From: Pseudomonas farris
Lineage (GTDB): Bacteria > Pseudomonadota > Gammaproteobacteria > Pseudomonadales > Pseudomonadaceae
Assembly: GCF_019145235.1 (NCBI RefSeq)
Contig: NZ_JAHSTV010000004.1
Location: forward strand, 248,001 to 312,000
Direction: 5' to 3'
Length of the DNA stretch: 64,000 bases
In this document: piece by piece, positions 1 through 64,000 of the stretch
Numbering within the stretch: position 1 is the stretch's first letter
Layout: each line of letters begins with the position of its first letter
Program-made: the position numbers and the translations under genes
Notes under the pieces: model-generated
Told to the model about the DNA's origin: nothing
Database searches by the model: none
Seen by the model: the letters and a program-made list of their open reading frames with translations, nothing else

Positions 1-2798
1 CGGACTTGAATCCAGCGGAGTTCGCGATCAGCACCACACCTTTGGCCACCACGACGCTCAGCAGCTTTGGCCAGGACGCGGCGGGTGCGACGAAAGTGCT
101 GTCGCTGGCGATTGTGGGCGGTGACGGCACCGACTCGCTGCTCGATACCACTGATGGCAAGAACATCATTCTGTTCAAGGAAGGCGATCTGATTGTCGGC
201 CGCTATGACGTGGCCAATGGCACGGTCACGGCCGACGATCCAGCGGCGTTCGCGATTGCGCTGCAGCAAGACGGCAACGTGGCGGTCGCGCAGTATGTCT
301 CGCTCAAGCACCCCACCGCCGGCAGCTCGGCGGCGGCCTATGACGACCGGATCGATCTGGCGGGCCTGATCAACGCGGTGGTGACAGTGACCGACGGCGA
401 CGGCGACACCAGCACCGACAGTGTGGGCATCGGCGACGACATCAACTTTGACGACGACGGGCCGAGCGCGGATGTGGCCGATGGCGGCGGCGCGGTGACG
501 ATCGACGAGACGGCCGGCAACCAGGATAACGACAGCGACGCGGCGGCGGTTCTGGCACTGTTCGACACGGAAGTGGTGAACAAGGGCACGGACTTGAATC
601 CAACGGAGTACGCGATCAGTACCACGTCGTTGGTCTCCACGGCGCTCAGCAGCTTTGGCCAGGACCAGGAGGGTGCAACGAAAGTGCTGTCGCTGGCGAT
701 TGTCGGCGGCGACGGCACCGACTCGCTGCTCGACACCACCGATGGCAAGGACATCAAACTGTTCAAGGAAGGCGATCTGATTGTCGGCCGGTATGACGTG
801 GCCAATGGCACGGTCACGGTTGACGATCCGGCGGCGTTCGCGATTGCGCTGCAGCAGGATGGCAATGTGGCGGTGGCGCAATATGTCTCGCTCAAGCACC
901 CCACCGCCGGCAGCTCGGCGGCAGCCTACGACGACCGCGTTGATCTGGCGGGCCTGATCAACGCGGTGGTGACGGTGACCGACGGCGACGGCGACACCAG
1001 CACCGACAGCGTCGGCATCGGCGACGACATCAACTTCGACGACGACGGACCGGGGGTGTCAGCCAACAGCACGGTGCTGCTCGACGACGATGCGCTCTCG
1101 GGTGGCAATCCTGGCGGCACGGACGACGATGTAGACTCGGCTAACCTAAGCGGCACTCTGGGCCACGACTTTGGGCAGGACGGGGCCGGCACGGTGGCCT
1201 ATCTGACCAGCGGAGCGCCCACAGGCTTCACCTATGTGGCCGACGGCGCCAATCTGTTGGTCAAACAGGGCACGACCACGGTGCTGACGCTGACGATGGT
1301 CGCAACAACGGGCGCCTACACGGTGACGCAAAACAACCCGATCCTCCATGCGGCAGGCCTGACCGAGAACAACCAGGCGTTCACCATCAACTACCGGGTG
1401 ACCGATGGTGATGGCGATACGGCCGATGGCACGCTGGGGATCAACGTCGACGACGATACGCCCGTTATAGGGACAGCCCCTGTGCAGGATGTCGACCCCA
1501 CTTTGGGTGCGACGTCATGGACCTTTTCGGGTGACTTCGCCTACTCGATAGGTGCGGACAAGCGCGGGCCGACCTACTCTTCGGCAGCGGACAGTGATTT
1601 TGCCGAACTCGCCCTCTCTGGCTTGGCGAACGATGTTGCGATCGTTGATCCAACGGTCACCTGGGATTCAGAGAATCTCGACGCTGCCACGTTTAACGTG
1701 TCGTTCAAATACGATCACGATCGGAACGCTACCACCGATCCTGAACTGGTGGAAGGCACGCTGGTGTTTGACAAAGTCAATGACACCTATACCTTCGAGA
1801 TAGATGCGCTGCAAACGACGCAAGACGTCACGCTGGGCGAAGGCACTGGATACGAAACGTATGACGTGGATGGTACGAGCCCTTCCAGTGGCCCATCAAA
1901 TGTGGCCACTGGGAAGCTTGGGGAAGGTTTCTTCATCCAGATCACGGGCTTCGAGGCACCACTGAGTGCCGACGGCAATACTGTTGTGACGGATGGTGAG
2001 CTTGTGAGCGGCACGCTGGCCCCTGTAACCTTGTCCAGCACTGCTCTGGGCGTCTCCGGAAATACGATCCAGGCAGGTGAAGCGGCCAACATCAATTTCT
2101 TCCAGACTGATCCGAAAGGAGATCTGGGCGCCGACAATTTTAGTTACGCGACCGATTTCTTTATCAAGTTCGATGGATATGAGACTGAAAGCGATGATCT
2201 TTTGCTTATCGTCAGTCTTGCTGATGCAAATGATCCTTCCATCACTACAACACGTGCCATCTACGTCGACCAAGGCGATGTGTACGAGAACGATACGGTC
2301 AATACAGATCTTGTTGGAACCAAGTACGAGGCCCTTATCGTCAACGACCCAGCCGATCCGAACGACCCGTTCCTGGACAATAATGATGCTCTATTGATTG
2401 TTGAAAGTAATGATTTCAACATTCAGACCGGTGATAACTGGCTCATCAAGGGTATTCAGATTCTTTCGAATGATGCTGGCCTTACGGGCAGCGCGATAAA
2501 TCTGAATCGCGATGTCGGTGCCGATGGCGCAAGCAGCACTTCCGCACAGCCGGTCAGTGGTCTCGTCGGGCCTGGAAACACGATTGCGGAGGATACGAGT
2601 ACGAATCCGCTGAAGATCATCGATGCTGGTTTCTCCACCACCACGACTACACCCGCTACCCTTGATCTAGAACTGGATTTCCAGGTCGTCGATAGAGATA
2701 GCGATTTCACCGCTGTCCAGACGATTGATATCGAAAATCCTGTCGTGGTCGAACTGGTGGGAGTTACTAACTTGGCACCGACAGATTTGGTGCTTTGA
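1..2798 (+). CDS. 3' part of a giant T1SS-143/DUF5801-type repeat protein (5' end outside window)
   Basis: This is the C-terminal ~932 residues of a large, acidic, Thr/Asp/Gly-rich protein. The frame is open from the left edge (first full codon at position 3) and the flanking residues repeat internally, so the gene continues upstream. Visible modules are two copies of a ~196-residue repeat, each ending in a DGDGDT...FDDDGP signature typical of type I-secreted repeat adhesins (T1SS-143 family). A third, diverged module with the same DGDGDT ending follows, then a unique ~430-residue C-terminal region without repeats and with visibly lower GC. I saw no RTX GGxGxDxxx nonapeptides. The probable role is a secreted or surface-retained adhesin exported by the T1SS encoded at 13.6-18.1 kb; this is inferred from neighbourhood and repeat type. 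Any N-terminal retention module would lie outside the window. Confidence 0.8.
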   Translation, partial: DLNPAEFAISTTPLATTTLSSFGQDAAGATKVLSLAIVGGDGTDSLLDTTDGKNIILFKEGDLIVGRYDVANGTVTADDPAAFAIALQQDGNVAVAQYVSLKHPTAGSSAAAYDDRIDLAGLINAVVTVTDGDGDTSTDSVGIGDDINFDDDGPSADVADGGGAVTIDETAGNQDNDSDAAAVLALFDTEVVNKGTDLNPTEYAISTTSLVSTALSSFGQDQEGATKVLSLAIVGGDGTDSLLDTTDGKDIKLFKEGDLIVGRYDVANGTVTVDDPAAFAIALQQDGNVAVAQYVSLKHPTAGSSAAAYDDRVDLAGLINAVVTVTDGDGDTSTDSVGIGDDINFDDDGPGVSANSTVLLDDDALSGGNPGGTDDDVDSANLSGTLGHDFGQDGAGTVAYLTSGAPTGFTYVADGANLLVKQGTTTVLTLTMVATTGAYTVTQNNPILHAAGLTENNQAFTINYRVTDGDGDTADGTLGINVDDDTPVIGTAPVQDVDPTLGATSWTFSGDFAYSIGADKRGPTYSSAADSDFAELALSGLANDVAIVDPTVTWDSENLDAATFNVSFKYDHDRNATTDPELVEGTLVFDKVNDTYTFEIDALQTTQDVTLGEGTGYETYDVDGTSPSSGPSNVATGKLGEGFFIQITGFEAPLSADGNTVVTDGELVSGTLAPVTLSSTALGVSGNTIQAGEAANINFFQTDPKGDLGADNFSYATDFFIKFDGYETESDDLLLIVSLADANDPSITTTRAIYVDQGDVYENDTVNTDLVGTKYEALIVNDPADPNDPFLDNNDALLIVESNDFNIQTGDNWLIKGIQILSNDAGLTGSAINLNRDVGADGASSTSAQPVSGLVGPGNTIAEDTSTNPLKIIDAGFSTTTTTPATLDLELDFQVVDRDSDFTAVQTIDIENPVVVELVGVTNLAPTDLVL
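3..1052 (+). repeat. two tandem ~588-bp coding repeats in the first adhesin
   Basis: The segment beginning GACTTGAATCC at position 3 recurs at 591, giving a 588-bp (196-codon) period. Unit one runs 3-590. Unit two runs from 591 to about 1052, where it meets a diverged module. The units differ by scattered substitutions only and share the Thr/Asp-rich core and the DGDGDTSTDS...DDDGP end. Homogenised tandem units like these are prone to copy-number change. More copies probably lie upstream of the window. Confidence 0.85.
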
Positions 2799-2829
2799 TC
2801 CGCTAAGAAGAGTAAACGCGCGAGACAGG

Positions 2830-2866
2830 ACGGCTTGGCTCCCACAAGGGGTCAGGCCGTTTTTTT
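2830..2866 (+). terminator. intrinsic terminator of the first adhesin gene
   Basis: An imperfect hairpin (ACGGC at 2830-2834 pairing with GCCGT at 2856-2860, with further CCC/GGG pairing inside) is followed by a run of seven T. It lies 31 bp after the TGA of the first adhesin. Confidence 0.75.
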
Positions 2867-2988
2867 ATTGGGCCACTGCGGTCCCTGAGCCAAGGCCAGA
2901 CGAGCCTTGCGGCATGTCCTCATTCACAAACGGAATAGGCGGCACCGTTCCTTCACGCCCTCGTGCTGTTCCCCCATCCAAGTAGTCT

Positions 2989-3102
2989 GAAACTCCCATT
3001 CCGCTTGGGAGTATCGGCCGATGCGCAATCCCCGGGGCTTATCCATAGTGACGGCCAAGGTCAACGGTCAGGCCTCGATGACCGCATGCTCAGGAGAAAA
3101 TC
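2989..3102 (+). promoter_or_regulatory. duplicated 114-bp leader upstream of adhesin 2
   Basis: This segment matches, base for base in length (114 bp), the region at 5950-6063 before the third adhesin. It has an inverted repeat ACTCCC-N9-GGGAGT at 2992-3012, then a GGTCAACGGTCAGGCC...ATGACC block with self-complementary arms, and an AGGAGA ribosome-binding site just before ATG 3103. Conservation of the hairpin arms in both copies suggests a regulatory or 5'-UTR role. I could not identify a clear sigma-70 promoter. Confidence 0.5.
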
Positions 3103-5814
3103 ATGGCTATTGGAATCACTGGCGTGGACGTTTCGCTGGACGAAACGGCCGGGTTACAGAACGCCACCGCCACTCCAGCCCCTCCGGGAGACGCTGACGA
3201 CAACGACATTCTGGTGGCGTCCCTGCCCTCTTCCTTCTCTACCCGTTTGACCGCACTTGCGGCAGGTACCGCAACAGGTGCGGCCTTGAGTGGCTATAAC
3301 GGTGCTGTGGGCAACACGGGCAGCAATGCGTTCACCATCACCGGCGGAGGAAGCATTACCGATATCAGCTTCGTCGACAGCGCTGGCGCACCGCTTGATG
3401 GCGCGGACAGCGGACTGTTTACCCTCGATGGCACCAGCATCCTTCTCTATACAGATACGAACAACAACATTCTCCTGGGCCGAGCCGGGAGCGCAACCGG
3501 CGCGATCGTGTTCGCGGCCTATATCGAAGAAACCGGATCGCCGGTCTCCGGCGGCAAGATCTGGACCGTGGAGTACCAACCGCTCCAGCATCCAGATGAT
3601 ACGAACCCCGATGATGCGCTCAATCTGCTGGATAAGGTATTCGTCGGAACCAGTCAGGACCTGGAATTCAGTCTGGCCGGTGTGCCCTCCGGGGCGAACC
3701 TCTTCCTGATGTTCACGAAGGCGAACCCGACAGTAGTCGACGTCGGTGGTGTTCTGCGGATCACGGATCCCACCATCATCGCCACCGGTAAGGACCCCGC
3801 AGACGAGTCAAGCGGCGCCAATATAAACACTGGCGACACGATCATTACCAGCCAGGCGGCTAACCCGACCACCTTCGGCACCAACAGTCAGATGATTACG
3901 GAACAGGATGGCATCCGCTTTTCGTTCGTCACGGGTGCCAGGCAGGATGTGACCATTCCCAACCTTAGTCCGACCGAAGCAGATGTTGAGTCCAACATCG
4001 ACTTTACCGACGTCGTCAATGCGAAAAAGGCCAGCTTCGACGTCGTGCAGTTGCAAAGCGGCAAGAGTGCAGTGGTAAAAATCAGCGCATTCAGCACCGC
4101 TGCTGAACCTGGCGTGAACTTCATCAACGGCTATGCGAACGATACGCCGGTTGCCATCACCAACGTTCGCGTCTTCAACAGCGCCGGGGTGGTGATCGAG
4201 AATTCAGACGGATCGGTGAATGATCCGGCCATTGGCATCACCTTTTCTGGTGGGGTTGCAACCGTCACCGGCGTTTTGGCCGGCTACCAGATTGAATACA
4301 CCACAGCCTCGGATCACAACCGCGTGCTCGTCGAGAACGGGGCGGCCCTCGACGCCAGGGGCAATACCCACGCCGATTTTGACATCGGTGGTTTCACACT
4401 GCTCCAAACTGCTGTTACGACCGCCGAAATCGGCTCCAAGATCATCTTCGAAGATGACGGCCCAGCACTCGCCTTCGGCAACCTGATCGGGACCGGTAGC
4501 GTCCTGCCGCAAACCGGCTACTGGAGTCATTCAGCCGGCGCCGACGGGCTGGATACGAACGGTCTGGATATTTCGGTGAATAACCCGTTCACCCTCGTCA
4601 GGCCAGACAACACCACCACGACCGGGACCGCCACACTCACCGAGCAATCGCCCTCACCGGACGGCAATGGCGCGTACCAATTCGCCGGGACGTTGACCGG
4701 CGATTTCGACAACAACGCCGACACGGCGGATACCACCATCGACTACACGCTGAGCGCCTTTGACGATGGCAGCTATGTACTGGATCTGGTGCAAGGTTTC
4801 AGTTCAACGGTCGTGCTCAGCAGTGCCGATGGCTCGCTCGCTGCCGGCGGTCCGGACCCGGTGCGCACATTGTTAATTCCAGATACGAATGACCCGACTA
4901 TTCCTTCGGCATCTGAGGAGGTTGTGTTCTTTTCCGTAAAAACAACTGCGTCGACTTCGGACATCCTGACCGGTATCGGGCTTGGAGCACCCGACCCCAC
5001 CGAAGCCCAGCTACAGACCAATCCCCTGCCCTCGTACATCGACCCGAGGGCCATGAACGTCAGCACGTCCGGCATCGGCGTCGCCAATAACGTCCTCCAG
5101 GGAGACAACCTGGTGGCAATCGGCGGTACCGATGAAAGTTTCGTCGTCAATCCGGAAACCCTGCTGACGGCCATGAAGGTCTTCATCGACAACTCCGTGG
5201 CGGGTTACAACACAGCGACCGAGGACCTGTACTACAGGATCTACTACGAGGACGGCTCAACTTCGGACCTCATCGAGGTGAACACCCTGACGCCAGAGCC
5301 CCGTGGACAGGTGTCCTTCCTCATTGAACAGGAGGGCTCGCTGCTGATCGATGCTGTTCAGCTTACGATGGGCCGAGGCGACATCAAGATCCCGGTGATC
5401 CAGTTCATTCAGGAGACTGAAAGCCTGGCCAGCGATATCCAGCTGTCGTTCAACGCGACGGTGACGGACAGGGATGGGGACTCGGCATCAAGTACGTTTG
5501 ACGCCAACCTGTTCGCCAACGACTTGACTGGCGCCTTCGACTACACGCTGGTGGGCACGGACGGTGAGCTTGATGCCTTCAACGTCGACTTGTCATTCGA
5601 TGAGAACCTGTACCAGATTACCGGCTTCGATGCGGACGCAAACCTGCGAGACACCTTGGTACTCAACGGCGACCAGACTGCTGATGTCCAGATCGACAAC
5701 ACCGGCACAGACAGCATCGTGACGGTTACCGAAACGGGCGGAGACGTCACGACCATCACCTTGGTCGGGGTTGATCTTCTGACTAGCAACGACATCGTTA
5801 TCGGCAGCGTCTGA
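3103..5814 (+). CDS. Secreted T1SS-143/DUF5801-type repeat protein, short paralogue
   Basis: A 903-residue acidic protein with no Sec signal peptide, starting MAIGITGVDVSLDETAG after an AGGAGA ribosome-binding site. Residues 1 to ~450 and ~450 to 903 match the two ends of the third adhesin closely. The DDGP junction near residue 448 is exactly where that paralogue carries seven extra repeats. The C-terminus (DTLVLN..., TVTETGGDVTTITLVGVDLL, ending NDIVIGSV) resembles the C-terminal targeting regions of type I-secreted proteins. I saw no calcium-binding RTX nonapeptide arrays and no LapA-like N-terminal retention module, so it may be released rather than anchored. Export by the convergent T1SS at 13.6-18.1 kb is likely but inferred. 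The biochemical function is unknown. Confidence 0.8.
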   Translation: MAIGITGVDVSLDETAGLQNATATPAPPGDADDNDILVASLPSSFSTRLTALAAGTATGAALSGYNGAVGNTGSNAFTITGGGSITDISFVDSAGAPLDGADSGLFTLDGTSILLYTDTNNNILLGRAGSATGAIVFAAYIEETGSPVSGGKIWTVEYQPLQHPDDTNPDDALNLLDKVFVGTSQDLEFSLAGVPSGANLFLMFTKANPTVVDVGGVLRITDPTIIATGKDPADESSGANINTGDTIITSQAANPTTFGTNSQMITEQDGIRFSFVTGARQDVTIPNLSPTEADVESNIDFTDVVNAKKASFDVVQLQSGKSAVVKISAFSTAAEPGVNFINGYANDTPVAITNVRVFNSAGVVIENSDGSVNDPAIGITFSGGVATVTGVLAGYQIEYTTASDHNRVLVENGAALDARGNTHADFDIGGFTLLQTAVTTAEIGSKIIFEDDGPALAFGNLIGTGSVLPQTGYWSHSAGADGLDTNGLDISVNNPFTLVRPDNTTTTGTATLTEQSPSPDGNGAYQFAGTLTGDFDNNADTADTTIDYTLSAFDDGSYVLDLVQGFSSTVVLSSADGSLAAGGPDPVRTLLIPDTNDPTIPSASEEVVFFSVKTTASTSDILTGIGLGAPDPTEAQLQTNPLPSYIDPRAMNVSTSGIGVANNVLQGDNLVAIGGTDESFVVNPETLLTAMKVFIDNSVAGYNTATEDLYYRIYYEDGSTSDLIEVNTLTPEPRGQVSFLIEQEGSLLIDAVQLTMGRGDIKIPVIQFIQETESLASDIQLSFNATVTDRDGDSASSTFDANLFANDLTGAFDYTLVGTDGELDAFNVDLSFDENLYQITGFDADANLRDTLVLNGDQTADVQIDNTGTDSIVTVTETGGDVTTITLVGVDLLTSNDIVIGSV

Positions 5815-5834
5815 GGCGTCGCGTGCGTGAAAAA

Positions 5835-5871
5835 TGCGAGGGTGGCGCAAGCCACTCTCGCATTGTTTTTT
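5835..5871 (+). terminator. intrinsic terminator after adhesin 2
   Basis: A 12-bp stem TGCGAGGGTGGC / GCCACTCTCGCA (one G-T pair) with a GCAA tetraloop, followed by TTGTTTTTT. It is nearly identical to the terminator after the third adhesin at 12037-12073. Confidence 0.9.
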
Positions 5872-5883
5872 GCAGTTTCAATA

Positions 5884-5946
5884 GGAGATCCGCACGCTCG
5901 CATCACCCTGGGCACCCTGCAGCAGACCACCTACGAGTACGACTAG
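5884..5946 (+). pseudogene. adhesin-module relic after the terminator (copy 1)
   Basis: Starting at GGAGATCCGCACG, this reads GDPHARITLGTLQQTTYEYD and then a stop. The same opening (GDPHDRINLGT) occurs after the third adhesin's terminator. There is no start codon or ribosome-binding site. It looks like a leftover of a repeat-protein module carried along in the tandem duplication. Confidence 0.45.
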
Positions 5947-5949
5947 GCC

Positions 5950-6063
5950 GAAACTCCCACCCCGCTTGGGAGTTTCGGCCGATGCGCAATTCCCGGCGCT
6001 TGGTCATAGTTGTAGAGGTCAATGGTCAGACCTCAATGACCGCAATTGCTCGGGAGAAATATC
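5950..6063 (+). promoter_or_regulatory. duplicated 114-bp leader upstream of adhesin 3
   Basis: This is the second copy of the leader found at 2989-3102. Here the inverted repeat is longer and perfect: CCGAAACTCCC / GGGAGTTTCGG spanning 5948-5978. The GGTCAATGGTCAGACC...ATGACC block is also present, and GGGAGA precedes ATG 6064. The hairpin lacks a T-run, so it is not a standard intrinsic terminator. Confidence 0.5.
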
Positions 6064-9000
6064 ATGGCTATTGCAATCACCGGCGAGGACGTTGTGCTAG
6101 ACGAAACGGCCGGGTTACAGAACGCCACCGCCACGCCAACCCCTGCAGGAGACGCTGACGACAACGACATTCTGGTGGCATCCCTGCCCTCTTCCTTCTC
6201 TACCCGTTTGACCGCACTTGGAGCAGGTACCGCAACGGGTGCGGCCTTGAGTGGCTACACCGGTGTCGCGGGCAACACGGGCAGCAATGCGTTCACCATC
6301 AACGGCGGCGGAAGCATTACCGATATCCGCTTCGTCGACAGCGCTGGCGCCCCCCTCAATGGCGTGGACAGCGGACTGGACACCCTTGATGGCACCAGCA
6401 TCCTTCTCTATACGGACACGAACAACAACATCCTTCTGGGCCGAGCCGGGGGCGCGGATGGCGCGATCGTGTTCGCTGCCTACATTGAAGAAACCGGATC
6501 ACCGGTCACCGGCGGCAAGATCTGGACCGTGGAGTACCAACCCCTCAAGCACCCAGATGCTACGAACCCCGATGATTCGCTCAATCTGCTGGATAAGGTG
6601 TTCATCGGAGCCACTCAGGACCTGGATTTCAGTCTTGCCGGTGCGCCCTCCGGTCAGAACCTGTTCCTGATGTTCACGAAAGCGAACCCGACAACTGAAA
6701 CTGTCAATGGTGTCGTGCGGATCACGGATCCCACCATCATCGCCACCGGTAAGGACCCCGCAGACCAGTCAAGCGGTGCCAATATAAATACTGGCGACAC
6801 GGTCAATACCAGCCAGGGGGGTGGCTCGACCACCATCGGCACCAACAATCAGATGATTGTGGAACAGGAAGGCATCCGCTTTTCGTTCGTCACAGGCGCC
6901 AGGCAGGATGTGACCGTTCCCAACCTTAGTCAGACCGAAGCAGACGTTGAGTCCAACATCGACTTTACCAGCGTCTACAATACGACCTCGGCCAATTTCG
7001 ACGTCGTGCAATTGCAAAGCGGCAAGAGTGCCGTGGTAAAAATCAGCGCATTCAGTACCGCTGCTGAACCTGGCGTGAACTTCATCAACGGCTATGCGAA
7101 CGATACGCCGGTTGCCATCACCAATGTTCGCGTCATCAACAATAGCACCGGGCTAGTGATCGAGAATTCAGACGGAACAGTGAATGATCCGGCGATTACC
7201 ATCAGCTTTTCTGCTGCCGGGGTTGCAACCATCACCGGCGTCTTGGCCGGTTACCAGATTGAATACACCACAACGTCGAACCACAACCGCGTGCTCATCG
7301 AGAACGGGGCGGCCATTGACGCCAGAGGCAATGACCACGCCGATTTTGATATCGGCGGCTTCACGCTGCGCCAAGCCTCTACTTCGATCGCCGAAATCGG
7401 CTCCAAGATGATCTTCGAGGACGACGGCCCGAGCATCAGCATCACCGGCAGCGAGCCGGCGCTGACGGTAGACGAAACGGTGCTGGCGACCGACGCCACA
7501 CAGAACTTCGCCGCCAACTTCAGCTCGGCGTTTGGCGCTGATGGCCCGGGTACGCTGACCTATGCGCTGGGCGTGGTACCGGGGGCCTCAGGGCTGACCG
7601 ACACGGCCACGGGCGAGGCAGTCAACCTGTCGCTCAACGGCACAGTGGTCGAAGGCCGCACGGCCACGACCGGCCTGCTGGTGTTCACGGTTAGCGTGGC
7701 CGCCAATGGCGACGTTACGCTCGATCAGATTCGGGCGGTGGTGCATCCCGATGCCACCAATCCCGATGATTCGACGACGCTGTCGGCGGACAATCTGGTG
7801 ACGCTGACGGCGACCACAACCGATGGCGACGGCGACAGCGTTCAGGCAACGCTCAACATCGGACAAAACCTGGTGTTCAAGGATGACGGCCCGAGCATCA
7901 CCGCCAGTGGCGAGGAGCCAACGCTGACGGTAGACGAAACGGTACTGGCGACCGACGCCACACAGAACTTTGCCGCCAACTTCAACTCAGCGTTTGGCGC
8001 TGATGGCGCGGGTACGCTGACCTATGCGCTGGGCGTGGTAGCGGGGGCCTCCGGGTTGACCGACACGGCCACCGGCGAGGCAGTCAACCTGTCGCTCAAC
8101 GGCACAGTGGTCGAAGGCCGCACGGCCACGACCAACCTGCTGGTGTTCACGGCCAGCGTCGCCGCTAATGGTGACGTCACGCTCGACCAGCTCCGCGCAG
8201 TAGTGCATCCCGATGCCACCGATCCCGATGACTCGACGACGCTGTCGGCGGACAATCTGGTGACGCTGACGGCAACCGTGACCGACAAGGACGGCGATAG
8301 CGTTCAGGCGACCCTCAACATCGGGCAAAACCTGGTGTTCAAGGATGACGGCCCGAGCATCACCACCACCGGCGAGGAGCCGACGCTGACGGTAGACGAA
8401 ACGGTGCTGGCGACCGACGCCACGCAGAACTTTGCCGCCAACTTTAGCTCGGCGTTTGGCGCTGATGGCCCAGGTACGCTGACCTATGCGCTGGGCGTGA
8501 TGCCGGGGGCCTCCGGGCTGACCGACACGGCCACGGGCGAGGCAGTCAATCTTTCGCTCAATGGTGGCGTGGTAGAAGGCCGCACGGCCACCTCCAACCT
8601 GCTGGTGTTCACAGCCAGCGTCGCCGCTAATGGCGACGTCACGCTCGACCAGCTCCGCGCAGTGGTGCATCCCGATGCCACCGATCCCGATGATTCGACG
8701 ACGCTGTCGGCGGACAATCTGGTGACGCTGACGGCGACCACCACCGATGGTGACGGCGACAGCGTTCAGGCAACGCTCAACATTGGGCAGAACCTGGTGT
8801 TCAAGGACGACGGACCGAGCATCAGCACCACCGGCGAGGAGCCAACGCTGACGGTAGACGAAACGGTGCTGGCAACCAACGCCACGCAGAACTTTACCGC
8901 CAACTTCAACTCGGCGTTTGGCGCTGATGGCGCCGGCACGCAGACCTATGCGTTGGGCGTGGTGGCAGGGGCCTCCGGGTTGACCGACACGGCCACGGGC

Positions 9001-12000
9001 GAGGCGGTCAACCTGTCGGTCAACGGTGGCGTGGTGGAAGGCCGCACAGCCACGACCAGCCTGCTGGTGTTCACGGTCAGCGTCGCCGCTAATGGTGACG
9101 TCACGCTCGACCAGCTCCGTGCAGTGGTGCATCCCGATGCCACCGACCCCGATGATTCGACGACGCTGTCGGCGGATAACCTGGTGACGCTGACGGCGAC
9201 CGTCACCGATGGCGACGGCGATAGCGTTCAGGCAACGCTCAACATCGGGCAAAACCTGGTGTTCGAGGATGACGGACCAAGCATCAGCGCCTCCGGCGAG
9301 GAGCCGACGCTGACGGTGGACGAAACAGTCCTGACCACCGACGCCACCCAGAACTTTGCCGCCAATTTCAACTCGGCGTTCGGCGCCGATGGCCCGGGTA
9401 CATTGACCTATGCGCTGGGCGTGGTACCGGGGGCCTCCGGGCTGACCGACACGGCCACGGGCGAGGCGGTCAACCTGTCGCTCAACGGCACAGTGGTCGA
9501 AGGCCGCACGGCCACGACCGGCCTGCTGGTGTTCACGGCCAGCGTCGCCGTTAATGGTGACGTCACGCTCGACCAGCTCCGCGCAGTGGTACATCCCGAT
9601 GCCACCGATCCCGATGATTCGACGACGCTGTCGGCGGACAATCTGGTGACGCTGACGGCAACCACAACCGATGGCGACGGTGACAGCGTTCAGGCGACGC
9701 TCAACATTGGGCAGAATCTGGTGTTCAAGGACGACGGACCGAGCATCAGCGCCACTGGCGAGGAGCCGACGCTGACGGTGGACGAAACATTCCTGGCGAC
9801 CGACGCCACGCAGAACTTTGCCGCCAACTTCAACTCAGCGTTTGGCGCTGATGGCGCGGGTACGCTGACCTATGCGCTGGGCGTGGTAGCGGGGGCCTCC
9901 GGGTTGACCGACACGGCCACCGGCGAGGCAGTCAACCTGTCGCTCAACGGCACAGTGGTCGAAGGCCGCACGGCCACGACCGGCCTGCTGGTGTTCACGG
10001 CCAGCGTCGCCGCTAATGGTGACGTCACGCTCGACCAGCTCCGCGCAGTGGTGCATCCCGACGCCACCAATCCAGATGATTCGACGACGCTGTCGGCGGA
10101 CAACCTGGTGACGCTGACGGCGACCACCACTGATGGCGACGGCGATAGCGTCCAGGCGACCCTCAACATTGGCCAGAATCTGGTGTTCAAGGACGACGGG
10201 CCAAGCATCAGCACCACCGGCACCGAGCCAACGCTGACGGTAGACGAAACGGTGCTGGCCACCGACGCCACCCAGAACTTTGCCGCCAACTTCAACTCGG
10301 CGTTTGGCGCTGATGGCGCGGGTACGCTGACCTATGCGCTGGGCGTGGTGGCGGGAGCCTCCGGGCTGACCGACACGGCCACCGGCGAGGCAGTCAACCT
10401 GTCACTCAACGGTGGCGTGGTGGAAGGCCGCACGGCCACGACCAACCTACTGGTGTTCACGGCCAGCGTCGCCGCCAATGGTGACGTTACGCTCGACCAG
10501 CTCCGCGCAGTGGTGCATCCCGACGCCACCAATCCAGATGATTCGACGACGCTGTCGGCGGACAACCTGGTGACGCTGATAGGGACCGCAACCGACAAGG
10601 ACGGCGATAGCGTCCAGGCGACCCTCAACATCGGACAGAACCTGATATTCAAGGACGACGGTCCATCGCTTGCATTCGGTAACCTGATCGGCACCGGTAG
10701 CGTTCTGCCGCAATTCGGGTTCTGGGACAATTCGGCGGGCGCCGACGGGTTGGGTGCGGCTGGTCTGGATATCTCTGTGAATAGCCAGTTCACCCTCGTC
10801 AGGCCAGACAACACGACCACCACCGGGACCGCCACGCTCACCGAGCAGTCGCCCTCACCGGACGGCAATGGCGCGTACCAATTCGCAGGGACGTTGACGG
10901 GTGATTTCGACAACAACGCCGCAACCGCGGATACCAGCGTCGACTACACGCTGACCGCCTATGCCGATGGCCGCTATGCACTGGATCTGGTGCAAGGCTT
11001 CCGTTCGGAGATCGTGCTCAGCACTGCCGACGGCGCGCTCGGTGCCGGCGGCCCGGATCCCGTGCGCACCTTGTTAATTCCGGAGCAGGATCCGCCGACT
11101 ATCCCTTCGCCATCTGAGGAGGTTGTGTTCTTTTCCGCGAAGGCACTTGCGTCCACTTCGGACATCCTGACCGGTATCGGCCTTGGGGAACCCGACCCCA
11201 CCGAAGCCCAGATACAGACCAACCCCCTGCCCTCGTACATCGACCCGTCGGCCATGAACGTCAGCACGGCCGGCATCGGCGTCGCCAACAACCTGTTCCA
11301 GGGAGACAACCTGGCGGCAATCGGCGTTGACGACGAAAGTTTCGTCGTCAATCCGGAGAGCCTGCTGACGGGCATGAGGGTCTTCATCGACAACTCCGTG
11401 GGAGGTTACAACACGGCGACCGAGGACCTGTACTACAGGGCCTACTACGAGGATGGTACGTTCTCGAACCTCATCGAAGTGAACACCCTGACTCCGGAGG
11501 CAGGCGGACAGGTATCCTTCCTCATTGAGAGCGATGGCACGAATCTGATTGACGCTGTTCAGCTCACGATGGCCCGAGGCGAGATCAAGATCCCGACGAT
11601 CCAGTTCATTCAGGAGAGCGAGAGCCTGGCCAGCGATGTCCAGCTGACGTTCAACGCGACGCTGACGGACAAGGATGGGGACTCGGCGACGAGTACCTTC
11701 GACGCCAACCTGTTCGCCAACGACTCGGAGGATGCCCTCTTCGACTTCTCGCTGGTGGGCACAGGCGGTGAGCGTGATGCCTTCAACATCGATTTGTCAG
11801 TCGATGAGAACCTGTACCAGGTCACTGGCTTCGATGCGAGCGCAAACCTGCGAGACGCCCTGGTGCTCAACGGCGACCAGAGCGCGGTTGTCCAATCGAT
11901 CGACATCAGCGGTGCAGACAGCATCGTGACGGTTGCCGAAACGGGCGGACAAGTCACGACCATCACCTTGGTCGGGGTCGATCTTCTGAGTAGCGACATT

Positions 12001-12018
12001 GTTTACGGCAGCGTCTGA
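6064..12018 (+). CDS. Secreted T1SS-143/DUF5801-type repeat protein, long paralogue with seven internal repeats
   Basis: A 1984-residue protein. I chose ATG 6064 over an in-frame TTG at 6046 because GGGAGA sits at proper spacing and the start matches the paralogue (MAIAITGEDVVLDETAG). Residues 1 to ~452 and the last ~455 residues are homologous to adhesin 2. Between them lie seven tandem 154-residue repeats, each running from DDGPSI through VDETVLATDATQNF, SGLTDTATGEAVNLS and AVVHPDAT.PDDSTTLSADN to a D-(G/K)-DGDSVQATLNIGQN end. It has no Sec signal, no RTX nonapeptides and no obvious retention module. The C-terminus ends LLSSDIVYGSV, like a type I secretion target region. It is probably exported by the adjacent T1SS as a matrix or surface protein (inference). 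Its extreme internal repetition makes assembly errors or phase-like length variation possible. Confidence 0.82.
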   Translation: MAIAITGEDVVLDETAGLQNATATPTPAGDADDNDILVASLPSSFSTRLTALGAGTATGAALSGYTGVAGNTGSNAFTINGGGSITDIRFVDSAGAPLNGVDSGLDTLDGTSILLYTDTNNNILLGRAGGADGAIVFAAYIEETGSPVTGGKIWTVEYQPLKHPDATNPDDSLNLLDKVFIGATQDLDFSLAGAPSGQNLFLMFTKANPTTETVNGVVRITDPTIIATGKDPADQSSGANINTGDTVNTSQGGGSTTIGTNNQMIVEQEGIRFSFVTGARQDVTVPNLSQTEADVESNIDFTSVYNTTSANFDVVQLQSGKSAVVKISAFSTAAEPGVNFINGYANDTPVAITNVRVINNSTGLVIENSDGTVNDPAITISFSAAGVATITGVLAGYQIEYTTTSNHNRVLIENGAAIDARGNDHADFDIGGFTLRQASTSIAEIGSKMIFEDDGPSISITGSEPALTVDETVLATDATQNFAANFSSAFGADGPGTLTYALGVVPGASGLTDTATGEAVNLSLNGTVVEGRTATTGLLVFTVSVAANGDVTLDQIRAVVHPDATNPDDSTTLSADNLVTLTATTTDGDGDSVQATLNIGQNLVFKDDGPSITASGEEPTLTVDETVLATDATQNFAANFNSAFGADGAGTLTYALGVVAGASGLTDTATGEAVNLSLNGTVVEGRTATTNLLVFTASVAANGDVTLDQLRAVVHPDATDPDDSTTLSADNLVTLTATVTDKDGDSVQATLNIGQNLVFKDDGPSITTTGEEPTLTVDETVLATDATQNFAANFSSAFGADGPGTLTYALGVMPGASGLTDTATGEAVNLSLNGGVVEGRTATSNLLVFTASVAANGDVTLDQLRAVVHPDATDPDDSTTLSADNLVTLTATTTDGDGDSVQATLNIGQNLVFKDDGPSISTTGEEPTLTVDETVLATNATQNFTANFNSAFGADGAGTQTYALGVVAGASGLTDTATGEAVNLSVNGGVVEGRTATTSLLVFTVSVAANGDVTLDQLRAVVHPDATDPDDSTTLSADNLVTLTATVTDGDGDSVQATLNIGQNLVFEDDGPSISASGEEPTLTVDETVLTTDATQNFAANFNSAFGADGPGTLTYALGVVPGASGLTDTATGEAVNLSLNGTVVEGRTATTGLLVFTASVAVNGDVTLDQLRAVVHPDATDPDDSTTLSADNLVTLTATTTDGDGDSVQATLNIGQNLVFKDDGPSISATGEEPTLTVDETFLATDATQNFAANFNSAFGADGAGTLTYALGVVAGASGLTDTATGEAVNLSLNGTVVEGRTATTGLLVFTASVAANGDVTLDQLRAVVHPDATNPDDSTTLSADNLVTLTATTTDGDGDSVQATLNIGQNLVFKDDGPSISTTGTEPTLTVDETVLATDATQNFAANFNSAFGADGAGTLTYALGVVAGASGLTDTATGEAVNLSLNGGVVEGRTATTNLLVFTASVAANGDVTLDQLRAVVHPDATNPDDSTTLSADNLVTLIGTATDKDGDSVQATLNIGQNLIFKDDGPSLAFGNLIGTGSVLPQFGFWDNSAGADGLGAAGLDISVNSQFTLVRPDNTTTTGTATLTEQSPSPDGNGAYQFAGTLTGDFDNNAATADTSVDYTLTAYADGRYALDLVQGFRSEIVLSTADGALGAGGPDPVRTLLIPEQDPPTIPSPSEEVVFFSAKALASTSDILTGIGLGEPDPTEAQIQTNPLPSYIDPSAMNVSTAGIGVANNLFQGDNLAAIGVDDESFVVNPESLLTGMRVFIDNSVGGYNTATEDLYYRAYYEDGTFSNLIEVNTLTPEAGGQVSFLIESDGTNLIDAVQLTMARGEIKIPTIQFIQESESLASDVQLTFNATLTDKDGDSATSTFDANLFANDSEDALFDFSLVGTGGERDAFNIDLSVDENLYQVTGFDASANLRDALVLNGDQSAVVQSIDISGADSIVTVAETGGQVTTITLVGVDLLSSDIVYGSV
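7420..10653 (+). repeat. seven tandem 462-bp coding repeats
   Basis: The array is exactly 7 x 462 bp (154 codons), from the GACGAC of the first DDGPSI motif at 7420 to the next DDGPS at 10654. Units differ at few positions. For example, the fourth unit has ATNATQNFT and GTQTYALGV where the others have ATDATQNFA and GTLTYALGV. Units alternate between TDGDGDS and TDKDGDS at their ends. The array sits at the DDGP junction that is uninterrupted in adhesin 2. Confidence 0.95.
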
Positions 12019-12036
12019 GAAACGCGCGTAAAAAGA

Positions 12037-12073
12037 TGCGAGGGTGGCGAAAGCCACCCTCGCATTTTTTTTT
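12037..12073 (+). terminator. intrinsic terminator after adhesin 3
   Basis: A perfect 12-bp stem TGCGAGGGTGGC / GCCACCCTCGCA with a GAAA loop, followed by nine T. It begins 19 bp after the stop codon. Confidence 0.95.
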
Positions 12074-12085
12074 GCAGTTCCAATA

Positions 12086-12180
12086 GGAGATCCGCACGAT
12101 CGCATCAACCTGGGTACCCATTGGCAAGCCACCGACAAGGACGGCGATACAGTTGTCGGCCCAGGCGCGCCAGAGGATGT
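12086..12180 (+). pseudogene. adhesin-module relic after the terminator (copy 2)
   Basis: This reads GDPHDRINLGTHWQATDKDG and continues DTVVGPGAPEDV. It includes the DKDGD signature typical of the repeat modules and has no start or ribosome-binding site. It is homologous to 5884-5946 at its start and runs into the 3' end of the convergent LuxR gene. Confidence 0.5.
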
Positions 12181-12923
12181 CAGAGCGTCTTTTTTTGACG
12201 TGAAACCAAATCCAGTTCCACCCACGAGGACTCGGGTGGCTTTTCGTTGTTGGTGAGCCCGTGCTTCAGCGCATACATCAGCAAATCGATACGGTTGATC
12301 AGATTAAGCTTTTGATAAATGTTGCTGAGGTGGTTGTGCACGGTGTGTTCACTGATGCCCAGGCGCCCGGCGATGCTCATGTATTTGGCGGACGGATCCC
12401 CCACAATGGCGCGAATAAGTTCCCTCTCGCGCAGCGTCAGCCGCGCCTGTTTCGCCTGCTCCAGATTGCATTTCAAGTGTATATGCTCAGTCGCGGAATA
12501 GCCGGAAAGCCCACCGGCCCAGGCTCTATCCTTTCCGGTGTCGCGGTGGTGGACCGTGATGATGGCCTGGATGATCGATTCCGTCGGATCTTCCGCCAGC
12601 ACGATACCCCGTGCGCCCGCCTCTATTGCCTGGGCAACGGGGACGGCTTCGTACAGGCCCTTGAGCACCAGCACTTTCATTTCGGCGTTGCGGGTGAGCC
12701 CCGCAACGACCTCCAGTGGGTTCAGCGCATCTGGAAAGAAACTGAAAAAAATCACATTGGGACGCAACTGATCGGCAAGATCCAGCGCATTGGTATAGGT
12801 GGTGGCCTGGCCGCTCACTTCCATCTGAGGCTTCCTGGCATTGATCAAATCTTGAAGGCCCATGAGAACGAGGGGACGACAATCGATCAGCATCACGCGT
12901 ATTGTTTTTCTGTGGGTCGTCAT
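12180..12923 (-). CDS. LuxR/NarL-type regulator with a degenerate receiver domain
   Basis: A 247-residue protein with an N-terminal receiver-like fold (residues ~8-125) and a C-terminal GerE/LuxR HTH (residues ~165-230, LTLRERELIRAI...ISEHTVHNHLSNIYQKL). The phosphorelay residues are missing. The acidic pair is D14-C15, the phospho-acceptor Asp is Ser61 (NVIFFSFFPD), the conserved Thr/Ser is Lys88, and the conserved Lys is Ala110. Phosphorylation control is therefore unlikely; it may bind a ligand or partner, or act constitutively. The ATG has a GGGAGTCAGGAAAG ribosome-binding region. It is convergent to the adhesin genes and downstream of the T1SS operon, so it is a plausible regulator of this locus (inference). 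No cognate histidine kinase is nearby. Confidence 0.85.
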   Translation of the reverse strand: MTTHRKTIRVMLIDCRPLVLMGLQDLINARKPQMEVSGQATTYTNALDLADQLRPNVIFFSFFPDALNPLEVVAGLTRNAEMKVLVLKGLYEAVPVAQAIEAGARGIVLAEDPTESIIQAIITVHHRDTGKDRAWAGGLSGYSATEHIHLKCNLEQAKQARLTLRERELIRAIVGDPSAKYMSIAGRLGISEHTVHNHLSNIYQKLNLINRIDLLMYALKHGLTNNEKPPESSWVELDLVSRQKKTL

Positions 12924-13041
12924 TACTTTCCTGACTCCCTTGAAGAATTAACTCTGACCTCCCTCCCTTGGCCTTCCTGGGTCAGCAGCTCGCTCACCTG
13001 ACCACCGTGATCGAAGGACAGATGCGAACGCTGGCAGGCCT

Positions 13042-13164
13042 TCACCGTGCCCACTCGGGCAACACTTCCACTGGCTTCACCGACAGAGACTGCAGGCGTT
13101 TCCAAAAACCGGGCAAAGCCATCGAGGCAACATAAATAGGAATAATCATCAATAGCTTGCGCAT
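13042..13164 (-). CDS. possible 40-residue small hydrophobic protein
   Basis: A short ORF starting ATG 13164, with GAGGGAG about 10 nt upstream. It encodes a basic-hydrophobic N-terminus (MRKLLMIIPIYVASMALPGF) and a short polar tail ending PEWAR. It lies 118 bp upstream of the LuxR-type gene on the same strand. It could be a membrane micro-protein or a leader peptide. I recognise no family, and an overlapping longer frame with a TTG start also exists. Conservation would be needed to accept it. Confidence 0.3.
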   Translation of the reverse strand: MRKLLMIIPIYVASMALPGFWKRLQSLSVKPVEVLPEWAR

Positions 13165-13630
13165 GATTGATGTGCTCCCTCGAGCTGTTCAACTGAGTCT
13201 AGGCCAGCCCAAGGCGCTGCCAGCCTGCACATCCGCCAGTCGTCGATTCAAGCCTGATGCAAGTCGTTCGGCCGATGTTTAAAAGGATAAATACTCCCTA
13301 TAAATTCAATGGTTTATGAGCGCCAAGGGCGACCTCCGACCAACGTCTGACCGCGATCAAAATCGTCAATTAACCGACAAATGGTTTGCGTACAAGAACA
13401 ACCGTAACACTGGCGTCAATTTATCGGCGAGACTCGCCTCCTCGATCCATGAAAATGCTTGCAGTTCCAGGTCTTGCCGCTGGTTTTACCTACCAAGTGC
13501 GCTTGGGTAGCCACATGACTGCGGTGCTCGATTTTCTGGCGACAACACATAGCAACCAACACCTGAACTGCTGGAGGTTATGGTCCAAATGAGGGCGCAA
13601 GTCGGGACGGGGATCGATAGTGCGGCAGAA
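13165..13630. other. intergenic region between T1SS operon and luxR-type gene
   Basis: About 465 bp with no convincing gene. It is locally AT-rich around 13275-13315 and probably carries the promoter for the small ORF/LuxR unit. No clear intrinsic terminator was seen after the TolC gene. Confidence 0.4.
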
Positions 13631-15010
13631 TCAGTGGGATGTGAGGCTTTGGCTAGAGCTGCCGGGACTCAACCAGGCATTAACGCTTTCGACACCCTCG
13701 GCAGGCGGCTTTCCCGCCCAGCGATTGAGAGTAAGGACATTTGTGACGAACTCGTATTGCGCCTTGAGCAGGTCACGACGAGCCCGGAATTCGTTGCGTA
13801 CGCTGGTCAGTACATCGACGGCATTGACCATTCCGTAATCGAGGGCTTTCTCTGCCGCCACTCTGGACAGCTGTGCCGAGGCCAGGGCATTGCGGCTCGC
13901 ATTGATTTTTTCTCCGCTCGAATTGGCGGTCAGGTAAGCGCTGGTGATCTCCTTGACCACCCGGCGCCGGATCGCTTCCAGCTCCTGCTCAGCGGTAATC
14001 TGATCCTGGTAAAGCCCACGGACCCGCGCCGAGGTCGAGCCGCCGCTGTACAGCGGCACCTGCACGCCGATACCGGCGACATAACTGTCGGTGCGCGGCT
14101 GCAGGGTATTGTTGTAGCCCTCGTTGGTCTGCTGCGCGCTCAGCGTAAGGCTCAGGGTCGGATAGTGCCCGCCCTTGCCGCTACGCAACGCTGCGCCCGC
14201 GGCTTCCACACTGCTCTCGTTGGCCTTGAGCGCCGGGTTTAGCGCTATACCGTCGCGGACCCAGGTTTCCAGGCTCTGCGCTGAAACCCGCAGTTGCACG
14301 TCATCGCGAATCCGGTTGAGCTTTTCCTTGACCGGCCGGCCGACGATCTCCGCCAGTGCCTCGCGACTGATACTGGCCTGGTTCTGGGCATCCAGCTCCT
14401 GCGCCGCCAGCAAATCTACCCGGGCCTTGAGGTCGAGCTGATCAGTAATCATTGCCAGCTGCTTTTCGTACAACGCATTGACTCGGTCCAGACTCTTTTG
14501 CGTGGTTCGACGCTCCGCTTTCACCAACTCCAGTTCATCTTCGGCCGCCAACGCGGTGAAGTAACGCTGCGCCAAGTCCACCGTGGCTTCGGCCTGGGCG
14601 TCCAGCGCTTGCGATTCGGACTGCTTGGCCAGACTTTTGAATTTTTGGTAGTTCTCCCACGCGGCCTTGTTGTAGAGGTACTGACGCAGCACCAGGCTGT
14701 AGTTCTCGCTGTCGTAACTGCGCTGCACCAAGTCGCTCTCCTGATGAATCCGATTGTTCCCGGCGTTGAGCGATACTTGCGGGAACAGCGCACCCATAGC
14801 CTCGCGCTGATGTTCCTTACCCGCCTGCGCTTGCGCATAGGAGGCCAACACCCGCGGATCCTCCAGCCGTGACTCACGATACAACTGCATGAGGTCGGTG
14901 GAAAACGTCGAGGCGCTGACCCCGGTTGGCGTGGCTGCTGGGGTTTGCGCCAGGGCGGCTCCCGCTGCAAGCATGAACGCACCGCCCAGCAGAACTGCCG
15001 ATGCGTTCAT
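13631..15010 (-). CDS. TolC-family outer-membrane channel of the type I secretion system
   Basis: A 459-residue protein with a Sec signal peptide (about 1-21, ending ALA). Two OEP repeats carry long helical segments (e.g. RYFTALAAEDELELVKAERR) and a conserved barrel-strand motif GVQVPLYSGGSTSARV near residue 315. Length and architecture fit AprF/PrtF/LapE-type partners of T1SS. ATG 15010 is preceded by GAGGAA and lies 2 bp after the stop of the membrane fusion gene, so it is the last gene of the ABC-MFP-OMF operon. Its likely cargo is the nearby repeat proteins. Confidence 0.93.
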   Translation of the reverse strand: MNASAVLLGGAFMLAAGAALAQTPAATPTGVSASTFSTDLMQLYRESRLEDPRVLASYAQAQAGKEHQREAMGALFPQVSLNAGNNRIHQESDLVQRSYDSENYSLVLRQYLYNKAAWENYQKFKSLAKQSESQALDAQAEATVDLAQRYFTALAAEDELELVKAERRTTQKSLDRVNALYEKQLAMITDQLDLKARVDLLAAQELDAQNQASISREALAEIVGRPVKEKLNRIRDDVQLRVSAQSLETWVRDGIALNPALKANESSVEAAGAALRSGKGGHYPTLSLTLSAQQTNEGYNNTLQPRTDSYVAGIGVQVPLYSGGSTSARVRGLYQDQITAEQELEAIRRRVVKEITSAYLTANSSGEKINASRNALASAQLSRVAAEKALDYGMVNAVDVLTSVRNEFRARRDLLKAQYEFVTNVLTLNRWAGKPPAEGVESVNAWLSPGSSSQSLTSH

Positions 15011-15012
15011 GG

Positions 15013-16338
15013 TTATTCCTCGATCATCGATTGAGCCATGGCATCGCGAGCCGGCTGCATCAAGTACTGCAACAACGTGCGTTGCCCGGTGATGATCAAT
15101 ACGTCCGCCGGCATCCCCGGCAACAACTTGCGCTCACCCAAGGTGCGCGCACCCTCCTCGGTTACCCGCACCCGCGCCAGGTAATAGGCCGTCCCGGCCT
15201 TTTCGTTGACCAGCCGGTCAGCCGATACGCTGCTGACCTCGCCTTCGATCACCGGAGTGGTCGAGCTATTGAACGCGCCGAAACGGATATCGGCACGCTT
15301 GCCGATGGCGACACGATCAATATCCACCGGCGCCACCTGGGCCTCTATGACCAGCTCGGAAACCGAGGGCACGATATCCAGCAGCGGCGTCGCCGGGCTC
15401 ACGACCCCCCCAATGGTGTGCACTGTCATGCCAATCACCATGCCCGCGTCGGGTGCGCGGATGACGATACGACTGAGCCGGTCTTCCAGGGAGGAGGTTT
15501 TCTCTTGCAGGTCGTACATCCTGGTCTGCACCTCGGCCAGCTCCTTGACCACCTCGGTACTGAAATCCTTGTCGATTTGCAGAATCTGCAGCTGTGTTTC
15601 GTTGATCTGCAGACGAGTCTTGTTGATAGCTGAACGGTGATCAGCCACCTCCGACCTGAGCATCCCCAGCTTGCGTTCCTGCTCGAGCAGACGTTGTTTG
15701 TCAACGAACCCTTGCTTGAGCAGGTCGGTCAATTCAACGATTTCACCGCTGTAGGATTTCTCCAGATGAACCTTGGCGCCAATCATCGCCTCCAGCCCCT
15801 TGATCTGTTGATTCAACTGGCCAATGCGCTCGCGCAACACCGAGATCTGGCCCAGCCGCGAGCCCTGCCGGGCGTTGAATACCTGGGTCTCGCCCTGACG
15901 CGCTTCCACTCCTCGCAGACTCTCGGAATCGGCTATCTCCCCAAAGCTGATCGCCGACAGTGTGTCGCGCTCGGCTCTGAGCCTTGCCTCCATGGCTCTG
16001 GTCGCAACCAGCTGGCCTCGGGTTATCTCGTATTCGAAGCGCAACTGGGCATCATCAAGAATGATCAGCGGATCACCGCGCTTGACGATGTCACCGTCAT
16101 GGACCAGTACCGCTTTGACGATGCCCCCTTCAGGGTGCTGGACCGTTTTGCGGTAAGTCTGCACGGTGACCACTCCCGGCGCGTAAGCGGCACCGTCGAG
16201 GGGCGCGAGCGCCGCCCAAGTGCCGAACAGGCCGAAGGTCACCCCTACAATACCAATGCCCAGGCGGCGTGCTTTACGATCAGATATCGGCAGGCCGGCG
16301 AAGCTTTCAATTTGACGACTGGGCATCGTAGGGTTCAT
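15013..16338 (-). CDS. HlyD-family membrane fusion protein of the type I secretion system
   Basis: A 441-residue periplasmic adaptor. It has one N-terminal membrane segment (LGIGIVGVTFGLFGTWAAL), a split lipoyl domain (APGVVTVQ...VQHPEGGIVKAVLVHDGD), long coiled-coil hairpins (~100-290) and a C-terminal beta-barrel with the AprE/PrtE-type motif RLVNEKAGTAYYLARV. I prefer ATG 16338 because AGGG lies 8 nt upstream; an in-frame ATG at 16344 and one at 16326 are alternatives. The 5' end overlaps the ABC gene by about 32 bp, showing translational coupling. It links the inner-membrane ATPase to the TolC-like channel. Confidence 0.94.
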   Translation of the reverse strand: MNPTMPSRQIESFAGLPISDRKARRLGIGIVGVTFGLFGTWAALAPLDGAAYAPGVVTVQTYRKTVQHPEGGIVKAVLVHDGDIVKRGDPLIILDDAQLRFEYEITRGQLVATRAMEARLRAERDTLSAISFGEIADSESLRGVEARQGETQVFNARQGSRLGQISVLRERIGQLNQQIKGLEAMIGAKVHLEKSYSGEIVELTDLLKQGFVDKQRLLEQERKLGMLRSEVADHRSAINKTRLQINETQLQILQIDKDFSTEVVKELAEVQTRMYDLQEKTSSLEDRLSRIVIRAPDAGMVIGMTVHTIGGVVSPATPLLDIVPSVSELVIEAQVAPVDIDRVAIGKRADIRFGAFNSSTTPVIEGEVSSVSADRLVNEKAGTAYYLARVRVTEEGARTLGERKLLPGMPADVLIITGQRTLLQYLMQPARDAMAQSMIEE

Positions 16339-18091
16339 CGGCATCGCCCTTGCTGGTTTTGACCGAAGCCATGCTGGCGCCTGCCGACATGGCGTGCTTT
16401 TGCGCCTGTTGTCTCTGCGCGTTGAGTTCGGCGAGCACCTGCTCGCGTGGCCCGTAGAGACTGATAACCCCTGCGTTCATCACCATGAGTCGGTCAAGTT
16501 GCGACACGATGTTGGTTCGGTGAGTAATGACGAACAGGGTCGCGCCGGTCTGCTTGAGCTGCTGAATGGCAGCCACCAGGGCACGATCACCGACTTCGTC
16601 AAGATTGGAATTGGGCTCGTCGAGAATAATCAGTCGCGGGCTGCCATACAGGGCACGGGCCAGCCCGATGCGCTGGCGCTGCCCTCCCGACAGCATGAGG
16701 CCCTCACTGCCAATGACGGTGTCGTAGCCATCGGGCAACTGCAAAATCATTTCGTGAACGCCAGCGGTCCTGGCAGCCTGAATGACTTTCGCCGAGTCGA
16801 CCTCGGTGAAGCGGGCAATGTTCTCGCTGATACTGCCTTCGAACAGTTCAATGTCCTGGGGCAAGTAACCTATATGCGGCCCAAGTTCATGTTTGTCCCA
16901 CGCGCTGATGTCCGCGCCATCGAGCCGGACCACACCATGCAGCGGCACCCATACCCCCATCAGTGCCCTGGCCAGGGTGGACTTGCCCGCGGCACTTGGA
17001 CCGATGATGCCGACAACGCAGCCGGCAGGTACGCTGAAACTTATGTTGTTGATGATCGGCGTTTTCGAGCCAGGTGCCGCAACAACCAGACTCTCCACCT
17101 GCACGTGCCCCTGAGGCGCCGGCAATGACATACGCTCGGGCTGAGCCTGTTGTTTGTCGAGGATGTCGTTGAGACGGCGGTATTGCGAGCGGGCCGCAAT
17201 AAAGCCCCGCCAACTGCCGATGATCAGATCGATGGGGGCCAATGCGCGCCCTAGCAGCACGGCCCCGGCAAACACCAGGCCAGCCCCCACTTGATGGTCC
17301 ACGGCCAGGTACGCCCCCAGGCCAAGGATCAGTGATTGCACCAGGATCCGGAAGGTCTTGGAAAGCGTGCTGATTATGGCGCCTCTGTCGCTCGCCTCGG
17401 CCTGCAGCAACAGAACGTTTCTTTGACGAAGTCCCCATCGGTCCATAAGGGTTTCAAGCATGCCCATGGATTCGATGACTTCAGCGTTGCGCAGATTTTT
17501 CGTGGTGTAGAGCGTCGCGCCAATATGTTCCTTGTTCGCTTGGGCCAGCGCCGGCCCCGTCAGCCTCTCATTGATAAACGCGAGCAATAACAACAGCAGC
17601 GCACTGCCCGTCGCTACCCAGCCAAACCAGGGATGAAACATAAACATCACGGCGATATAGATAGGCAACCAGGGCGCATCGAAAAAGGCGAACAAACCGT
17701 TACCGGAGAGAAACTGTCTCAAGCCCGTCAAGTCGTTGAGCGACTGGGCCGAGGCATCCATGCCGCCACTGTCCAGAGCCCGTTTGAAACTGGCCTTATA
17801 GACTTGGCGACTGAGCAACACATCCAGTCGGGTACTGACCCGAACCATGATGCGCGAACGAATCCACTCCAGGGAACCGAGCGTGATAATCAGCCCGGTC
17901 ATGATAAGCGTCAGCATTGCCAGGGTTGTCAGGCTTCCGCTGGCCATCACTCGCCCATACACCTGAAGCATATAGAAGGTAGGCACGAGCATGAGCGCGT
18001 TGATGAAAAAGCTGAAAAAACCAACAGAAATAAAACTATCTCTACAGGCTTTCAACGCATTTTTCAGGCTGTTTTCAGGTGTGCTTCGCAT
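16307..18091 (-). CDS. Type I secretion ABC transporter (PrtD/AprD-type ATPase/permease)
   Basis: A 594-residue half-transporter. The N-terminal transmembrane domain (~15-310) is followed by a nucleotide-binding domain with Walker A GPSAAGKST (~362), signature LSGGQRQR (~465), Walker B LIILDEP (~488) and switch H in VITHRTN. It lacks the C39-peptidase-like N-terminal domain of HlyB/LapB, so it belongs with the shorter AprD/PrtD class. ATG 18091 has AGGGG five bases upstream and is preferred over an in-frame TTG at 18109. It is the first gene of the operon. It energises export of C-terminally targeted proteins, presumably the repeat proteins at 1-12 kb (inferred). Confidence 0.95.
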   Translation of the reverse strand: MRSTPENSLKNALKACRDSFISVGFFSFFINALMLVPTFYMLQVYGRVMASGSLTTLAMLTLIMTGLIITLGSLEWIRSRIMVRVSTRLDVLLSRQVYKASFKRALDSGGMDASAQSLNDLTGLRQFLSGNGLFAFFDAPWLPIYIAVMFMFHPWFGWVATGSALLLLLLAFINERLTGPALAQANKEHIGATLYTTKNLRNAEVIESMGMLETLMDRWGLRQRNVLLLQAEASDRGAIISTLSKTFRILVQSLILGLGAYLAVDHQVGAGLVFAGAVLLGRALAPIDLIIGSWRGFIAARSQYRRLNDILDKQQAQPERMSLPAPQGHVQVESLVVAAPGSKTPIINNISFSVPAGCVVGIIGPSAAGKSTLARALMGVWVPLHGVVRLDGADISAWDKHELGPHIGYLPQDIELFEGSISENIARFTEVDSAKVIQAARTAGVHEMILQLPDGYDTVIGSEGLMLSGGQRQRIGLARALYGSPRLIILDEPNSNLDEVGDRALVAAIQQLKQTGATLFVITHRTNIVSQLDRLMVMNAGVISLYGPREQVLAELNAQRQQAQKHAMSAGASMASVKTSKGDADEPYDAQSSN

Positions 18092-18507
18092 TGAAACCCC
18101 TGCTCGCAAAAACCATCTTTTGGAGCTTAGATCATGCCGAACGACTGTGTGTAGCCATCGGCCGGATCACCTCCCCCTGCAACGACCCGGCGGTGAGGAG
18201 CGCCAAGCTATCGGCGACGAGGCCAGGATGCGCTATGACGAGCTGTCGCCCTTATCGCGGGCTGATGAGAGGTTTCTGGTGCAGGGTTACTGGCTAAATA
18301 GCAGGATTTCCAGGCAAGCGCTGCTTTGGTCGTGCGCCCTCCTTCACTTATGGCAATCCGATGGTCGGCACCGACAGGCCGTACTTCGTCGACCAAATCA
18401 ACATGTTCACCGGGTGGCAGAGGCTCAGAGGAAGGCAGTCAAGCCCACGCACTGCGACAAAATCCATCGCAGTGCGTAGCGCTCGCTGACTGACGGGGGC
18501 TAGTCAT
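18092..18507. other. intergenic region, no confident gene
   Basis: About 415 bp upstream of the T1SS operon and downstream of the MFS gene. The plus strand from about 18342 reads as a protein-like stretch (YGNPMVGTDRPYFVDQINMF) without a proper start. It may be a gene relic, but I recognise no family. The T1SS promoter should lie close to 18092-18200. Confidence 0.3.
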
Positions 18508-19911
18508 TTACAGATCGGTGATTTCCTTATGGCGAGGTACCAGCGCCTTCATGACACTCCATGCCACCAGATAAGCCAACGCACAGATAGCAAACATGAT
18601 CATGTAGCCGGTATGAATATCACCGATCAGCTTGTAGTGATCGATCACCCAACCCCCGATCTTGGTCATCACTACACCGCCCAAGCCGCCGGCCAAACCG
18701 CCAATACCGACCACCGAAGCGATGGATTTTTGCGGAAACATGTCCGACACGGTGGTGAAAATATTGCACGACCATGCCTGGTGCGCCGATGCGCCCACGC
18801 CAATCAACAGCACCGGCACCCAGAAACTGATGTAACCCAATGGCTGCGCCAGTAACACCAGCAGCGGGAAGAAAGCGATCACCAGCATGGCTTTCATGCG
18901 ACCGTCATACGGCGCATCGCCGCGTGACATGAAATAGCTGGGGAACCAGCCGCCGCCGATACTGCCGACCATGGTCATGCTGTACAACACGGCCAGCGGC
19001 ATCACGATGGCCTCGCCTTTCATGCCGTATTGCGCCGATAGATAGGTGGGAAGCCAGAACAGGAAGAACCACCACACACCGTCGGTCATGAATTTACCGA
19101 AAGCAAAAGCCCAAGTCTGACGGTAGGTCAGCAATTTGAACCACGATACTTTCTTATCGGCGACACCCGGTACCGGGCGGGTGACCACCTGCACGACCTG
19201 ATCGCTGCGGATGTAGGCCAGTTCCTGCGCCGAGAGGCGTTTTTGCTGCTCCGGCTTCTCGTACAGTGCAATCCATACACCCACCCAAACGAAGCCCAAC
19301 ATACCGATCACGATGAAAGCCGCTTCCCAGCCCCATAGGCTGGCGATCAGCGGCACGCAGATCGGCGCCAGGATCGCGCCCACATTGGCACCGGAGTTGA
19401 AAATGCCGGTGGCAAAGGAACGCTCTTTCTTCGGGAAATATTCTGCGGTGGCCTTGATTGCAATCGGGAAGTTTCCCGCTTCGCCTATCGCCAGCACGGC
19501 GCGCGACACCATGAAACCTGCGATCGAAACCGGAATCATGGCAATGCCGAACGCGCTGAACACGGCACCAATCCCCTCACCCAACGGCACCGCGAAGGCG
19601 TGCATGATCGCGCCAGTCGACCAGATGCAGATCGCCACCACATAGGCGGTCTTAGTGCCGATCTTGTCGACCACCCGGCCGGCAAACAGCATGGAAATCG
19701 CGTAGACAAACTGAAAGACCGAGGCGATGTTCGCGTAATCGCTATTACTCCAGCCAAATTGCGTCGATAGGTCCGGCGCCAACAGACTCAATACCTGGCG
19801 GTCGAGGTAATTGACGGTGGTGGCAAAAAACAACAGCGCGCAGATCGTCCAGCGATATTTGCCGACGGCCTGGCCGACTCGCTGAGCATTGATGGGCTCG
19901 TTCAGATTCAT
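18508..19911 (-). CDS. MFS transporter, hexuronate/ACS-type
   Basis: A 467-residue membrane protein with about 12 predicted helices. The N-terminal signature NYLDRQVLSLLAPDL, the loop AGRVVDKIGTKTAYV and the motif AIGEAGNFPIAIKATAEYFP are typical of the anion:cation symporter family that includes hexuronate (ExuT-like) carriers. The substrate is probably a hexuronate or aldonate, imported with protons, but no catabolic genes for these sugars lie beside it. ATG 19911 is preceded by an AAAGTGA ribosome-binding site. A perfect inverted repeat 30 bp upstream (19941-19966) may be its operator. Confidence 0.85.
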   Translation of the reverse strand: MNLNEPINAQRVGQAVGKYRWTICALLFFATTVNYLDRQVLSLLAPDLSTQFGWSNSDYANIASVFQFVYAISMLFAGRVVDKIGTKTAYVVAICIWSTGAIMHAFAVPLGEGIGAVFSAFGIAMIPVSIAGFMVSRAVLAIGEAGNFPIAIKATAEYFPKKERSFATGIFNSGANVGAILAPICVPLIASLWGWEAAFIVIGMLGFVWVGVWIALYEKPEQQKRLSAQELAYIRSDQVVQVVTRPVPGVADKKVSWFKLLTYRQTWAFAFGKFMTDGVWWFFLFWLPTYLSAQYGMKGEAIVMPLAVLYSMTMVGSIGGGWFPSYFMSRGDAPYDGRMKAMLVIAFFPLLVLLAQPLGYISFWVPVLLIGVGASAHQAWSCNIFTTVSDMFPQKSIASVVGIGGLAGGLGGVVMTKIGGWVIDHYKLIGDIHTGYMIMFAICALAYLVAWSVMKALVPRHKEITDL

Positions 19912-19940
19912 GGCATCACTTTATTGTTGGATTAGGGTGA

Positions 19941-19966
19941 TGATCTCTCGGTTTTAAACGAGATCA
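19941..19966. promoter_or_regulatory. candidate operator upstream of the MFS gene
   Basis: A perfect inverted repeat TGATCTC-N12-GAGATCA located 30-55 bp before the MFS start codon. Its size and position suit a repressor site (for example GntR- or LacI-type) or a 5'-UTR hairpin. No regulator gene adjoins it. Confidence 0.4.
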
Positions 19967-20426
19967 ATTGGGTCTTAGAGCATCGTCGAAACGCGTTGAG
20001 GCCGCGCCAAGGCAAGCAGCCAAGATCGCAGCTTTGGAATGGGCGTTTAGGGAGATGGGTAAACGGGATGAATTCATGATGGGGCCGACACTTTTTTATT
20101 TTTAGGGTTGAGCAGTCGATAAATCGTCTGTCGTCGTACAACTGTGCTTTTTATATCGACTCCAATACCGCGCTGTCAATCTGAGAAATGGCCGTCTGTC
20201 TCAAAGGTCACTCGCCTAGATTCTGATTTAATCCAGATAACCAGGGCTATGTGGGTCGGCGAGCTTCCAACTCTCCCGGTGTGACGCCAGGTATCTTGCT
20301 CAACCATAGTCATATGATCACCGAACCCAATCTGCGGCGATCTGCGCTCCTTCCTTGCACGGCTCGGCACTGAAAAACTACTTTTTCGGGGCTGATAAAG
20401 TCTTGCCGTGACCTATCGAGCAGGGC
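19967..20426. other. intergenic region between MFS and AraC genes
   Basis: Both neighbouring genes read on the minus strand. The region contains an A/T-rich stretch near 20085-20170, suitable for a promoter of the MFS gene. Short open frames here have no ribosome-binding sites or recognisable products. Confidence 0.4.
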
Positions 20427-21443
20427 TTATTCAGAACCCTCCTGAAACCGCGCCCGATACCGCCCCGGGCTCTCCCCCGTCCACTTCTTGAATGCCCGAT
20501 GGAACGCGCTCGGCTCCTGAAATCCCAACTGTTCGGCAATATCGCTGATGCTCGCCTTGCTCTGGCGCAACCGTTCAAACGCCACCGCGCGCCGCACTTC
20601 ATCCTTGATTTCCTGATACGAACAGCCTTCGCGTCCCAGTTTCCGGCGAAAGGTGCTGGGGCTCAGGTGCTGCTCCTGGGCGAAGGCCTGCAAGGTCGGC
20701 CATTCGCTGTAATGGCTGTGGCGCAAGCGCTGATGAACCTGCGACGCCATCCCATGCTGGTTGCGGAAACGGATCACCAGCCATTGCGGGGCGGTGCGTA
20801 AAAACACTTTCAGCGAGGCAAGGTCTTGAACCACCGGCAACCGCAGGTAGTGACTGGCGAACTCGATTTCGGTGCGTTCGGTGCCGAAGGTCAGGTTGGG
20901 GCCCCAGAGCATGGCATCATCACGCAGCGACAAACGCTGATGACGAAAGTCCGCACGATCGATAGGAATACGCCGCCCGCCCAGCCAGCACAGCAGACTG
21001 ATCATCAACACCAGAAACGTTTCTTCGCCCAACCGGCTGACCTCACTGTTCTGCGAACAGGTCTGCAAGCTGATGACCGCACGCTTGCCACGCACACTCA
21101 ACGTGCCGCGAAAATCACGCAGGAACAGAGCGAAATTGGCCAGGCACTGAAGCATGGCTTTTTCCAGTGTCGGTTCCTGAATCAATGCCCGACAGATCAA
21201 GGCAAAACTGCCTGGTGGCATTCCATGGGAGTCCAACCGGAAAAATTCGTCGTTCAACTCACGAATCTGCACCAGCCACAACGCGGCGAAAGCCGTGGCC
21301 GGCACCCGTGCCGTCGGCTGATCCATCAGTGCCGGATCAATTCCCACCTGCTCAAGTACTGTCCGCAGGCGCTGCGGTTCCTCACGTAGCGCATGGATCA
21401 TGGGGTACATGAAGTAAACCGCCACTGAATCCGTTTCCCGCAT
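20427..21443 (-). CDS. AraC-family regulator (OruR/ArgR-like with arabinose-binding-type N-domain)
   Basis: A 338-residue protein. The N-terminal ~200 residues resemble the Arabinose_bd-type domain of OruR-like regulators (MIHALREEP...VGIDPALMD near the start). The C-terminus has the double-HTH AraC domain (LSPSTFRRKLGREGCSYQEI, then ISDIAEQLGFQEPSAFHRAF). ATG 21443 follows GAGAGAGG and is preferred over an upstream in-frame start at 21491. It is divergent from the thiolase operon 131 bp away, so it is the probable activator of that fatty or short-chain acyl-CoA pathway (inferred from context). Confidence 0.88.
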   Translation of the reverse strand: MRETDSVAVYFMYPMIHALREEPQRLRTVLEQVGIDPALMDQPTARVPATAFAALWLVQIRELNDEFFRLDSHGMPPGSFALICRALIQEPTLEKAMLQCLANFALFLRDFRGTLSVRGKRAVISLQTCSQNSEVSRLGEETFLVLMISLLCWLGGRRIPIDRADFRHQRLSLRDDAMLWGPNLTFGTERTEIEFASHYLRLPVVQDLASLKVFLRTAPQWLVIRFRNQHGMASQVHQRLRHSHYSEWPTLQAFAQEQHLSPSTFRRKLGREGCSYQEIKDEVRRAVAFERLRQSKASISDIAEQLGFQEPSAFHRAFKKWTGESPGRYRARFQEGSE

Positions 21444-21574
21444 TTGAATGCCTCTCTCGTCACATCTGAATATGGCAAAAAACGCCATCACCCTTGAACA
21501 GTTTTGGCATAGGCCTGTGGCGCTGCTGATTCTAGACTCGTGCTCAACAAAAAAGACCTATTCAGAGAGCCAAC

Positions 21575-22759
21575 ATGAACCATTCCGATATTTTTGTAGT
21601 GAGCGCCGTCCGTTCTGCCATTGGCAGCTTTGGCGGTTCACTCAAGGATGTGCCGCCTATTCAGTTGGCAACCGACGTTTGCCGCGCCGCTATTGAACGA
21701 TCAGGCCTGGCGCCCGAGCATATCGGCCATGCGGTGATGGGACATGTGATCCCGACCGAGGCACGCGATGCCTACATCTCTCGGGTCGTAGCGATGAATG
21801 CCGGCCTGACGAAAGAGACACCTGCCTTCAACGTCAATCGCCTTTGCGGTTCCGGTTTGCAGGCGATTGTCAGTGCCGCGCAAAGTTTGATGCTGGGGGA
21901 TGCGGGCGCTGCGCTGGCAGGTGGCGTCGAGTCCATGAGCCGAGGCGCGTACTTGTTGCCGCAGGCGCGCTGGGGCGCACGCATGGGCGACATGCAGGCC
22001 GTCGACTACATGCTTGGGGCCCTGCAAGACCCGTTTGCCGGTTTCCATATGGGTATCACCGCTGAAAATATCGCCGAGCACTATGGCATCACGCGCCAGA
22101 CCCAGGATGAATTGGCGCTTCTCAGCCAGCAGCGTGCTGCCCGAGCGATTGCCGAAGGGCGTTTTGCCGGGCAGATCGTGCCGATCGAAATAGCGACCCG
22201 CAAAGGGACGGTTTCGTTTGCGACGGATGAGCATGTACGGGCCGAGGTCAACGTCGAGCAATTGAGCCGCATGAAACCCGCCTTCAAAAAGGACGGTAGC
22301 GTCACCGCCGGCAACGCATCTGGCCTCAATGATGGTGCCGGTGCACTGATCATGGCCACGGGCCAAACTGTTCAGGAACAAGGCCTCAAGCCAATGGCCC
22401 GACTGGTGGGTTATGCCCACGCCGGCGTGGAACCTTCGATGATGGGGCTGGGACCGATTCCCGCCACCCGTCTGGTGCTCAAGCGCGCCGGCCTGACCGT
22501 TGCCGACCTTGATGTGATCGAGTCCAACGAAGCCTTCGCGGCCCAAGCCTGTGCCGTAGCGCAAGAACTGGGCTTCGATCCGCAGAAGGTCAACCCCAAC
22601 GGTTCGGGCATCTCGCTGGGCCATCCGGTGGGCGCCACTGGCGCGATCATCGCGACCAAGGCGATTCACGAACTGCATCGCTGCCAAGGCCGGTATGCCC
22701 TGGCGACCATGTGCATCGGCGGCGGCCAAGGCATCGCCGTGTTGTTCGAACGGGTTTGA
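21575..22759 (+). CDS. Acetyl-CoA C-acyltransferase (thiolase)
   Basis: 394 residues, the normal thiolase length. Active-site residues are visible: Cys91 in NRLCGSGLQ, SNEAFAAQ, His in GHPVGATGA (~350) and the second Cys in MCIGGGQG (~380). It carries out thiolytic cleavage or condensation of acyl-CoA in the cytoplasm. AGAGAG precedes the ATG. It forms an operon with the 3-hydroxyacyl-CoA dehydrogenase 13 bp downstream and the TetR gene. Together they give the last two steps of beta-oxidation or the acetoacetyl-CoA/3-hydroxybutyryl-CoA interconversion. The exact chain-length preference cannot be read from the sequence. Confidence 0.95.
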   Translation: MNHSDIFVVSAVRSAIGSFGGSLKDVPPIQLATDVCRAAIERSGLAPEHIGHAVMGHVIPTEARDAYISRVVAMNAGLTKETPAFNVNRLCGSGLQAIVSAAQSLMLGDAGAALAGGVESMSRGAYLLPQARWGARMGDMQAVDYMLGALQDPFAGFHMGITAENIAEHYGITRQTQDELALLSQQRAARAIAEGRFAGQIVPIEIATRKGTVSFATDEHVRAEVNVEQLSRMKPAFKKDGSVTAGNASGLNDGAGALIMATGQTVQEQGLKPMARLVGYAHAGVEPSMMGLGPIPATRLVLKRAGLTVADLDVIESNEAFAAQACAVAQELGFDPQKVNPNGSGISLGHPVGATGAIIATKAIHELHRCQGRYALATMCIGGGQGIAVLFERV

Positions 22760-22772
22760 TAAGGACATGCGC

Positions 22773-23624
22773 ATGAATCTTCAAAACATTGGCGTCATCG
22801 GCGCCGGCACCATGGGCAATGGCATCGCGCAAGTCTGCGCCCTGGCCGGCATCAATGTGACGTTGATCGACATCTCCGAGAGTGCTTTGCAAAAGGCAAT
22901 CGCGACCGTCGATAAAAACCTCGATCGGCAGGTCGCCAAAAACACGCTGACCCATGAGCAAAAGCTCGCTGCCCTCGACAAGATTCGCACCAGTACCGAT
23001 TACAACAGCCTGCAAAACGTGCAGATGGTGATCGAAGCCGCCACCGAAAACCTCGACCTGAAACTGCGCGTGCTGCAACAAATCGCCGCGCAGGTCAGCG
23101 CCGACTGTGTGATTGCCTCGAACACGTCGTCGCTGTCCATTACTCAACTCGCTGCCAGTGTCAGTCAGCCTGAGCGCTTCATCGGTCTGCATTTCTTCAA
23201 CCCGGTGCCGGTCATGGGCCTGATCGAAGTGATTCGTGGCCTGCAAACCAGCGATGCTACCCACGCCTTGGCGCTGGACATGGCGACCACACTCGGCAAA
23301 ACCGCGATCACCGCCGGCAACCGTCCGGGTTTCGTAGTCAACCGGATTCTGGTCCCGATGATTAATGAAGCGATCCTGGTGTTTCAGGAAGGCCTGGCCA
23401 GCGCCGAAGACATCGACGCCGGCATGCGCCTGGGCTGCAACCAGCCGATCGGCCCGCTGGCGTTGGCGGACCTGATCGGCCTGGACACTGTGCTGGCAAT
23501 CCTTGAAGCCTTCTACGACGGCTTCAACGACAGCAAATACCGCCCCGCTCCACTGCTCAAGGAAATGGTCGCCGCCGGCTACCTGGGACGCAAAACAGGG
23601 CGTGGCTTCCATGCCTACGCCTGA
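22773..23624 (+). CDS. 3-hydroxybutyryl-CoA dehydrogenase
   Basis: 283 residues from ATG 22773. I chose this over ATG 22767 because AAGGA at 22761 is then 7 nt upstream. The Rossmann motif GVIGAGTMGNGIAQ is at 7-20, the catalytic His140 lies in GLHFFNPVPVMGLIEV, and NRPGFVVNRIL marks the C-terminal domain. It interconverts 3-hydroxyacyl-CoA and 3-oxoacyl-CoA with NAD(P). It is the single-domain short form typical of 3-hydroxybutyryl-CoA dehydrogenases. It overlaps the TetR start by 14 bp. Confidence 0.94.
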   Translation: MNLQNIGVIGAGTMGNGIAQVCALAGINVTLIDISESALQKAIATVDKNLDRQVAKNTLTHEQKLAALDKIRTSTDYNSLQNVQMVIEAATENLDLKLRVLQQIAAQVSADCVIASNTSSLSITQLAASVSQPERFIGLHFFNPVPVMGLIEVIRGLQTSDATHALALDMATTLGKTAITAGNRPGFVVNRILVPMINEAILVFQEGLASAEDIDAGMRLGCNQPIGPLALADLIGLDTVLAILEAFYDGFNDSKYRPAPLLKEMVAAGYLGRKTGRGFHAYA

Positions 23625-24270
23625 GCGTTGCTCGCGCTTCGCCGAATACCGGGACAAGGTGCTGGAGCTCTTTGCCAGCAAGGGTTTCGGCCAAGTCGGC
23701 ATGCGTGAGCTCGCGACCTGCCTGGGGCTCGCCCCGGGCTCGCTGTATCACCATTACCCCAGCAAGCAGCACATGCTGCTCGACCTGATCGAGGAGTTCT
23801 ACGAAGAGCTGCTAGCCACCCTGGGGCGCATCGAACACGCGGCCCCGGCAAAACGCGACAGACTCAACCAATTGATCCGCGCGCACCTGAATCTGCATCG
23901 GGAGATGCCCTGGCATTTTCGTCTGGTGGAGCGCGACAGCGGCTGCCTGAATGAAGAGCAGCAGGAACGGGTCCGGCAACTGCGCGAACAGTACGAACGC
24001 AAGTTGCTGCTGATGCTCGGCGTCCGACCCCGATTCAGTGAACAGGGCCGGATGGCCGCCGGTCATGCCATTGCCGCCTTGCTCAACGGCGCGCCCAGTT
24101 GGCTGACGCACTATTCGCTGGATGAACAAGAGCGCGATAATCTGATGGAAAACATGGTGAGTGGCGCCATTGAGCGGTTGCTGGCGCCAAGACGCCCACC
24201 TGAGGCGATAAGCCTCGCCCCGTCTCTAGAAAAAATATCTAGAAAAAACCAGACACCCGCCGCGTTATAA
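23611..24270 (+). CDS. TetR-family transcriptional regulator
   Basis: 219 residues. The N-terminal HTH (FASKGFGQVGMRELATCLGL, then APGSLYHHYPSKQHML) is typical of TetR/AcrR regulators, followed by a helical ligand-binding domain. ATG 23611 lies inside the end of the dehydrogenase gene, so the two are translationally coupled. As third gene of the thiolase operon it may repress this pathway in response to an acyl-CoA (inference). The 3' end contains a short tandem TCTAGAAAAAA repeat near 24226-24247. Confidence 0.88.
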   Translation: MPTPERCSRFAEYRDKVLELFASKGFGQVGMRELATCLGLAPGSLYHHYPSKQHMLLDLIEEFYEELLATLGRIEHAAPAKRDRLNQLIRAHLNLHREMPWHFRLVERDSGCLNEEQQERVRQLREQYERKLLLMLGVRPRFSEQGRMAAGHAIAALLNGAPSWLTHYSLDEQERDNLMENMVSGAIERLLAPRRPPEAISLAPSLEKISRKNQTPAAL

Positions 24271-24341
24271 AGCGTTACAAGAAGGTCTGCCCACCAGCAC
24301 TTGTCCTATCCTTTCATCAACCCACAACTCCGGACATCGAA

Positions 24342-25022
24342 ATGCCCGCCCCCGAATCAACCCTGCTCCAGAGCTGGCACCACAATGCCCAATCCTGGAT
24401 CGAGGCTATCCGCACCGGCACCATCGAAAGCCGCCTCAAGGTCACCGACCAGGCAATCCTGCTGGCGGTACTAAGCCGCCAACCCGAGCATGTGCTCGAC
24501 CTGGGCTGCGGCGAGGGTTGGCTGTTGCGTGCGCTGGCTGAACGGGCCATCGAGGCGGTCGGTGTGGATGGCGATGCGACGCTGGTCGAGGCGGCGCGGG
24601 CGGCGGGCTCTTCGCGGGTGCATTTGGCGAGCTATGAAGAGTTGGTGGAGGCGAAGGTGGATATCGGCAGCGACTACGACCTGATCTGCGCCAACTTCGC
24701 CCTGCTGCACCAGGACATCATCCCCCTGCTCGCCGCCATGAACGCCCTGCTCGCCCCTGGCGGTGCGCTGGTGATCCAGACGCTGCATCCATGGACCGCG
24801 GCGGCGGGCGACTATCAGGATGGTTGGCGGGAGGAGACCTTCACTGGGTTCAAAGGGCAGTGGCAACCCATGCCGTGGTACTTCCGCACGCTGTCCAGTT
24901 GGCTCAATGCGCTGGACATGGCCGGTTTTCGGCTGGCCAGCCTGCAGGAACCGCAGCACCCGCAAAGTCCTGTGCCGCAGTCGTTGCTGTTGGTGGCTGA
25001 ACAACGGAGTGATTGCGATTAG
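24342..25022 (+). CDS. Class I SAM-dependent methyltransferase
   Basis: 226 residues. Motif I VLDLGCGEGW is at 51-60, an acidic VGVDGD follows at about 74-79, and NALLAPGGALVIQTLHPW is a motif III-like strand. These identify a Rossmann-fold methyltransferase. The substrate is unknown. It stands alone, 71 bp after the TetR gene, and faces the carboxynorspermidine operon across a shared hairpin terminator. Confidence 0.85.
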   Translation: MPAPESTLLQSWHHNAQSWIEAIRTGTIESRLKVTDQAILLAVLSRQPEHVLDLGCGEGWLLRALAERAIEAVGVDGDATLVEAARAAGSSRVHLASYEELVEAKVDIGSDYDLICANFALLHQDIIPLLAAMNALLAPGGALVIQTLHPWTAAAGDYQDGWREETFTGFKGQWQPMPWYFRTLSSWLNALDMAGFRLASLQEPQHPQSPVPQSLLLVAEQRSDCD

Positions 25023-25084
25023 CCTGGGGCAAAAGTAGCCATCTTGATCCAGGCCTCAACAAGCCCGACAAATGACGCACAAAC

Positions 25085-25113
25085 AAAAACGCCGCTCAAA
25101 GAGCGGCGTTTGT
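25085..25113. terminator. bidirectional intrinsic terminator
   Basis: A 10-bp perfect stem AACGCCGCTC / GAGCGGCGTT with an AAA loop, and A/T tracts on both sides. The longer T-run is on the minus strand (end of the carboxynorspermidine operon). On the plus strand it can terminate the methyltransferase gene. Confidence 0.9.
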
Positions 25114-25166
25114 GCGTTTGGAGCGCAATACAAGATTCACCTGTATTTTGCGCGCCTCAGGGCGTT

Positions 25167-26402
25167 TCAGCTCCAGGGACGGTCTCCATTCTCGTCCTTG
25201 ATGCGGGTCGGCAGACCCATCACATCCAGCGCCTTGAGGAACGGCTCGGCTGGCAGCTCCTCGACGTTGGCCATGCGCTGCACATCCCACTCCCCGCGTG
25301 CGACCAGCAGGGCTGCCGCCACAGGTGGCACGCCAGCGGTATAGGAAATGCCCTGGCTGTCGGTTTCTGCGTAAGCTTCTTCGTGGTCGGCCACGTTGTA
25401 GATGAACACTTCGCGCGGCTGGCCATCCTTGGTGCCTTTTACCAGATCACCGATGCAGGTCTTGCCGGTGTAGCCAGGCGCCAGCGAGCTCGGATCAGGG
25501 AGCACGGCCTTGACCACTTTCAGCGGCACGACTTCCAGGCCTTCAGCGGTTTTGACCGGTTGCTCGGAGAGCAGGCCGAGGTTCCTGAGTACGGTGAACA
25601 CATTGATGTAGTGCTCGCCAAAGCTCATCCAGAAACGCACGTTGGGCACGCCGAGGTTCTTCGACAGGGAGTGCACTTCATCGTGGCCGGTCAGGTACAG
25701 ATTCTGCGCCCCTACAACCGGCAGGTCGTCGGTGCGTTTGACTTCGAACATTGTGTTGCTGGTCCACTGACTGTTCTGCCAGCTCCACACTTGTCCGGTG
25801 AATTCGCGGAAATTGATTTCCGGATCGAAATTGGTGGCGAAATACTTGCCATGGGAACCGGCATTGACGTCGAGAATGTCGATCGAATCAATACGGTCGA
25901 AATACTGTTGTTGTGCCAACGCTGCATAGGCGTTGACCACACCCGGGTCGAAGCCCACACCGAGGATCGCGGTGATGTTCTTCTCTTTGCATTCTTCGAG
26001 GTGCTTCCACTCGTAGTTGCCGTACCAGGGCGGCGTCTCGCAGATTTTGCCCGGCTCTTCGTGAATCGCGGTGTCCAGGTAGGCCACGCCGGTATCGATG
26101 CAGGCACGCAGCACCGACATGTTGAGGAAGGCAGAACCGACGTTGATGACGATCTGCGATCCGGTTTCGCGGATCAGCGCCTTGGTCGCCTCGACATCCA
26201 TAGCGTTGAGCGAGAAGGCTTTGATGTCAGCGGGCTCTTTGAGGCTGCCCTTGGCCTTGACGCTGTCGATGATGGCCTGGCATTTGGAGATGTTGCGCGA
26301 CGCGATAGCAATACGACCGAGTTCATCGTTGTGCTGCGCGCACTTGTGGGCCACCACCTTGGCGACACCTCCTGCACCAATGATAAGTACGTTCTTCTTC
26401 AA
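25167..26402 (-). CDS. Carboxynorspermidine dehydrogenase/synthase (saccharopine dehydrogenase family)
   Basis: 411 residues with an NAD(P)-binding motif IIGAGGVAKVVAHKCAQH at the N-terminus, then a saccharopine dehydrogenase-like catalytic domain (GFDPGVVNAYAALA, GKYFATNFDPEINFREF). It forms carboxyspermidine/carboxynorspermidine from aspartate semialdehyde and a diamine; this is known for the family and fits the neighbour. The start is TTG 26402, with AAGGAGAGAGAG upstream and no better ATG. It is 27 bp downstream of nspC in the same operon. The minus-strand terminator follows the stop. Confidence 0.92.
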   Translation of the reverse strand: MKKNVLIIGAGGVAKVVAHKCAQHNDELGRIAIASRNISKCQAIIDSVKAKGSLKEPADIKAFSLNAMDVEATKALIRETGSQIVINVGSAFLNMSVLRACIDTGVAYLDTAIHEEPGKICETPPWYGNYEWKHLEECKEKNITAILGVGFDPGVVNAYAALAQQQYFDRIDSIDILDVNAGSHGKYFATNFDPEINFREFTGQVWSWQNSQWTSNTMFEVKRTDDLPVVGAQNLYLTGHDEVHSLSKNLGVPNVRFWMSFGEHYINVFTVLRNLGLLSEQPVKTAEGLEVVPLKVVKAVLPDPSSLAPGYTGKTCIGDLVKGTKDGQPREVFIYNVADHEEAYAETDSQGISYTAGVPPVAAALLVARGEWDVQRMANVEELPAEPFLKALDVMGLPTRIKDENGDRPWS

Positions 26403-26429
26403 TTTTTCTCTCTCTCCTTCTCTGCCAGC

Positions 26430-27527
26430 TTACGAAAGGCTGGACATGTAGTCGTTGTAACCAAACTCACGAACCACCTCGACACTACCGTCGAGTTGTT
26501 TCACTACGATGGACGGCATTTTCAGGCCGTTGAACCAGTTCTTCTTGACCATGGTGTAACCCGCAGCGTCGATGAACGACAGCCGATCGCCGATGGCCAA
26601 AGGACGATCAAATTGATACTCACCGAAAATGTCGCCGGCCAGGCAGGATTTGCCGCACACCATGTAGGTGTGTTCGCCTTCGCTGGGCGCCAGCTTGGCA
26701 TTCAGGCGATAGATCAGCAGATCGAGCATGTGCGCCTCGATGGAGCTGTCCACGACGGCCAGGTGCTTGCCGTTGTAAAGGGTGTCGAGCACGGTGACTT
26801 CCAGCGATGCGCTCTGAGTGATGGCGGCTTCTCCCGGCTCCAGGTAGACCTGCACGCCGTATTTTTGCGAAAAGGCCTTGAGCCGCGCGCAGAACTCGTC
26901 GATCGCGTAGCCTTCACCGGTGAAGTGAATGCCGCCACCCAGGCTGACCCACTCGACCTTGTGCAGCAGATGGCCGAACCGCTCTTCGATGGTGCACAGC
27001 ATCTGGTCGAACAGGCCGAAATCGGCGTTCTCGCAGTTGTTGTGGAACATGAAGCCCGAGATCTGCTCGATGACCTGCTCGATCTTCACCGGATCCCACT
27101 CGCCCAGACGGCTGAACGGCCGCGCCGGATCGGCCAGCAGGTAATCCGAGCTGCTCACCTGCGGATTGACCCGCAGACCGCGCACCTTGCCTGCTGAAGC
27201 TTCAGTGTAGCGCTGCAACTGGCCGATGGAGTTGAAGATGATCTTGTCGCAGTTGTCGAGCATCTCCTCAATCTCGTCGTCGGCCCAGGCCACGCTGTAG
27301 GCGTGGGTCTCGCCAGCGAACTTCTGTCGACCGAGCTTGAGCTCGTAGAGCGACGACGACGTGGTGCCGTCCATGTATTGCTGCATCAGATCGAATACCG
27401 ACCAGGTGGCGAAGCACTTGAGTGCCAGCAGGGCCTTCGCCCCGGACTGTTCGCGCACATAAGCGATCTTCTGCATGTTCGCCAGCAGCTTTTGTTTGTC
27501 GATGAGGTAGTACGGCGTCTTGATCAT
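26430..27527 (-). CDS. nspC: Carboxynorspermidine decarboxylase NspC
   Basis: 365 residues from ATG 27527, which has a strong GGAGG ribosome-binding site; upstream in-frame codons up to 27653 are not needed. This is a PLP-dependent fold III decarboxylase with Lys37 in LLALKCFATWS as the Schiff-base lysine. Other marks are an LGGGIHFTGEGY motif, EPGEA (phosphate/PLP region) and the active-site Cys in GKSCLAGDIFGEYQF. It makes spermidine/norspermidine from the product of the adjacent dehydrogenase. In Vibrio this pathway influences biofilm formation; a link to the biofilm genes here is only inferred. Confidence 0.94.
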   Translation of the reverse strand: MIKTPYYLIDKQKLLANMQKIAYVREQSGAKALLALKCFATWSVFDLMQQYMDGTTSSSLYELKLGRQKFAGETHAYSVAWADDEIEEMLDNCDKIIFNSIGQLQRYTEASAGKVRGLRVNPQVSSSDYLLADPARPFSRLGEWDPVKIEQVIEQISGFMFHNNCENADFGLFDQMLCTIEERFGHLLHKVEWVSLGGGIHFTGEGYAIDEFCARLKAFSQKYGVQVYLEPGEAAITQSASLEVTVLDTLYNGKHLAVVDSSIEAHMLDLLIYRLNAKLAPSEGEHTYMVCGKSCLAGDIFGEYQFDRPLAIGDRLSFIDAAGYTMVKKNWFNGLKMPSIVVKQLDGSVEVVREFGYNDYMSSLS

Positions 27528-27835
27528 TTCGAGGCCTCCGGCAAGGCCAGCCAAAAAAAGGATGCGCATTGTGCCTTCACTGGCTACATATCGAAAGAGC
27601 AGAGAGCGCAGATCGCTGAGTCGCCCTAACTGGATCCAAAGAGGCAACGCCACCGGCGGCTTGAACGGCCGTCAGTCAGTGCTGCCCAGAATGATGCATA
27701 GCGGGGCGCCGCGCCATCGGATGCTGCCTGGTCCTCACGGTGACGAAATGCCGTCTTCGATGCATAAAAATTCGTCATCGTTTTGTAACCTTCCAATAGC
27801 AATACTCAGGCTGCTCAACGCCTGCTGTTTTTTCT

Positions 27836-27862
27836 GCTGCCACTTTAGGCGGCTTTTTTTTT
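27836..27862 (+). terminator. orphan intrinsic terminator, possible end of a small RNA
   Basis: A stem GCTGCC / GGCGGC (one G-T pair) with an ACTTTA loop, followed by nine T. No plus-strand gene lies upstream, because nspC reads the other way. A non-coding transcript starting within roughly 27.55-27.75 kb is a simple explanation; chance in an A/T-rich patch is the alternative. Confidence 0.5.
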
Positions 27863-27990
27863 GCTTGATGATTTTGGCATCAGCTTTGCCCGCTTCGGTC
27901 AGCCCGGCGGGCTGGGTGATGTCGCACTCCACATGCGCGCGCCGTCATGATGGGAAGGCAGTGGACTGGAGGGAAAAGGCGTCCTTAAGA

Positions 27991-28020
27991 GCGCCTTCGT
28001 CGGCAAGTCTGGCTCCTACG
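27991..28020. repeat. REP-like extragenic sequence
   Basis: On the minus strand this reads CGTAGGAGCCAGACTTGCCG followed by ACGAAGGCGC. That is the GTAGGAGC...TTGC(C/T)G.CGAAGGCG pattern of extragenic palindromes common in P. fluorescens-group genomes. A single copy was seen here. Confidence 0.6.
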
Positions 28021-28483
28021 AAAAGCGGTTTACTCGCTTAACTGACTGACCAGGTTTTCAACGGCCAGAGCCAGTCTGCATGTAACGCCTGCCTGGCATC
28101 TCTTAAACAGCTTGCCTTATACGAAAAAGTCTCTTTTAAACCACCACCACTTCTTCAAATACATCAGTCAACTTCTTTTAAGACATAACCCAGCATCAAA
28201 TCATCGAAGGCGATCCGCACTCACACTTCATCGCGCCGGAAGTTATCCCCCTCAACAAATAAACCCATCACCTATCAGCACACTGCACCTGATTGGACAG
28301 TCATTATCTTGACGCATTCAACTAACACTTTCCACGAATAACATAACGCTTTAATAACACTCAAATTAACATTAACAAGCCTTGCTGACTTTTTATAACA
28401 ACCATTGACACCCAGAGGCCGGCACCCTAGATTAATGGCACTCTGCCAACGCCCAGACGATACATCAACTTTGTTAAGTTAAT

Positions 28484-28514
28484 GGAATGCTGAGTTTCTA
28501 AGTTATTTCATTCC
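28484..28514. promoter_or_regulatory. inverted repeat just upstream of the cellulose operon
   Basis: GGAATG-N19-CATTCC lies 11-41 bp before ATG 28526 and could be an operator or 5'-UTR structure. AmrZ and FleQ are known to control wss operons in related species, but I cannot assign this site to either. Confidence 0.3.
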
Positions 28515-28525
28515 CGGTACAACGC

Positions 28526-29656
28526 ATGAAATATGTAGACGATATTACGAAACTCTTTACACGTTTTGGCGCTAATGCGGAGAACTATCAGGAAATACAA
28601 CCGAACTATAAAGCTTTCAAAGACGACCCAGTTACACCTGTACTGGTTGAGCCAGAACCGTCGGTAGCCTTGCCTCCCCCAACACCAACACCAACGCCCC
28701 CTGTGTTTTTACTGGACGAGCCACAGCCTTCTTTATTGATTGGCGCGCCCAAATCCCCTCCCCTGACCGTGCCACCTGCCAGTTCTGCTACGGGTGATCG
28801 TCAGCGATTGAGCGACCTGTTGCGTGAACTCAATCAGGTTCGTCGAGACGGTCTGCCAGAAACGACTCGCAAGCGGACCAAAGCGAAGGTCATTGCTATC
28901 GTTTCGGCGAATGGTGGGGTGGGTAAAAGCACCGTCGCCGCTGGCCTCGCAAAAACATTTCGGCGCCCCGGTGGGCGAACCATCGCGATTGATCTGGACC
29001 CTCAGAACGCGCTGTCCAGCCACTTGGGTATCACCAGGCAGGCTCCCGGGCTGATCCAGCTCAAAGAGCAGAACGCAGACTGGGGCGCTCATCGCCTGCC
29101 AGGCTTTAGCGACAGTGAGTGCCTGCCCTTCGGCACTGGCGAGGTGAACGATCGCCGATTGCTCAAGCAATTGATGCTTGAAGATTCTGACTGGTTGAAT
29201 CAGCACCTTGCGTCAATGGACCTCAGCGAAAACGATACCGTGATCCTGGACACTCCTTCGGGTGCGACCGTCTATTCGCAACAGGCACTCGACGCCGCCG
29301 ATCTGGTGCTGGTGATAACGGTGGCCGACGCGGCTTCCTACCTGGCACTGGACACCATGACCCAGTGGCTGGAAACCACCCGACGACGCGCGCAGCGGCA
29401 CCGGTATGTGATCAACCAACGGGATGACTCGCGTTCGTTCAGCAGGGACATGGGCGTGCTGTTTCTGCGGCGGCTCGGCGCTGACCTGATCGGGACGATT
29501 CGCCTCGATCACCAGTTCAACGAGTCGCTGGCCTATGGTCGGGACCTCCTCCAGTACGCACCTGAGAGCATTGGCTACCGGGACATTCTTTCGCTGTCCG
29601 GCGCGGTCCATGCCTTGCTTTTCGCGGATACTTCCAGCCAGCAGGGCACGCCATGA
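28526..29656 (+). CDS. bcsQ: Cellulose biosynthesis ParA/MinD-like ATPase BcsQ (WssA-like)
   Basis: 376 residues. The N-terminus (DDITKLFTRFGANAENYQEI) resembles the small cellulose protein BcsP/BcsR. It is followed by a Pro-rich linker (~35-80) and a MinD-like ATPase with deviant Walker A VSANGGVGKST (~128-136), AIDLDPQNALSSHLG and VILDTPSG. BcsQ-type proteins localise and support cellulose synthase at the inner membrane. It is the first gene of the operon and overlaps bcsA by ATGA. The apparent BcsP-BcsQ fusion is noteworthy. There is no second WssA-like ATPase (WssJ) at the operon end. Confidence 0.9.
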   Translation: MKYVDDITKLFTRFGANAENYQEIQPNYKAFKDDPVTPVLVEPEPSVALPPPTPTPTPPVFLLDEPQPSLLIGAPKSPPLTVPPASSATGDRQRLSDLLRELNQVRRDGLPETTRKRTKAKVIAIVSANGGVGKSTVAAGLAKTFRRPGGRTIAIDLDPQNALSSHLGITRQAPGLIQLKEQNADWGAHRLPGFSDSECLPFGTGEVNDRRLLKQLMLEDSDWLNQHLASMDLSENDTVILDTPSGATVYSQQALDAADLVLVITVADAASYLALDTMTQWLETTRRRAQRHRYVINQRDDSRSFSRDMGVLFLRRLGADLIGTIRLDHQFNESLAYGRDLLQYAPESIGYRDILSLSGAVHALLFADTSSQQGTP

Positions 29657-31884
29657 CCGCCCAGCTGAATCAGCTACCTGCAAAGACGTGGTGGTTGCAG
29701 GGGCTACTGGATACTTTCCAGGCTCGCGCCAGTCGATGGCCCCTGCGTTGGCGCCAAGGCCTGAAGATCTCAGCCGGGCTGATCGCAGCATTATTGGTGC
29801 TGGGTATCCTCACTGCGCCGCTGAATCTGTATTCCCAGGCCGCGTTTGCCGCCGTCTGTTTTGCCGCCAGCCTGATCATCCGCAAGCAAGCCGGGCGTCT
29901 GGCGATCTTGACCCTGATCACCCTCTCGCTGGTCGCTTCGTTGCGTTACATGTACTGGCGCCTCTCCGACACCCTGAATTTCGACAACTGGCAGGATGCC
30001 GTATTTGGCTACGGGCTGGTGCTGGCCGAGCTGTATGCCTTGCTCGTCCTGGTGTTCGGCTATGTACAGACCGCCTGGCCGTTGCACCGCAAACCGCAGT
30101 TTCTGCAACAGCCGCCCGCAGAATGGCCGACGGTAGACGTCTTCATTCCGACCTATAACGAATCATTGGGTATCGTCAAACTGGTGGTGCTCGCTGCTCA
30201 GGCCATTGACTGGCCCGAGGGCAAACTGCGGGTGCACATGCTCGATGACGGACGCCGGGAGGAATTCAAGGTTTTCTGTCAGCAGATTGGTGTCAACTAC
30301 ATCACCCGCGACAACAATCAACATGCCAAGGCCGGCAACCTCAACGAGGCACTCAAAGTTACCGATGGCGAGTTCATTGCCATATTCGACGCCGACCACG
30401 TGCCCACCCGCTCCTTCCTGCAGATCACCATGGGCTGGTTTTTAAAGGACCCGAACCTGGCGTTGCTGCAAACGCCGCACTTTTTCTATTCACCCGATCC
30501 GTTCGAAAAAAACCTCGATACCTTTCGCTCGGTACCCAATGAAGGTGAGCTGTTCTACGGCCTGGTGCAGGACGGCAACGACTTGTGGAACGCGGCTTTC
30601 TTCTGTGGCTCGTGCGCGGTCATCCGACGGACTCATTTGCTGGAAGTCGGCGGCATCGCCACCGAAACCGTGACGGAAGATGCGCACACGGCACTCAAGC
30701 TCAATCGCCGTGGTTTCAATACCGCTTACCTCGCCGTTCCACAAGCGGCGGGACTGGCCACCGAAAGCCTTTCCCGACACATCAGCCAGCGCACACGCTG
30801 GGCGCGGGGCATGGCGCAGATTTTTCGGACCGACAATCCGTTGTTTGGCAAAGGACTGAACCTGGGGCAGCGCATCTGCTACCTCAACGCCATGATGCAC
30901 TTTTTCTACAGCCTGCCCCGCCTGGTGTTCTTGACCGCACCCTTGGCTTACCTGTTTTTCGACGCGCAGATTTTCCATGCCTCGGCGTTGATGGTCACGG
31001 TCTATGTACTGCCGCATATTTTCCATTCCAGCCTGACCAACTCCAGCATCCAGGGGCGCTTCCGCCATTCCTTCTGGAACGAAGTGTATGAGTCGGTATT
31101 GGCCTGGTACATCATGCGACCGGTGCTATTGGCCCTGATCAGCCCTTCGCTGGGCAGATTCAACGTGACCGACAAGGGCGGCACCATCGAAGAGGACTAT
31201 TTCAACTGGAAGCTCGCGCGGCCTTATATCGTCCTGCTGACCTTGAACATGGTCGGTCTGGCGATCGGCGTGGTGAAACTGATCGGGAGTGATTCTGCCG
31301 AGGCCACTACCCTGCTGATCAACCTGGCCTGGACCGTGTACAACATCGTCATCGTCAGCACCGCTGTGGCGGTGGCCACTGAGTCCTCTCAGGTGCGCAA
31401 CGAACCCAGGGTGCCCGCGGATCTGCCCGTGCGCGTCTATCGCGAAGACGGCACCTGGTTCGATTGCATTACCCGGGACTTCTCACAAAACGGCGTGGGT
31501 CTGGCACTGCCACCGCAGGTTCTGCTCAACGTCAATGAGAAGCTGCGGCTGTGCATTCTGCGCACGCCTCCCTCAAGCCTCTTTCCCGCAAAAACGGTCT
31601 TCAGCAACGACAACGTGGCGGGCGTGCAATTCGAGGCTTTGACCCTGCGCCAGCAAAGTGAGCTGGTGCGACTGACCTTTTCACGGGCCGACACCTGGGC
31701 CAACACGTGGGGTAACGGCCGCCTCGACGCGCCAATGTCGGCGTTGCGCGAGGTCAGCAGCATTGGCTTTCGCGCCATCCTGCGCTTGTTCGTTGCAACC
31801 CTAAAGGACAGCCAGGCGCTGCTGCGCAAACGCCCGGACACTCCATCACCCATCGACTCCACCGCGGACACGCAACGATCTTGA
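29653..31884 (+). CDS. bcsA: Cellulose synthase catalytic subunit BcsA (WssB)
   Basis: 743-residue inner-membrane glycosyltransferase. N-terminal helices precede a GT2 domain with DDG (~197), DAD (~246-248), TED (~341) and QRTRW (379-383), the full D,D,D,QxxRW set. Further helices follow, then a PilZ domain with RNEPR (RxxxR, ~582-586) and DFSQNGVGL (DxSxxG). Both c-di-GMP-binding motifs are intact, so activity should need c-di-GMP. It polymerises UDP-glucose into beta-1,4-glucan and extrudes it. The start overlaps bcsQ (ATGA) and the end overlaps bcsB (TTGA). Confidence 0.97.
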   Translation: MTAQLNQLPAKTWWLQGLLDTFQARASRWPLRWRQGLKISAGLIAALLVLGILTAPLNLYSQAAFAAVCFAASLIIRKQAGRLAILTLITLSLVASLRYMYWRLSDTLNFDNWQDAVFGYGLVLAELYALLVLVFGYVQTAWPLHRKPQFLQQPPAEWPTVDVFIPTYNESLGIVKLVVLAAQAIDWPEGKLRVHMLDDGRREEFKVFCQQIGVNYITRDNNQHAKAGNLNEALKVTDGEFIAIFDADHVPTRSFLQITMGWFLKDPNLALLQTPHFFYSPDPFEKNLDTFRSVPNEGELFYGLVQDGNDLWNAAFFCGSCAVIRRTHLLEVGGIATETVTEDAHTALKLNRRGFNTAYLAVPQAAGLATESLSRHISQRTRWARGMAQIFRTDNPLFGKGLNLGQRICYLNAMMHFFYSLPRLVFLTAPLAYLFFDAQIFHASALMVTVYVLPHIFHSSLTNSSIQGRFRHSFWNEVYESVLAWYIMRPVLLALISPSLGRFNVTDKGGTIEEDYFNWKLARPYIVLLTLNMVGLAIGVVKLIGSDSAEATTLLINLAWTVYNIVIVSTAVAVATESSQVRNEPRVPADLPVRVYREDGTWFDCITRDFSQNGVGLALPPQVLLNVNEKLRLCILRTPPSSLFPAKTVFSNDNVAGVQFEALTLRQQSELVRLTFSRADTWANTWGNGRLDAPMSALREVSSIGFRAILRLFVATLKDSQALLRKRPDTPSPIDSTADTQRS

Positions 31885-34184
31885 AGCCTTCCACTCGCCG
31901 GACCTTTCTTCCTCGTCGCTCACTCATGCTGATCACCTGCTCGCTAGTGAGCTGGAGCGGCTGGGCATTGAGTGCTGCCGCCCAAATCAGCGCCACAGAG
32001 CCGGCAATGATGCCGGTCGCAGCGTTGCCCGGGGCCGATGCCCCGAACAACAGCTATACCCGCACCCTCAAGGAGCTGGGCAAAAGCTATTCGATGACCC
32101 TTAAAGGCGTGGAGGCTACCGACAGTGTGAACTTCGATGTGCGCGCCGATGAAGTCGTCACGGCTGCGCAGGTCACGCTGCAGTACAGCTACTCACCGGC
32201 GCTGCTGGCCGACCTTTCGCAGATCAATGTGCTGGTCAACGATCAAGTGGCCGCCAGCCTGCCCCTCCCGAAGGAAGAGGCCGGTAAATTGCAGACCCGG
32301 ACCGTGCAGATTCCGCCGCAGACCATCACCGAATTCAACCGGCTCAGCCTGCAGTTCATCGGTCACTACACGATGCAATGTGAAGACCCTTTGCACTCCA
32401 GCCTGTGGGCCCGGATCGGCAACGAGAGTCAACTGAGCCTCCAGGTGTCCTCGATTAAACAGCCCAACGACCTGTCCGCTCTGCCGCTGCCCTTGTTCGA
32501 TCGTCGAGATGCCTCGCCCCTGAAGCTGCCCTTCGTGTTCGCCGGGCGCCCGGGCGGCCCTGAGCTTGAGGCCGCCGGTATCCTGTCGTCCTGGTTTGGC
32601 GCGCTGGCCAGCTACCGCGGCGCAACCTTCCCCGCCAGCCTCACCAGCCTGCCGGCCAAAGGCAACGCCGTGGTGTTTGTCAGCGGCAGCGAATCAACGG
32701 CCTTGAGTGGCTTACCGGTCAAAGAGGCCACGGGGCCGACATTGACACTCGTGAGCAACCCGAATGATGCTCAGGGCAAACTGTTGATCGTCTCCGGGCG
32801 CGATGGCGCCGATCTCAAGGTCGCCGCGACAGCGCTGGCTCTCGGTGGCTCGGCCTTCTCCGGGCAGAGCGTAGTGATAGACCGGATCGACTCGCTCAAG
32901 CCACGCCGACCGTACGACGCGCCTAACTGGCTGCCCTCCGATCGCCCGGTTCGCCTGGGTGAACTGGCGAAGCCCGCAGAACTCAATGTGTCGGGTTATA
33001 ACCCGGGGCAAATGACGGTTGCGCTGCGCTTGCCACCCGACCTGTTCAACTGGCGTGAGCCCGGTGCGCAACTTGACCTGAAATACCGCTATACGCCGCA
33101 ACCGGTCTCCACCAATTCCTCGTTGCTGGTCAACTTCAACGACACCTTCATCAAGTCGATCGATCTGCCTTCGATCGAGAAACTCGGCAGCAGCGACAGC
33201 CTGCTGGCGATGCTCAAAACCGACGACAGCCTGGCCCGCACGTCGCGCATGCTGTTGCCGCTCAATTCCGTAGCGCTGCAATCGCGCCTGCAATTTCGCT
33301 TTATGTATGACTACATCAAACAGGGCGAATGCCGCGACATCATCATCGACAACATGCGCGGTGTGATCGACCCGGACTCGACCCTGGACCTCAGCCAATA
33401 CGAACATTTCATGGCCATGCCCAACCTCGGGGTGTTCAAGGACAGTGGCTTCCCGTTCACCCGCATGGCCGACCTTTCTGAAACATCGGTGATCCTGCCC
33501 GACGAGCCAGGCCCGGCCGATCTGAGCGCCTACCTGACCCTGCTGGGCCGCTTCGGCGACTCCACCGGTTATCCGGCCACCGGCGTGAAGGCAGTCCACG
33601 CCGACCAGGTAGCCGAGCAAAGCGACCGGGATTTGCTGGTGCTCGCCTCGGGCAACAATCAGCCGCTGCTGGAGCAATGGCGAAACCTTCTGCCTGCCAA
33701 GGGCGAAGATGCTGCGCAGTACTTTGAACTGTCTGACCTGCCATTGCGCCTGCGCAACTGGATCAGCCCGGATACGAAAACCAATCTGCGTGAAGCGCGC
33801 AGCAGCTTCAGGTTTACCGCTGACGACGGCAGTGCTTATCTGACTGGATTCGAATCGCCGCTCAAGAGTGGGCGCAGTGTGGTGTTTATCGCCAGCGCAA
33901 GGCCCGACGGCTTGGCCGACGTAACCAACGCCCTGCTCAGCAGCGAGGAAAATGCCCGCCAGCTGCAAGGCAGTCTGGTGGTGGTCAGGGGCAAGCATGT
34001 CGAGTCGCTGGTCGCCGAGCAGGATTACTACGTCGGGAGCTTGGGCCCATTGCGCTATCTGCAGTGGTACCTCTCGCAAAACGTAATGGCGCTCATGCTG
34101 TTCACTCTCCTCGGGATCCTGCTGCTTTCTTCGATGGCCTACCTGGCCCTGCGCTTACGGGCCAAACGTCGTCTTGGTCAATGA
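31881..34184 (+). CDS. bcsB: Cellulose synthase regulatory subunit BcsB (WssC)
   Basis: 767 residues. A Sec signal (about 16-36, SLVSWSGWALSAAAQ) is followed by a periplasmic region with alternating carbohydrate-binding and ferredoxin-like domains (e.g. GHYTMQCEDPLHSSLWARIG) and a C-terminal membrane anchor (~735-757, MALMLFTLLGILLLSSMAYL). It pairs with BcsA and guides the glucan through the periplasm. The start is TTG 31881, overlapping the bcsA stop; ATG 31926, just before the signal core, is an alternative. Confidence 0.95.
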   Translation: MKPSTRRTFLPRRSLMLITCSLVSWSGWALSAAAQISATEPAMMPVAALPGADAPNNSYTRTLKELGKSYSMTLKGVEATDSVNFDVRADEVVTAAQVTLQYSYSPALLADLSQINVLVNDQVAASLPLPKEEAGKLQTRTVQIPPQTITEFNRLSLQFIGHYTMQCEDPLHSSLWARIGNESQLSLQVSSIKQPNDLSALPLPLFDRRDASPLKLPFVFAGRPGGPELEAAGILSSWFGALASYRGATFPASLTSLPAKGNAVVFVSGSESTALSGLPVKEATGPTLTLVSNPNDAQGKLLIVSGRDGADLKVAATALALGGSAFSGQSVVIDRIDSLKPRRPYDAPNWLPSDRPVRLGELAKPAELNVSGYNPGQMTVALRLPPDLFNWREPGAQLDLKYRYTPQPVSTNSSLLVNFNDTFIKSIDLPSIEKLGSSDSLLAMLKTDDSLARTSRMLLPLNSVALQSRLQFRFMYDYIKQGECRDIIIDNMRGVIDPDSTLDLSQYEHFMAMPNLGVFKDSGFPFTRMADLSETSVILPDEPGPADLSAYLTLLGRFGDSTGYPATGVKAVHADQVAEQSDRDLLVLASGNNQPLLEQWRNLLPAKGEDAAQYFELSDLPLRLRNWISPDTKTNLREARSSFRFTADDGSAYLTGFESPLKSGRSVVFIASARPDGLADVTNALLSSEENARQLQGSLVVVRGKHVESLVAEQDYYVGSLGPLRYLQWYLSQNVMALMLFTLLGILLLSSMAYLALRLRAKRRLGQ

Positions 34185-34191
34185 GCCGCGC

Positions 34192-35433
34192 ATGCCTGTG
34201 TCGTCCATGAGCAGCCGAGGTGTTTCACTTCGCCGGTGCCTGCGCGGTAACACGCGCAGGTTGAGCGCTGTGCTTGCACTGGCTCTGCTGGCGCCTGCGA
34301 TAGTGGCCGCAACCCCCTGTGAGCTGCCAGCCTGGCCACTGTGGCAAACCTATGCAACGCGCTTCGTCCAGGCCGACGGCCGGGTTCTGGAATCGAGCCT
34401 GGAGAACAATCACAGCACCTCTGAAGGGCAGTCCTACGGCATGCTCTTCGCACTGATCGGCAACGATCAGCCACGCTTTGACAAACTCTGGCGCTGGACC
34501 TCAGCCAACCTCGCAGGCTCCGCCACCGCCACACGCCTGCCGGGCTGGTTATGGGGGCAAGGCACGGATGGTCAGTGGCGCCTGCAAGACGCCAATTCGG
34601 CCGCCGACGCCGACCTGTGGATCGCCTTCGCCTTGCTCGAAGCCGCACGCCTGTGGCATCGGCCGGACTATCACCAGGATGCCCTGCACCTGATGGCGAC
34701 GATTGAAGCGCAATTGGTCGTCAAGCTGCCCGGGCTGGGCCCGATGGTGTTGCCTGGACCACAGGGCTTCGTCCAGCCGGACGCTCTCTGGCGCCTGAAC
34801 CCCAGCTACCTGCCACTGCCACTGTTACGACGGCTGGCAAAGGAAGCACCCTCGGGGCCCTGGCAAGCGATTGCCAACAACACCGCGACGATGATTGCCC
34901 AATCAAGCCGCCATGGTTTCGTCGCTGACTGGGTCGGTTATCGAGGCACTTCCGCGCAATCGGGCGCCTTCGTAAGCGACCCGATCCACGGCGACACGGG
35001 CAGCTACGATGCCATTCGCGTGTACCTCTGGCTGGGCATGAGTGATACCTCCGAACCGCTGGCAGCGCTCCTGCTCAAACGGCTGGACGGCATGGCCCGC
35101 AGCACTCTCGCGACGGGTTCCCCCCCGGAAACAGTCCAGGTTCTCCACGGCAGTGTTCAGGGTCAGAGCCCGTTCGGATTCTGGGCCGCACTGATTCCCT
35201 ACCTTGAGGCCAAGGGCCAACCCGGGCTGGCCGATCAGCAACGACGCCGCGTGGAACTCGCCTTGCACGAGGCACTGGTCAGGCCTGATGCCGACGCCGG
35301 GCCGCCGCGTTACTACAACTTCATGCTCAGCCTGTTCGCCCTCGGATGGGCAGATAAACATTACCGATTCCGGGAAGACGGAACGCTGAAACTCTCCTGG
35401 GAGACCGCATGCACGCGCACCACCGCACGCTAG
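34192..35433 (+). CDS. bcsZ: Periplasmic endo-beta-1,4-glucanase BcsZ (WssD), GH8
   Basis: 413 residues from ATG 34192; an upstream in-frame TTG 34174 and ATG 34207 are alternatives. A signal peptide (SAVLALALLAPAIVAA) precedes a GH8 catalytic domain with the general-acid Glu in STSEGQSYGM (~78) and the SAADADLW motif (~133-140). It trims or releases mis-folded glucan during secretion. It starts 8 bp after the bcsB stop and overlaps bcsC by 25 bp. Confidence 0.94.
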   Translation: MPVSSMSSRGVSLRRCLRGNTRRLSAVLALALLAPAIVAATPCELPAWPLWQTYATRFVQADGRVLESSLENNHSTSEGQSYGMLFALIGNDQPRFDKLWRWTSANLAGSATATRLPGWLWGQGTDGQWRLQDANSAADADLWIAFALLEAARLWHRPDYHQDALHLMATIEAQLVVKLPGLGPMVLPGPQGFVQPDALWRLNPSYLPLPLLRRLAKEAPSGPWQAIANNTATMIAQSSRHGFVADWVGYRGTSAQSGAFVSDPIHGDTGSYDAIRVYLWLGMSDTSEPLAALLLKRLDGMARSTLATGSPPETVQVLHGSVQGQSPFGFWAALIPYLEAKGQPGLADQQRRRVELALHEALVRPDADAGPPRYYNFMLSLFALGWADKHYRFREDGTLKLSWETACTRTTAR

Positions 35434-38400
35434 CCATCGCCGTCATGAGCACATGGACGGCCGCTGCTGCCCACGCTCAAAGTCCGACGCCACAGACATT
35501 ACTCGTCGAGCAAGGGCAATACTGGCAGCAGCACAACAACCCACAACGCGCTGCGGAAGTCTGGCTGAAAGTCCTGCTGCTGGACCCGGCCCAGGTTGAC
35601 GCACTATATGGCCTGGGCTTGATCGGCGTGCAACAGGGCAAGCCACAACAGGCTCAGCAATACCTCGCCCGCTTGCAGGCCATCCAGCCACCGCCTCGGC
35701 AGGCACTGCAATTGGCGCAGGACATCAGCGTGGACCAACCGCAGAACCAGCAGCGTCTGGAAGAGGCTCGGCGCCTCGTCGATGCCGGTGAACGTGACAA
35801 GGCGACTGCAGTGTTTCGCGCGCTGTTCGATGGCCGCCCACCTCAAGGTACGATCGGCCGCGAGTATTACAACAACCTTGCCTTTAATCCGGCTGACTGG
35901 GCTGAAGCACGAAGCGGCTTTCAGCGCCTGCAACGCGAGATGCCCAACGACTCGATCGTCGCACTGTTTTACGCCAAGCATCTGGTCCGCCGTGAAGACA
36001 GCCGGGCCGAGGGCATCCGCGCCCTGGCCGCGCTGACCCAACGTACCGACATTGCCGGTGATGCCGACGAAAGCTGGCGCCTGGCGCTGACCTGGATCGG
36101 TCCGCCCAATCCAGCACAAGTGCCGTTGTTCGAGGCGTACCTCAAGACGCATCCGGATGACGCGCAAATCCGGGCGCAGATGAACAAGGGCAAGCAACAG
36201 GTGGCAACGACGGCCAGCAAGGAATGGCAACCGCCCGCCGAAGTCGCGCACGGCCTGAAGGCGCTCAAAGAGGGCGATCAGGCCACCGCCGAACAGGCTT
36301 TTCAAGCGCGCTTGAAAACCCGGCCCGAGGATGCTGATGCGCTGGGCGGCCTTGGGGTTATTCGCCAGCAGCAACACCGACTGGCCGAAGCGGAAAAGCT
36401 CTTGAGTCAGGCCACGCGACAAAACGACGGCAGCCGCTGGCAAGTTGCGCTGAGCGAAGTGCGCTACTGGTCAGCGTTGCAGCAAGCCCGCGACGCCCAG
36501 GCCAAAGGCCAGACAGCCCAGGCACAGGTCTTGGTCAACCAAGCGCTGCGGCTCAATCCAAACGGGGTAGATGCTCGCCTCGCCCTGGCAGATATTCAGG
36601 CCAGCGCGGGCCAGTTCGATGACGCTCAGCGCAACTATCGGCAGATTTTGAACCAGCGCCGCGACGACCCTCAAGCACAGGAAGGGCTGGTCAATGTGTT
36701 GCTCAAGAGCGGCAAGAACGATGAAGCCTTGCAACTGATTAACAGCCTGCCCGCCACCGGACAGGCAAAGATCGGCCAGTCCGCACGCCTGCAAGCCTTG
36801 CGCGCGACGCAACTGGCCGCCCTCGCCGAACAACGCAACGACCTGCCCGCTGCGCGCAACGCCTTGCAAGACGCACTGCGCGTTGAGCCGGACAACATCT
36901 GGACTCGTTTCGCCCTGGCCCGCCTGAACCTGGCGATGGGCGAACCGCAAAAGGCTCGGGACCTGATCAACGCCATGCTCCAGGCCCGCCCCGACAATGC
37001 CGATGCGCTTTACGTCAGCGCCTTGCTGTCGGTCCAGATGGGTGAGTGGAAAGCCGCCCAGACAACGTTGGGACGCTTGCGCCCCGACCAGCGCACCCCG
37101 GACATGGACGCGCTGGCCGCTGATGTCAGCCTCAACCTGCAACTCAGCCAGGCGATCGAGTTGGGCAAGCGCGGACAGCGCCAGGAAGCCCTGACCTTGC
37201 TCGATCGTATTCAGCCGATGGCCAACAACAGTCCAGATCGCACGGCGAGCCTGGCCTCGGCGTATGTCGACATCGGCGAGCCAACCCGTGCGCTGGCCCT
37301 CATGCGCGGCCAGTTGCAAAACACCACGGCGCCCTCGGCGGACTTCATCCTGCAATACGCCGCTGTCCTGCTTAAAACCGGAGAAGACGTACAGGTCAAC
37401 GAGATTCTGCGCGACCTTCAGAACAGGCCGTTGAACGCGCCGGCTCGCAAGCGTTTCGACGACCTGCTCTATCTCTATCGCATCCGCCAGGCTGACCAGC
37501 TGCGTGAACGAGGCAATCTGGCCAGCGCTTATGACACGCTAGCGCCCGCCCTGGCGCAACGTCCCGGTGACAGCGCTGCCGTCGCGGCGCTGGCGCGGAT
37601 GTACTCGGCCAATGGCGACACGGCAAAAGCCCTCGAACTCTACAAACCGCTGTTACAACGTCAGCCAAACGACCCGCAACTGCTGTTGGGTGCCGCCGAC
37701 GCGGCGGTGTTGGCACATGACACTGCCTTTGCCGAACAGGCACTGCAACAGCTGCTCAAGACTGAATCCGGCAACCCTCAAACGCTGACAGAGGCCGCCC
37801 GCCTCTACCAGAACATGGGCAAGACCGGCACGGCGACCGATCTGCTGCGCAAAGCGGTGGCCATTGAACAGAGTGAGAAACGCAGAAGCCAGAGCGGCCA
37901 ACTGGCCGGTTCGACGGTGGCGCCCAACCCTTTTGCCGGGGTGTCGGGTCCACGTAGCGAGGTCAGTCGTGACACCTTGCTGGCAGCGATCCCGCCACCG
38001 GTTCAAGAGATGCCAGGCCGCATGACCTCTCACCCCCCTTTTGGCATCGACGCACTGCCAAGGCCGCAGCAGGCGAGCAATGCATACGAGTCGCAGCTGC
38101 CGCGCGCAGCACTGGTGAGCGAGGACATCAGCCCCGCGCAACTGGCACTGAATAAGATCCTTCAGGAGCGCAGTGCCTACGTCACCCAGGGCGTGAGCAT
38201 TCGCAGCAACAACAGTGAGTCGGGGCTGAGCAAACTGACTGATATTGAGACACCGCTGGAAATCAATATCCCGCTGGATGAAAGCCGCGTCGCCCTGCGC
38301 GTGACGCCGGTCTCGCTGAACGCTGGCAGTGTCAGCGGCGAGGCGCTGTCGCGTTTCGGTAACGGTGCGCAAAGTGGCAACGTCGGCTCGCAAAAAGCCG

Positions 38401-39272
38401 AGGGTGTTGGTCTTTCCGTCGCCATTCAACGGCCCGCGGATGGGCTCAAAGCTGATCTCGGCACCACCCCGCTCGGCTTCAAATACAGCACCGCCACCGG
38501 CGGCATCAGCATTGATCGCCCGGTGAGCGACACCTCTAATGTCCGTTACGGTGTGAGCGTTTCGCGGCGTCCGGTGACCGACAGCGTCACCTCGTTTGCC
38601 GGCACCACGGACAAACGCAGCGGGCAGTCCTGGGGCGGCGTGACCGCCAACGGCGGGCGTGGCCAATTGAGCTTTGACGACAACGAAGTCGGCGTCTATG
38701 GCTACGCCTCCTGGCACCAGCTATTGGGCAACCATGTCGAGTCCAATAGCCGCGGTGAGCTGGGCAGCGGTGTCTACTGGTACCTGCAAAATGCAACGGA
38801 CAGCAAGCTGACCGTCGGCCTGAGCATGACCGGCATCAGCTACGCCAACAATCAGGACTATTTCACTTATGGCCACGGCGGCTATTTCAGCCCGCAGACG
38901 TTCTTCGCCCTGGGCGTGCCAGTGACCTGGGCACAACGCACCGGACGCTTGACGTATCAAGTCAAGGGCTCGGTCGGCGTGCAGCATTTCGAGCAGGACA
39001 GCGCCGACTATTTCCCCAACGACAAAGCCATGCAAGCGGCCTCGGGCCTTCGCTACGAAGGGCAAAACAAAACCGGGATCGGCTATAGCATCGCTGCGGC
39101 GGCTGAATACAAGGTCGCTTCGAACTTCCTGCTGGGCGCCAATCTAGGCCTGGACAACGCCCATGACTACCAACAACTCAGCGGTGCCCTGTCTTTGCGC
39201 TACCAGTTCGAAGACATCAGCGGCCCCATGAGCCTGCCGGTCAGCCCGTACACCTCGCCTTATTCCAACTGA
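35409..39272 (+). CDS. bcsC: Cellulose export protein BcsC (WssE): TPR scaffold plus outer-membrane barrel
   Basis: 1287 residues. A signal peptide (ending AAAAHAQ) is followed by a ~20-fold array of TPR-like helices to ~830 (e.g. ADALGGLGVIRQQQHRLAEA) and a linker. A C-terminal BCSC_C beta-barrel (~930-1287) ends in a conserved ALSLRYQFED strand. It takes cellulose across the periplasm and outer membrane. ATG 35409 has CTGGGAG upstream and lies within the end of bcsZ. Confidence 0.96.
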   Translation: MHAHHRTLAIAVMSTWTAAAAHAQSPTPQTLLVEQGQYWQQHNNPQRAAEVWLKVLLLDPAQVDALYGLGLIGVQQGKPQQAQQYLARLQAIQPPPRQALQLAQDISVDQPQNQQRLEEARRLVDAGERDKATAVFRALFDGRPPQGTIGREYYNNLAFNPADWAEARSGFQRLQREMPNDSIVALFYAKHLVRREDSRAEGIRALAALTQRTDIAGDADESWRLALTWIGPPNPAQVPLFEAYLKTHPDDAQIRAQMNKGKQQVATTASKEWQPPAEVAHGLKALKEGDQATAEQAFQARLKTRPEDADALGGLGVIRQQQHRLAEAEKLLSQATRQNDGSRWQVALSEVRYWSALQQARDAQAKGQTAQAQVLVNQALRLNPNGVDARLALADIQASAGQFDDAQRNYRQILNQRRDDPQAQEGLVNVLLKSGKNDEALQLINSLPATGQAKIGQSARLQALRATQLAALAEQRNDLPAARNALQDALRVEPDNIWTRFALARLNLAMGEPQKARDLINAMLQARPDNADALYVSALLSVQMGEWKAAQTTLGRLRPDQRTPDMDALAADVSLNLQLSQAIELGKRGQRQEALTLLDRIQPMANNSPDRTASLASAYVDIGEPTRALALMRGQLQNTTAPSADFILQYAAVLLKTGEDVQVNEILRDLQNRPLNAPARKRFDDLLYLYRIRQADQLRERGNLASAYDTLAPALAQRPGDSAAVAALARMYSANGDTAKALELYKPLLQRQPNDPQLLLGAADAAVLAHDTAFAEQALQQLLKTESGNPQTLTEAARLYQNMGKTGTATDLLRKAVAIEQSEKRRSQSGQLAGSTVAPNPFAGVSGPRSEVSRDTLLAAIPPPVQEMPGRMTSHPPFGIDALPRPQQASNAYESQLPRAALVSEDISPAQLALNKILQERSAYVTQGVSIRSNNSESGLSKLTDIETPLEINIPLDESRVALRVTPVSLNAGSVSGEALSRFGNGAQSGNVGSQKAEGVGLSVAIQRPADGLKADLGTTPLGFKYSTATGGISIDRPVSDTSNVRYGVSVSRRPVTDSVTSFAGTTDKRSGQSWGGVTANGGRGQLSFDDNEVGVYGYASWHQLLGNHVESNSRGELGSGVYWYLQNATDSKLTVGLSMTGISYANNQDYFTYGHGGYFSPQTFFALGVPVTWAQRTGRLTYQVKGSVGVQHFEQDSADYFPNDKAMQAASGLRYEGQNKTGIGYSIAAAAEYKVASNFLLGANLGLDNAHDYQQLSGALSLRYQFEDISGPMSLPVSPYTSPYSN

Positions 39273-39289
39273 TCATTCTGGAGTTTTCG

Positions 39290-39958
39290 ATGCCCTCTTC
39301 TGCCCTTGCCGGCCTGTCCCTCCTTGTTCTTGGGGAGAGCCATATGAGCCTCGCGGACCATTTGCTGGAGCCGCTGCACGACAACCTGACTCGCCAAGGC
39401 GCCCAGGTTCATTCCATCGGTGCCTGCGGTGCCAGCGCCGGCGATTGGCTGATCAGCAAAAAGGTCGACTGCGGCGCCGAGCGCAAAGGCAACGACAAGA
39501 TCGTGATCAAAGGGCGCGAGGCAACCACCACGCCGATTCAGGACCTGATCGCCACCGACAAGCCCGACCTGGTAGTACTGGTCATCGGCGACACCATGGC
39601 GTCCTATGACAAGCCAGTGTTTCCAAAGGCCTGGGCATGGCAAAGCGTCACCGGCCTGGCCAAGGCCATCGCGGCCACCGGGACCCGTTGCGCCTGGGTG
39701 GGCCCGGCCTGGGGCAAAGCCGGTGGCATGTACCAGAAGAATGATGCCCGCACCCAATTGATGTCGCAGTTTTTGGCCGCGAACGTGGCGCCTTGCACCT
39801 ACATCGATTCGCTGACGTTCTCCAAACCCGGGCAGTGGATCACCACCGACGGGCAGCACTTCACCGTCGCCGGTTATCAAGCATGGGGCACTGCGATTGG
39901 TGGTGCATTGGCCAAACTGCCCGCCGACCGCGTCAGCAGCGCAGGAGCCGGCAAATGA
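39290..39958 (+). CDS. wssF: WssF-like SGNH-fold protein for cellulose acetylation
   Basis: 222 residues. The SGNH/GDSL-type blocks are LLVLGESHM (nucleophile Ser17), the LVIGDTMA strand and DGQHFTVAGY (catalytic Asp-His). There is no clear signal peptide beyond the hydrophobic first strand. Known WssF proteins act in O-acetylation of cellulose, probably in passing the acetyl group on. It lies 17 bp after bcsC and overlaps wssG by ATGA. Confidence 0.88.
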   Translation: MPSSALAGLSLLVLGESHMSLADHLLEPLHDNLTRQGAQVHSIGACGASAGDWLISKKVDCGAERKGNDKIVIKGREATTTPIQDLIATDKPDLVVLVIGDTMASYDKPVFPKAWAWQSVTGLAKAIAATGTRCAWVGPAWGKAGGMYQKNDARTQLMSQFLAANVAPCTYIDSLTFSKPGQWITTDGQHFTVAGYQAWGTAIGGALAKLPADRVSSAGAGK

Positions 39959-40629
39959 TCCGATCCGCATGTGGCTGGGCGCTGTTCGCGCCCTTGATGC
40001 TGAGCCTGCACGCCCAGGCCGCCGACATTGCCTTGTACCCGACGGGCCCGGATCAGGACTCGGCCTTCCTGCGCTTTATCAACGCCGCCGACCGCCCCTT
40101 GCAGCTGCTGGCCGAAGGCTCGCGGGCCAGCCTCAGACTGGAAGGCTCGAATGCCGTGTCCGACTACCTGCCCGTGCCCGCCAACCAGCCGATCAAGGGC
40201 ACCCTGGAACGCAACGGCAAAAGCCAGCCGCTGGACATCCAGGTGGCAGCAGGCGAATTCGCCAGCGTGATCGCTTTGCCAGACGGCACTCAAGGTATCC
40301 GCCAGGTCGTCATCCGTGAGCAACCCGACGACTTCAATAGCCTGAGAGCCTCGCTGGCGTTTATCAGCGCCGACCCAGCATGCACCCAGGCCGGTTTGCG
40401 CGCTGCGGGGAAGAGCGCCGACCTGTTCAAGGAGGTGGCCGACGGCAGCGTGCAACGCCGATCGATCAACCCGGTCAGCCTGTCGGTTCAATTGGTCTGC
40501 GCTCAAACCAACGTCGGTGCCCCGCTTGACCTGGGCCAGCTCAAGGCCGGCGAGCGCTACAGCGTTGTGCTGCTACCTGGCGCAAATGGTCCGTACCTGT
40601 TGCTCGCGACTGACGTCCTGGCCCACTGA
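39955..40629 (+). CDS. wssG: WssG, AlgF-like periplasmic acetylation protein
   Basis: 224 residues from ATG 39955 (AGGAG upstream, overlapping the wssF stop). A signal peptide (WALFAPLMLSLHAQAA) precedes an AlgF-like beta-rich domain (SAFLRFINAADRPLQLLAEG ... GERYSVVLLPG). AlgF is an accessory periplasmic protein of alginate O-acetylation; WssG is its cellulose counterpart. Confidence 0.88.
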   Translation: MIRSACGWALFAPLMLSLHAQAADIALYPTGPDQDSAFLRFINAADRPLQLLAEGSRASLRLEGSNAVSDYLPVPANQPIKGTLERNGKSQPLDIQVAAGEFASVIALPDGTQGIRQVVIREQPDDFNSLRASLAFISADPACTQAGLRAAGKSADLFKEVADGSVQRRSINPVSLSVQLVCAQTNVGAPLDLGQLKAGERYSVVLLPGANGPYLLLATDVLAH

Positions 40630-40647
40630 TCGGATCGCGCTGCCACC

Positions 40648-42057
40648 ATGGTTTTTGCCTCTCTCGAGTTTCTGACGTTGTTCCTGCCGCTGTTCTTGTG
40701 CACTTATGCAGTGTGCCCAGCCGCCTGGCGTAACGTCACGCTACTGATCGGCAGCTGGCTGTTCTATGGCTGGTTGAGCCCCCGGTTCCTTGCAGTACAT
40801 GTGGTACTGACGATCACGGCGTGGGCCGGCGGCTTGCTGATTGACGCCTTGCGCGAAGAGGGCAAGGGCCGCGTGCGGCTACTCGCGACATTGATCGTGC
40901 TCAACACGGCGGTGCTGTGCTGGTACAAGTACGCCAACATCGTCGCCGGCACGTTGATCGATGGCATCACCTGGTATGGCGCCGTGCCGCTGGACTGGCA
41001 GCGGGTCATCATGCCGGCCGGGCTATCGTTTATCGTATTGCAGGCGATTTCCTATCTGGTGGATGTACACCGCCGCACCGTGCCGGTCGAACGCAGCCTC
41101 ATTAATTACGCTACCTATATTTCGATGTTCGGCCATTCGGTCGCCGGCCCCATCATTCGCTATGACTGGGTTCGGCGTGAGTTGAATCAGCGTTACTTCA
41201 ACCTGCAGAATTTCTCGCTGGGCGCACGTCGGTTCATGGTCGGGATGTGCATGAAGGTGCTGGTGGCCGACACCCTGTCGCCGGTGGTCGATGTGGCGTT
41301 CAGTTTGCCCAACCCCAGCTTCTCCGACGCCTGGATCGGCTGCCTGGCCTACTCCCTGCAACTGTTCTTCGACTTCGCCGGCTACAGCGCCATGGCCATT
41401 GGGCTGGGACTGATGCTGGGCTTTCACTTTCCCGAAAACTTCGACCGTCCGTATCTGGCCAACAGCATCCAGGACTTCTGGCGCCGTTGGCACCTGTCGC
41501 TGTCCAGCTGGTTACGTGACTATCTGTATATTTCGCTGGGTGGCAATCGCAACGGCACCTGGAAAACCTATCGCAACCTGTTCCTGATCATGGCCATCGC
41601 CGGCCTCTGGCACGGTGGCGATAGCTGGAATTATCTGCTGTGGGGCAGCGCCCATGGCATTGCGTTGTGTGTGAATCGCGCCTGGAACAGTTCTACCCTG
41701 CCCCCGGTACCGCCGGTGCTTTCCCATGGGCTGACATTGCTGTTCGTTTGCCTGGCCTGGACACTGTTCCGCGCCCCTGACTTTCACAGCGCGCTACGCC
41801 TGTATGCCGGACAGTTCGGCCTGCAGGGCATCGCCCTCGGTGATGAACTGTCCGCAACCCTGCGCCCGGTACATGGCCTTGCGGGCTTGCTCGGTGTATT
41901 CGGTGTCATCGCACCGCTGCTGCGCCCTTACTGTGAGAAACAACTGGGCGGCCTTTATCTCTACACCGCCGCCCTTTGGCCCATCGCCGGTTTCATGCTG
42001 TCGTTCGCACTGATCGCCAGTCGCGAAACCGTACCCTTCCTGTACTTCCAATTCTGA
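40648..42057 (+). CDS. wssH: WssH, MBOAT-family O-acetyltransferase (AlgI-like)
   Basis: A 469-residue polytopic membrane protein of the MBOAT family. The invariant His322 is in AGLWHGGDSWNYLLWG and the conserved block IQDFWRRWHLSLSSWLRDYL precedes it. It moves acetyl groups from the cytoplasm to periplasmic acceptors for cellulose acetylation, as AlgI does for alginate. Its stop overlaps the wssI start (TGATG). Confidence 0.95.
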   Translation: MVFASLEFLTLFLPLFLCTYAVCPAAWRNVTLLIGSWLFYGWLSPRFLAVHVVLTITAWAGGLLIDALREEGKGRVRLLATLIVLNTAVLCWYKYANIVAGTLIDGITWYGAVPLDWQRVIMPAGLSFIVLQAISYLVDVHRRTVPVERSLINYATYISMFGHSVAGPIIRYDWVRRELNQRYFNLQNFSLGARRFMVGMCMKVLVADTLSPVVDVAFSLPNPSFSDAWIGCLAYSLQLFFDFAGYSAMAIGLGLMLGFHFPENFDRPYLANSIQDFWRRWHLSLSSWLRDYLYISLGGNRNGTWKTYRNLFLIMAIAGLWHGGDSWNYLLWGSAHGIALCVNRAWNSSTLPPVPPVLSHGLTLLFVCLAWTLFRAPDFHSALRLYAGQFGLQGIALGDELSATLRPVHGLAGLLGVFGVIAPLLRPYCEKQLGGLYLYTAALWPIAGFMLSFALIASRETVPFLYFQF

Positions 42058-43208
42058 TGACGACCCCAAAGCACACCCCGCCCCCCACTCCGCCAGATGA
42101 TCTGACGACACGCAGCAGTCGGTTGGCAGGCGTGGCGCTGCTGATATTCCTGTTCGTCGGACTGCTGTCCTCTGGCCGTCTGATTGTCTCAGGGCAAATC
42201 TCGCTACCCGATAAAGTGCTGCCCCCGCAGATTCTTGACGGCGAAATCACGCATCGGATCGCCAAGGAACTGTCGAACGCGCAACTCCCCACGACCTTTG
42301 CCGAGCTGGAGCGCGGTATCAGTTGGCTGCTCCTCGGTGACACCGGACCGAGGGTTCGCTCGGGTTGTCCTGACTGGTTGTTTTTGGCCGATGAGCTCAA
42401 GGTCCATCATCAAGCGCAGCGCAATGCCGATGCCAAAGTCCAGGCTGTGATTGATCTGAAGCAGCAGCTCTCCCAACGTGAAATCAGCCTGCTGGTGGTC
42501 ATCGTTCCAGACAAGAGCCGCATTGCTGCTGAGCAGCGTTGCGCACTGCACCGCCCAGCCGTTCTTGAAGGGCGCATCCGGGCCTGGACCTCGAAGCTGG
42601 ATGTGGCTGGCGTGTCGAATCTGGACCTCACCGGTGCGCTGATGCCACTGGGGGCCAGTGCCTGGTTGCGCACCGATACTCACTGGAGCGAATCCGGCGC
42701 GAAGGCGGCGGCCGAGGCCATCACACAGCGCCTGAAGACCATGGGCATCAGGGCAACGCCACGCAGATCGTTCAACGAAAGTCATGCCCCGCTCGCGGTG
42801 CGACCTGGCGATCTGGTCCATCTGGCGGGCATCGACTGGCTGCCGCTCAAATGGCAACCCGCCCCCGAAATGGTCGCCCAAACCAGCACCCATGAACTTC
42901 CCGTTGCGTCAGCCGACAGCCCTGATACTGAGGCAGACCTCTTTGGCGATGCCGACCTCCCCAACACCGTGCTCATCGGCACTTCATTCTCGCGCAACTC
43001 CAACTTCGCAGGGTTTGTGCAGCAGGCACTGGGCGCCCCCGTGGGTAACTTCGCCAAAGACGGTGGAGCGTTCTCTGGCGCGGCAAACAGCTACCTCAAC
43101 AACCCGGCCTCCAAAGAAACGCCACCCAAGCAAATCATCTGGGAGATCCCGGAGCGGGACCTGCAGTCGGCTTACATCGACCCCATTGCCTATCGCTCGT
43201 TGCGGTAG
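42057..43208 (+). CDS. wssI: WssI, AlgJ/AlgX-like cellulose acetyltransferase
   Basis: 383 residues with one N-terminal membrane segment (LAGVALLIFLFVGLLSSGRL, ~23-42) and a periplasmic SGNH domain. Catalytic candidates are D207 and H209 in RTDTHWSESG and Ser in IGTSFSRNSNF (~310). It is expected to transfer acetyl groups to glucose units of cellulose. It is the last gene of the operon. The wssJ found in some Pseudomonas operons is absent, and glyA follows convergently. Confidence 0.93.
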   Translation: MTTPKHTPPPTPPDDLTTRSSRLAGVALLIFLFVGLLSSGRLIVSGQISLPDKVLPPQILDGEITHRIAKELSNAQLPTTFAELERGISWLLLGDTGPRVRSGCPDWLFLADELKVHHQAQRNADAKVQAVIDLKQQLSQREISLLVVIVPDKSRIAAEQRCALHRPAVLEGRIRAWTSKLDVAGVSNLDLTGALMPLGASAWLRTDTHWSESGAKAAAEAITQRLKTMGIRATPRRSFNESHAPLAVRPGDLVHLAGIDWLPLKWQPAPEMVAQTSTHELPVASADSPDTEADLFGDADLPNTVLIGTSFSRNSNFAGFVQQALGAPVGNFAKDGGAFSGAANSYLNNPASKETPPKQIIWEIPERDLQSAYIDPIAYRSLR

Positions 43209-43294
43209 GCCAATCGCGGGACGCTTCAGGCCCTCCCAGACGTAGTTCGGCGATCAAGGCACCCATGAGCGTTTTTTACACGCTCCGGGCCAAA

Positions 43295-44533
43295 TCAAAC
43301 CAGCAGATACACCGGAAAGCATTCACACAAATGCATCACCCGGCACCGGATGTTATCCAGCAGCGCCGCGTTGTCCGGTTGTTCCAACAGGTCGGCGATC
43401 AGGTTCGCCACTTCCGCGCATTCCGCTTCACCGAAACCACGGGTGGTCAACGCCGGTGTGCCGATGCGAATGCCACTGGTGATCGCCGGTTTCTGCGGAT
43501 CGTCGGGGATCGCATTTTTGTTCAGCGTGATGTGAGCACTTTCCAGCAGCGCTTCGGCATCTTTGCCGGTGATGTTCATCGAACGCAGATCAAGCAGGAA
43601 CATATGGCAATCAGTGCCGCCGGACACCACCCGCAAACCCCGCCGGGTGAGAATGTCGGCCATGGTCCTGGCGTTGCTGATCACCCGTTGCTGGTAATGC
43701 TTGAATCCATCGCTCAAGGCTTCGTTGAACGCCACGGCCTTCGCGGCGATGACGTGCATCAGCGGCCCACCCTGGTAAACCGGGAAAATCGTCTTATCGA
43801 GTAGCGCTGCGTATTGCGCCTTGGCCAGGATCAAACCGCCGCGTGGGCCCCGTAGGGTTTTGTGGGTGGTGGAGGTGATGAAGTCAGCAATGCCGACCGG
43901 CGACGGGTACACGCCCGCCGCGATCAGCCCGGCATAGTGCGCCATGTCGACCATCAGGTAAGCGCCGATCTCATCGCAGATGTTGCGAAATCGCTGGAAG
44001 TCGATGGTCCGGGAATACGCCGAGGCCCCGGCGATGATCATTTTCGGCCGGTGCTCCCGGGCCAGCGCTTCCATTTCGGCGTAGTCGAGAGTTTCGGTTT
44101 CTTTTTCCAGCCCGTAGGAAAACGCCCGGTAGAACTTGCCAGAAAAATTCACCGAGGCGCCGTGAGTCAGGTGCCCGCCGTGGGCCAGGGACATCCCCAG
44201 AATCGTGTCGCCGGGTTCGAGCACTGCCAGAAAAACTGCTTGGTTGGCCTGGGATCCGGAGTGCGGCTGGACGTTGACGTATTCGCAGTTGAACAGTTTG
44301 CGTGCGCGTTCGATGGCCAAGTTTTCGATCTCGTCGACAACCTTGCAACCGCCGTAATAGCGCTTGCCCGGATAGCCTTCGGCGTACTTGTTGGTGAGCA
44401 CCGACCCCTGGGCCTGGAGCACCTCTTCGCTGACATAGTTTTCTGAAGCGATCAGCTCCAGATGGGTTTCCTGGCGATTGCGTTCGCGGTCGATCAGGCG
44501 GGCAATGGCGGGGTCAAAATTTTGCAGGCTCAT
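43295..44533 (-). CDS. glyA: Serine hydroxymethyltransferase
   Basis: 412 residues, standard SHMT length. The PLP lysine is K225 in [13 protein letters not shown]; other family blocks are [19 protein letters not shown] and [16 protein letters not shown]. It interconverts serine and glycine with tetrahydrofolate. It overlaps the benE-like gene by ATGA, so it is the second gene of that operon and shares its regulation. Pseudomonas genomes usually carry more than one SHMT, so this may be a specialised paralogue. The C-terminal tail ([16 protein letters not shown]) is unusual. Confidence 0.95.
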
Positions 44534-45735
44534 GGTCGGCTGCCCTCAGTCAAGGCAGCGGCTTTGCTTTCCCGGGTGTAGGTCAGTACGAAGTGCGCCG
44601 CGAGGCCGAAGATCAAGCCCCAGAATGCAGCGGCCAAACCGAGGAAGCTCATGCTCGAGGCCGTCACCAGGAAGGTAATCAACGCCGCTTCCCGTTGTTT
44701 CTCGTCCGCCATGGCACCGGTCAGCCCGGCGCTGATTGCGCCGAACAAGGCCAGGCCGGCAAGGGAGGCAATCAACTCTTTGGGCAAGGCGGAAAACACC
44801 GAGGCCAGGGTCGCGCCGAAAGTGCCCATCAGAATGTAGAACACCCCGCAGGCGATCCCGGCGATGTAGCGTTTGTCGCGGTCTTCGTGGGCTTCGCGGC
44901 CGGTGCAGATCGCCGCTGTAATCGCTGCCAGGTTCAAGCCATGGGAGCCGAACGGCGCCATCAGGATCGAGCCGATCGCGGTGACCGAAATGATCGAGCG
45001 CGCCGGGGTGTTGTAACCCGAGGTGCGCAATACCGCCATGCCCGGCACGTACTGGCCGGTCAGGGTCACCAGCGCCAGTGGCAGGCCAATGTTGATGATC
45101 GCGTGCCAGCTCCACTCGGGGGTGATGAAGACCGGATGGGCCACGGCGATGGTGATCGAGCCGCTGTTAAGTTCACCGAACGAGGCGGCCACCGCACAGC
45201 CGACAATCAGTACCGACAGAATCGCGTAGCGCGGCGAAAAGCGTTTGACGATCAGGTAGGCCGCGATCATCGCCAGCACCAGTTCCGGTTGCAGCTTGAT
45301 CGACGTGAACAGCTCGGCACCGAAGCGGAACAGAATGCCCGCGAGCATGGCGGCGGCGATGGCTTTGGGCAGGCGACTCATCAGTTTGTCGAATGCCCCG
45401 GACAAACCGACCACAGCAATGATCACCGATGCCACCAGATAGGCGCCGATGGCCTGAGGCAGAGTAACGGTGGGCAGCATCGACACCAGCAACGCCGCAC
45501 CCGGCGTCGACCATGCGGTGATTACCGGAACTCGCAGGCGCCAGCTCAGGAACAGGCCGGTAATACCGCTGCCAATCGAAATGGCCCAGATCCACGAAGA
45601 CACCACATCGTTGGGCAGGTGCGCTTCCTTGGCGGCCTGAAACACGATGATCAAGGGGCCGGCGTAGGAAATGATTACGGCAATAAAGCCCGCGATGACG
45701 GCTGACAGGGATAGATCCTTTCTGAGTGTGTCCAT
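44530..45735 (-). CDS. BenE-family transporter (benzoate/H+ symporter-like)
   Basis: 401 residues from ATG 45735; in-frame codons continue upstream to a TTG at 45840 but lie in the operator region. It has about 12 membrane helices and typical BenE blocks ([37 protein letters not shown]). Family members import benzoate, but substrates vary and no aromatic-degradation genes are nearby. It is co-transcribed with glyA (4-bp overlap) and divergent from a MocR regulator. A substrate connected to glycine/serine or one-carbon metabolism is possible (inference). Confidence 0.88.
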
Positions 45736-45784
45736 GATGTCTCGACTTGGCGCGGCAGAGTCGCGCAGTGACCCGGGGGGAGAT

Positions 45785-46016
45785 TGAGTCGATTGACTCG
45801 ATTCGACATGAGTGTATTTGAATGAATTGAGTTGATTCAATAGATGGCAGGATTGTTACGAGATGTTTTTTTGCTATCAGCGCCCTGGTTTTCGACGATT
45901 TATCGTTTATTTATTTGATTTATAAGAGAATTAGTTTCTGGAAAAATATTTTCTTCGAGCAATTGATATCGACTCAATCACAAAATCAATCGAATCAATT
46001 TATCGATTGGGTCGAT
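45785..46016. promoter_or_regulatory. benE-glyA / mocR intergenic region with nested palindromic sites
   Basis: Outer arms ATCGACTCAAT (45968-45978) and ATTGGGTCGAT (46006-46016) are inverted. Inside them lies a perfect CAATCGA-N9-TCGATTG (45987-46009). A related block TCGATTGACTCGATTCGA occurs at 45788-45805, closer to benE. Multiple TCGATT/AATCGA elements between divergent genes fit binding of the MocR regulator to control both promoters, including its own. Assignment to that protein is inferred. Confidence 0.6.
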
Positions 46017-46086
46017 TTATTAGATGCCTAACCTCCATGTGATATGCTCGGATATTCATCATTTCTACGATGGGCAGTGATCATCC

Positions 46087-47475
46087 ATGTGGGTTCCCCA
46101 GCTAAGCGAGTTCAGCCAGCCGATGTACTTGTCGATTGCCGATGCGTTGGCGCGCGATATCAGCAACGGCGTGTTGAATGAAGGCGATCGCCTGCCGACC
46201 CTGCGGGAGCTGGCCACGACCCTGAATGTCACGCCGGGCACTATCAGCCGAGCCTATAGCGAAGCCCATCGGCGTCGCCTGGTGCAGGGGGAAGTGGGGC
46301 GTGGTACTTATGTGCTCAACCAGAAGCAGCTGGAACTGCCGGCAAGCAACAGCGCCGCACCGCTGAATCTGGGGCAATCCGAGTTACTCGATCTTTCGAT
46401 CATCAAGCCCTACAGCGAAACCCTGGAGTACTGGTTGCGCGACGCCCTGGTGGGGATGGCCAAAAGCACCGATTTCGCCCGAGCCCTGGATTACGCACCG
46501 GACGGCGGTCACCCGGCGCATCGCGAGGCGGGCGCGCAGTGGTTGCGCCATTCGTTGCCCGATGCGCAATGGCAGCAAGTGGTGATCACCGCCGGGGCCC
46601 AGCATGGCTTGATGGTCGCGATGAGCGCTCTGACCAACGCCGGTGACCTGGTGCTCTGCGAAGCGCTTTGCTACCCCGGCATTATTTCCCTGGCCCATGG
46701 CCTTGAGCGCCGCCTGCGTGGCGTACCGATGGACGACGAAGGGATCATTCCCGAAGCGTTGCGCGAACTGTGCGAGCGAGAAAAACCGGCGATGCTGGTG
46801 TGCGTGGCAACCTGCCAGAATCCGACGGCGGCGATCATGTCGCAAAAGCGCCGGGCCCAAATCGCGGCATTGGCCGAAGAGTTCGACTTCATCATCCTCG
46901 ACGATGACATCTATGGCTTCCTCGCCACCGATCCGTCGATCAAGCCGCTGTCGGCGTTTGCGCCAGACCGTTCGGTGTACCTGACCAGCCTGTCGAAGTC
47001 GGTCATGCCGGCGCTGCGTGTCGGTTACATCTATAGCCCGCCGAAACTGCTGTCACGCCTGACCTCGATGGTGCGCAGCAGCGTCTGGATGCCGTCGCCT
47101 TTGACAGCGCAACTGGCCAGCAATGTGATTACCGAAGGCCTGGACAAAAAACTGATCCGCATCCAGCGCAATGAAGCCGCCGGGCGGCAAGCGATTGCCC
47201 AGGAAATCTTTGCCAATTTCGAGCTCAAGACTCAACCCTATTCGTACCACATCTGGTTGACGCTGCCCGAGCCATGGACCAGCGACGAGTTCACCATGCT
47301 CGCCCGAGCCAACGGTGTGCTCGTACTCAGTGGCACCCAGTTCCAGGCTGAACGCTCCGGGATTACCCGTTGTGTGCGGCTGGTATTGATGTCACCCACG
47401 AGCCAGGACGAACTGCGCTTCGCCTTGACCAAACTGGCCAGCCTGATCGATTCCGACCCGCGACTGCACTATTGA
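46087..47475 (+). CDS. MocR-family (GntR-HTH plus aminotransferase-like) regulator
   Basis: 462 residues. An N-terminal winged HTH (~10-78; GVLNEGDRLPTLRELATTLN, VTPGTISRAYSEAHRR) is followed by a fold-type I aminotransferase-like domain. It retains the PLP lysine K304 in TSLSKSVMPALRVGY and an ILDDDIYGF motif, so it probably senses an amino compound through PLP. It is divergent from benE-glyA across a palindrome-rich region and is therefore its likely regulator. Confidence 0.9.
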   Translation: MWVPQLSEFSQPMYLSIADALARDISNGVLNEGDRLPTLRELATTLNVTPGTISRAYSEAHRRRLVQGEVGRGTYVLNQKQLELPASNSAAPLNLGQSELLDLSIIKPYSETLEYWLRDALVGMAKSTDFARALDYAPDGGHPAHREAGAQWLRHSLPDAQWQQVVITAGAQHGLMVAMSALTNAGDLVLCEALCYPGIISLAHGLERRLRGVPMDDEGIIPEALRELCEREKPAMLVCVATCQNPTAAIMSQKRRAQIAALAEEFDFIILDDDIYGFLATDPSIKPLSAFAPDRSVYLTSLSKSVMPALRVGYIYSPPKLLSRLTSMVRSSVWMPSPLTAQLASNVITEGLDKKLIRIQRNEAAGRQAIAQEIFANFELKTQPYSYHIWLTLPEPWTSDEFTMLARANGVLVLSGTQFQAERSGITRCVRLVLMSPTSQDELRFALTKLASLIDSDPRLHY

Positions 47476-47577
47476 GTCACCGCAGGGGCAACAGTGCCCG
47501 AACGATCCGCCATCAGTGCGAACAGCCCTTCGGGCTCGCCGTTCTACCGCCGTATCTGGAGTTGCCGAAAATCGAGA

Positions 47578-50577
47578 TCAATCTGTTCTGGCATGCCCGG
47601 TACGCCTTACCGAGTCAGGGCTCGCAATGCGGCCCGGCTGAGGCAACCGGGGCGTACGCAGTAACACACTGATTTCATCGCAGCTGACCGCGCTGCTGAA
47701 CAAATGACCCTGAATTTCATCGCAGCCGTTTTCACGCAGGAAGGTTTGCTGCTCTTCGGTTTCGACACCTTCGGCAATGACCTTCAGGTTCAGTTTGTGC
47801 CCCAACGAAATCACTGCGGTGGCGATGGCTTTGTCGTTCTCGTTGTCGGGCAGATCGCGCACGAAAGACTGGTCGATCTTGAGTCTCGCGATCGGGAAGC
47901 TTTTCAATGCTGCGAGGCTGGAGTAGCCGGTGCCGAAGTCGTCGATCGAGAGACTGATCCCCATTGATTGCAGTTCTTTCATTTTGCTGATGGCTTGCTG
48001 AAGGTCTTGCATGATCAGACTTTCGGTCAGCTCCAGCTCAAGGTACTTCGGGTCCAGTCCGGTTTCTTGCAAGGCATGCCTCACCCGGTCGATCAGGTCC
48101 CTTTCGATGAACTGGCGCGCTGAAATATTCACCGACATGGTGATCGGCGGCCAGCCCGCATCCTGCCAGGCCTTGTTCTGTCTGCACGCGGCATGAATCA
48201 CCCAGTCGCCGATGGGCACGATCAACCCAGTCTCTTCGGCCTGCGGAATGAATTTGATTGGAGACACCATGCCGAGCTCGGGGTGCTGCCAGCGGATCAG
48301 TGCCTCTACGCCGATAATCTGACCTGACTGCAAATCCACCTGTGGCTGGTACAGCAGCAGGAACTCGTCATGGTTGAGTGCGTTTCGAAGCCCGTCTTGC
48401 ATGGCGAGCTTGCCCTGATCCTTGTTATTCATCTCGCTCGTATAGAACTGGTAACTGTTGCGACCCAGCTCCTTGGCCCGGTACATGGCGGCGTCCGCAT
48501 TGCTGAGCAACGTTTCGGTATCGCTGCCGTCGGCAGGGTAAGTGGCCAACCCCATGCTGCAGGTGACGTGGAGTGTATGTCCGCTGAGCTGAATCGGTCG
48601 CAGGATGGCTTCCTGGATTTTGTGCAGGGCTGGAGTAACGCCGTCGAGATCTGAGGGCTGGTCGAACAGGATGATCACAAACTCGTCGCCACCCAGTCGT
48701 ACGACGGTGTCGGTGCGGCGTACACATGCCAGCATGCGCTGAGCGACGGTTTTCAGCAGTTCGTCTCCAGCACTGTGCCCAAGGCTGTCATTCACCAGTT
48801 TGAATTTGTCCAGATCAAGAAACACCACCGTCACCAGCCGGCTGTAGCGCTGAGCATAAAGTATTGCCTGCTTGAGACGGTCTTCGAGCAGTGTGCGATT
48901 CGGCAGCCCGGTCAGTGCGTCATGGTCACCCATATAGCGAATGCGCTTTTCGGTCAGTTGGCGTTCTATCGCAATGCCAGCAAGAGGAGTCGCCATGTTG
49001 ATCAGTCGCGTCTCGGTCGAGCTGGGGCTGCGTACGGTGCTGGAATACAAGGCAAACGTACCCAATACTTTTCGCTCATGGGACAGAATCGGCGTCGACC
49101 AGCAGGCGCGAAATCCATAGGGCGCAGCGACTGAACGGTACTCCTCCCACAGCGGATCCAGCTCGATATCGGTGACGATGACCGGTTCTCGTCGATACAC
49201 CGCGGTGCCGCATGAACCGACGTTCGGACCGATCGCAATCCCGTCAATGAGCTGGTTATAGGCTTTCGGCAAACTGGGCGCAGCCCCGTGCAGCAGGTGT
49301 TTGCCCTCCTCATCCAGCACCAGGATGGACACCATCATCCCCTCCAGTTGGGACTCGACCAGATGAGCCAGGCTTTCGAGGACTTCGGCAAGCTCGGTGC
49401 TCCTGGCGATCAGCTCCAGGACATGACCTTGCCCGGCACGGATGACGGCCTCTTGCTCTAATCGGCTGTTTTGCACGGCGAGCCGCTCTGTGGCGATACT
49501 CAATTGGACCGTTCTTTTTTCCAGCTGAAGTCGGTCTTTGAGGAATTGATTCACCGCACGAGCCATGTTGCCGATTTCGTCCTTGCCATGCTCCGCCATC
49601 ATCACATGCGTTTTGTCAGTGTGTTCCTGACGCAATTGCCGGCTTATTTCATTCAGGCGCACGAGCACATGACGGCCCATGAAGACCCGGGTCACAAACC
49701 AGGCGAACACCAGGCTGGCGCCCAACATGATCAGCACCCATTGCTGGCTACGATTTGAGGCCTCGACCAAGCGCTGCACGGCTTCGCGATAGTCTTCGGT
49801 GTAAGCACTGGATTGCGCACGAGCCACCGCGACCAGAACCCCGGCCTCATTCTTCAGTTCCTCATTGAAGCGCTGTATGACGTTGTACTGATTGATGAGC
49901 CTCAGGCGCAGGGAGAAGAGATCGGGCGTCTGCACATCAGCGTCGGGGAACTTGCCTGCGGTGCGTGACAGGCGCTCATATCGGATCCGCAGCCGTTGCA
50001 CGGCATCACTGTCAACAGCCTGCGGCAGATCGAAAAGTAACACCGCCAGTTCCAGGCTGGCCCGGGTCTGGGTCGCGGTTAACCGGGCCGTGTGATCCTC
50101 CAGGGTTTGCTCGAAGGTGACCTCGGTTTGCAGCAGGCTTTCTCGCAGCTGCGCAACGATGTTGGCGGTATTGCGGAACAGCTGACTCGACTGATGCATG
50201 TCGAGTATCGCCACGCCACTGTTCGCGGCAGTCAGCTGCTGCACCAGTTGATCAAGGGCTTCAAGCTGTTGGACGGTCGCCGCATAGCTTGAATGCAGGG
50301 TGTCGGGCGAGCGAGTTGTCAGAAGCTGATCGGTCTGACGTTCGATCAGCAAGGTACGCTGCAGCATGTCTTGCCCATTTTGCATGCGAACCAGTCGTTC
50401 ATCCGTCAGCTGGCGAGTGGCGCTGTTTGACGTGCGCAACGCGTAGACCGCAGTGGCACCACCCGCCAGGATCAGCAGTGCCAGCGTCAGAAACGCCAGT
50501 GTGAACTGTGCGCGTAGCGATTGCGGCAATAGTCGGCGTCCGAGCCGGGAAGTAACGTCCAATATCAGGGATTCCAT
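47578..50577 (-). CDS. Membrane-bound GGDEF-EAL c-di-GMP enzyme with periplasmic sensor, HAMP and GAF
   Basis: 999 residues. A first membrane helix (~24-46) and a large periplasmic helical region lead to a second helix (~280-300), HAMP (~300-355) and GAF (~395-545). The GGDEF domain has VRLGGDEF (~627-634) with an inhibitory-site RRTD just before it. The EAL domain has EALIRW (~757), ELTES, IDDFGTGYSSL and AEGVETEEQ. Both catalytic motifs are intact, so it may make and break c-di-GMP. Its start overlaps the stop of the periplasmic binding protein gene by 13 bp, suggesting that the binding protein presents a ligand to the periplasmic domain. Its c-di-GMP could feed the PilZ domain of BcsA (inference). 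Confidence 0.94.
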   Translation of the reverse strand: MESLILDVTSRLGRRLLPQSLRAQFTLAFLTLALLILAGGATAVYALRTSNSATRQLTDERLVRMQNGQDMLQRTLLIERQTDQLLTTRSPDTLHSSYAATVQQLEALDQLVQQLTAANSGVAILDMHQSSQLFRNTANIVAQLRESLLQTEVTFEQTLEDHTARLTATQTRASLELAVLLFDLPQAVDSDAVQRLRIRYERLSRTAGKFPDADVQTPDLFSLRLRLINQYNVIQRFNEELKNEAGVLVAVARAQSSAYTEDYREAVQRLVEASNRSQQWVLIMLGASLVFAWFVTRVFMGRHVLVRLNEISRQLRQEHTDKTHVMMAEHGKDEIGNMARAVNQFLKDRLQLEKRTVQLSIATERLAVQNSRLEQEAVIRAGQGHVLELIARSTELAEVLESLAHLVESQLEGMMVSILVLDEEGKHLLHGAAPSLPKAYNQLIDGIAIGPNVGSCGTAVYRREPVIVTDIELDPLWEEYRSVAAPYGFRACWSTPILSHERKVLGTFALYSSTVRSPSSTETRLINMATPLAGIAIERQLTEKRIRYMGDHDALTGLPNRTLLEDRLKQAILYAQRYSRLVTVVFLDLDKFKLVNDSLGHSAGDELLKTVAQRMLACVRRTDTVVRLGGDEFVIILFDQPSDLDGVTPALHKIQEAILRPIQLSGHTLHVTCSMGLATYPADGSDTETLLSNADAAMYRAKELGRNSYQFYTSEMNNKDQGKLAMQDGLRNALNHDEFLLLYQPQVDLQSGQIIGVEALIRWQHPELGMVSPIKFIPQAEETGLIVPIGDWVIHAACRQNKAWQDAGWPPITMSVNISARQFIERDLIDRVRHALQETGLDPKYLELELTESLIMQDLQQAISKMKELQSMGISLSIDDFGTGYSSLAALKSFPIARLKIDQSFVRDLPDNENDKAIATAVISLGHKLNLKVIAEGVETEEQQTFLRENGCDEIQGHLFSSAVSCDEISVLLRTPRLPQPGRIASPDSVRRTGHARTD

Positions 50578-51758
50578 TGGTGGCGATAGATGTCTCGATA
50601 GCCATTGTCAGGGTCGTACTGGAATTTCTTACCGCCGTCGAAGGCGATATTGTCGGCATTGACCAAGTGAATCGGCGCTACGAAGCCGCTCACCGGCTGA
50701 CCTGCAAACAGCCGGTTCAATTCATCCATCACTTGCCAGCCATGCAGGTTAAGCGGCTCGGCCACGGTAACGGTCTGGTAGGTTTTTGCCTGTATACGCA
50801 AAAAAGCCGAAGCGCTGCCATCACCGGCAGACAACAGACTGATGCCGTCACTGGGTATTGCGGCGCTGGTCAATGAGGCAATCGAGTAGTCGAAATAGAT
50901 ATCGTTGATGGCCAGCGTGTGGGTCCAGCGCTTGCCATAGCGCTGAAGCAGCTCCTTGGTGATCGCCGGCATCTTCTCGCCACTTTCGGAGATCGCGACA
51001 TCGCGCACTTCCAGCAACGTACAGTCCCGACAGGCCCGAATGACGTTTTCCATGGCCTTGGCTTTCGCCATGGCGATGCTGTACTTGGAGTCGGTCAGGA
51101 TGACCACGCCGGCGCGGCCGTTTGACTGTGCCACTGCCGCCATGGCCGTGAGGCGAGCCACTTCGAGTGGATCGGTCGTGACGTTCATGGCCACCGGCGT
51201 GCCGTCAATCGGCCCGGGGCGTGCCCCGGCGTGCCAGCCAACCACCGGCACATCCCTGTTGGCGAAGAGGATCAGCGCCGCATTGTTCTCAAGGGCATCG
51301 GAGCCGCACAGAATGAGGCCGTCGGGTTTCGCTGCCAGGGCATCAGAAAAGGCCTTTGCGCGACCGGCCGATGATCCGGCGCCATCGAATATCTTCAGCG
51401 TCCAGCCCATCGCCTTGGCTGCCTCGCGAGCGCCCTGCGCGACACCGACAATTCCTCCGTTACGCAAATCTTCTGCGACAAGGGCGATGCTCTTGCCCCG
51501 CAGGGCTCGCGGGCCGGATTCAGGGCCGCTCCAGCGAACGGCTTCGAGGGTGGCCCTGGAAACGATTTCCTGCGCTTGAATCACCGTAACCGTGGCGTTT
51601 TCGACAGCGTATCCGGGCGTTGCCGTGAAAAGACAGAAAACCGTAATTGAAGCCATCCCGAGTAGCCAGGGCCTGAGTAACCAGGGCCTGATCAGACAGG
51701 TTCGATCACCGCATGTGATGCCGGGTCTGGAGCCGATGGCGCGATCATAGTCTGGCAT
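50565..51758 (-). CDS. Periplasmic sugar-binding-type protein paired with the GGDEF-EAL gene
   Basis: 397 residues from ATG 51758 (AAAGGGA upstream). A long polar N-terminus precedes a membrane/signal segment (MASITVFCLFTATPGYA). The rest is a type I periplasmic binding fold of the ribose-binding class (GKSIALVAEDLRNGGIVGVA, KPDGLILCGSD, GDGSASAFLRI). No ABC permease or ATPase genes adjoin it, so it is probably a sensor rather than a transport component. The 13-bp overlap with the downstream GGDEF-EAL gene supports a two-part receptor, as in LuxP/LuxQ-type arrangements. The ligand is unknown. Confidence 0.88.
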   Translation of the reverse strand: MPDYDRAIGSRPGITCGDRTCLIRPWLLRPWLLGMASITVFCLFTATPGYAVENATVTVIQAQEIVSRATLEAVRWSGPESGPRALRGKSIALVAEDLRNGGIVGVAQGAREAAKAMGWTLKIFDGAGSSAGRAKAFSDALAAKPDGLILCGSDALENNAALILFANRDVPVVGWHAGARPGPIDGTPVAMNVTTDPLEVARLTAMAAVAQSNGRAGVVILTDSKYSIAMAKAKAMENVIRACRDCTLLEVRDVAISESGEKMPAITKELLQRYGKRWTHTLAINDIYFDYSIASLTSAAIPSDGISLLSAGDGSASAFLRIQAKTYQTVTVAEPLNLHGWQVMDELNRLFAGQPVSGFVAPIHLVNADNIAFDGGKKFQYDPDNGYRDIYRHQWNP

Positions 51759-52135
51759 GGTGTCCCTTTTTGCCAAGAGTGCAGCGTTCACTATCCGAAA
51801 GGATAGTCGGTTCTGCTGTCATCAGGTCTTTTGTGGGTAAAGTGCGCGAACTTTAGTCCTGTACATTCAGGAAATGGGACAGGGTTCATGGCACAAAACA
51901 AGGGACGAAGGTCAATTGCATCGTTGACTGATGGCGCTTCATTGCGCTTCGGCAAGGCGCTATCGCCCGAAGGCGACTGCTCAAGCGTTATTAAGCAGTC
52001 GCCGAACGTTCGAGAAAAACATCGCGGGGCATCAGCGTTACAGTGATGTAGTTGTCGATGCGGCTGTGGATCTGCAACGTCGCGCCGGAGACCCGCACAG
52101 GCCGATTGATCGTGCGGGCGCTACCTGTCTACCAG
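51759..52135. other. intergenic region with a strong hairpin
   Basis: It contains a perfect 10-bp inverted repeat GGCGACTGCT / AGCAGTCGCC at 51972-52003 (12-nt loop) without a T-run, 130-165 bp after the siderophore receptor gene. It may be an mRNA 3' structure. The promoter of the binding-protein/GGDEF-EAL operon should lie near 51765-51850. No gene was seen. Confidence 0.5.
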
Positions 52136-54265
52136 TTACAACGTGTACGAGAAACCCATTTGCACGGTTCTCGGCGCGCCCGGATAGGCGTAAACGTTGC
52201 CAAAGGCGCCTTCATCATAGTGACTGTCGAACACATTCTTCAGGTCAAGGTTAAGCCGCAGGTGCTCGTTGACTTTGTAAAAGCTGAGCAGGTCGAACAC
52301 CTCGTAGCTATCCATGGAAAAGGCATTGGCCGCGGTCTGGCCGGCGCGCTCGTCGACATACTTGGCTCCCACCCCCAGGCCCAGTCCTTTGAGGCCACCG
52401 TCCTGAAACTCGTAGACGTTCAGCAGGCTGAAACTGTTGCGCGGAATGTTCACCAGGCGGGTGCCTGACTTCAGCACGTTGTCTTGGGTGACTTCGGCAT
52501 CCACGTAGGCGTAGCCACCGATCATCCGCCACTCTGGCGTGAGGTTACCGGCCACATTCAGATCAAAGCCACGGCTACGAACTTCACCCGCCGCAACGCT
52601 GAAGGTCGAGTCCACCGGGTCTGTGGTCAGAACGTTGCGTTTTTCGATCTGATACACCGCGGCATCCACGCTTAACTGACGATCAAGGGCCTGCCACTTG
52701 ACGCCCACCTCGTAGGATTTGCCTTCTTCAGGTTTGAAACCGCCGCCCGTTCGACTGGCACCGCTGTTGGGTTTGAAGGACCGCGCCGTGTCTGCATAGA
52801 TCGCCACGGTCGGGGTCAAGTCGTAGATCAGCCCCAGGCGCGGAGTGACGGCGTTGTCACTGTTGGTCCAGCTCGGACCGTTGACGATGTAGTTGTCGTA
52901 ATCCTGTTCGAAGCGTTCGAAACGCACACCAGCCAAAGCTTTCAAACCCTCGGCCAGGGTCACCTGGTCTTGCACGAAGGCGGCATAGGTCTTGAGGTTT
53001 TCCTGATCATGGGTGGTGGTGCGAGTCAGTGCCGGGCGCGGCTGGCCGTAGACCGGATTGAAAATGTCGATGGGGTAAGCACCCACCGCCCCACTGGAGC
53101 GACGGATAATCGACTTGTAATCGTAATCCTCATACTCGATGCCCGTGAGCAACGTGTGGTCGAAGCCGCCGGTGGAAAAATGCCCGGTCAGATTCAACTG
53201 CACATCAAGGTCACGCCACTCCAGCTTGCGATAGTTGAAGTTGCGCCCCAGCGTTCGGCCGTCGGCAGCGACACCGTTGGCTTCGATGGCATTGCCTTGC
53301 AGACTGCCGTCGAGATATTGCGTGCCGCCGCCCAGGGTCCAGTTGTCGTTCAGGAAATGCTCGAAACGCAGTTGCGCCATGTTGTTGTCGTTGTGCAGTT
53401 TGCCGACATCCTTCTCACCGAAAAAAGTATCCCGCGACGCGACACCGATCTGATTGCGATAGCGGGTCACACCCCGATCGAGCGGCGCGTTGTTGCGCAT
53501 GAAATCGCCTTCGAAGGTGATACGGGTGGTGTCGTTGACCTGCCAACCGAGGACCGGCGCCACACCGTAACGCTCGTTTTCGACGTGATCACGGAAAGTG
53601 TCACCACCCTCGCCTATCACGTTGAGACGATAGGCCAGTCGCCCTTCATCATCCAGCGGTCCTGAGGCATCCAGCGTTCCGCGACGCATGCCCTGATCGT
53701 TGAGTTGACTGCCCAGGGTCACAGTGGGCTCGGCCAGGGGTTGTTTGGACACCACGTTGAAGGTGCCGCCCGGGTCGCCACGGCCATAGAGCGTGGTGGC
53801 TGGCCCGCGCAGGACCTCCAGGCGCTCGATGGTATTGGCATCGGGCATGTTCGGATAACCGCGGTTGATCGGAAAACCGTTGCGGTAGAACTCACCGGTG
53901 GTAAAGCCACGCACGGTGAAAGTGGTCAGGCCCTGGCCGCCGAAATTGTTCGCACGGCCCACGCCTCCGGCGTAATCGAGAGCGTCTTGCAGGCGGGTCG
54001 CGCCGAGGTCTTCCACGACATCCCGGGTGACCACGCTGATCGATTGTGGGGTTTCATGAATCGGAGTGTCCGTGCGCGTCGCACTGGCCGAACGGGTCGC
54101 CCGATACCCCTGGACCGGGCCTTGGGCCGGCTCTTCGAATGTGCCGTTAATGTCGATCGCTTGTAACTCTATTGACGCAGGATCAGTCGGTGCCTGGTCA
54201 GCCCAGGTGGTCTGGGAAATGGCTTGGATCACACACAGAGAAACGAGAGTTCGACGCATCGACAT
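52136..54265 (-). CDS. TonB-dependent siderophore receptor
   Basis: 709 residues from ATG 54265 (AAGG just upstream); a further in-frame ATG at 54259 is close. A signal peptide precedes a plug domain (ETPQSISVVTRDVVEDLGA, RLEVLRGPATTLYGRGDPGG) and a 22-strand-type barrel ending APRTVQMGFSYTL with a terminal aromatic strand. No STN signalling domain is present. FhuE/FoxA-like ferric-siderophore receptors share this layout. The siderophore is not identifiable. A Fur-box-like sequence lies about 55 bp upstream. Confidence 0.93.
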   Translation of the reverse strand: MSMRRTLVSLCVIQAISQTTWADQAPTDPASIELQAIDINGTFEEPAQGPVQGYRATRSASATRTDTPIHETPQSISVVTRDVVEDLGATRLQDALDYAGGVGRANNFGGQGLTTFTVRGFTTGEFYRNGFPINRGYPNMPDANTIERLEVLRGPATTLYGRGDPGGTFNVVSKQPLAEPTVTLGSQLNDQGMRRGTLDASGPLDDEGRLAYRLNVIGEGGDTFRDHVENERYGVAPVLGWQVNDTTRITFEGDFMRNNAPLDRGVTRYRNQIGVASRDTFFGEKDVGKLHNDNNMAQLRFEHFLNDNWTLGGGTQYLDGSLQGNAIEANGVAADGRTLGRNFNYRKLEWRDLDVQLNLTGHFSTGGFDHTLLTGIEYEDYDYKSIIRRSSGAVGAYPIDIFNPVYGQPRPALTRTTTHDQENLKTYAAFVQDQVTLAEGLKALAGVRFERFEQDYDNYIVNGPSWTNSDNAVTPRLGLIYDLTPTVAIYADTARSFKPNSGASRTGGGFKPEEGKSYEVGVKWQALDRQLSVDAAVYQIEKRNVLTTDPVDSTFSVAAGEVRSRGFDLNVAGNLTPEWRMIGGYAYVDAEVTQDNVLKSGTRLVNIPRNSFSLLNVYEFQDGGLKGLGLGVGAKYVDERAGQTAANAFSMDSYEVFDLLSFYKVNEHLRLNLDLKNVFDSHYDEGAFGNVYAYPGAPRTVQMGFSYTL

Positions 54266-54320
54266 ACAACCTTGAGAAGATGCCGGGCACTTCAGGAGCT
54301 CGGCGAGAATTGACAACGAA

Positions 54321-54340
54321 TAATATCAATTCCCATTATC
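54321..54340. promoter_or_regulatory. Fur-box-like site upstream of the siderophore receptor
   Basis: The minus strand reads GATAATGGGAATTGATATTA, matching the first seven bases and most A/T positions of the GATAATGATAATCATTATC consensus. Its place upstream of an iron-uptake receptor supports the call. Confidence 0.5.
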
Positions 54341-54502
54341 AGTCGATACTTTTTTATCTCGCCAAAGTAGTGCAAAAGTTGCGAAATCAACTCGTATGAT
54401 CAACGTGGCCAGGCAATAGCCTCATAAAGCCTCTCATCGTATAGGCTTTGAAAGACCGCAAAATCCTGAGTAATGAGCTCAAAAGTCCATCGCGATGTAG
54501 CT

Positions 54503-55606
54503 TTATATCCTGACACTGGCAAAAGTTGATTCGTTGCGAGCTTGGCCGAGCGCCGACGACGGGTCGGACAACGGTGACAGCCCCAGCGCTTGTGGCAGCG
54601 GTATCATCGCCACTTGTTGCGTGGTGTTGGAACCCACGCGCTCGTCGCGTGGTGGAATGCCGTAGTACTCGCGGTAGCACTTGGAGAAGTGCGGTGTGGA
54701 CACGAAGCCACACACCGACGCCACTTCGATGATCGACATGGGTGTTTGCTTGAGCAGTTGTCGGGCGCGAATCAGGCGCAGTTTCAAGTAATAGCGGGAC
54801 GGTGAGCAGTGCAGGTATTTCTGAAACAACCGCTCCAGCTGACGCCGCGACACGGAGACAAAAACTGCCAGTTCGTCGAGGTCGATCGGTTCTTCAAGGT
54901 TGGCGTCCATCAGCGCCACGATTTCCTGCAACTTCGGCTGGTTGGTACCAAGCATGTGCTTGAGCGGAACACGCTGGTGATCCTGCTCATTACGGATGCG
55001 TTCGTAGACAAACATTTCCGAGATCGCCGCCGACAGTTCACGGCCGTGATCGCGGCTGATCAAGTGCAGCATCATGTCCAGCGGCGCGGTGCCACCGGAG
55101 CTGGTGAAACGGTTTCGATCCAGGGTGAACAGTCGCGTACTTATAACCACTCGCGGGAAGGCTTCCTGCATGGACGCCAGAAACTCCCAGTGAACACTGC
55201 AATCGTAACCATCCAGCAGACCAGCGCACGCCAAGGCCCAGCTGCCGGTGCATACCGCGCCCAGGCGCTTGGACTGACGCGCCTGACTCTGTAGCCACGA
55301 TACATGCGCGCGGGTTACGGAGCGTTGAATACCGACACCGCCGCAGACAAAGATGGTGTCCATGGCAGGCGCGTTCTGCATCGAGGTGTCAGGGGTGATC
55401 TGCAAGCCGTCGCTGGCCAGGACTTTGCTTCCGTCGGCAGTGAGGGTCGTCCAGCGATACAGCTCACGACCGGACAATTGGTTAGCCATGCGCAGAGGTT
55501 CCACCGCGGAAGCCAGAGAGATCAGTGTGAAATTGTCCAATAGCAAAAAGCCGATGGATTGAGGCGCACGGTTCTGGGGCTTCGTCCCGGAGTTGAATGT
55601 CGTCAT
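54503..55606 (-). CDS. GbdR/CdhR-like AraC regulator with GATase1-like N-domain (copy 1)
   Basis: 367 residues. The N-terminal DJ-1/PfpI-like domain (SIGFLLLDNFTLISLASAVE; CTGSWALACAGLLDG) and C-terminal AraC HTH (VSRRQLERLFQKYLHCSPSR; SIIEVASVCGFVSTPHFSKC) match the GbdR/CdhR/SouR group. These regulate glycine betaine, carnitine and sarcosine catabolism in Pseudomonas. No such catabolic genes are adjacent. A close paralogue lies directly upstream, and the GABA permease follows beyond that. The target compound is unknown. Confidence 0.9.
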   Translation of the reverse strand: MTTFNSGTKPQNRAPQSIGFLLLDNFTLISLASAVEPLRMANQLSGRELYRWTTLTADGSKVLASDGLQITPDTSMQNAPAMDTIFVCGGVGIQRSVTRAHVSWLQSQARQSKRLGAVCTGSWALACAGLLDGYDCSVHWEFLASMQEAFPRVVISTRLFTLDRNRFTSSGGTAPLDMMLHLISRDHGRELSAAISEMFVYERIRNEQDHQRVPLKHMLGTNQPKLQEIVALMDANLEEPIDLDELAVFVSVSRRQLERLFQKYLHCSPSRYYLKLRLIRARQLLKQTPMSIIEVASVCGFVSTPHFSKCYREYYGIPPRDERVGSNTTQQVAMIPLPQALGLSPLSDPSSALGQARNESTFASVRI

Positions 55607-56031
55607 CGCAGTAACTCCTCACACCAAGCAGGTATTGGCCTCAGGCACAGGCTCTTTTTATTGCCCGTCCAAATACGCCGGGCTATTTATAATTTTAGTG
55701 CAAAAATCACGCCGCAGTTGAATAGACTTCCAGTCAATTCAAAAAACGACATGACGATGCTTCTATCTGGAGGGTCGCAAGAACGAAGGTCAAAAGCGAA
55801 CGGGTCGATCTGGTAAGCCTGCTTATAATCTGCGAGCAATTTGGTAGCAGTTATGGGGAGGATGCCTGGAAACGACAACTTGCTTGTTACCGACAGGCAT
55901 AGGTCTTTTTTTTTTGAATAACGTAACGCCACTCACAACTAAACTTCATAACAACGAAAAACCGGGAAACAGAGAGGCTTCCGGGTTTTATCGCTGATCG
56001 TTTGGAGTGATGAATTGATCACCCGGATTAT
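55607..56031. other. spacer between the two GbdR-like genes
   Basis: It holds the promoter region of copy 1 (AT-rich 55680-55720) and the terminator of copy 2 at 55957-55990. No gene was seen. Confidence 0.5.
55957..55990 (-). terminator. intrinsic terminator after GbdR-like copy 2
   Basis: An 11-bp stem with one mismatch (AAAACCGGGAA / TTCCGGGTTTT) and a 12-nt loop region, followed on the minus strand by a T-run. It is 42 bp beyond the stop of copy 2, so the two regulator genes are probably separate transcripts. Confidence 0.75.
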
Positions 56032-57129
56032 TCAGGATTTCAAAATTTTGATACTGGCGAATGTTGACTCATCACGTGCCTGATCCAGCAAACTCATCGG
56101 CCTTGCCAAGGGCAACGCCTGTGCAATCGGTCTTGCTGTCACTTGCGGTTGCGTTAGCGTTTGCGCCGCCCAGCGCTCGTCGCTGGGTGGGATGCCGAAA
56201 TACTCGCGATAGCACTTTGAGAAATGGGGGGTGGACACAAAGCCACACACCACCGACAACTCTACAATCGAAATCGGCGTTTGCTTGAGCAACTGACGTG
56301 CGCGGATCAGACGCAGCTTGAGGTAGTAGCGCGATGGTGAGGAATGCAGGTATTTCTGGAATAACCGCTCCAGTTGTCGACGGGACAAACCAACATAATT
56401 CGCCAGCTCGTCGAGGTCGATCGGCTCTTCAAGATTGGCCTCCATCAACGCGACGATATCCTGCAACTTCGGTTGGTTGGTACCGAGCATGTGCTTGAGG
56501 GGCACTCGTTGATGATCCTGCTCGTTGCGGATTCGCTCGTAGACGAACATGTCGGAGATGGCCGCTGACAGTTCATGACCATGATCGCGACTGATTAGGT
56601 GCAGCATCATGTCCATTGGCGCGGTTCCACCCGAGCTGGTGAAGCGGTCTCGGTCAAGGGTGAATAAACTGGAGCTGAGGTTCACTCGCGGAAAAGCTTC
56701 CTGCATGGCTGCCAGAAATTCCCAGTGCACGCTGCAATCGAAGCCATCGAGCAAGCCTGCCTGAGCCAAGGCCCAACTACCTGTGCACACGCCCCCTATC
56801 CGCTTCGCGCGCCGTGCCTGGGCTCGCAACCAGGTAATGTGCTCACGGGTCACCGCGCTTTGAATGCCAATGCCACCGCAGACGATCACGGTATCAAGTA
56901 TCGGTGCGTTATTGATCGACGAATCCGGAGTGATCGGCATGCCATCGCTTGCCCACACCCGCTCACCCTCCAAGCTGAAGGTGTGCCAACGGTACAGCTC
57001 TTGACCGGTCAGTTGATTGGCCATTCGCAGTGGCTCTATGGCAGACGCCAAAGAGATCAGAGTGAATTGATCCAGCAGCAAAAAACCAATGGTTTGAGGA
57101 GGAACGGCCTTGGAGGTGTCGTATGCCAT
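56032..57129 (-). CDS. GbdR/CdhR-like AraC regulator with GATase1-like N-domain (copy 2)
   Basis: 365 residues from ATG 57129; the frame stays open further upstream but homology to copy 1 begins near here. It has the same architecture as copy 1, with long identical blocks such as NEQDHQRVPLKHMLGTNQPK. It differs mainly at the N-terminus and the C-terminal tail. It sits between copy 1 and the GABA permease, whose stop is about 114 bp upstream on the same strand, so it may regulate the permease or be co-transcribed with it. Confidence 0.9.
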   Translation of the reverse strand: MAYDTSKAVPPQTIGFLLLDQFTLISLASAIEPLRMANQLTGQELYRWHTFSLEGERVWASDGMPITPDSSINNAPILDTVIVCGGIGIQSAVTREHITWLRAQARRAKRIGGVCTGSWALAQAGLLDGFDCSVHWEFLAAMQEAFPRVNLSSSLFTLDRDRFTSSGGTAPMDMMLHLISRDHGHELSAAISDMFVYERIRNEQDHQRVPLKHMLGTNQPKLQDIVALMEANLEEPIDLDELANYVGLSRRQLERLFQKYLHSSPSRYYLKLRLIRARQLLKQTPISIVELSVVCGFVSTPHFSKCYREYFGIPPSDERWAAQTLTQPQVTARPIAQALPLARPMSLLDQARDESTFASIKILKS

Positions 57130-57242
57130 CGAAGTTTTTTCTCGCAGTGAGCGGTAATGGCCCGTGGCGCTGGCGGCGTTAACCGCCCCGCCACTGCTGG
57201 CGCACTGAAAAGATCGCAAGCAGGTTTACGCTGATATGGCTG

Positions 57243-58649
57243 CTATGCACTTTCCGCCGACACCGCACTCTGCGGCTGCCCATGCTGACGCGCGGTCACA
57301 AGGCCGATAAAGGAAATCACCAACGCCAGGCCGATGGTCGAAGAAACCTCCATACGGTGCTCGGGCGTCACCATCATCACCGCCAACGCTGCGCAGATGA
57401 AGGCGATGACCAACCAGGTGAGCCAGGGGAACAACCACATCTTAAAGCTCAGCTCGACGTTCTGCCGACGCAGAATCTTGCGCATGCGCAGTTGCGACAC
57501 TGCGATAACCAGGTACACCAGCAAGGCAATGGCGCCGGAGCTGGCGAGCAGAAACTGGAACAGTCCGGCGGGCATGAAGTAGCTGAACAAGGTCACACCG
57601 GCACCCAGTACGGTGCTGGCGATCACCGCAGCCCTCGGCACGCCCGCCGACGACGTCACCTTCAGCGGCTTCGGTGCATCACCGCGCTTGCCCAGCGAAA
57701 ACAACATGCGCGAGGCAATATAGATCGACGAGTTCATGCAGCTGGCCACGGCAATCAACACCACCACATCTACCATGAGCTTGGCGTGGGGAATGTTCAT
57801 CAGTTCCAGCGCTCGCTGGTAAGAACCCACCGACGCCAGCAACGGATCATTCCAGGGCACCACGGAAATGACCACGAAAATGGACAGCAAGTAGAACACC
57901 CCGATGCGCCAGATCACCGAGCGTGTGGCTTTGGCAATGTTCTGCGCAGGGTTGCTGGATTCGGCCGCAGCGATGGTCACCGCTTCCGTACCGATGAAGC
58001 TGAACATGATGGTGATGAATGCCCCTACAACCGCTGACAAGCCGTTGGGCGCAAAACCGCCATGTTCCTCCATGAGTCGACTCAATCCGCTGGCTTCGCG
58101 CTCTGGAATCCACCCCATCAACACCGCAAAACCCAGGCCGATGAATCCAATGATCGCCACGACTTTGGCCAGCGCAAACCAGAATTCGAACTCACCGTAT
58201 TTGGACACACTGAACAGGTTGGTCACAACCAACAGAATGATCGACAGCAAGGCAAACAACCAGGTATCGATCTGCGGGAACCATTGATTCAATACATGCC
58301 CGGCCGCGAGCGCCTCGATGGGTATCACCAACACCCAGAACCACCAATACAGCCAGCCGATGGTAAAGCCTGCCCAACGCCCGATTGCCTGGTCGGCGTA
58401 GGTAGAGAAAGATCCGGTGTCCGGGTTGGCAACAGCCATTTCACCCAGCATGCGCATGACCAGAACGACCAACAGGCCGGAAAACAGATAAGCCAGTAAT
58501 ACCGCCGGACCCGCCGCTGCGATGGCATGTCCCGAGCCGACAAACAAACCTGCGCCGATAATCCCCGCGATAGAAAGCATTGTGACGTGACGCGGCTTGA
58601 AACCCTGCGCCAACTGACCGTTCGAATCTTTGGAATTCAGGCTATTCAT
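57243..58649 (-). CDS. gabP: GABA permease (APC-family amino acid transporter)
   Basis: 468 residues, 12 predicted helices. Blocks such as RHVTMLSIAGIIGAGLFVGS, AIGRWAGFTIGWLYWWFWV, TIAAAESSNPAQNI and SGAIALLVYLVIAVSQLRM match GabP of E. coli closely. It imports 4-aminobutyrate or related amino acids with protons. It lies upstream of two GbdR-like regulators on the same strand. No gabT/gabD genes are present in the window. Confidence 0.9.
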   Translation of the reverse strand: MNSLNSKDSNGQLAQGFKPRHVTMLSIAGIIGAGLFVGSGHAIAAAGPAVLLAYLFSGLLVVLVMRMLGEMAVANPDTGSFSTYADQAIGRWAGFTIGWLYWWFWVLVIPIEALAAGHVLNQWFPQIDTWLFALLSIILLVVTNLFSVSKYGEFEFWFALAKVVAIIGFIGLGFAVLMGWIPEREASGLSRLMEEHGGFAPNGLSAVVGAFITIMFSFIGTEAVTIAAAESSNPAQNIAKATRSVIWRIGVFYLLSIFVVISVVPWNDPLLASVGSYQRALELMNIPHAKLMVDVVVLIAVASCMNSSIYIASRMLFSLGKRGDAPKPLKVTSSAGVPRAAVIASTVLGAGVTLFSYFMPAGLFQFLLASSGAIALLVYLVIAVSQLRMRKILRRQNVELSFKMWLFPWLTWLVIAFICAALAVMMVTPEHRMEVSSTIGLALVISFIGLVTARQHGQPQSAVSAESA

Positions 58650-59229
58650 TGTTTTTTTTGTTCTCTGGTGATCGACGTTAGGGCGTACTGACTGAGGGTC
58701 AGGCGATCATCATTTCTCCCTGTTGCCGCGTCGAACGCGGCACACCTCAAACGCTCCTGGGTTTCTAAATCAGGCATCACAGCTGCACACGGCCATGAAG
58801 TGACGCGTCACCTTACGCGTCTTGTCTTGAAAGCCAGTAGCCCGAATGCGCCACTGACGAGTCTGATTTCGACACGCATTGCGCGTATCGCGTGTGGTGC
58901 ATTAACCGAAAAAAAAGAGACCGAAGTCTCTTTTCTTGTTTTTAGCTGACCATTACCACCCACTGCCAGCCGCGCAGAAGCCCAGGATCAGGATCAGGAC
59001 GATTTTTGTCCTACCTAACTTTGTTACCTGGGCAGAGCGAGCGTTATGCCAGCGTATATCTCAAGCCTGAGCAAAGAATCCGGTATTCTCAGCGATCAAA
59101 GCGGCTGGCTTCACCTTTCGCGGGCCACTCACTATCAGTATCTTGTTCGATATCTTCAGGTGCAGATGCTTGATCCAAGCTGGTTTCCCATTCGGTAGGG
59201 ACCGGCTCGGGGGAGGCTTCTGGCAACCG
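58650..59229. other. intergenic region upstream of gabP
   Basis: No gene was seen. It contains the gabP promoter region and a strong terminator hairpin at 58911-58943. Confidence 0.5.
58911..58943 (-). terminator. intrinsic terminator upstream of gabP
   Basis: A stem AAAAGAGAC / GTCTCTTTT with a CGAA loop. On the minus strand it is followed by eight T, so it would stop transcripts coming from the dehydrogenase operon at 59433-61581. The plus strand also has a weaker T-rich tail. Confidence 0.75.
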
Positions 59230-59388
59230 CGGCTGGAGAATCGCGATGCGGCTTCAATCGCTTTCACGGTGGGTTATGAAAGCGCATCGCAATTCAGCCG
59301 TGAATATGCATGCCTGTTCGGGATGCTTCCGGCGCGCGATGCTGCCCGGTTCAGAACGCCCATTGTTTCTGGAGCGGCGTCGCCTTGA
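59230..59388 (+). pseudogene. C-terminal relic of an AraC-family regulator
   Basis: It reads AFTVGYESASQFSREYACLF then GMLPARDAARF. This is the second HTH of an AraC protein and is strikingly like the end of the intact gene at 61711-62640 (FEVGYESATQFSRDYARIFG, LSPARDAAR). The first HTH and sensor domain are missing, so it is non-functional. It marks an earlier duplicate of the regulator on the other side of the operon. Confidence 0.7.
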
Positions 59389-59432
59389 ACGCAACGGCAT
59401 TCCATGAGCGCGAAACCGATCATTGTCGCGCC

Positions 59433-60410
59433 CTAATCATCTGTGATTGTCGTCCCTGCAATCGTTCGCGCGAATCCGACGCCAAACACCCGCGCAGGCG
59501 TTTCAAAGCCTGGTTGCCGATCACCGTTCAGCACCCGGCGCGCAGCCTCCACTGCCGCCAACGGTGTGTAGGTGTAGCCGTTGACGGTCTCGATCACTGA
59601 ACGCGCACGTGTGCCATCAGCGCCAATGACCTCAGCCACAGCACGGGCGCTATGAGCCTCTCGCTGTTCAGCACTTGGGCCGTCGGAAAGTTGTAACAGG
59701 CCGCCTTCAGGAAAGGCGTCGCCGGTGATGTTCACGAACATGGCGATATTGGGAATGCCGGTGGAGTGCCAGCCAGTGACCAGGTCACCGAAGGACAGCG
59801 GCGCGCACAGTGCCGGGCCGTCGCCAAAATCGAAGTGCCGGGGCTGCGCATCAGGTGTTGCAACCAGTTGCCCATCAACCCGCGCCAAGAGGCCCGCGCC
59901 AATGATCTCGCTGACACTTAAGGCCGATCCCCGCGACATGGCGCCAGCGACTTGTAGCGCAACGCTCAGCGACTTCGGCTCGCGCACACGGCGAGCAACA
60001 TGCATCGCCAGGCAGTCTGTCGGCACCACGTCCCAGCCGACCCCAGGTAGCAACATGACACCTGCCTCGGCCGCCTGAGCGCCAAGCCGCTCCGCCAGCC
60101 GATAGACATTGATCTCGGCCGTGATGTCCAGATAGTCGACCTCGGCCTTGATACAGGCCTGCATCAAGGCGTCCGCCGTTTGAGCAAAAGGTCCTGCGAA
60201 ATTCAGCAATACGCCGATGCCGTCCAGGGATTCGGCGGCTTGGGCATCAGGGGTGAACACTCGATAAGGCACACCCAGTTGCGCAGCGAGAGACGCCAGC
60301 CTTGCGCCATTGCGGCCAGCGATCACAACGTCCAGCCCCTGCGCTTTGGCATGCTCGGCAGCCATGCGGCCGGTATAGCCCGTCGCCCCATAGATCATTA
60401 ATTTTTTCAT
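59433..60410 (-). CDS. Saccharopine dehydrogenase-like NAD(P)-binding oxidoreductase
   Basis: 325 residues with an N-terminal Rossmann motif MIYGATGYTGRMAAEHAK and the family blocks VLLNFAGPF, VDYLDITAE and LLPGVGWDVVPTDCLA. Proteins of this class (trans-acting enoyl reductase/saccharopine dehydrogenase-like) have few known substrates. It overlaps the VOC gene by ATGA. It belongs to a three-gene operon (SDR, VOC, this gene) that probably handles a reactive or foreign compound. Confidence 0.85.
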   Translation of the reverse strand: MKKLMIYGATGYTGRMAAEHAKAQGLDVVIAGRNGARLASLAAQLGVPYRVFTPDAQAAESLDGIGVLLNFAGPFAQTADALMQACIKAEVDYLDITAEINVYRLAERLGAQAAEAGVMLLPGVGWDVVPTDCLAMHVARRVREPKSLSVALQVAGAMSRGSALSVSEIIGAGLLARVDGQLVATPDAQPRHFDFGDGPALCAPLSFGDLVTGWHSTGIPNIAMFVNITGDAFPEGGLLQLSDGPSAEQREAHSARAVAEVIGADGTRARSVIETVNGYTYTPLAAVEAARRVLNGDRQPGFETPARVFGVGFARTIAGTTITDD

Positions 60411-60808
60411 TGGGCGTGCTGCCAGTTTTTGTAGACGAATTCGAGGCTGTAACCGTCCGGGTCAAGGACATTGGCGGCGTAGTAATGGGGGTCGTAATGC
60501 AGGCGTGCGCCAGGCGCACCGTTGTCGATAGCGCCATTGTCCATTGCTGCCGCGTAAGCTGCGTCGACCTCGGCCTTGCTGTTCGCCACGAAGCCAACGT
60601 GAACCGCCCGTCCCTCCACAACACCCTCGCGCAACCAGAAAAACACCCGGCCATTGGCACCGAAGCCCTTGAGATCCGGGTGGCCTGGCGGACCGTCCTT
60701 GCCGTCGTAATCAAGCCTGCCGGTAATGCCAAGCGGGGTCAGTGTCGCGGTGTAGAAACGGATGGAACGATCAACGTCGCTTACCGAGATAAAAATATGA
60801 TCAAGCAT
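60407..60808 (-). CDS. VOC-family (glyoxalase/bleomycin-resistance fold) protein
   Basis: 133 residues, two paired beta-alpha-beta-beta-beta modules (MLDHIFISVSDVDRSIRFYT at the start; DPDGYSLEFVYKNW at the end, with metal-ligand-type His4 and Glu). It may act as a glyoxalase, dioxygenase or binding protein; the substrate is unknown. It is the middle gene of the SDR-VOC-dehydrogenase operon. Confidence 0.85.
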   Translation of the reverse strand: MLDHIFISVSDVDRSIRFYTATLTPLGITGRLDYDGKDGPPGHPDLKGFGANGRVFFWLREGVVEGRAVHVGFVANSKAEVDAAYAAAMDNGAIDNGAPGARLHYDPHYYAANVLDPDGYSLEFVYKNWQHAQ

Positions 60809-60837
60809 TGCGGTTGCCTCACTATTCAGGTGCCGAT

Positions 60838-61581
60838 TTAGATGGAGTACCCGCCCGCGACTTCGATCGTCTGAGCATTGATCCAGCGTCCTTCTTCGGA
60901 CAGCAGCAGGGTGATAACGCGAGCGACATCCTCCGGCTCGCCCACCCGACCAAGGGCGGTTCGCGACACGAGTAGAGCCTCGAATTCGTCATTCAAACCG
61001 CCACCCAGTTCGGTGCGAATCGCCCCCGGTGAGACGGCATTGACCCGGATACGCCGAGGGCCGAACTCCTTGGCCATGTAACGGGTCAGCACGTCGAGTC
61101 CGCCCTTGAAAGCCGCATAAGGCGCAACACCCGCAGTGGCCACGCGGGTCGTGGCGCTGGTCAGGTTGACGATGCTGGCGCCCTCTCCCATCAGTGGCAG
61201 CAACGCTTGAGTCAGGAAAAACGGCCCTTTGAGGTGTACGTTCAGCAAGTCGTCAAACTGCGCCTCGGTGACCAATTCCAGGGGATTGAACAAACCATGG
61301 CCCGCGTTGTTCACCAGCCCGCCGAGGGTTGCCACACCCCAGGTTTCCTGCAACGTCAGTTGCACCGCTTCTCGGAAGCTGTCGAACCGCTTCACATCAG
61401 CGACATCCAGCTCAAGCGCCACTGCCTTGCCGCCCGATGCCTGGATACGCTGGACGACAGCGTTTGCTGAATCAATATTGCTCTTGTAGGTCAGGATGAC
61501 CCCCATACCGCGCCGAGCGCAGTGTTCGGCGGTACTGGCGCCGATGCCTCGGCTGCCTCCGGTAATGACGATAACGCTCAT
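60838..61581 (-). CDS. Short-chain dehydrogenase/reductase
   Basis: 247 residues from ATG 61581 (CTGGAG upstream); an in-frame GTG at 61599 is less likely. It has the cofactor motif TGGSRGIG (7-14), NNAGHG, the catalytic Ser in NLTSATT, YAAFK (YxxxK) and the PGAIRTEL loop. This is a classical NAD(P)-dependent SDR of unknown substrate and the first gene of the operon. It is divergent from an AraC regulator 129 bp away. Confidence 0.92.
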   Translation of the reverse strand: MSVIVITGGSRGIGASTAEHCARRGMGVILTYKSNIDSANAVVQRIQASGGKAVALELDVADVKRFDSFREAVQLTLQETWGVATLGGLVNNAGHGLFNPLELVTEAQFDDLLNVHLKGPFFLTQALLPLMGEGASIVNLTSATTRVATAGVAPYAAFKGGLDVLTRYMAKEFGPRRIRVNAVSPGAIRTELGGGLNDEFEALLVSRTALGRVGEPEDVARVITLLLSEEGRWINAQTIEVAGGYSI

Positions 61582-61710
61582 TCGCTGCTCCAGGATCACT
61601 GAGATGAGTCACCACAGTAACCATCGCCGTTGCCACGAGCGCAGCCGTTCCTACTTCAATCCTGCCTGTTTCTGCTTTTTGCTTGCCTGGGCGTATCAGC
61701 CTGAGTTCAG

Positions 61711-62640
61711 ATGTTCCCCATGACAAACCAACTGAATGAACTTCGCGCGCTGGCTGCCCGGGCCGAAAACCGCCGCACGGAGACGGGCATCCCCCGCGTC
61801 GCCATGGTCCAGGGCGAAATCCCTGAGCACCTGCTGGCCGCGGTTTACGAGCCGATGATCAACCTGATCCTGCAAGGCAGTAAATCAATGACCATCGGAG
61901 ACCGTACGCTTCGCTATGACCTGGCGACCTATTTCGTCATGTCCATCGAGTTGCCTGCGGTCGGTCAAGTACACCCTGCTGCTTCCGGTGAGCCTTATCT
62001 GGCAGTCAGCCTGACACTCGAGCCGACGATCCTGGCGACTCTGCTGGCCGACCTGCCAAAGCCCACCGGGCATTACGACAAGGAAGCAGGCTTTTCGGTA
62101 GCCGCTGTCACGCCCGACCTGATGGACGCTTGGGTGCGGTTGCTGCGTTTGATGGGCCGACCGGAGGAAATTGCGGCCCTGGCACCTGTCTACGAACGGG
62201 AGATTCTGTACCGTGTTTTGCAAGGGCCTCACGGCTGGATGCTGCGTGATATTGCGGCACCCGATAGCGCCATGGCTCGGGTCAGCCTGGCTATCCAGTA
62301 CATTCGTCGAGACTTCGCCAAGCCCATCCGTGTGGAGACACTGGCGCAACAAGCGGCGATGAGCGTATCGGCCTTTCACCGGCACTTCAAAGCCGTCACG
62401 GCGCTGAGCCCGTTGCAGTATCAAAAAAGGGTTCGCTTGCTTCAGGCGCGGACGCTGCTGGTGGCCAACGCCAAAAGTGTCACGAGTGCAGCGTTCGAGG
62501 TCGGCTATGAAAGCGCTACGCAATTTAGCCGCGATTACGCACGGATCTTTGGCTTATCACCAGCACGAGATGCAGCAAGGATTCTTGGGGAAACCCGAGG
62601 CGTGACAAGACAGGAAAAAATGGCTTTTAACCGGGAATGA
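61711..62640 (+). CDS. AraC-family regulator (AraC_N-type)
   Basis: 309 residues. The N-terminal AraC_N-type sensor domain (ENRRTETGIPRVAMVQGEIP, EPMINLILQGSKSM) precedes a C-terminal double HTH (AAMSVSAFHRHFKAVTALSP; AAFEVGYESATQFSRDYARI). It starts at ATG 61711, with ATG 61720 as an alternative. It is divergent from the SDR-VOC-dehydrogenase operon, which it probably activates. A relic of a similar regulator lies at 59230-59388, beyond the operon's other end. Confidence 0.92.
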   Translation: MFPMTNQLNELRALAARAENRRTETGIPRVAMVQGEIPEHLLAAVYEPMINLILQGSKSMTIGDRTLRYDLATYFVMSIELPAVGQVHPAASGEPYLAVSLTLEPTILATLLADLPKPTGHYDKEAGFSVAAVTPDLMDAWVRLLRLMGRPEEIAALAPVYEREILYRVLQGPHGWMLRDIAAPDSAMARVSLAIQYIRRDFAKPIRVETLAQQAAMSVSAFHRHFKAVTALSPLQYQKRVRLLQARTLLVANAKSVTSAAFEVGYESATQFSRDYARIFGLSPARDAARILGETRGVTRQEKMAFNRE

Positions 62641-62721
62641 GTTGTCCCTTGATGAGAGACAGCAATCAGCCAGCAGCTGTCAGTCGACTGTCTTGATTGA
62701 GGTGGTTAAGCAGGCGTGTTT

Positions 62722-62925
62722 TCAGGTGCAGGGCTTGGCGCACGACAGAATTATCCCCATGGAGCTGGTCATATCGGGCAAGGTGTTGTAACGCGAGACC
62801 TTACCCGCATCACCCGTCGCCTCCAGTGATTTGTTCAGTTGGTCCTTCGCTTTGCCCAACTCATCCAGCATTTCCGGAAGCGTTTGCGTCGTTTCACTTG
62901 CTGCCTGCTGTGCACCTTGTGCCAC
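62722..62925 (-). CDS. unrecognised 67-residue protein
   Basis: It starts at GTG 62925 with a strong GAGGGAG six bases upstream. The protein is mostly helical and polar (TLPEMLDELGKAKDQLNKSL) with a C-terminal SMGIILSCAKPCT. It lies 13 bp after the membrane protein gene in the same direction, so it is probably in one operon with it. I do not recognise the family. The small, coiled, Gln/Ala-rich form could suit a secreted or structural small protein, but this is a guess. Confidence 0.6.
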   Translation of the reverse strand: MAQGAQQAASETTQTLPEMLDELGKAKDQLNKSLEATGDAGKVSRYNTLPDMTSSMGIILSCAKPCT

Positions 62926-62938
62926 TTCAAACTCCCTC

Positions 62939-63619
62939 TTACTTAATGATCGCGTACACGCCCGGACGGGATAACAAATACAACCAGGCCGCAGACCTTT
63001 TGCCTTGAGCGGCCCTGACCAGCAGCGCCATATGCGCCAGATAACCTCTGGCCATCGATGGGTGCGCTGCAAAATAACGATGACACTCAGGGGTTCTTAA
63101 CGAGAAAACCAGCCCGCCTGATGCTTCAATCTTTTCCAATCGCTGTTCGGCAAAACGCTTTGCATCCGCCATCGGCAACGTAGAGAGATACTCGTTATCC
63201 TTGATAACCACGGATGTTTCATATTTCGCTGGGCACGGCTGCGCTTGCAGAACGTTGTAACGTGCATACTGCTCAACGGTATTCCTCGCGGCCCGCACAT
63301 CCGCGGTATTGATCATCAGAAAATTAGCGACGGTCAAACTGGTGGTCACGCACGCGTCGTTCATGTCCTGGCAAAGGTTCAACGCTCGGATGCGGTCGTA
63401 CATCTGTTCATCTGGCGACAGGTGCAGCGACTTTATGTAAAGCGCATCGCTTTCAGGTAAGAAGGTTTCAGAAGCGCTCAGGTTTTCTGCACCGCCGACA
63501 AGTTCTACAACCCAGCGCACTTTCTGCGACTCGAAAAACAGCCAGAGGCCATAACCCGCCAGCACGGCCGCTAGCATGCAGAACGTCATGAGCAAGTATA
63601 TTTTTTTCGTCCTGTGCAC
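62939..63619 (-). CDS. unrecognised membrane-anchored protein
   Basis: 226 residues from GTG 63619 (GGAG six bases upstream). One N-terminal membrane helix (YLLMTFCMLAAVLAGYGLWL) is followed by a probably periplasmic domain with several Cys (CQDMNDAC, CPAKYE, TPECHRYF). No family is recognised. It is flanked closely on both sides by unrecognised genes in the same direction, so the three form one unit, possibly a secreted-effector or immunity set. That possibility is speculative. Confidence 0.65.
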   Translation of the reverse strand: MHRTKKIYLLMTFCMLAAVLAGYGLWLFFESQKVRWVVELVGGAENLSASETFLPESDALYIKSLHLSPDEQMYDRIRALNLCQDMNDACVTTSLTVANFLMINTADVRAARNTVEQYARYNVLQAQPCPAKYETSVVIKDNEYLSTLPMADAKRFAEQRLEKIEASGGLVFSLRTPECHRYFAAHPSMARGYLAHMALLVRAAQGKRSAAWLYLLSRPGVYAIIK

Positions 63620-63665
63620 ATCACACTCCAGCGAATAGAAAGTTCAACCACTGAATGCCTACCGT

Positions 63666-64000
63666 CTATTCCGATAGCGCATTCCATACCAGCCCGACGA
63701 TAAGAAAAAAGCCATGAGAGGCGACGGAAACCACGGAGGTCCAAACTGCCGCTTTTTTAAAGCGGTCGTTATTGGCCAGATAACCGCCTGCCATCAACAG
63801 CGCCCCTATCCAACCCGCCAGCGAAACCGCACTGATTGTACGAACGAGCAGAGGCGCTTGCTGTGCAATTGATACGTCCAGCCCGTATATCTCGTTGAGC
63901 TTGGCCGCCAGTTCCGGCTCTAACGCAACGGCTGCCCGCTCTCCAATTGCGTTGCCGCCCTCGCGAAAACTGTCAAGCGCGCTTTGTGGCAGGTCTTTAA
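63666..64000 (-). CDS. unrecognised membrane protein (5' end outside window)
   Basis: The last ~111 residues of a gene entering from the right edge, ending ...GLVWNALSE. A polar helical part (FREGGNAIGERAAVALEPEL) is followed by two membrane helices (ISAVSLAGWIGALLMAGGYL; SHGFFLIVGLVW). It lies 46 bp upstream of the next unrecognised gene, in the same operon. No function can be assigned. Confidence 0.65.
   Translation of the reverse strand, partial: KDLPQSALDSFREGGNAIGERAAVALEPELAAKLNEIYGLDVSIAQQAPLLVRTISAVSLAGWIGALLMAGGYLANNDRFKKAAVWTSVVSVASHGFFLIVGLVWNALSE

Follow-up and report, generated by a model that had tools for sequence, protein, structure and literature searches.

The window analysed here, a 64,000-nucleotide stretch of the Pseudomonas farris contig NZ_JAHSTV010000004.1, carries on its minus strand a gene for a periplasmic binding protein that runs into a gene for a membrane GGDEF-EAL enzyme. 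The features of the pair are:

50565..51758, minus strand: gene of the periplasmic binding protein, 397 aa when started at ATG; Peripla_BP_4 family, closest PDB sequence 2ioy
51606..51758, minus strand: probable signal peptide, roughly residues 1-51, with ...TATPGYA at its end (read by eye)
50697..51488, minus strand: Peripla_BP_4 domain (Pfam)
50565..50577, minus strand: 13-bp stop/start overlap of the binding-protein and enzyme genes (ORF ends)
47578..50577, minus strand: membrane sensor with HAMP-GAF-GGDEF-EAL output, 999 aa (ORF, Pfam, motifs)
50434..50511, minus strand: transmembrane helix 1, residues 23-48 (hydropathy)
49741..50433, minus strand: predicted periplasmic helical sensor, residues ~49-279, TorS/HBM-like (AF2 pLDDT 80; VIA-align)
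49675..49740, minus strand: transmembrane helix 2, residues 280-301 (hydropathy)
49540..49680, minus strand: HAMP linker, residues 300-346 (Pfam E 0.0025, under the gathering score)
48964..49398, minus strand: GAF domain, residues 394-538 (Pfam)
48457..48927, minus strand: GGDEF domain with RxxD inhibitory site (Pfam, motif search)
47695..48390, minus strand: EAL domain, tested catalytic motifs intact (Pfam, motif search)

The binding-protein reading frame (50565-51791, minus strand) encodes 408 aa from a GTG or, if translation starts at the ATG at 51758, which is the end coordinate used in the preliminary description, 397 aa. At E <= 0.01, Pfam found Peripla_BP_4 (E 1.4e-18, covering 1-257 of the 258 profile positions) and Peripla_BP_1 and nothing else. 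A 19-residue Kyte-Doolittle scan at a cut-off of 1.6 returned no segment in this protein, and a single-sequence structure model, made without an alignment, had a pLDDT of 33. The nearest PDB sequence was the sugar-binding protein 2ioy (E 2.8e-8), and TorT (E 0.47) was less similar in sequence than the ribose-type proteins. The earlier label of a ribose-binding-type protein thus holds for the sequence family (2ioy, Peripla_BP_4) but not for the ligand: ribose is unsupported because, of the residues that contact ribose in ribose-binding proteins, most are missing from the alignment and just three (Asn13, Asn190 and Asp215) are retained.

In the enzyme, Pfam placed GAF_2 (E 1.3e-16), GGDEF (E 4.8e-50) and EAL (E 1.3e-74) domains, gave sub-cut-off matches to 4HB_MCP_1 and HAMP, and found no kinase domain. 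The GAF domain had gone unmentioned in the preliminary description. An RxxD inhibitory site (I-site) lies 5 residues N-terminal of GGDEF, with the match starting at residue 620, and the EAL side carries EALIR (758), SVNIS (815), ELTE (849), DDFGTG (879), LKID (899) and EGVE (936). All 35 fused loci inspected (32 different ones, since L036, L043 and L059 duplicate L022, L024 and L025) keep RxxD-GGDEF and every EAL motif tested, confirming by motif search the original report of intact GGDEF, inhibitory-site and EAL motifs. As in bifunctional GGDEF-EAL enzymes, the I-site and the catalytic motifs of both domains are intact, and dual activity is predicted.

The binding-protein stop codon ends at 50565 and the enzyme ATG starts at 50577, giving 13 bp common to both genes in different frames and bearing out the overlap first described. 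Of the 28 named GGDEF-EAL relatives, 27 share this 13-bp overlap and one has a 2-bp gap, so the overlap is not due to chance. Co-occurrence of the pair in other genomes had been put forward as a check on the receptor, and frequent separation as an argument against it. Across 398 genomes of the genus, all 27 enzyme orthologues adjoin a binding-protein gene on the same strand with ends <= 60 bp apart, and the 32 pair loci represent 16 distinct gene neighbourhoods. Separation was found in part, with the enzyme missing at 4 of 31 close binding-protein loci. Judged by genome comparison, the binding protein and enzyme genes are one unit.

Among wider relatives, a gene with the same sensor directly follows the binding protein in 77 of 80 named relatives, and no sensor gene was found in the other three loci. 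These partner genes encode 44 histidine kinases, mostly in Burkholderiales, 28 GGDEF-EAL proteins, 1 GGDEF protein and 4 unclassified outputs; Pfam agreed with the assigned class for 10 of 10 sampled partners. One carrier of the pair is the plant-associated laboratory strain P. fluorescens FW300-N2E3 (L039), for which there are public transposon fitness data. At more distant loci (L029-L033, 40-44% identity), no gene with this sensor lay within the 17-18 kb examined. The binding proteins of the sensor-linked relatives are 56-88% identical to that of the window, and the sensors 37-85% identical. An invariant WxGPxxGP stretch precedes the domain in the binding proteins of this group.

The sensor was compared with known structures as a model. 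VIA-align matched it to 3i9y (Z 17.1, 2.6 A, 197 residues) and 3i9w (Z 16.4, 2.1 A, 200 residues), and TorS chains made up 5 of the top 6 matches (Z 15.1-17.1, rmsd 2.1-3.4 A, 197-202 residues), scores to be read with the ease with which helical bundles match one another in structure comparison. The remaining match in that range was the chemoreceptor McpZ (Z 15.2), all others listed scoring <= 14.5, among them the chemoreceptor sensors of McpS (HBM type, Z 14.3) and PilJ (Z 12). The sensor profile had no match among PDB sequences at E 0.1, and Foldseek returned nothing at E <= 1e-3, with 3i9y ranking third (7.6e-3) after two ciliary chains. The LuxQ and LytS sensors were not among the 50 VIA-align matches listed, which counts as evidence neither way. 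As modelled, the window sensor is a helical bundle with a TorS-like fold and TorS as its best match.

These matches also bear on an alternative in which the bundle binds its own ligand, as McpS does, and the binding protein is merely co-expressed and serves an importer elsewhere. The McpZ and McpS scores fit such an arrangement, as do the crystallisation of McpS with malate and with succinate, two binding-protein relatives (48-49% identity) that adjoin ABC-importer genes, and the binding-protein genes that occur without the enzyme (L055, L057, L069, G475, G522, G628 and a second copy in G331). The arrangement leaves unexplained, however, why the pair order is kept in 77 of 80 relatives despite swapped outputs and why the pair persists across 16 contexts, and we consider it unlikely. 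The link to an ABC importer that the preliminary description had set against a receptor was found in part, in those two relatives. At the pair itself, none of the four flanking genes scanned with Pfam was an ABC ATPase or permease, in agreement with the original statement that transport genes are absent.

The window's flanking genes were also considered as further partners and rejected, because seven queries (including BenE, MocR-like, TonB-receptor and GbdR genes) searched at E 1e-30 in 42 related loci (L022-L063, with L069 searched additionally) gave only one distant match, of 177-179 bits in L037. The earlier suggestion of the BcsA PilZ domain as a candidate output is not supported. If the pair signalled chiefly to BcsA, its c-di-GMP would drive cellulose production through that domain, and a PilZ-bearing BcsA is indeed encoded in the same window. 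Yet the bcs genes, at 28526-39272, end ~8 kb from the pair, this proximity in one genome is the sole link, the seven other window genes do not recur beside the pair in the 42 loci (bcs genes were not among the queries), and the genome contains 40 GGDEF matches. Signalling chiefly to BcsA is compatible with a receptor function of the pair, and we regard it as very improbable.

One relative suggests where the enzyme came from. Locus L064 has three genes, encoding a binding protein, a kinase and a REC-PAS-GAF-GGDEF-EAL regulator, and the output of this regulator is 72% identical to the window enzyme over 582 aa, compared with <= 50% for paralogues in the window's own genome. In a 40-row tree of output modules, the L064 regulator grouped with the fused genes and three paralogues (support 100/100). 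Given this similarity, the window enzyme has the look of a two-component system that has collapsed. Its gene probably descends from a system of binding protein, histidine kinase and REC-PAS-GAF-GGDEF-EAL regulator in which the kinase sensor became joined to the regulator output. The Caballeronia partners at L061-L063, which retain a PAS domain between sensor and GAF, are like a halfway form between the three-gene and window-type systems.

Two trees bear on the number of such events. The tree of binding proteins gathers the GGDEF-EAL rows and three orphans in a single clade (96/93). The tree of output modules divides the rows of fused genes, placing those of Caballeronia weakly (88/51) beside the L064 regulator and the paralogues; two changes are needed, and a single change sufficed in just 2% of 200 bootstrap trees. 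With the fused genes divided in this way, there may have been two fusions, or one fusion and a later split.

The retained GAF domain allows for a main input from the cytoplasm, with the periplasmic part just dimerising the enzyme and the pairing a matter of history. The domain sits between HAMP and GGDEF and is present in both the L064 regulator and the L061 partner. Against this, nine kinase partners were scanned and none matched GAF, although sensor and binding protein are the same there; the binding protein is also conserved better than the sensor. We find a cytoplasmic main input quite improbable.

For the ligand, the importer-linked locus L028 lies with genes for an amidohydrolase, an SMP-30 lactonase, a mandelate-racemase-type enolase, an aldehyde dehydrogenase and OprD, which hints at a sugar acid or lactone. 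The neighbours at L181 (a polysaccharide deacetylase and a sigma-54 activator) differ from these, and we therefore name no ligand. A conserved-neighbour screen of raw ORFs at the kinase loci was dominated by antisense ORFs and gave no ligand clue, and Pfam analysis of ten hand-picked neighbours found regulators at L064 and L067 and otherwise nothing in common.

Taken together, we propose that the pair is a two-gene, binding-protein-dependent c-di-GMP receptor, with a probability of roughly three in four, that probably responds to a small molecule outside the inner membrane by raising or lowering the level of the biofilm messenger c-di-GMP. The binding protein would be exported and capture a small polar, probably carbohydrate-like ligand, then dock on the periplasmic helical bundle of the co-translated enzyme as TorT does on TorS. 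Docking, or its ligand-induced change, would be relayed by both transmembrane helices and the HAMP linker to the GAF-GGDEF-EAL part, shifting the balance of c-di-GMP synthesis and degradation in one direction or the other. The two-part receptor first proposed thus has partial support, comparative rather than biochemical, from the paired unit (27/27, 16 contexts) and from the likeness of the modelled sensor to that of TorS, which docks a periplasmic binding protein; the BcsA output is not supported.

A wider reading falls just short of what we would call likely. A widespread, unnamed module of a WxGPxxGP binding protein and a TorS-like sensor may feed kinases, both hybrid and plain, as well as relays of the REC-HD or REC-GGDEF-EAL kind and fused GGDEF-EAL enzymes. 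The Pseudomonas and Caballeronia forms would then be short-circuited two-component systems that lost kinase and receiver once or twice, so that a direct c-di-GMP receptor took the place of a phosphorelay, and a single ligand would be conserved throughout. The series from L064 (three genes) through L061 (fused, with PAS) to the window (fused, PAS absent) lets this conversion be followed as a natural experiment. To our knowledge, the input signals of most c-di-GMP enzymes are unknown, and this pair supplies a defined, purifiable ligand-catching protein for one of them. Because 44 of the 80 named relatives have a kinase behind this front end, identifying one ligand would help annotate many receptors.

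Among titles and abstract openings in the literature, we found no description of this pair; the main text of PMC5792552 contains neither 'periplasmic' nor 'GAF'. According to a 2022 review, only SBP_bac_3 of 27 PBP-clan Pfam families had been studied in c-di-GMP networks (PMC8846402); the term NspS is absent from its main text. Long helical-bundle sensors like that of the window occur in McpS, McpZ and PilJ (scores above), which differ in having a chemoreceptor output and, for McpS, in having been crystallised with its own ligand. TorT-TorS, a TMAO-binding protein and a hybrid histidine kinase (PDB 3o1h, 3o1i, 3o1j, 3i9w and 3i9y), likewise combines a periplasmic binding protein with a membrane protein bearing a long helical sensor (Z 15-17 to our model). 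It differs in its kinase output, where the window has GAF-GGDEF-EAL, and in TorT itself, to which the window protein is less close (E 0.47) than it is to proteins of the ribose type (E 2.8e-8). That TorT binds the TorS sensor is backed by structural evidence cited in PMC6321045, which also describes binding proteins acting on kinase sensors both apo and ligand-bound in XylFII-LytS and LuxP-LuxQ. Those two systems differ from the window pair in having kinase outputs.

NspS of Vibrio cholerae is PotD-like, of a different binding-protein class, and binds polyamines, unlike the window protein with its Peripla_BP_4 and Peripla_BP_1 matches only. As set out in PMC8967002, it controls the membrane GGDEF-EAL enzyme MbaA, an arrangement like that proposed for the window pair. 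PruR-DcpA and PruR-DTB are described in PMC13259868 as operons of two genes, one for a ligand-binding protein of the periplasm and the other for a membrane regulator with a DcpA-kind or sensor-kinase output, and thus share the pattern of one module with alternative outputs. There, PruR has a SUOX-type pterin-binding fold and DcpA-type sensors a WX7E motif; the window partner is Peripla_BP_4 rather than SUOX-type, and a search of residues 41-300 of the enzyme gave no match to WX7E. Two-part c-di-GMP receptors are thus already known from NspS-MbaA and PruR-DcpA, and what is new here is the combination of a ribose-type binding protein with a TorS-like sensor.

The binding protein and the enzyme are encoded by adjoining genes in the window, which also carries cellulose genes.

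51758 to 50565, minus strand: binding protein gene, 397 codons from its ATG, or 408 from an upstream GTG at 51791
50577 to 47578, minus strand: enzyme gene, 999 codons; by hydropathy, membrane helices at residues 23-48 and 280-301 enclose the periplasmic region
28526 to 39272: cellulose genes encoding, in succession, BcsQ, BcsA with PilZ, BcsB, GH8 and BcsC (Pfam)

Stop and start overlap by 13 bases in different frames, and coordinates 50565 and 50577 agree with the overlap reported in the preliminary description. The binding protein has a Peripla_BP_4 domain (Pfam, E 1.4e-18) and an N-terminus that, judged by eye, reads like a putative signal peptide; hydropathy scanning with a cut-off of 1.6 picked out no segment there. 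After its second helix the enzyme carries HAMP (weak), GAF, GGDEF and EAL in order (Pfam). The GGDEF motif with its inhibitory site and the EAL motif, described earlier as intact, were confirmed in the enzyme, and the RxxD I-site and tested GGDEF/EAL motifs were intact in 35/35 fused loci (32 distinct), where the binding protein lies beside a sensor joined to a GGDEF-EAL output. The P. farris genome (6.49 Mb, 37 contigs) contains 40 GGDEF matches and a single match to the binding protein at E <= 1e-10.

The two genes are a unit, kept together while their surroundings change. Binding protein matches occurred in 13 of 298 family genomes drawn and, at E <= 1e-60, in 36 of 398 genus genomes (38 places), while enzyme orthologues (E <= 1e-250) occurred in 27 of the 398. 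Frequent separation in relatives had been raised as evidence against a two-part receptor: each of the 27 genus enzymes is accompanied by a same-strand binding protein, the match ends lying no more than 60 bp apart, whereas the enzyme was absent from 4 of 31 close binding-protein loci (at least 72% identity, 30 genomes), namely a second copy in genome G331, G475, G522 and G628 (two pieces). Six further genus places, at 41-49% identity, belong to other groups. Among the best 80 of 115 loci from a scan of GTDB contigs, a gene bearing the same sensor adjoins the binding protein in 77 (the exceptions being L055, L057 and L069), and 27 of 28 GGDEF-EAL pairs share the 13-bp overlap, the remaining one being spaced by 2. 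The 32 GGDEF-EAL loci left after removing three repeated records fall into 16 context groups (at least two flanking genes in common, >70% identity), some single groups such as L040, L049 and L051 being short contigs, and no orthologue of any of seven window flanking genes turned up in 42 related loci, so the pair keeps together amid differing neighbours.

Partner outputs in these best 80 of 115 loci comprised 44 kinases, 28 GGDEF-EAL proteins, one GGDEF protein and four unclassified (L065 and L090 at contig ends, L111 with only HAMP and PAS by Pfam, and L077), besides the three without a sensor gene. Classes were assigned by phmmer with queries cut from the loci themselves, and Pfam matched in 10/10 partners sampled (nine kinases and the L108 PAS-GGDEF). 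Two three-gene systems appear from their domains to reach c-di-GMP-type outputs through phosphorelay: an Oxalobacteraceae MAG (L064, 7860-13905) encodes binding protein, kinase and REC-PAS-GAF-GGDEF-EAL, and L067 (7851-13308) encodes binding protein, hybrid kinase and REC-HD_5. L108 (802-3737), from a MAG labelled Desulfoprunum (Thermodesulfobacteriota), pairs a binding protein with sensor-PAS-GGDEF without EAL, possibly through transfer or a binning error.

The GAF-GGDEF-EAL module of the enzyme is 72% identical to the L064 regulator over 582 aa, slightly more than the 69 and 68% of the fused Caballeronia partners; its best own-genome paralogue reaches 50% over the GGDEF-EAL part. Three Caballeronia paralogues (L174 5253-8861, L175 6742-10035, L176 6584-9886) are 61-62% identical over GAF-GGDEF-EAL, and their fetched stretches held no match to the window sensor or binding protein. 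A 40-row output-module tree was built from 14 fused loci out of the 35, together with the L064 regulator, these paralogues (other N-termini) and 22 further GGDEF-EAL proteins. All but those 22 formed a clade (100/100), 18 rows among which the fused ones were not a single group: Pseudomonas rows grouped together (100/99), and Caballeronia rows joined the L064 regulator and paralogues with weak support (88/51). A single change appeared in 2% of 200 bootstrap trees, and the starred branches are compatible with one. In Caballeronia partners the sensor and GAF are separated by a PAS domain (identified by Pfam in L061 and by phmmer in L062 and L063), which is absent from the Pseudomonas form. In a binding-protein tree of 67 rows, built with 12 of the 35 fused loci and omitting L065 and L090, whose base is poorly supported and which drew a tool warning of long branches meeting, GGDEF-EAL rows and three orphans formed one clade (96/93); other branches held kinase rows and the lone GGDEF row, with two importer-linked rows outside. 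Our reading of these sequences is that the kinase form would have come first, one or two fusions removing kinase and receiver, with PAS then lost in Pseudomonas; fission instead of fusion is a possible alternative history.

The sensor, shared with kinase partners, was modeled with AlphaFold2 from an alignment of 46 sensors (enzyme residues 1-360), giving an entirely helical model (pLDDT 80). VIA-align placed sensors of TorS, the hybrid kinase of the TorT-TorS system, at ranks 1-4 and 6:

3i9y (TorS): Z 17.1, 2.6 A, 197 residues
3i9w (TorS): Z 16.4, 2.1 A, 200 residues
3o1h and 3o1i (TorS-TorT complexes): Z 15.2 each
3o1j (TorS): Z 15.1
Others: McpZ 15.2, designed bundle 6egc 14.5, McpS 14.3, NarQ 13.2, PilJ 12

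The tool cautions that a helical-bundle Z below ~13 may stem from a shared arrangement alone, and best scores of 14 were typical; the TorS rows exceed this, though by little, and McpZ equals some of them. Foldseek alone gave a weaker result, ranking 3i9y third (E 7.6e-3, probability 1.00), and a sensor sequence profile found no PDB match at E 0.1. Periplasmic positions D109, R135 and A142 are invariant, and the conserved stretch 128-146 is a candidate contact or hinge.

The seven binding proteins at L055, L057, L069, G331 (C10:71134-72324), G475, G522 and G628 have no adjoining sensor or GGDEF gene; enzyme-less copies are ~79-84% identical to the window protein. An OPT-family transporter lies near L055 and L069, the two scanned, with a YCII-type gene also at L055, and in P. 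kilonensis L050 and L069, one of each form, share a contig. The ABC-importer link proposed as counter-evidence exists in two relatives, L028 (8247-9446, 49% identical; ATPase, permease and sugar-acid-type enzymes by Pfam) and L181 (6625-7779, 48%; ATPase by phmmer with the L028 ATPase as query). The sugar-acid or lactone type enzymes at L028 offer a lead to ligand class. At L031-L033, an MCP-motif gene (a dCache MCP in L031 by Pfam) is found close to binding proteins of 40-44% identity, possibly a use of the same family in chemotaxis.

The earlier label "ribose-binding-type" holds in part: the closest solved sequences are sugar-binding (2ioy 2.8e-8, 6gq0 4.4e-8), ribose-binding proteins come next and TorT is low (0.47), but of the positions that contact ribose in ribose-binding proteins only three are kept in the alignment, which makes ribose an unlikely ligand. 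NDIYFD, AGDGS, W143-H144, C211/C214 and WxGPxxGP are invariant or nearly so in 48 aligned binding proteins, including importer-linked L028, and the ligand may be common to the whole group.

Pairing of a periplasmic binding protein with a c-di-GMP enzyme is already known from NspS-MbaA and PruR-DcpA. In NspS-MbaA (PMC8967002), norspermidine-loaded NspS, once docked, is thought to favour synthesis. By this analogy, the docked, ligand-loaded window protein would favour c-di-GMP synthesis, a guess at little better than even odds, with hydrolysis as well possible. The PruR-DcpA/DTB source (PMC13259868) describes a comparable exchange of the DcpA output with a sensor kinase, as in the window-type receptors. 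Unlike PruR-DcpA, the window sensor lacks the WX7E motif and its partner has another fold, making the pair a new form of a known principle.
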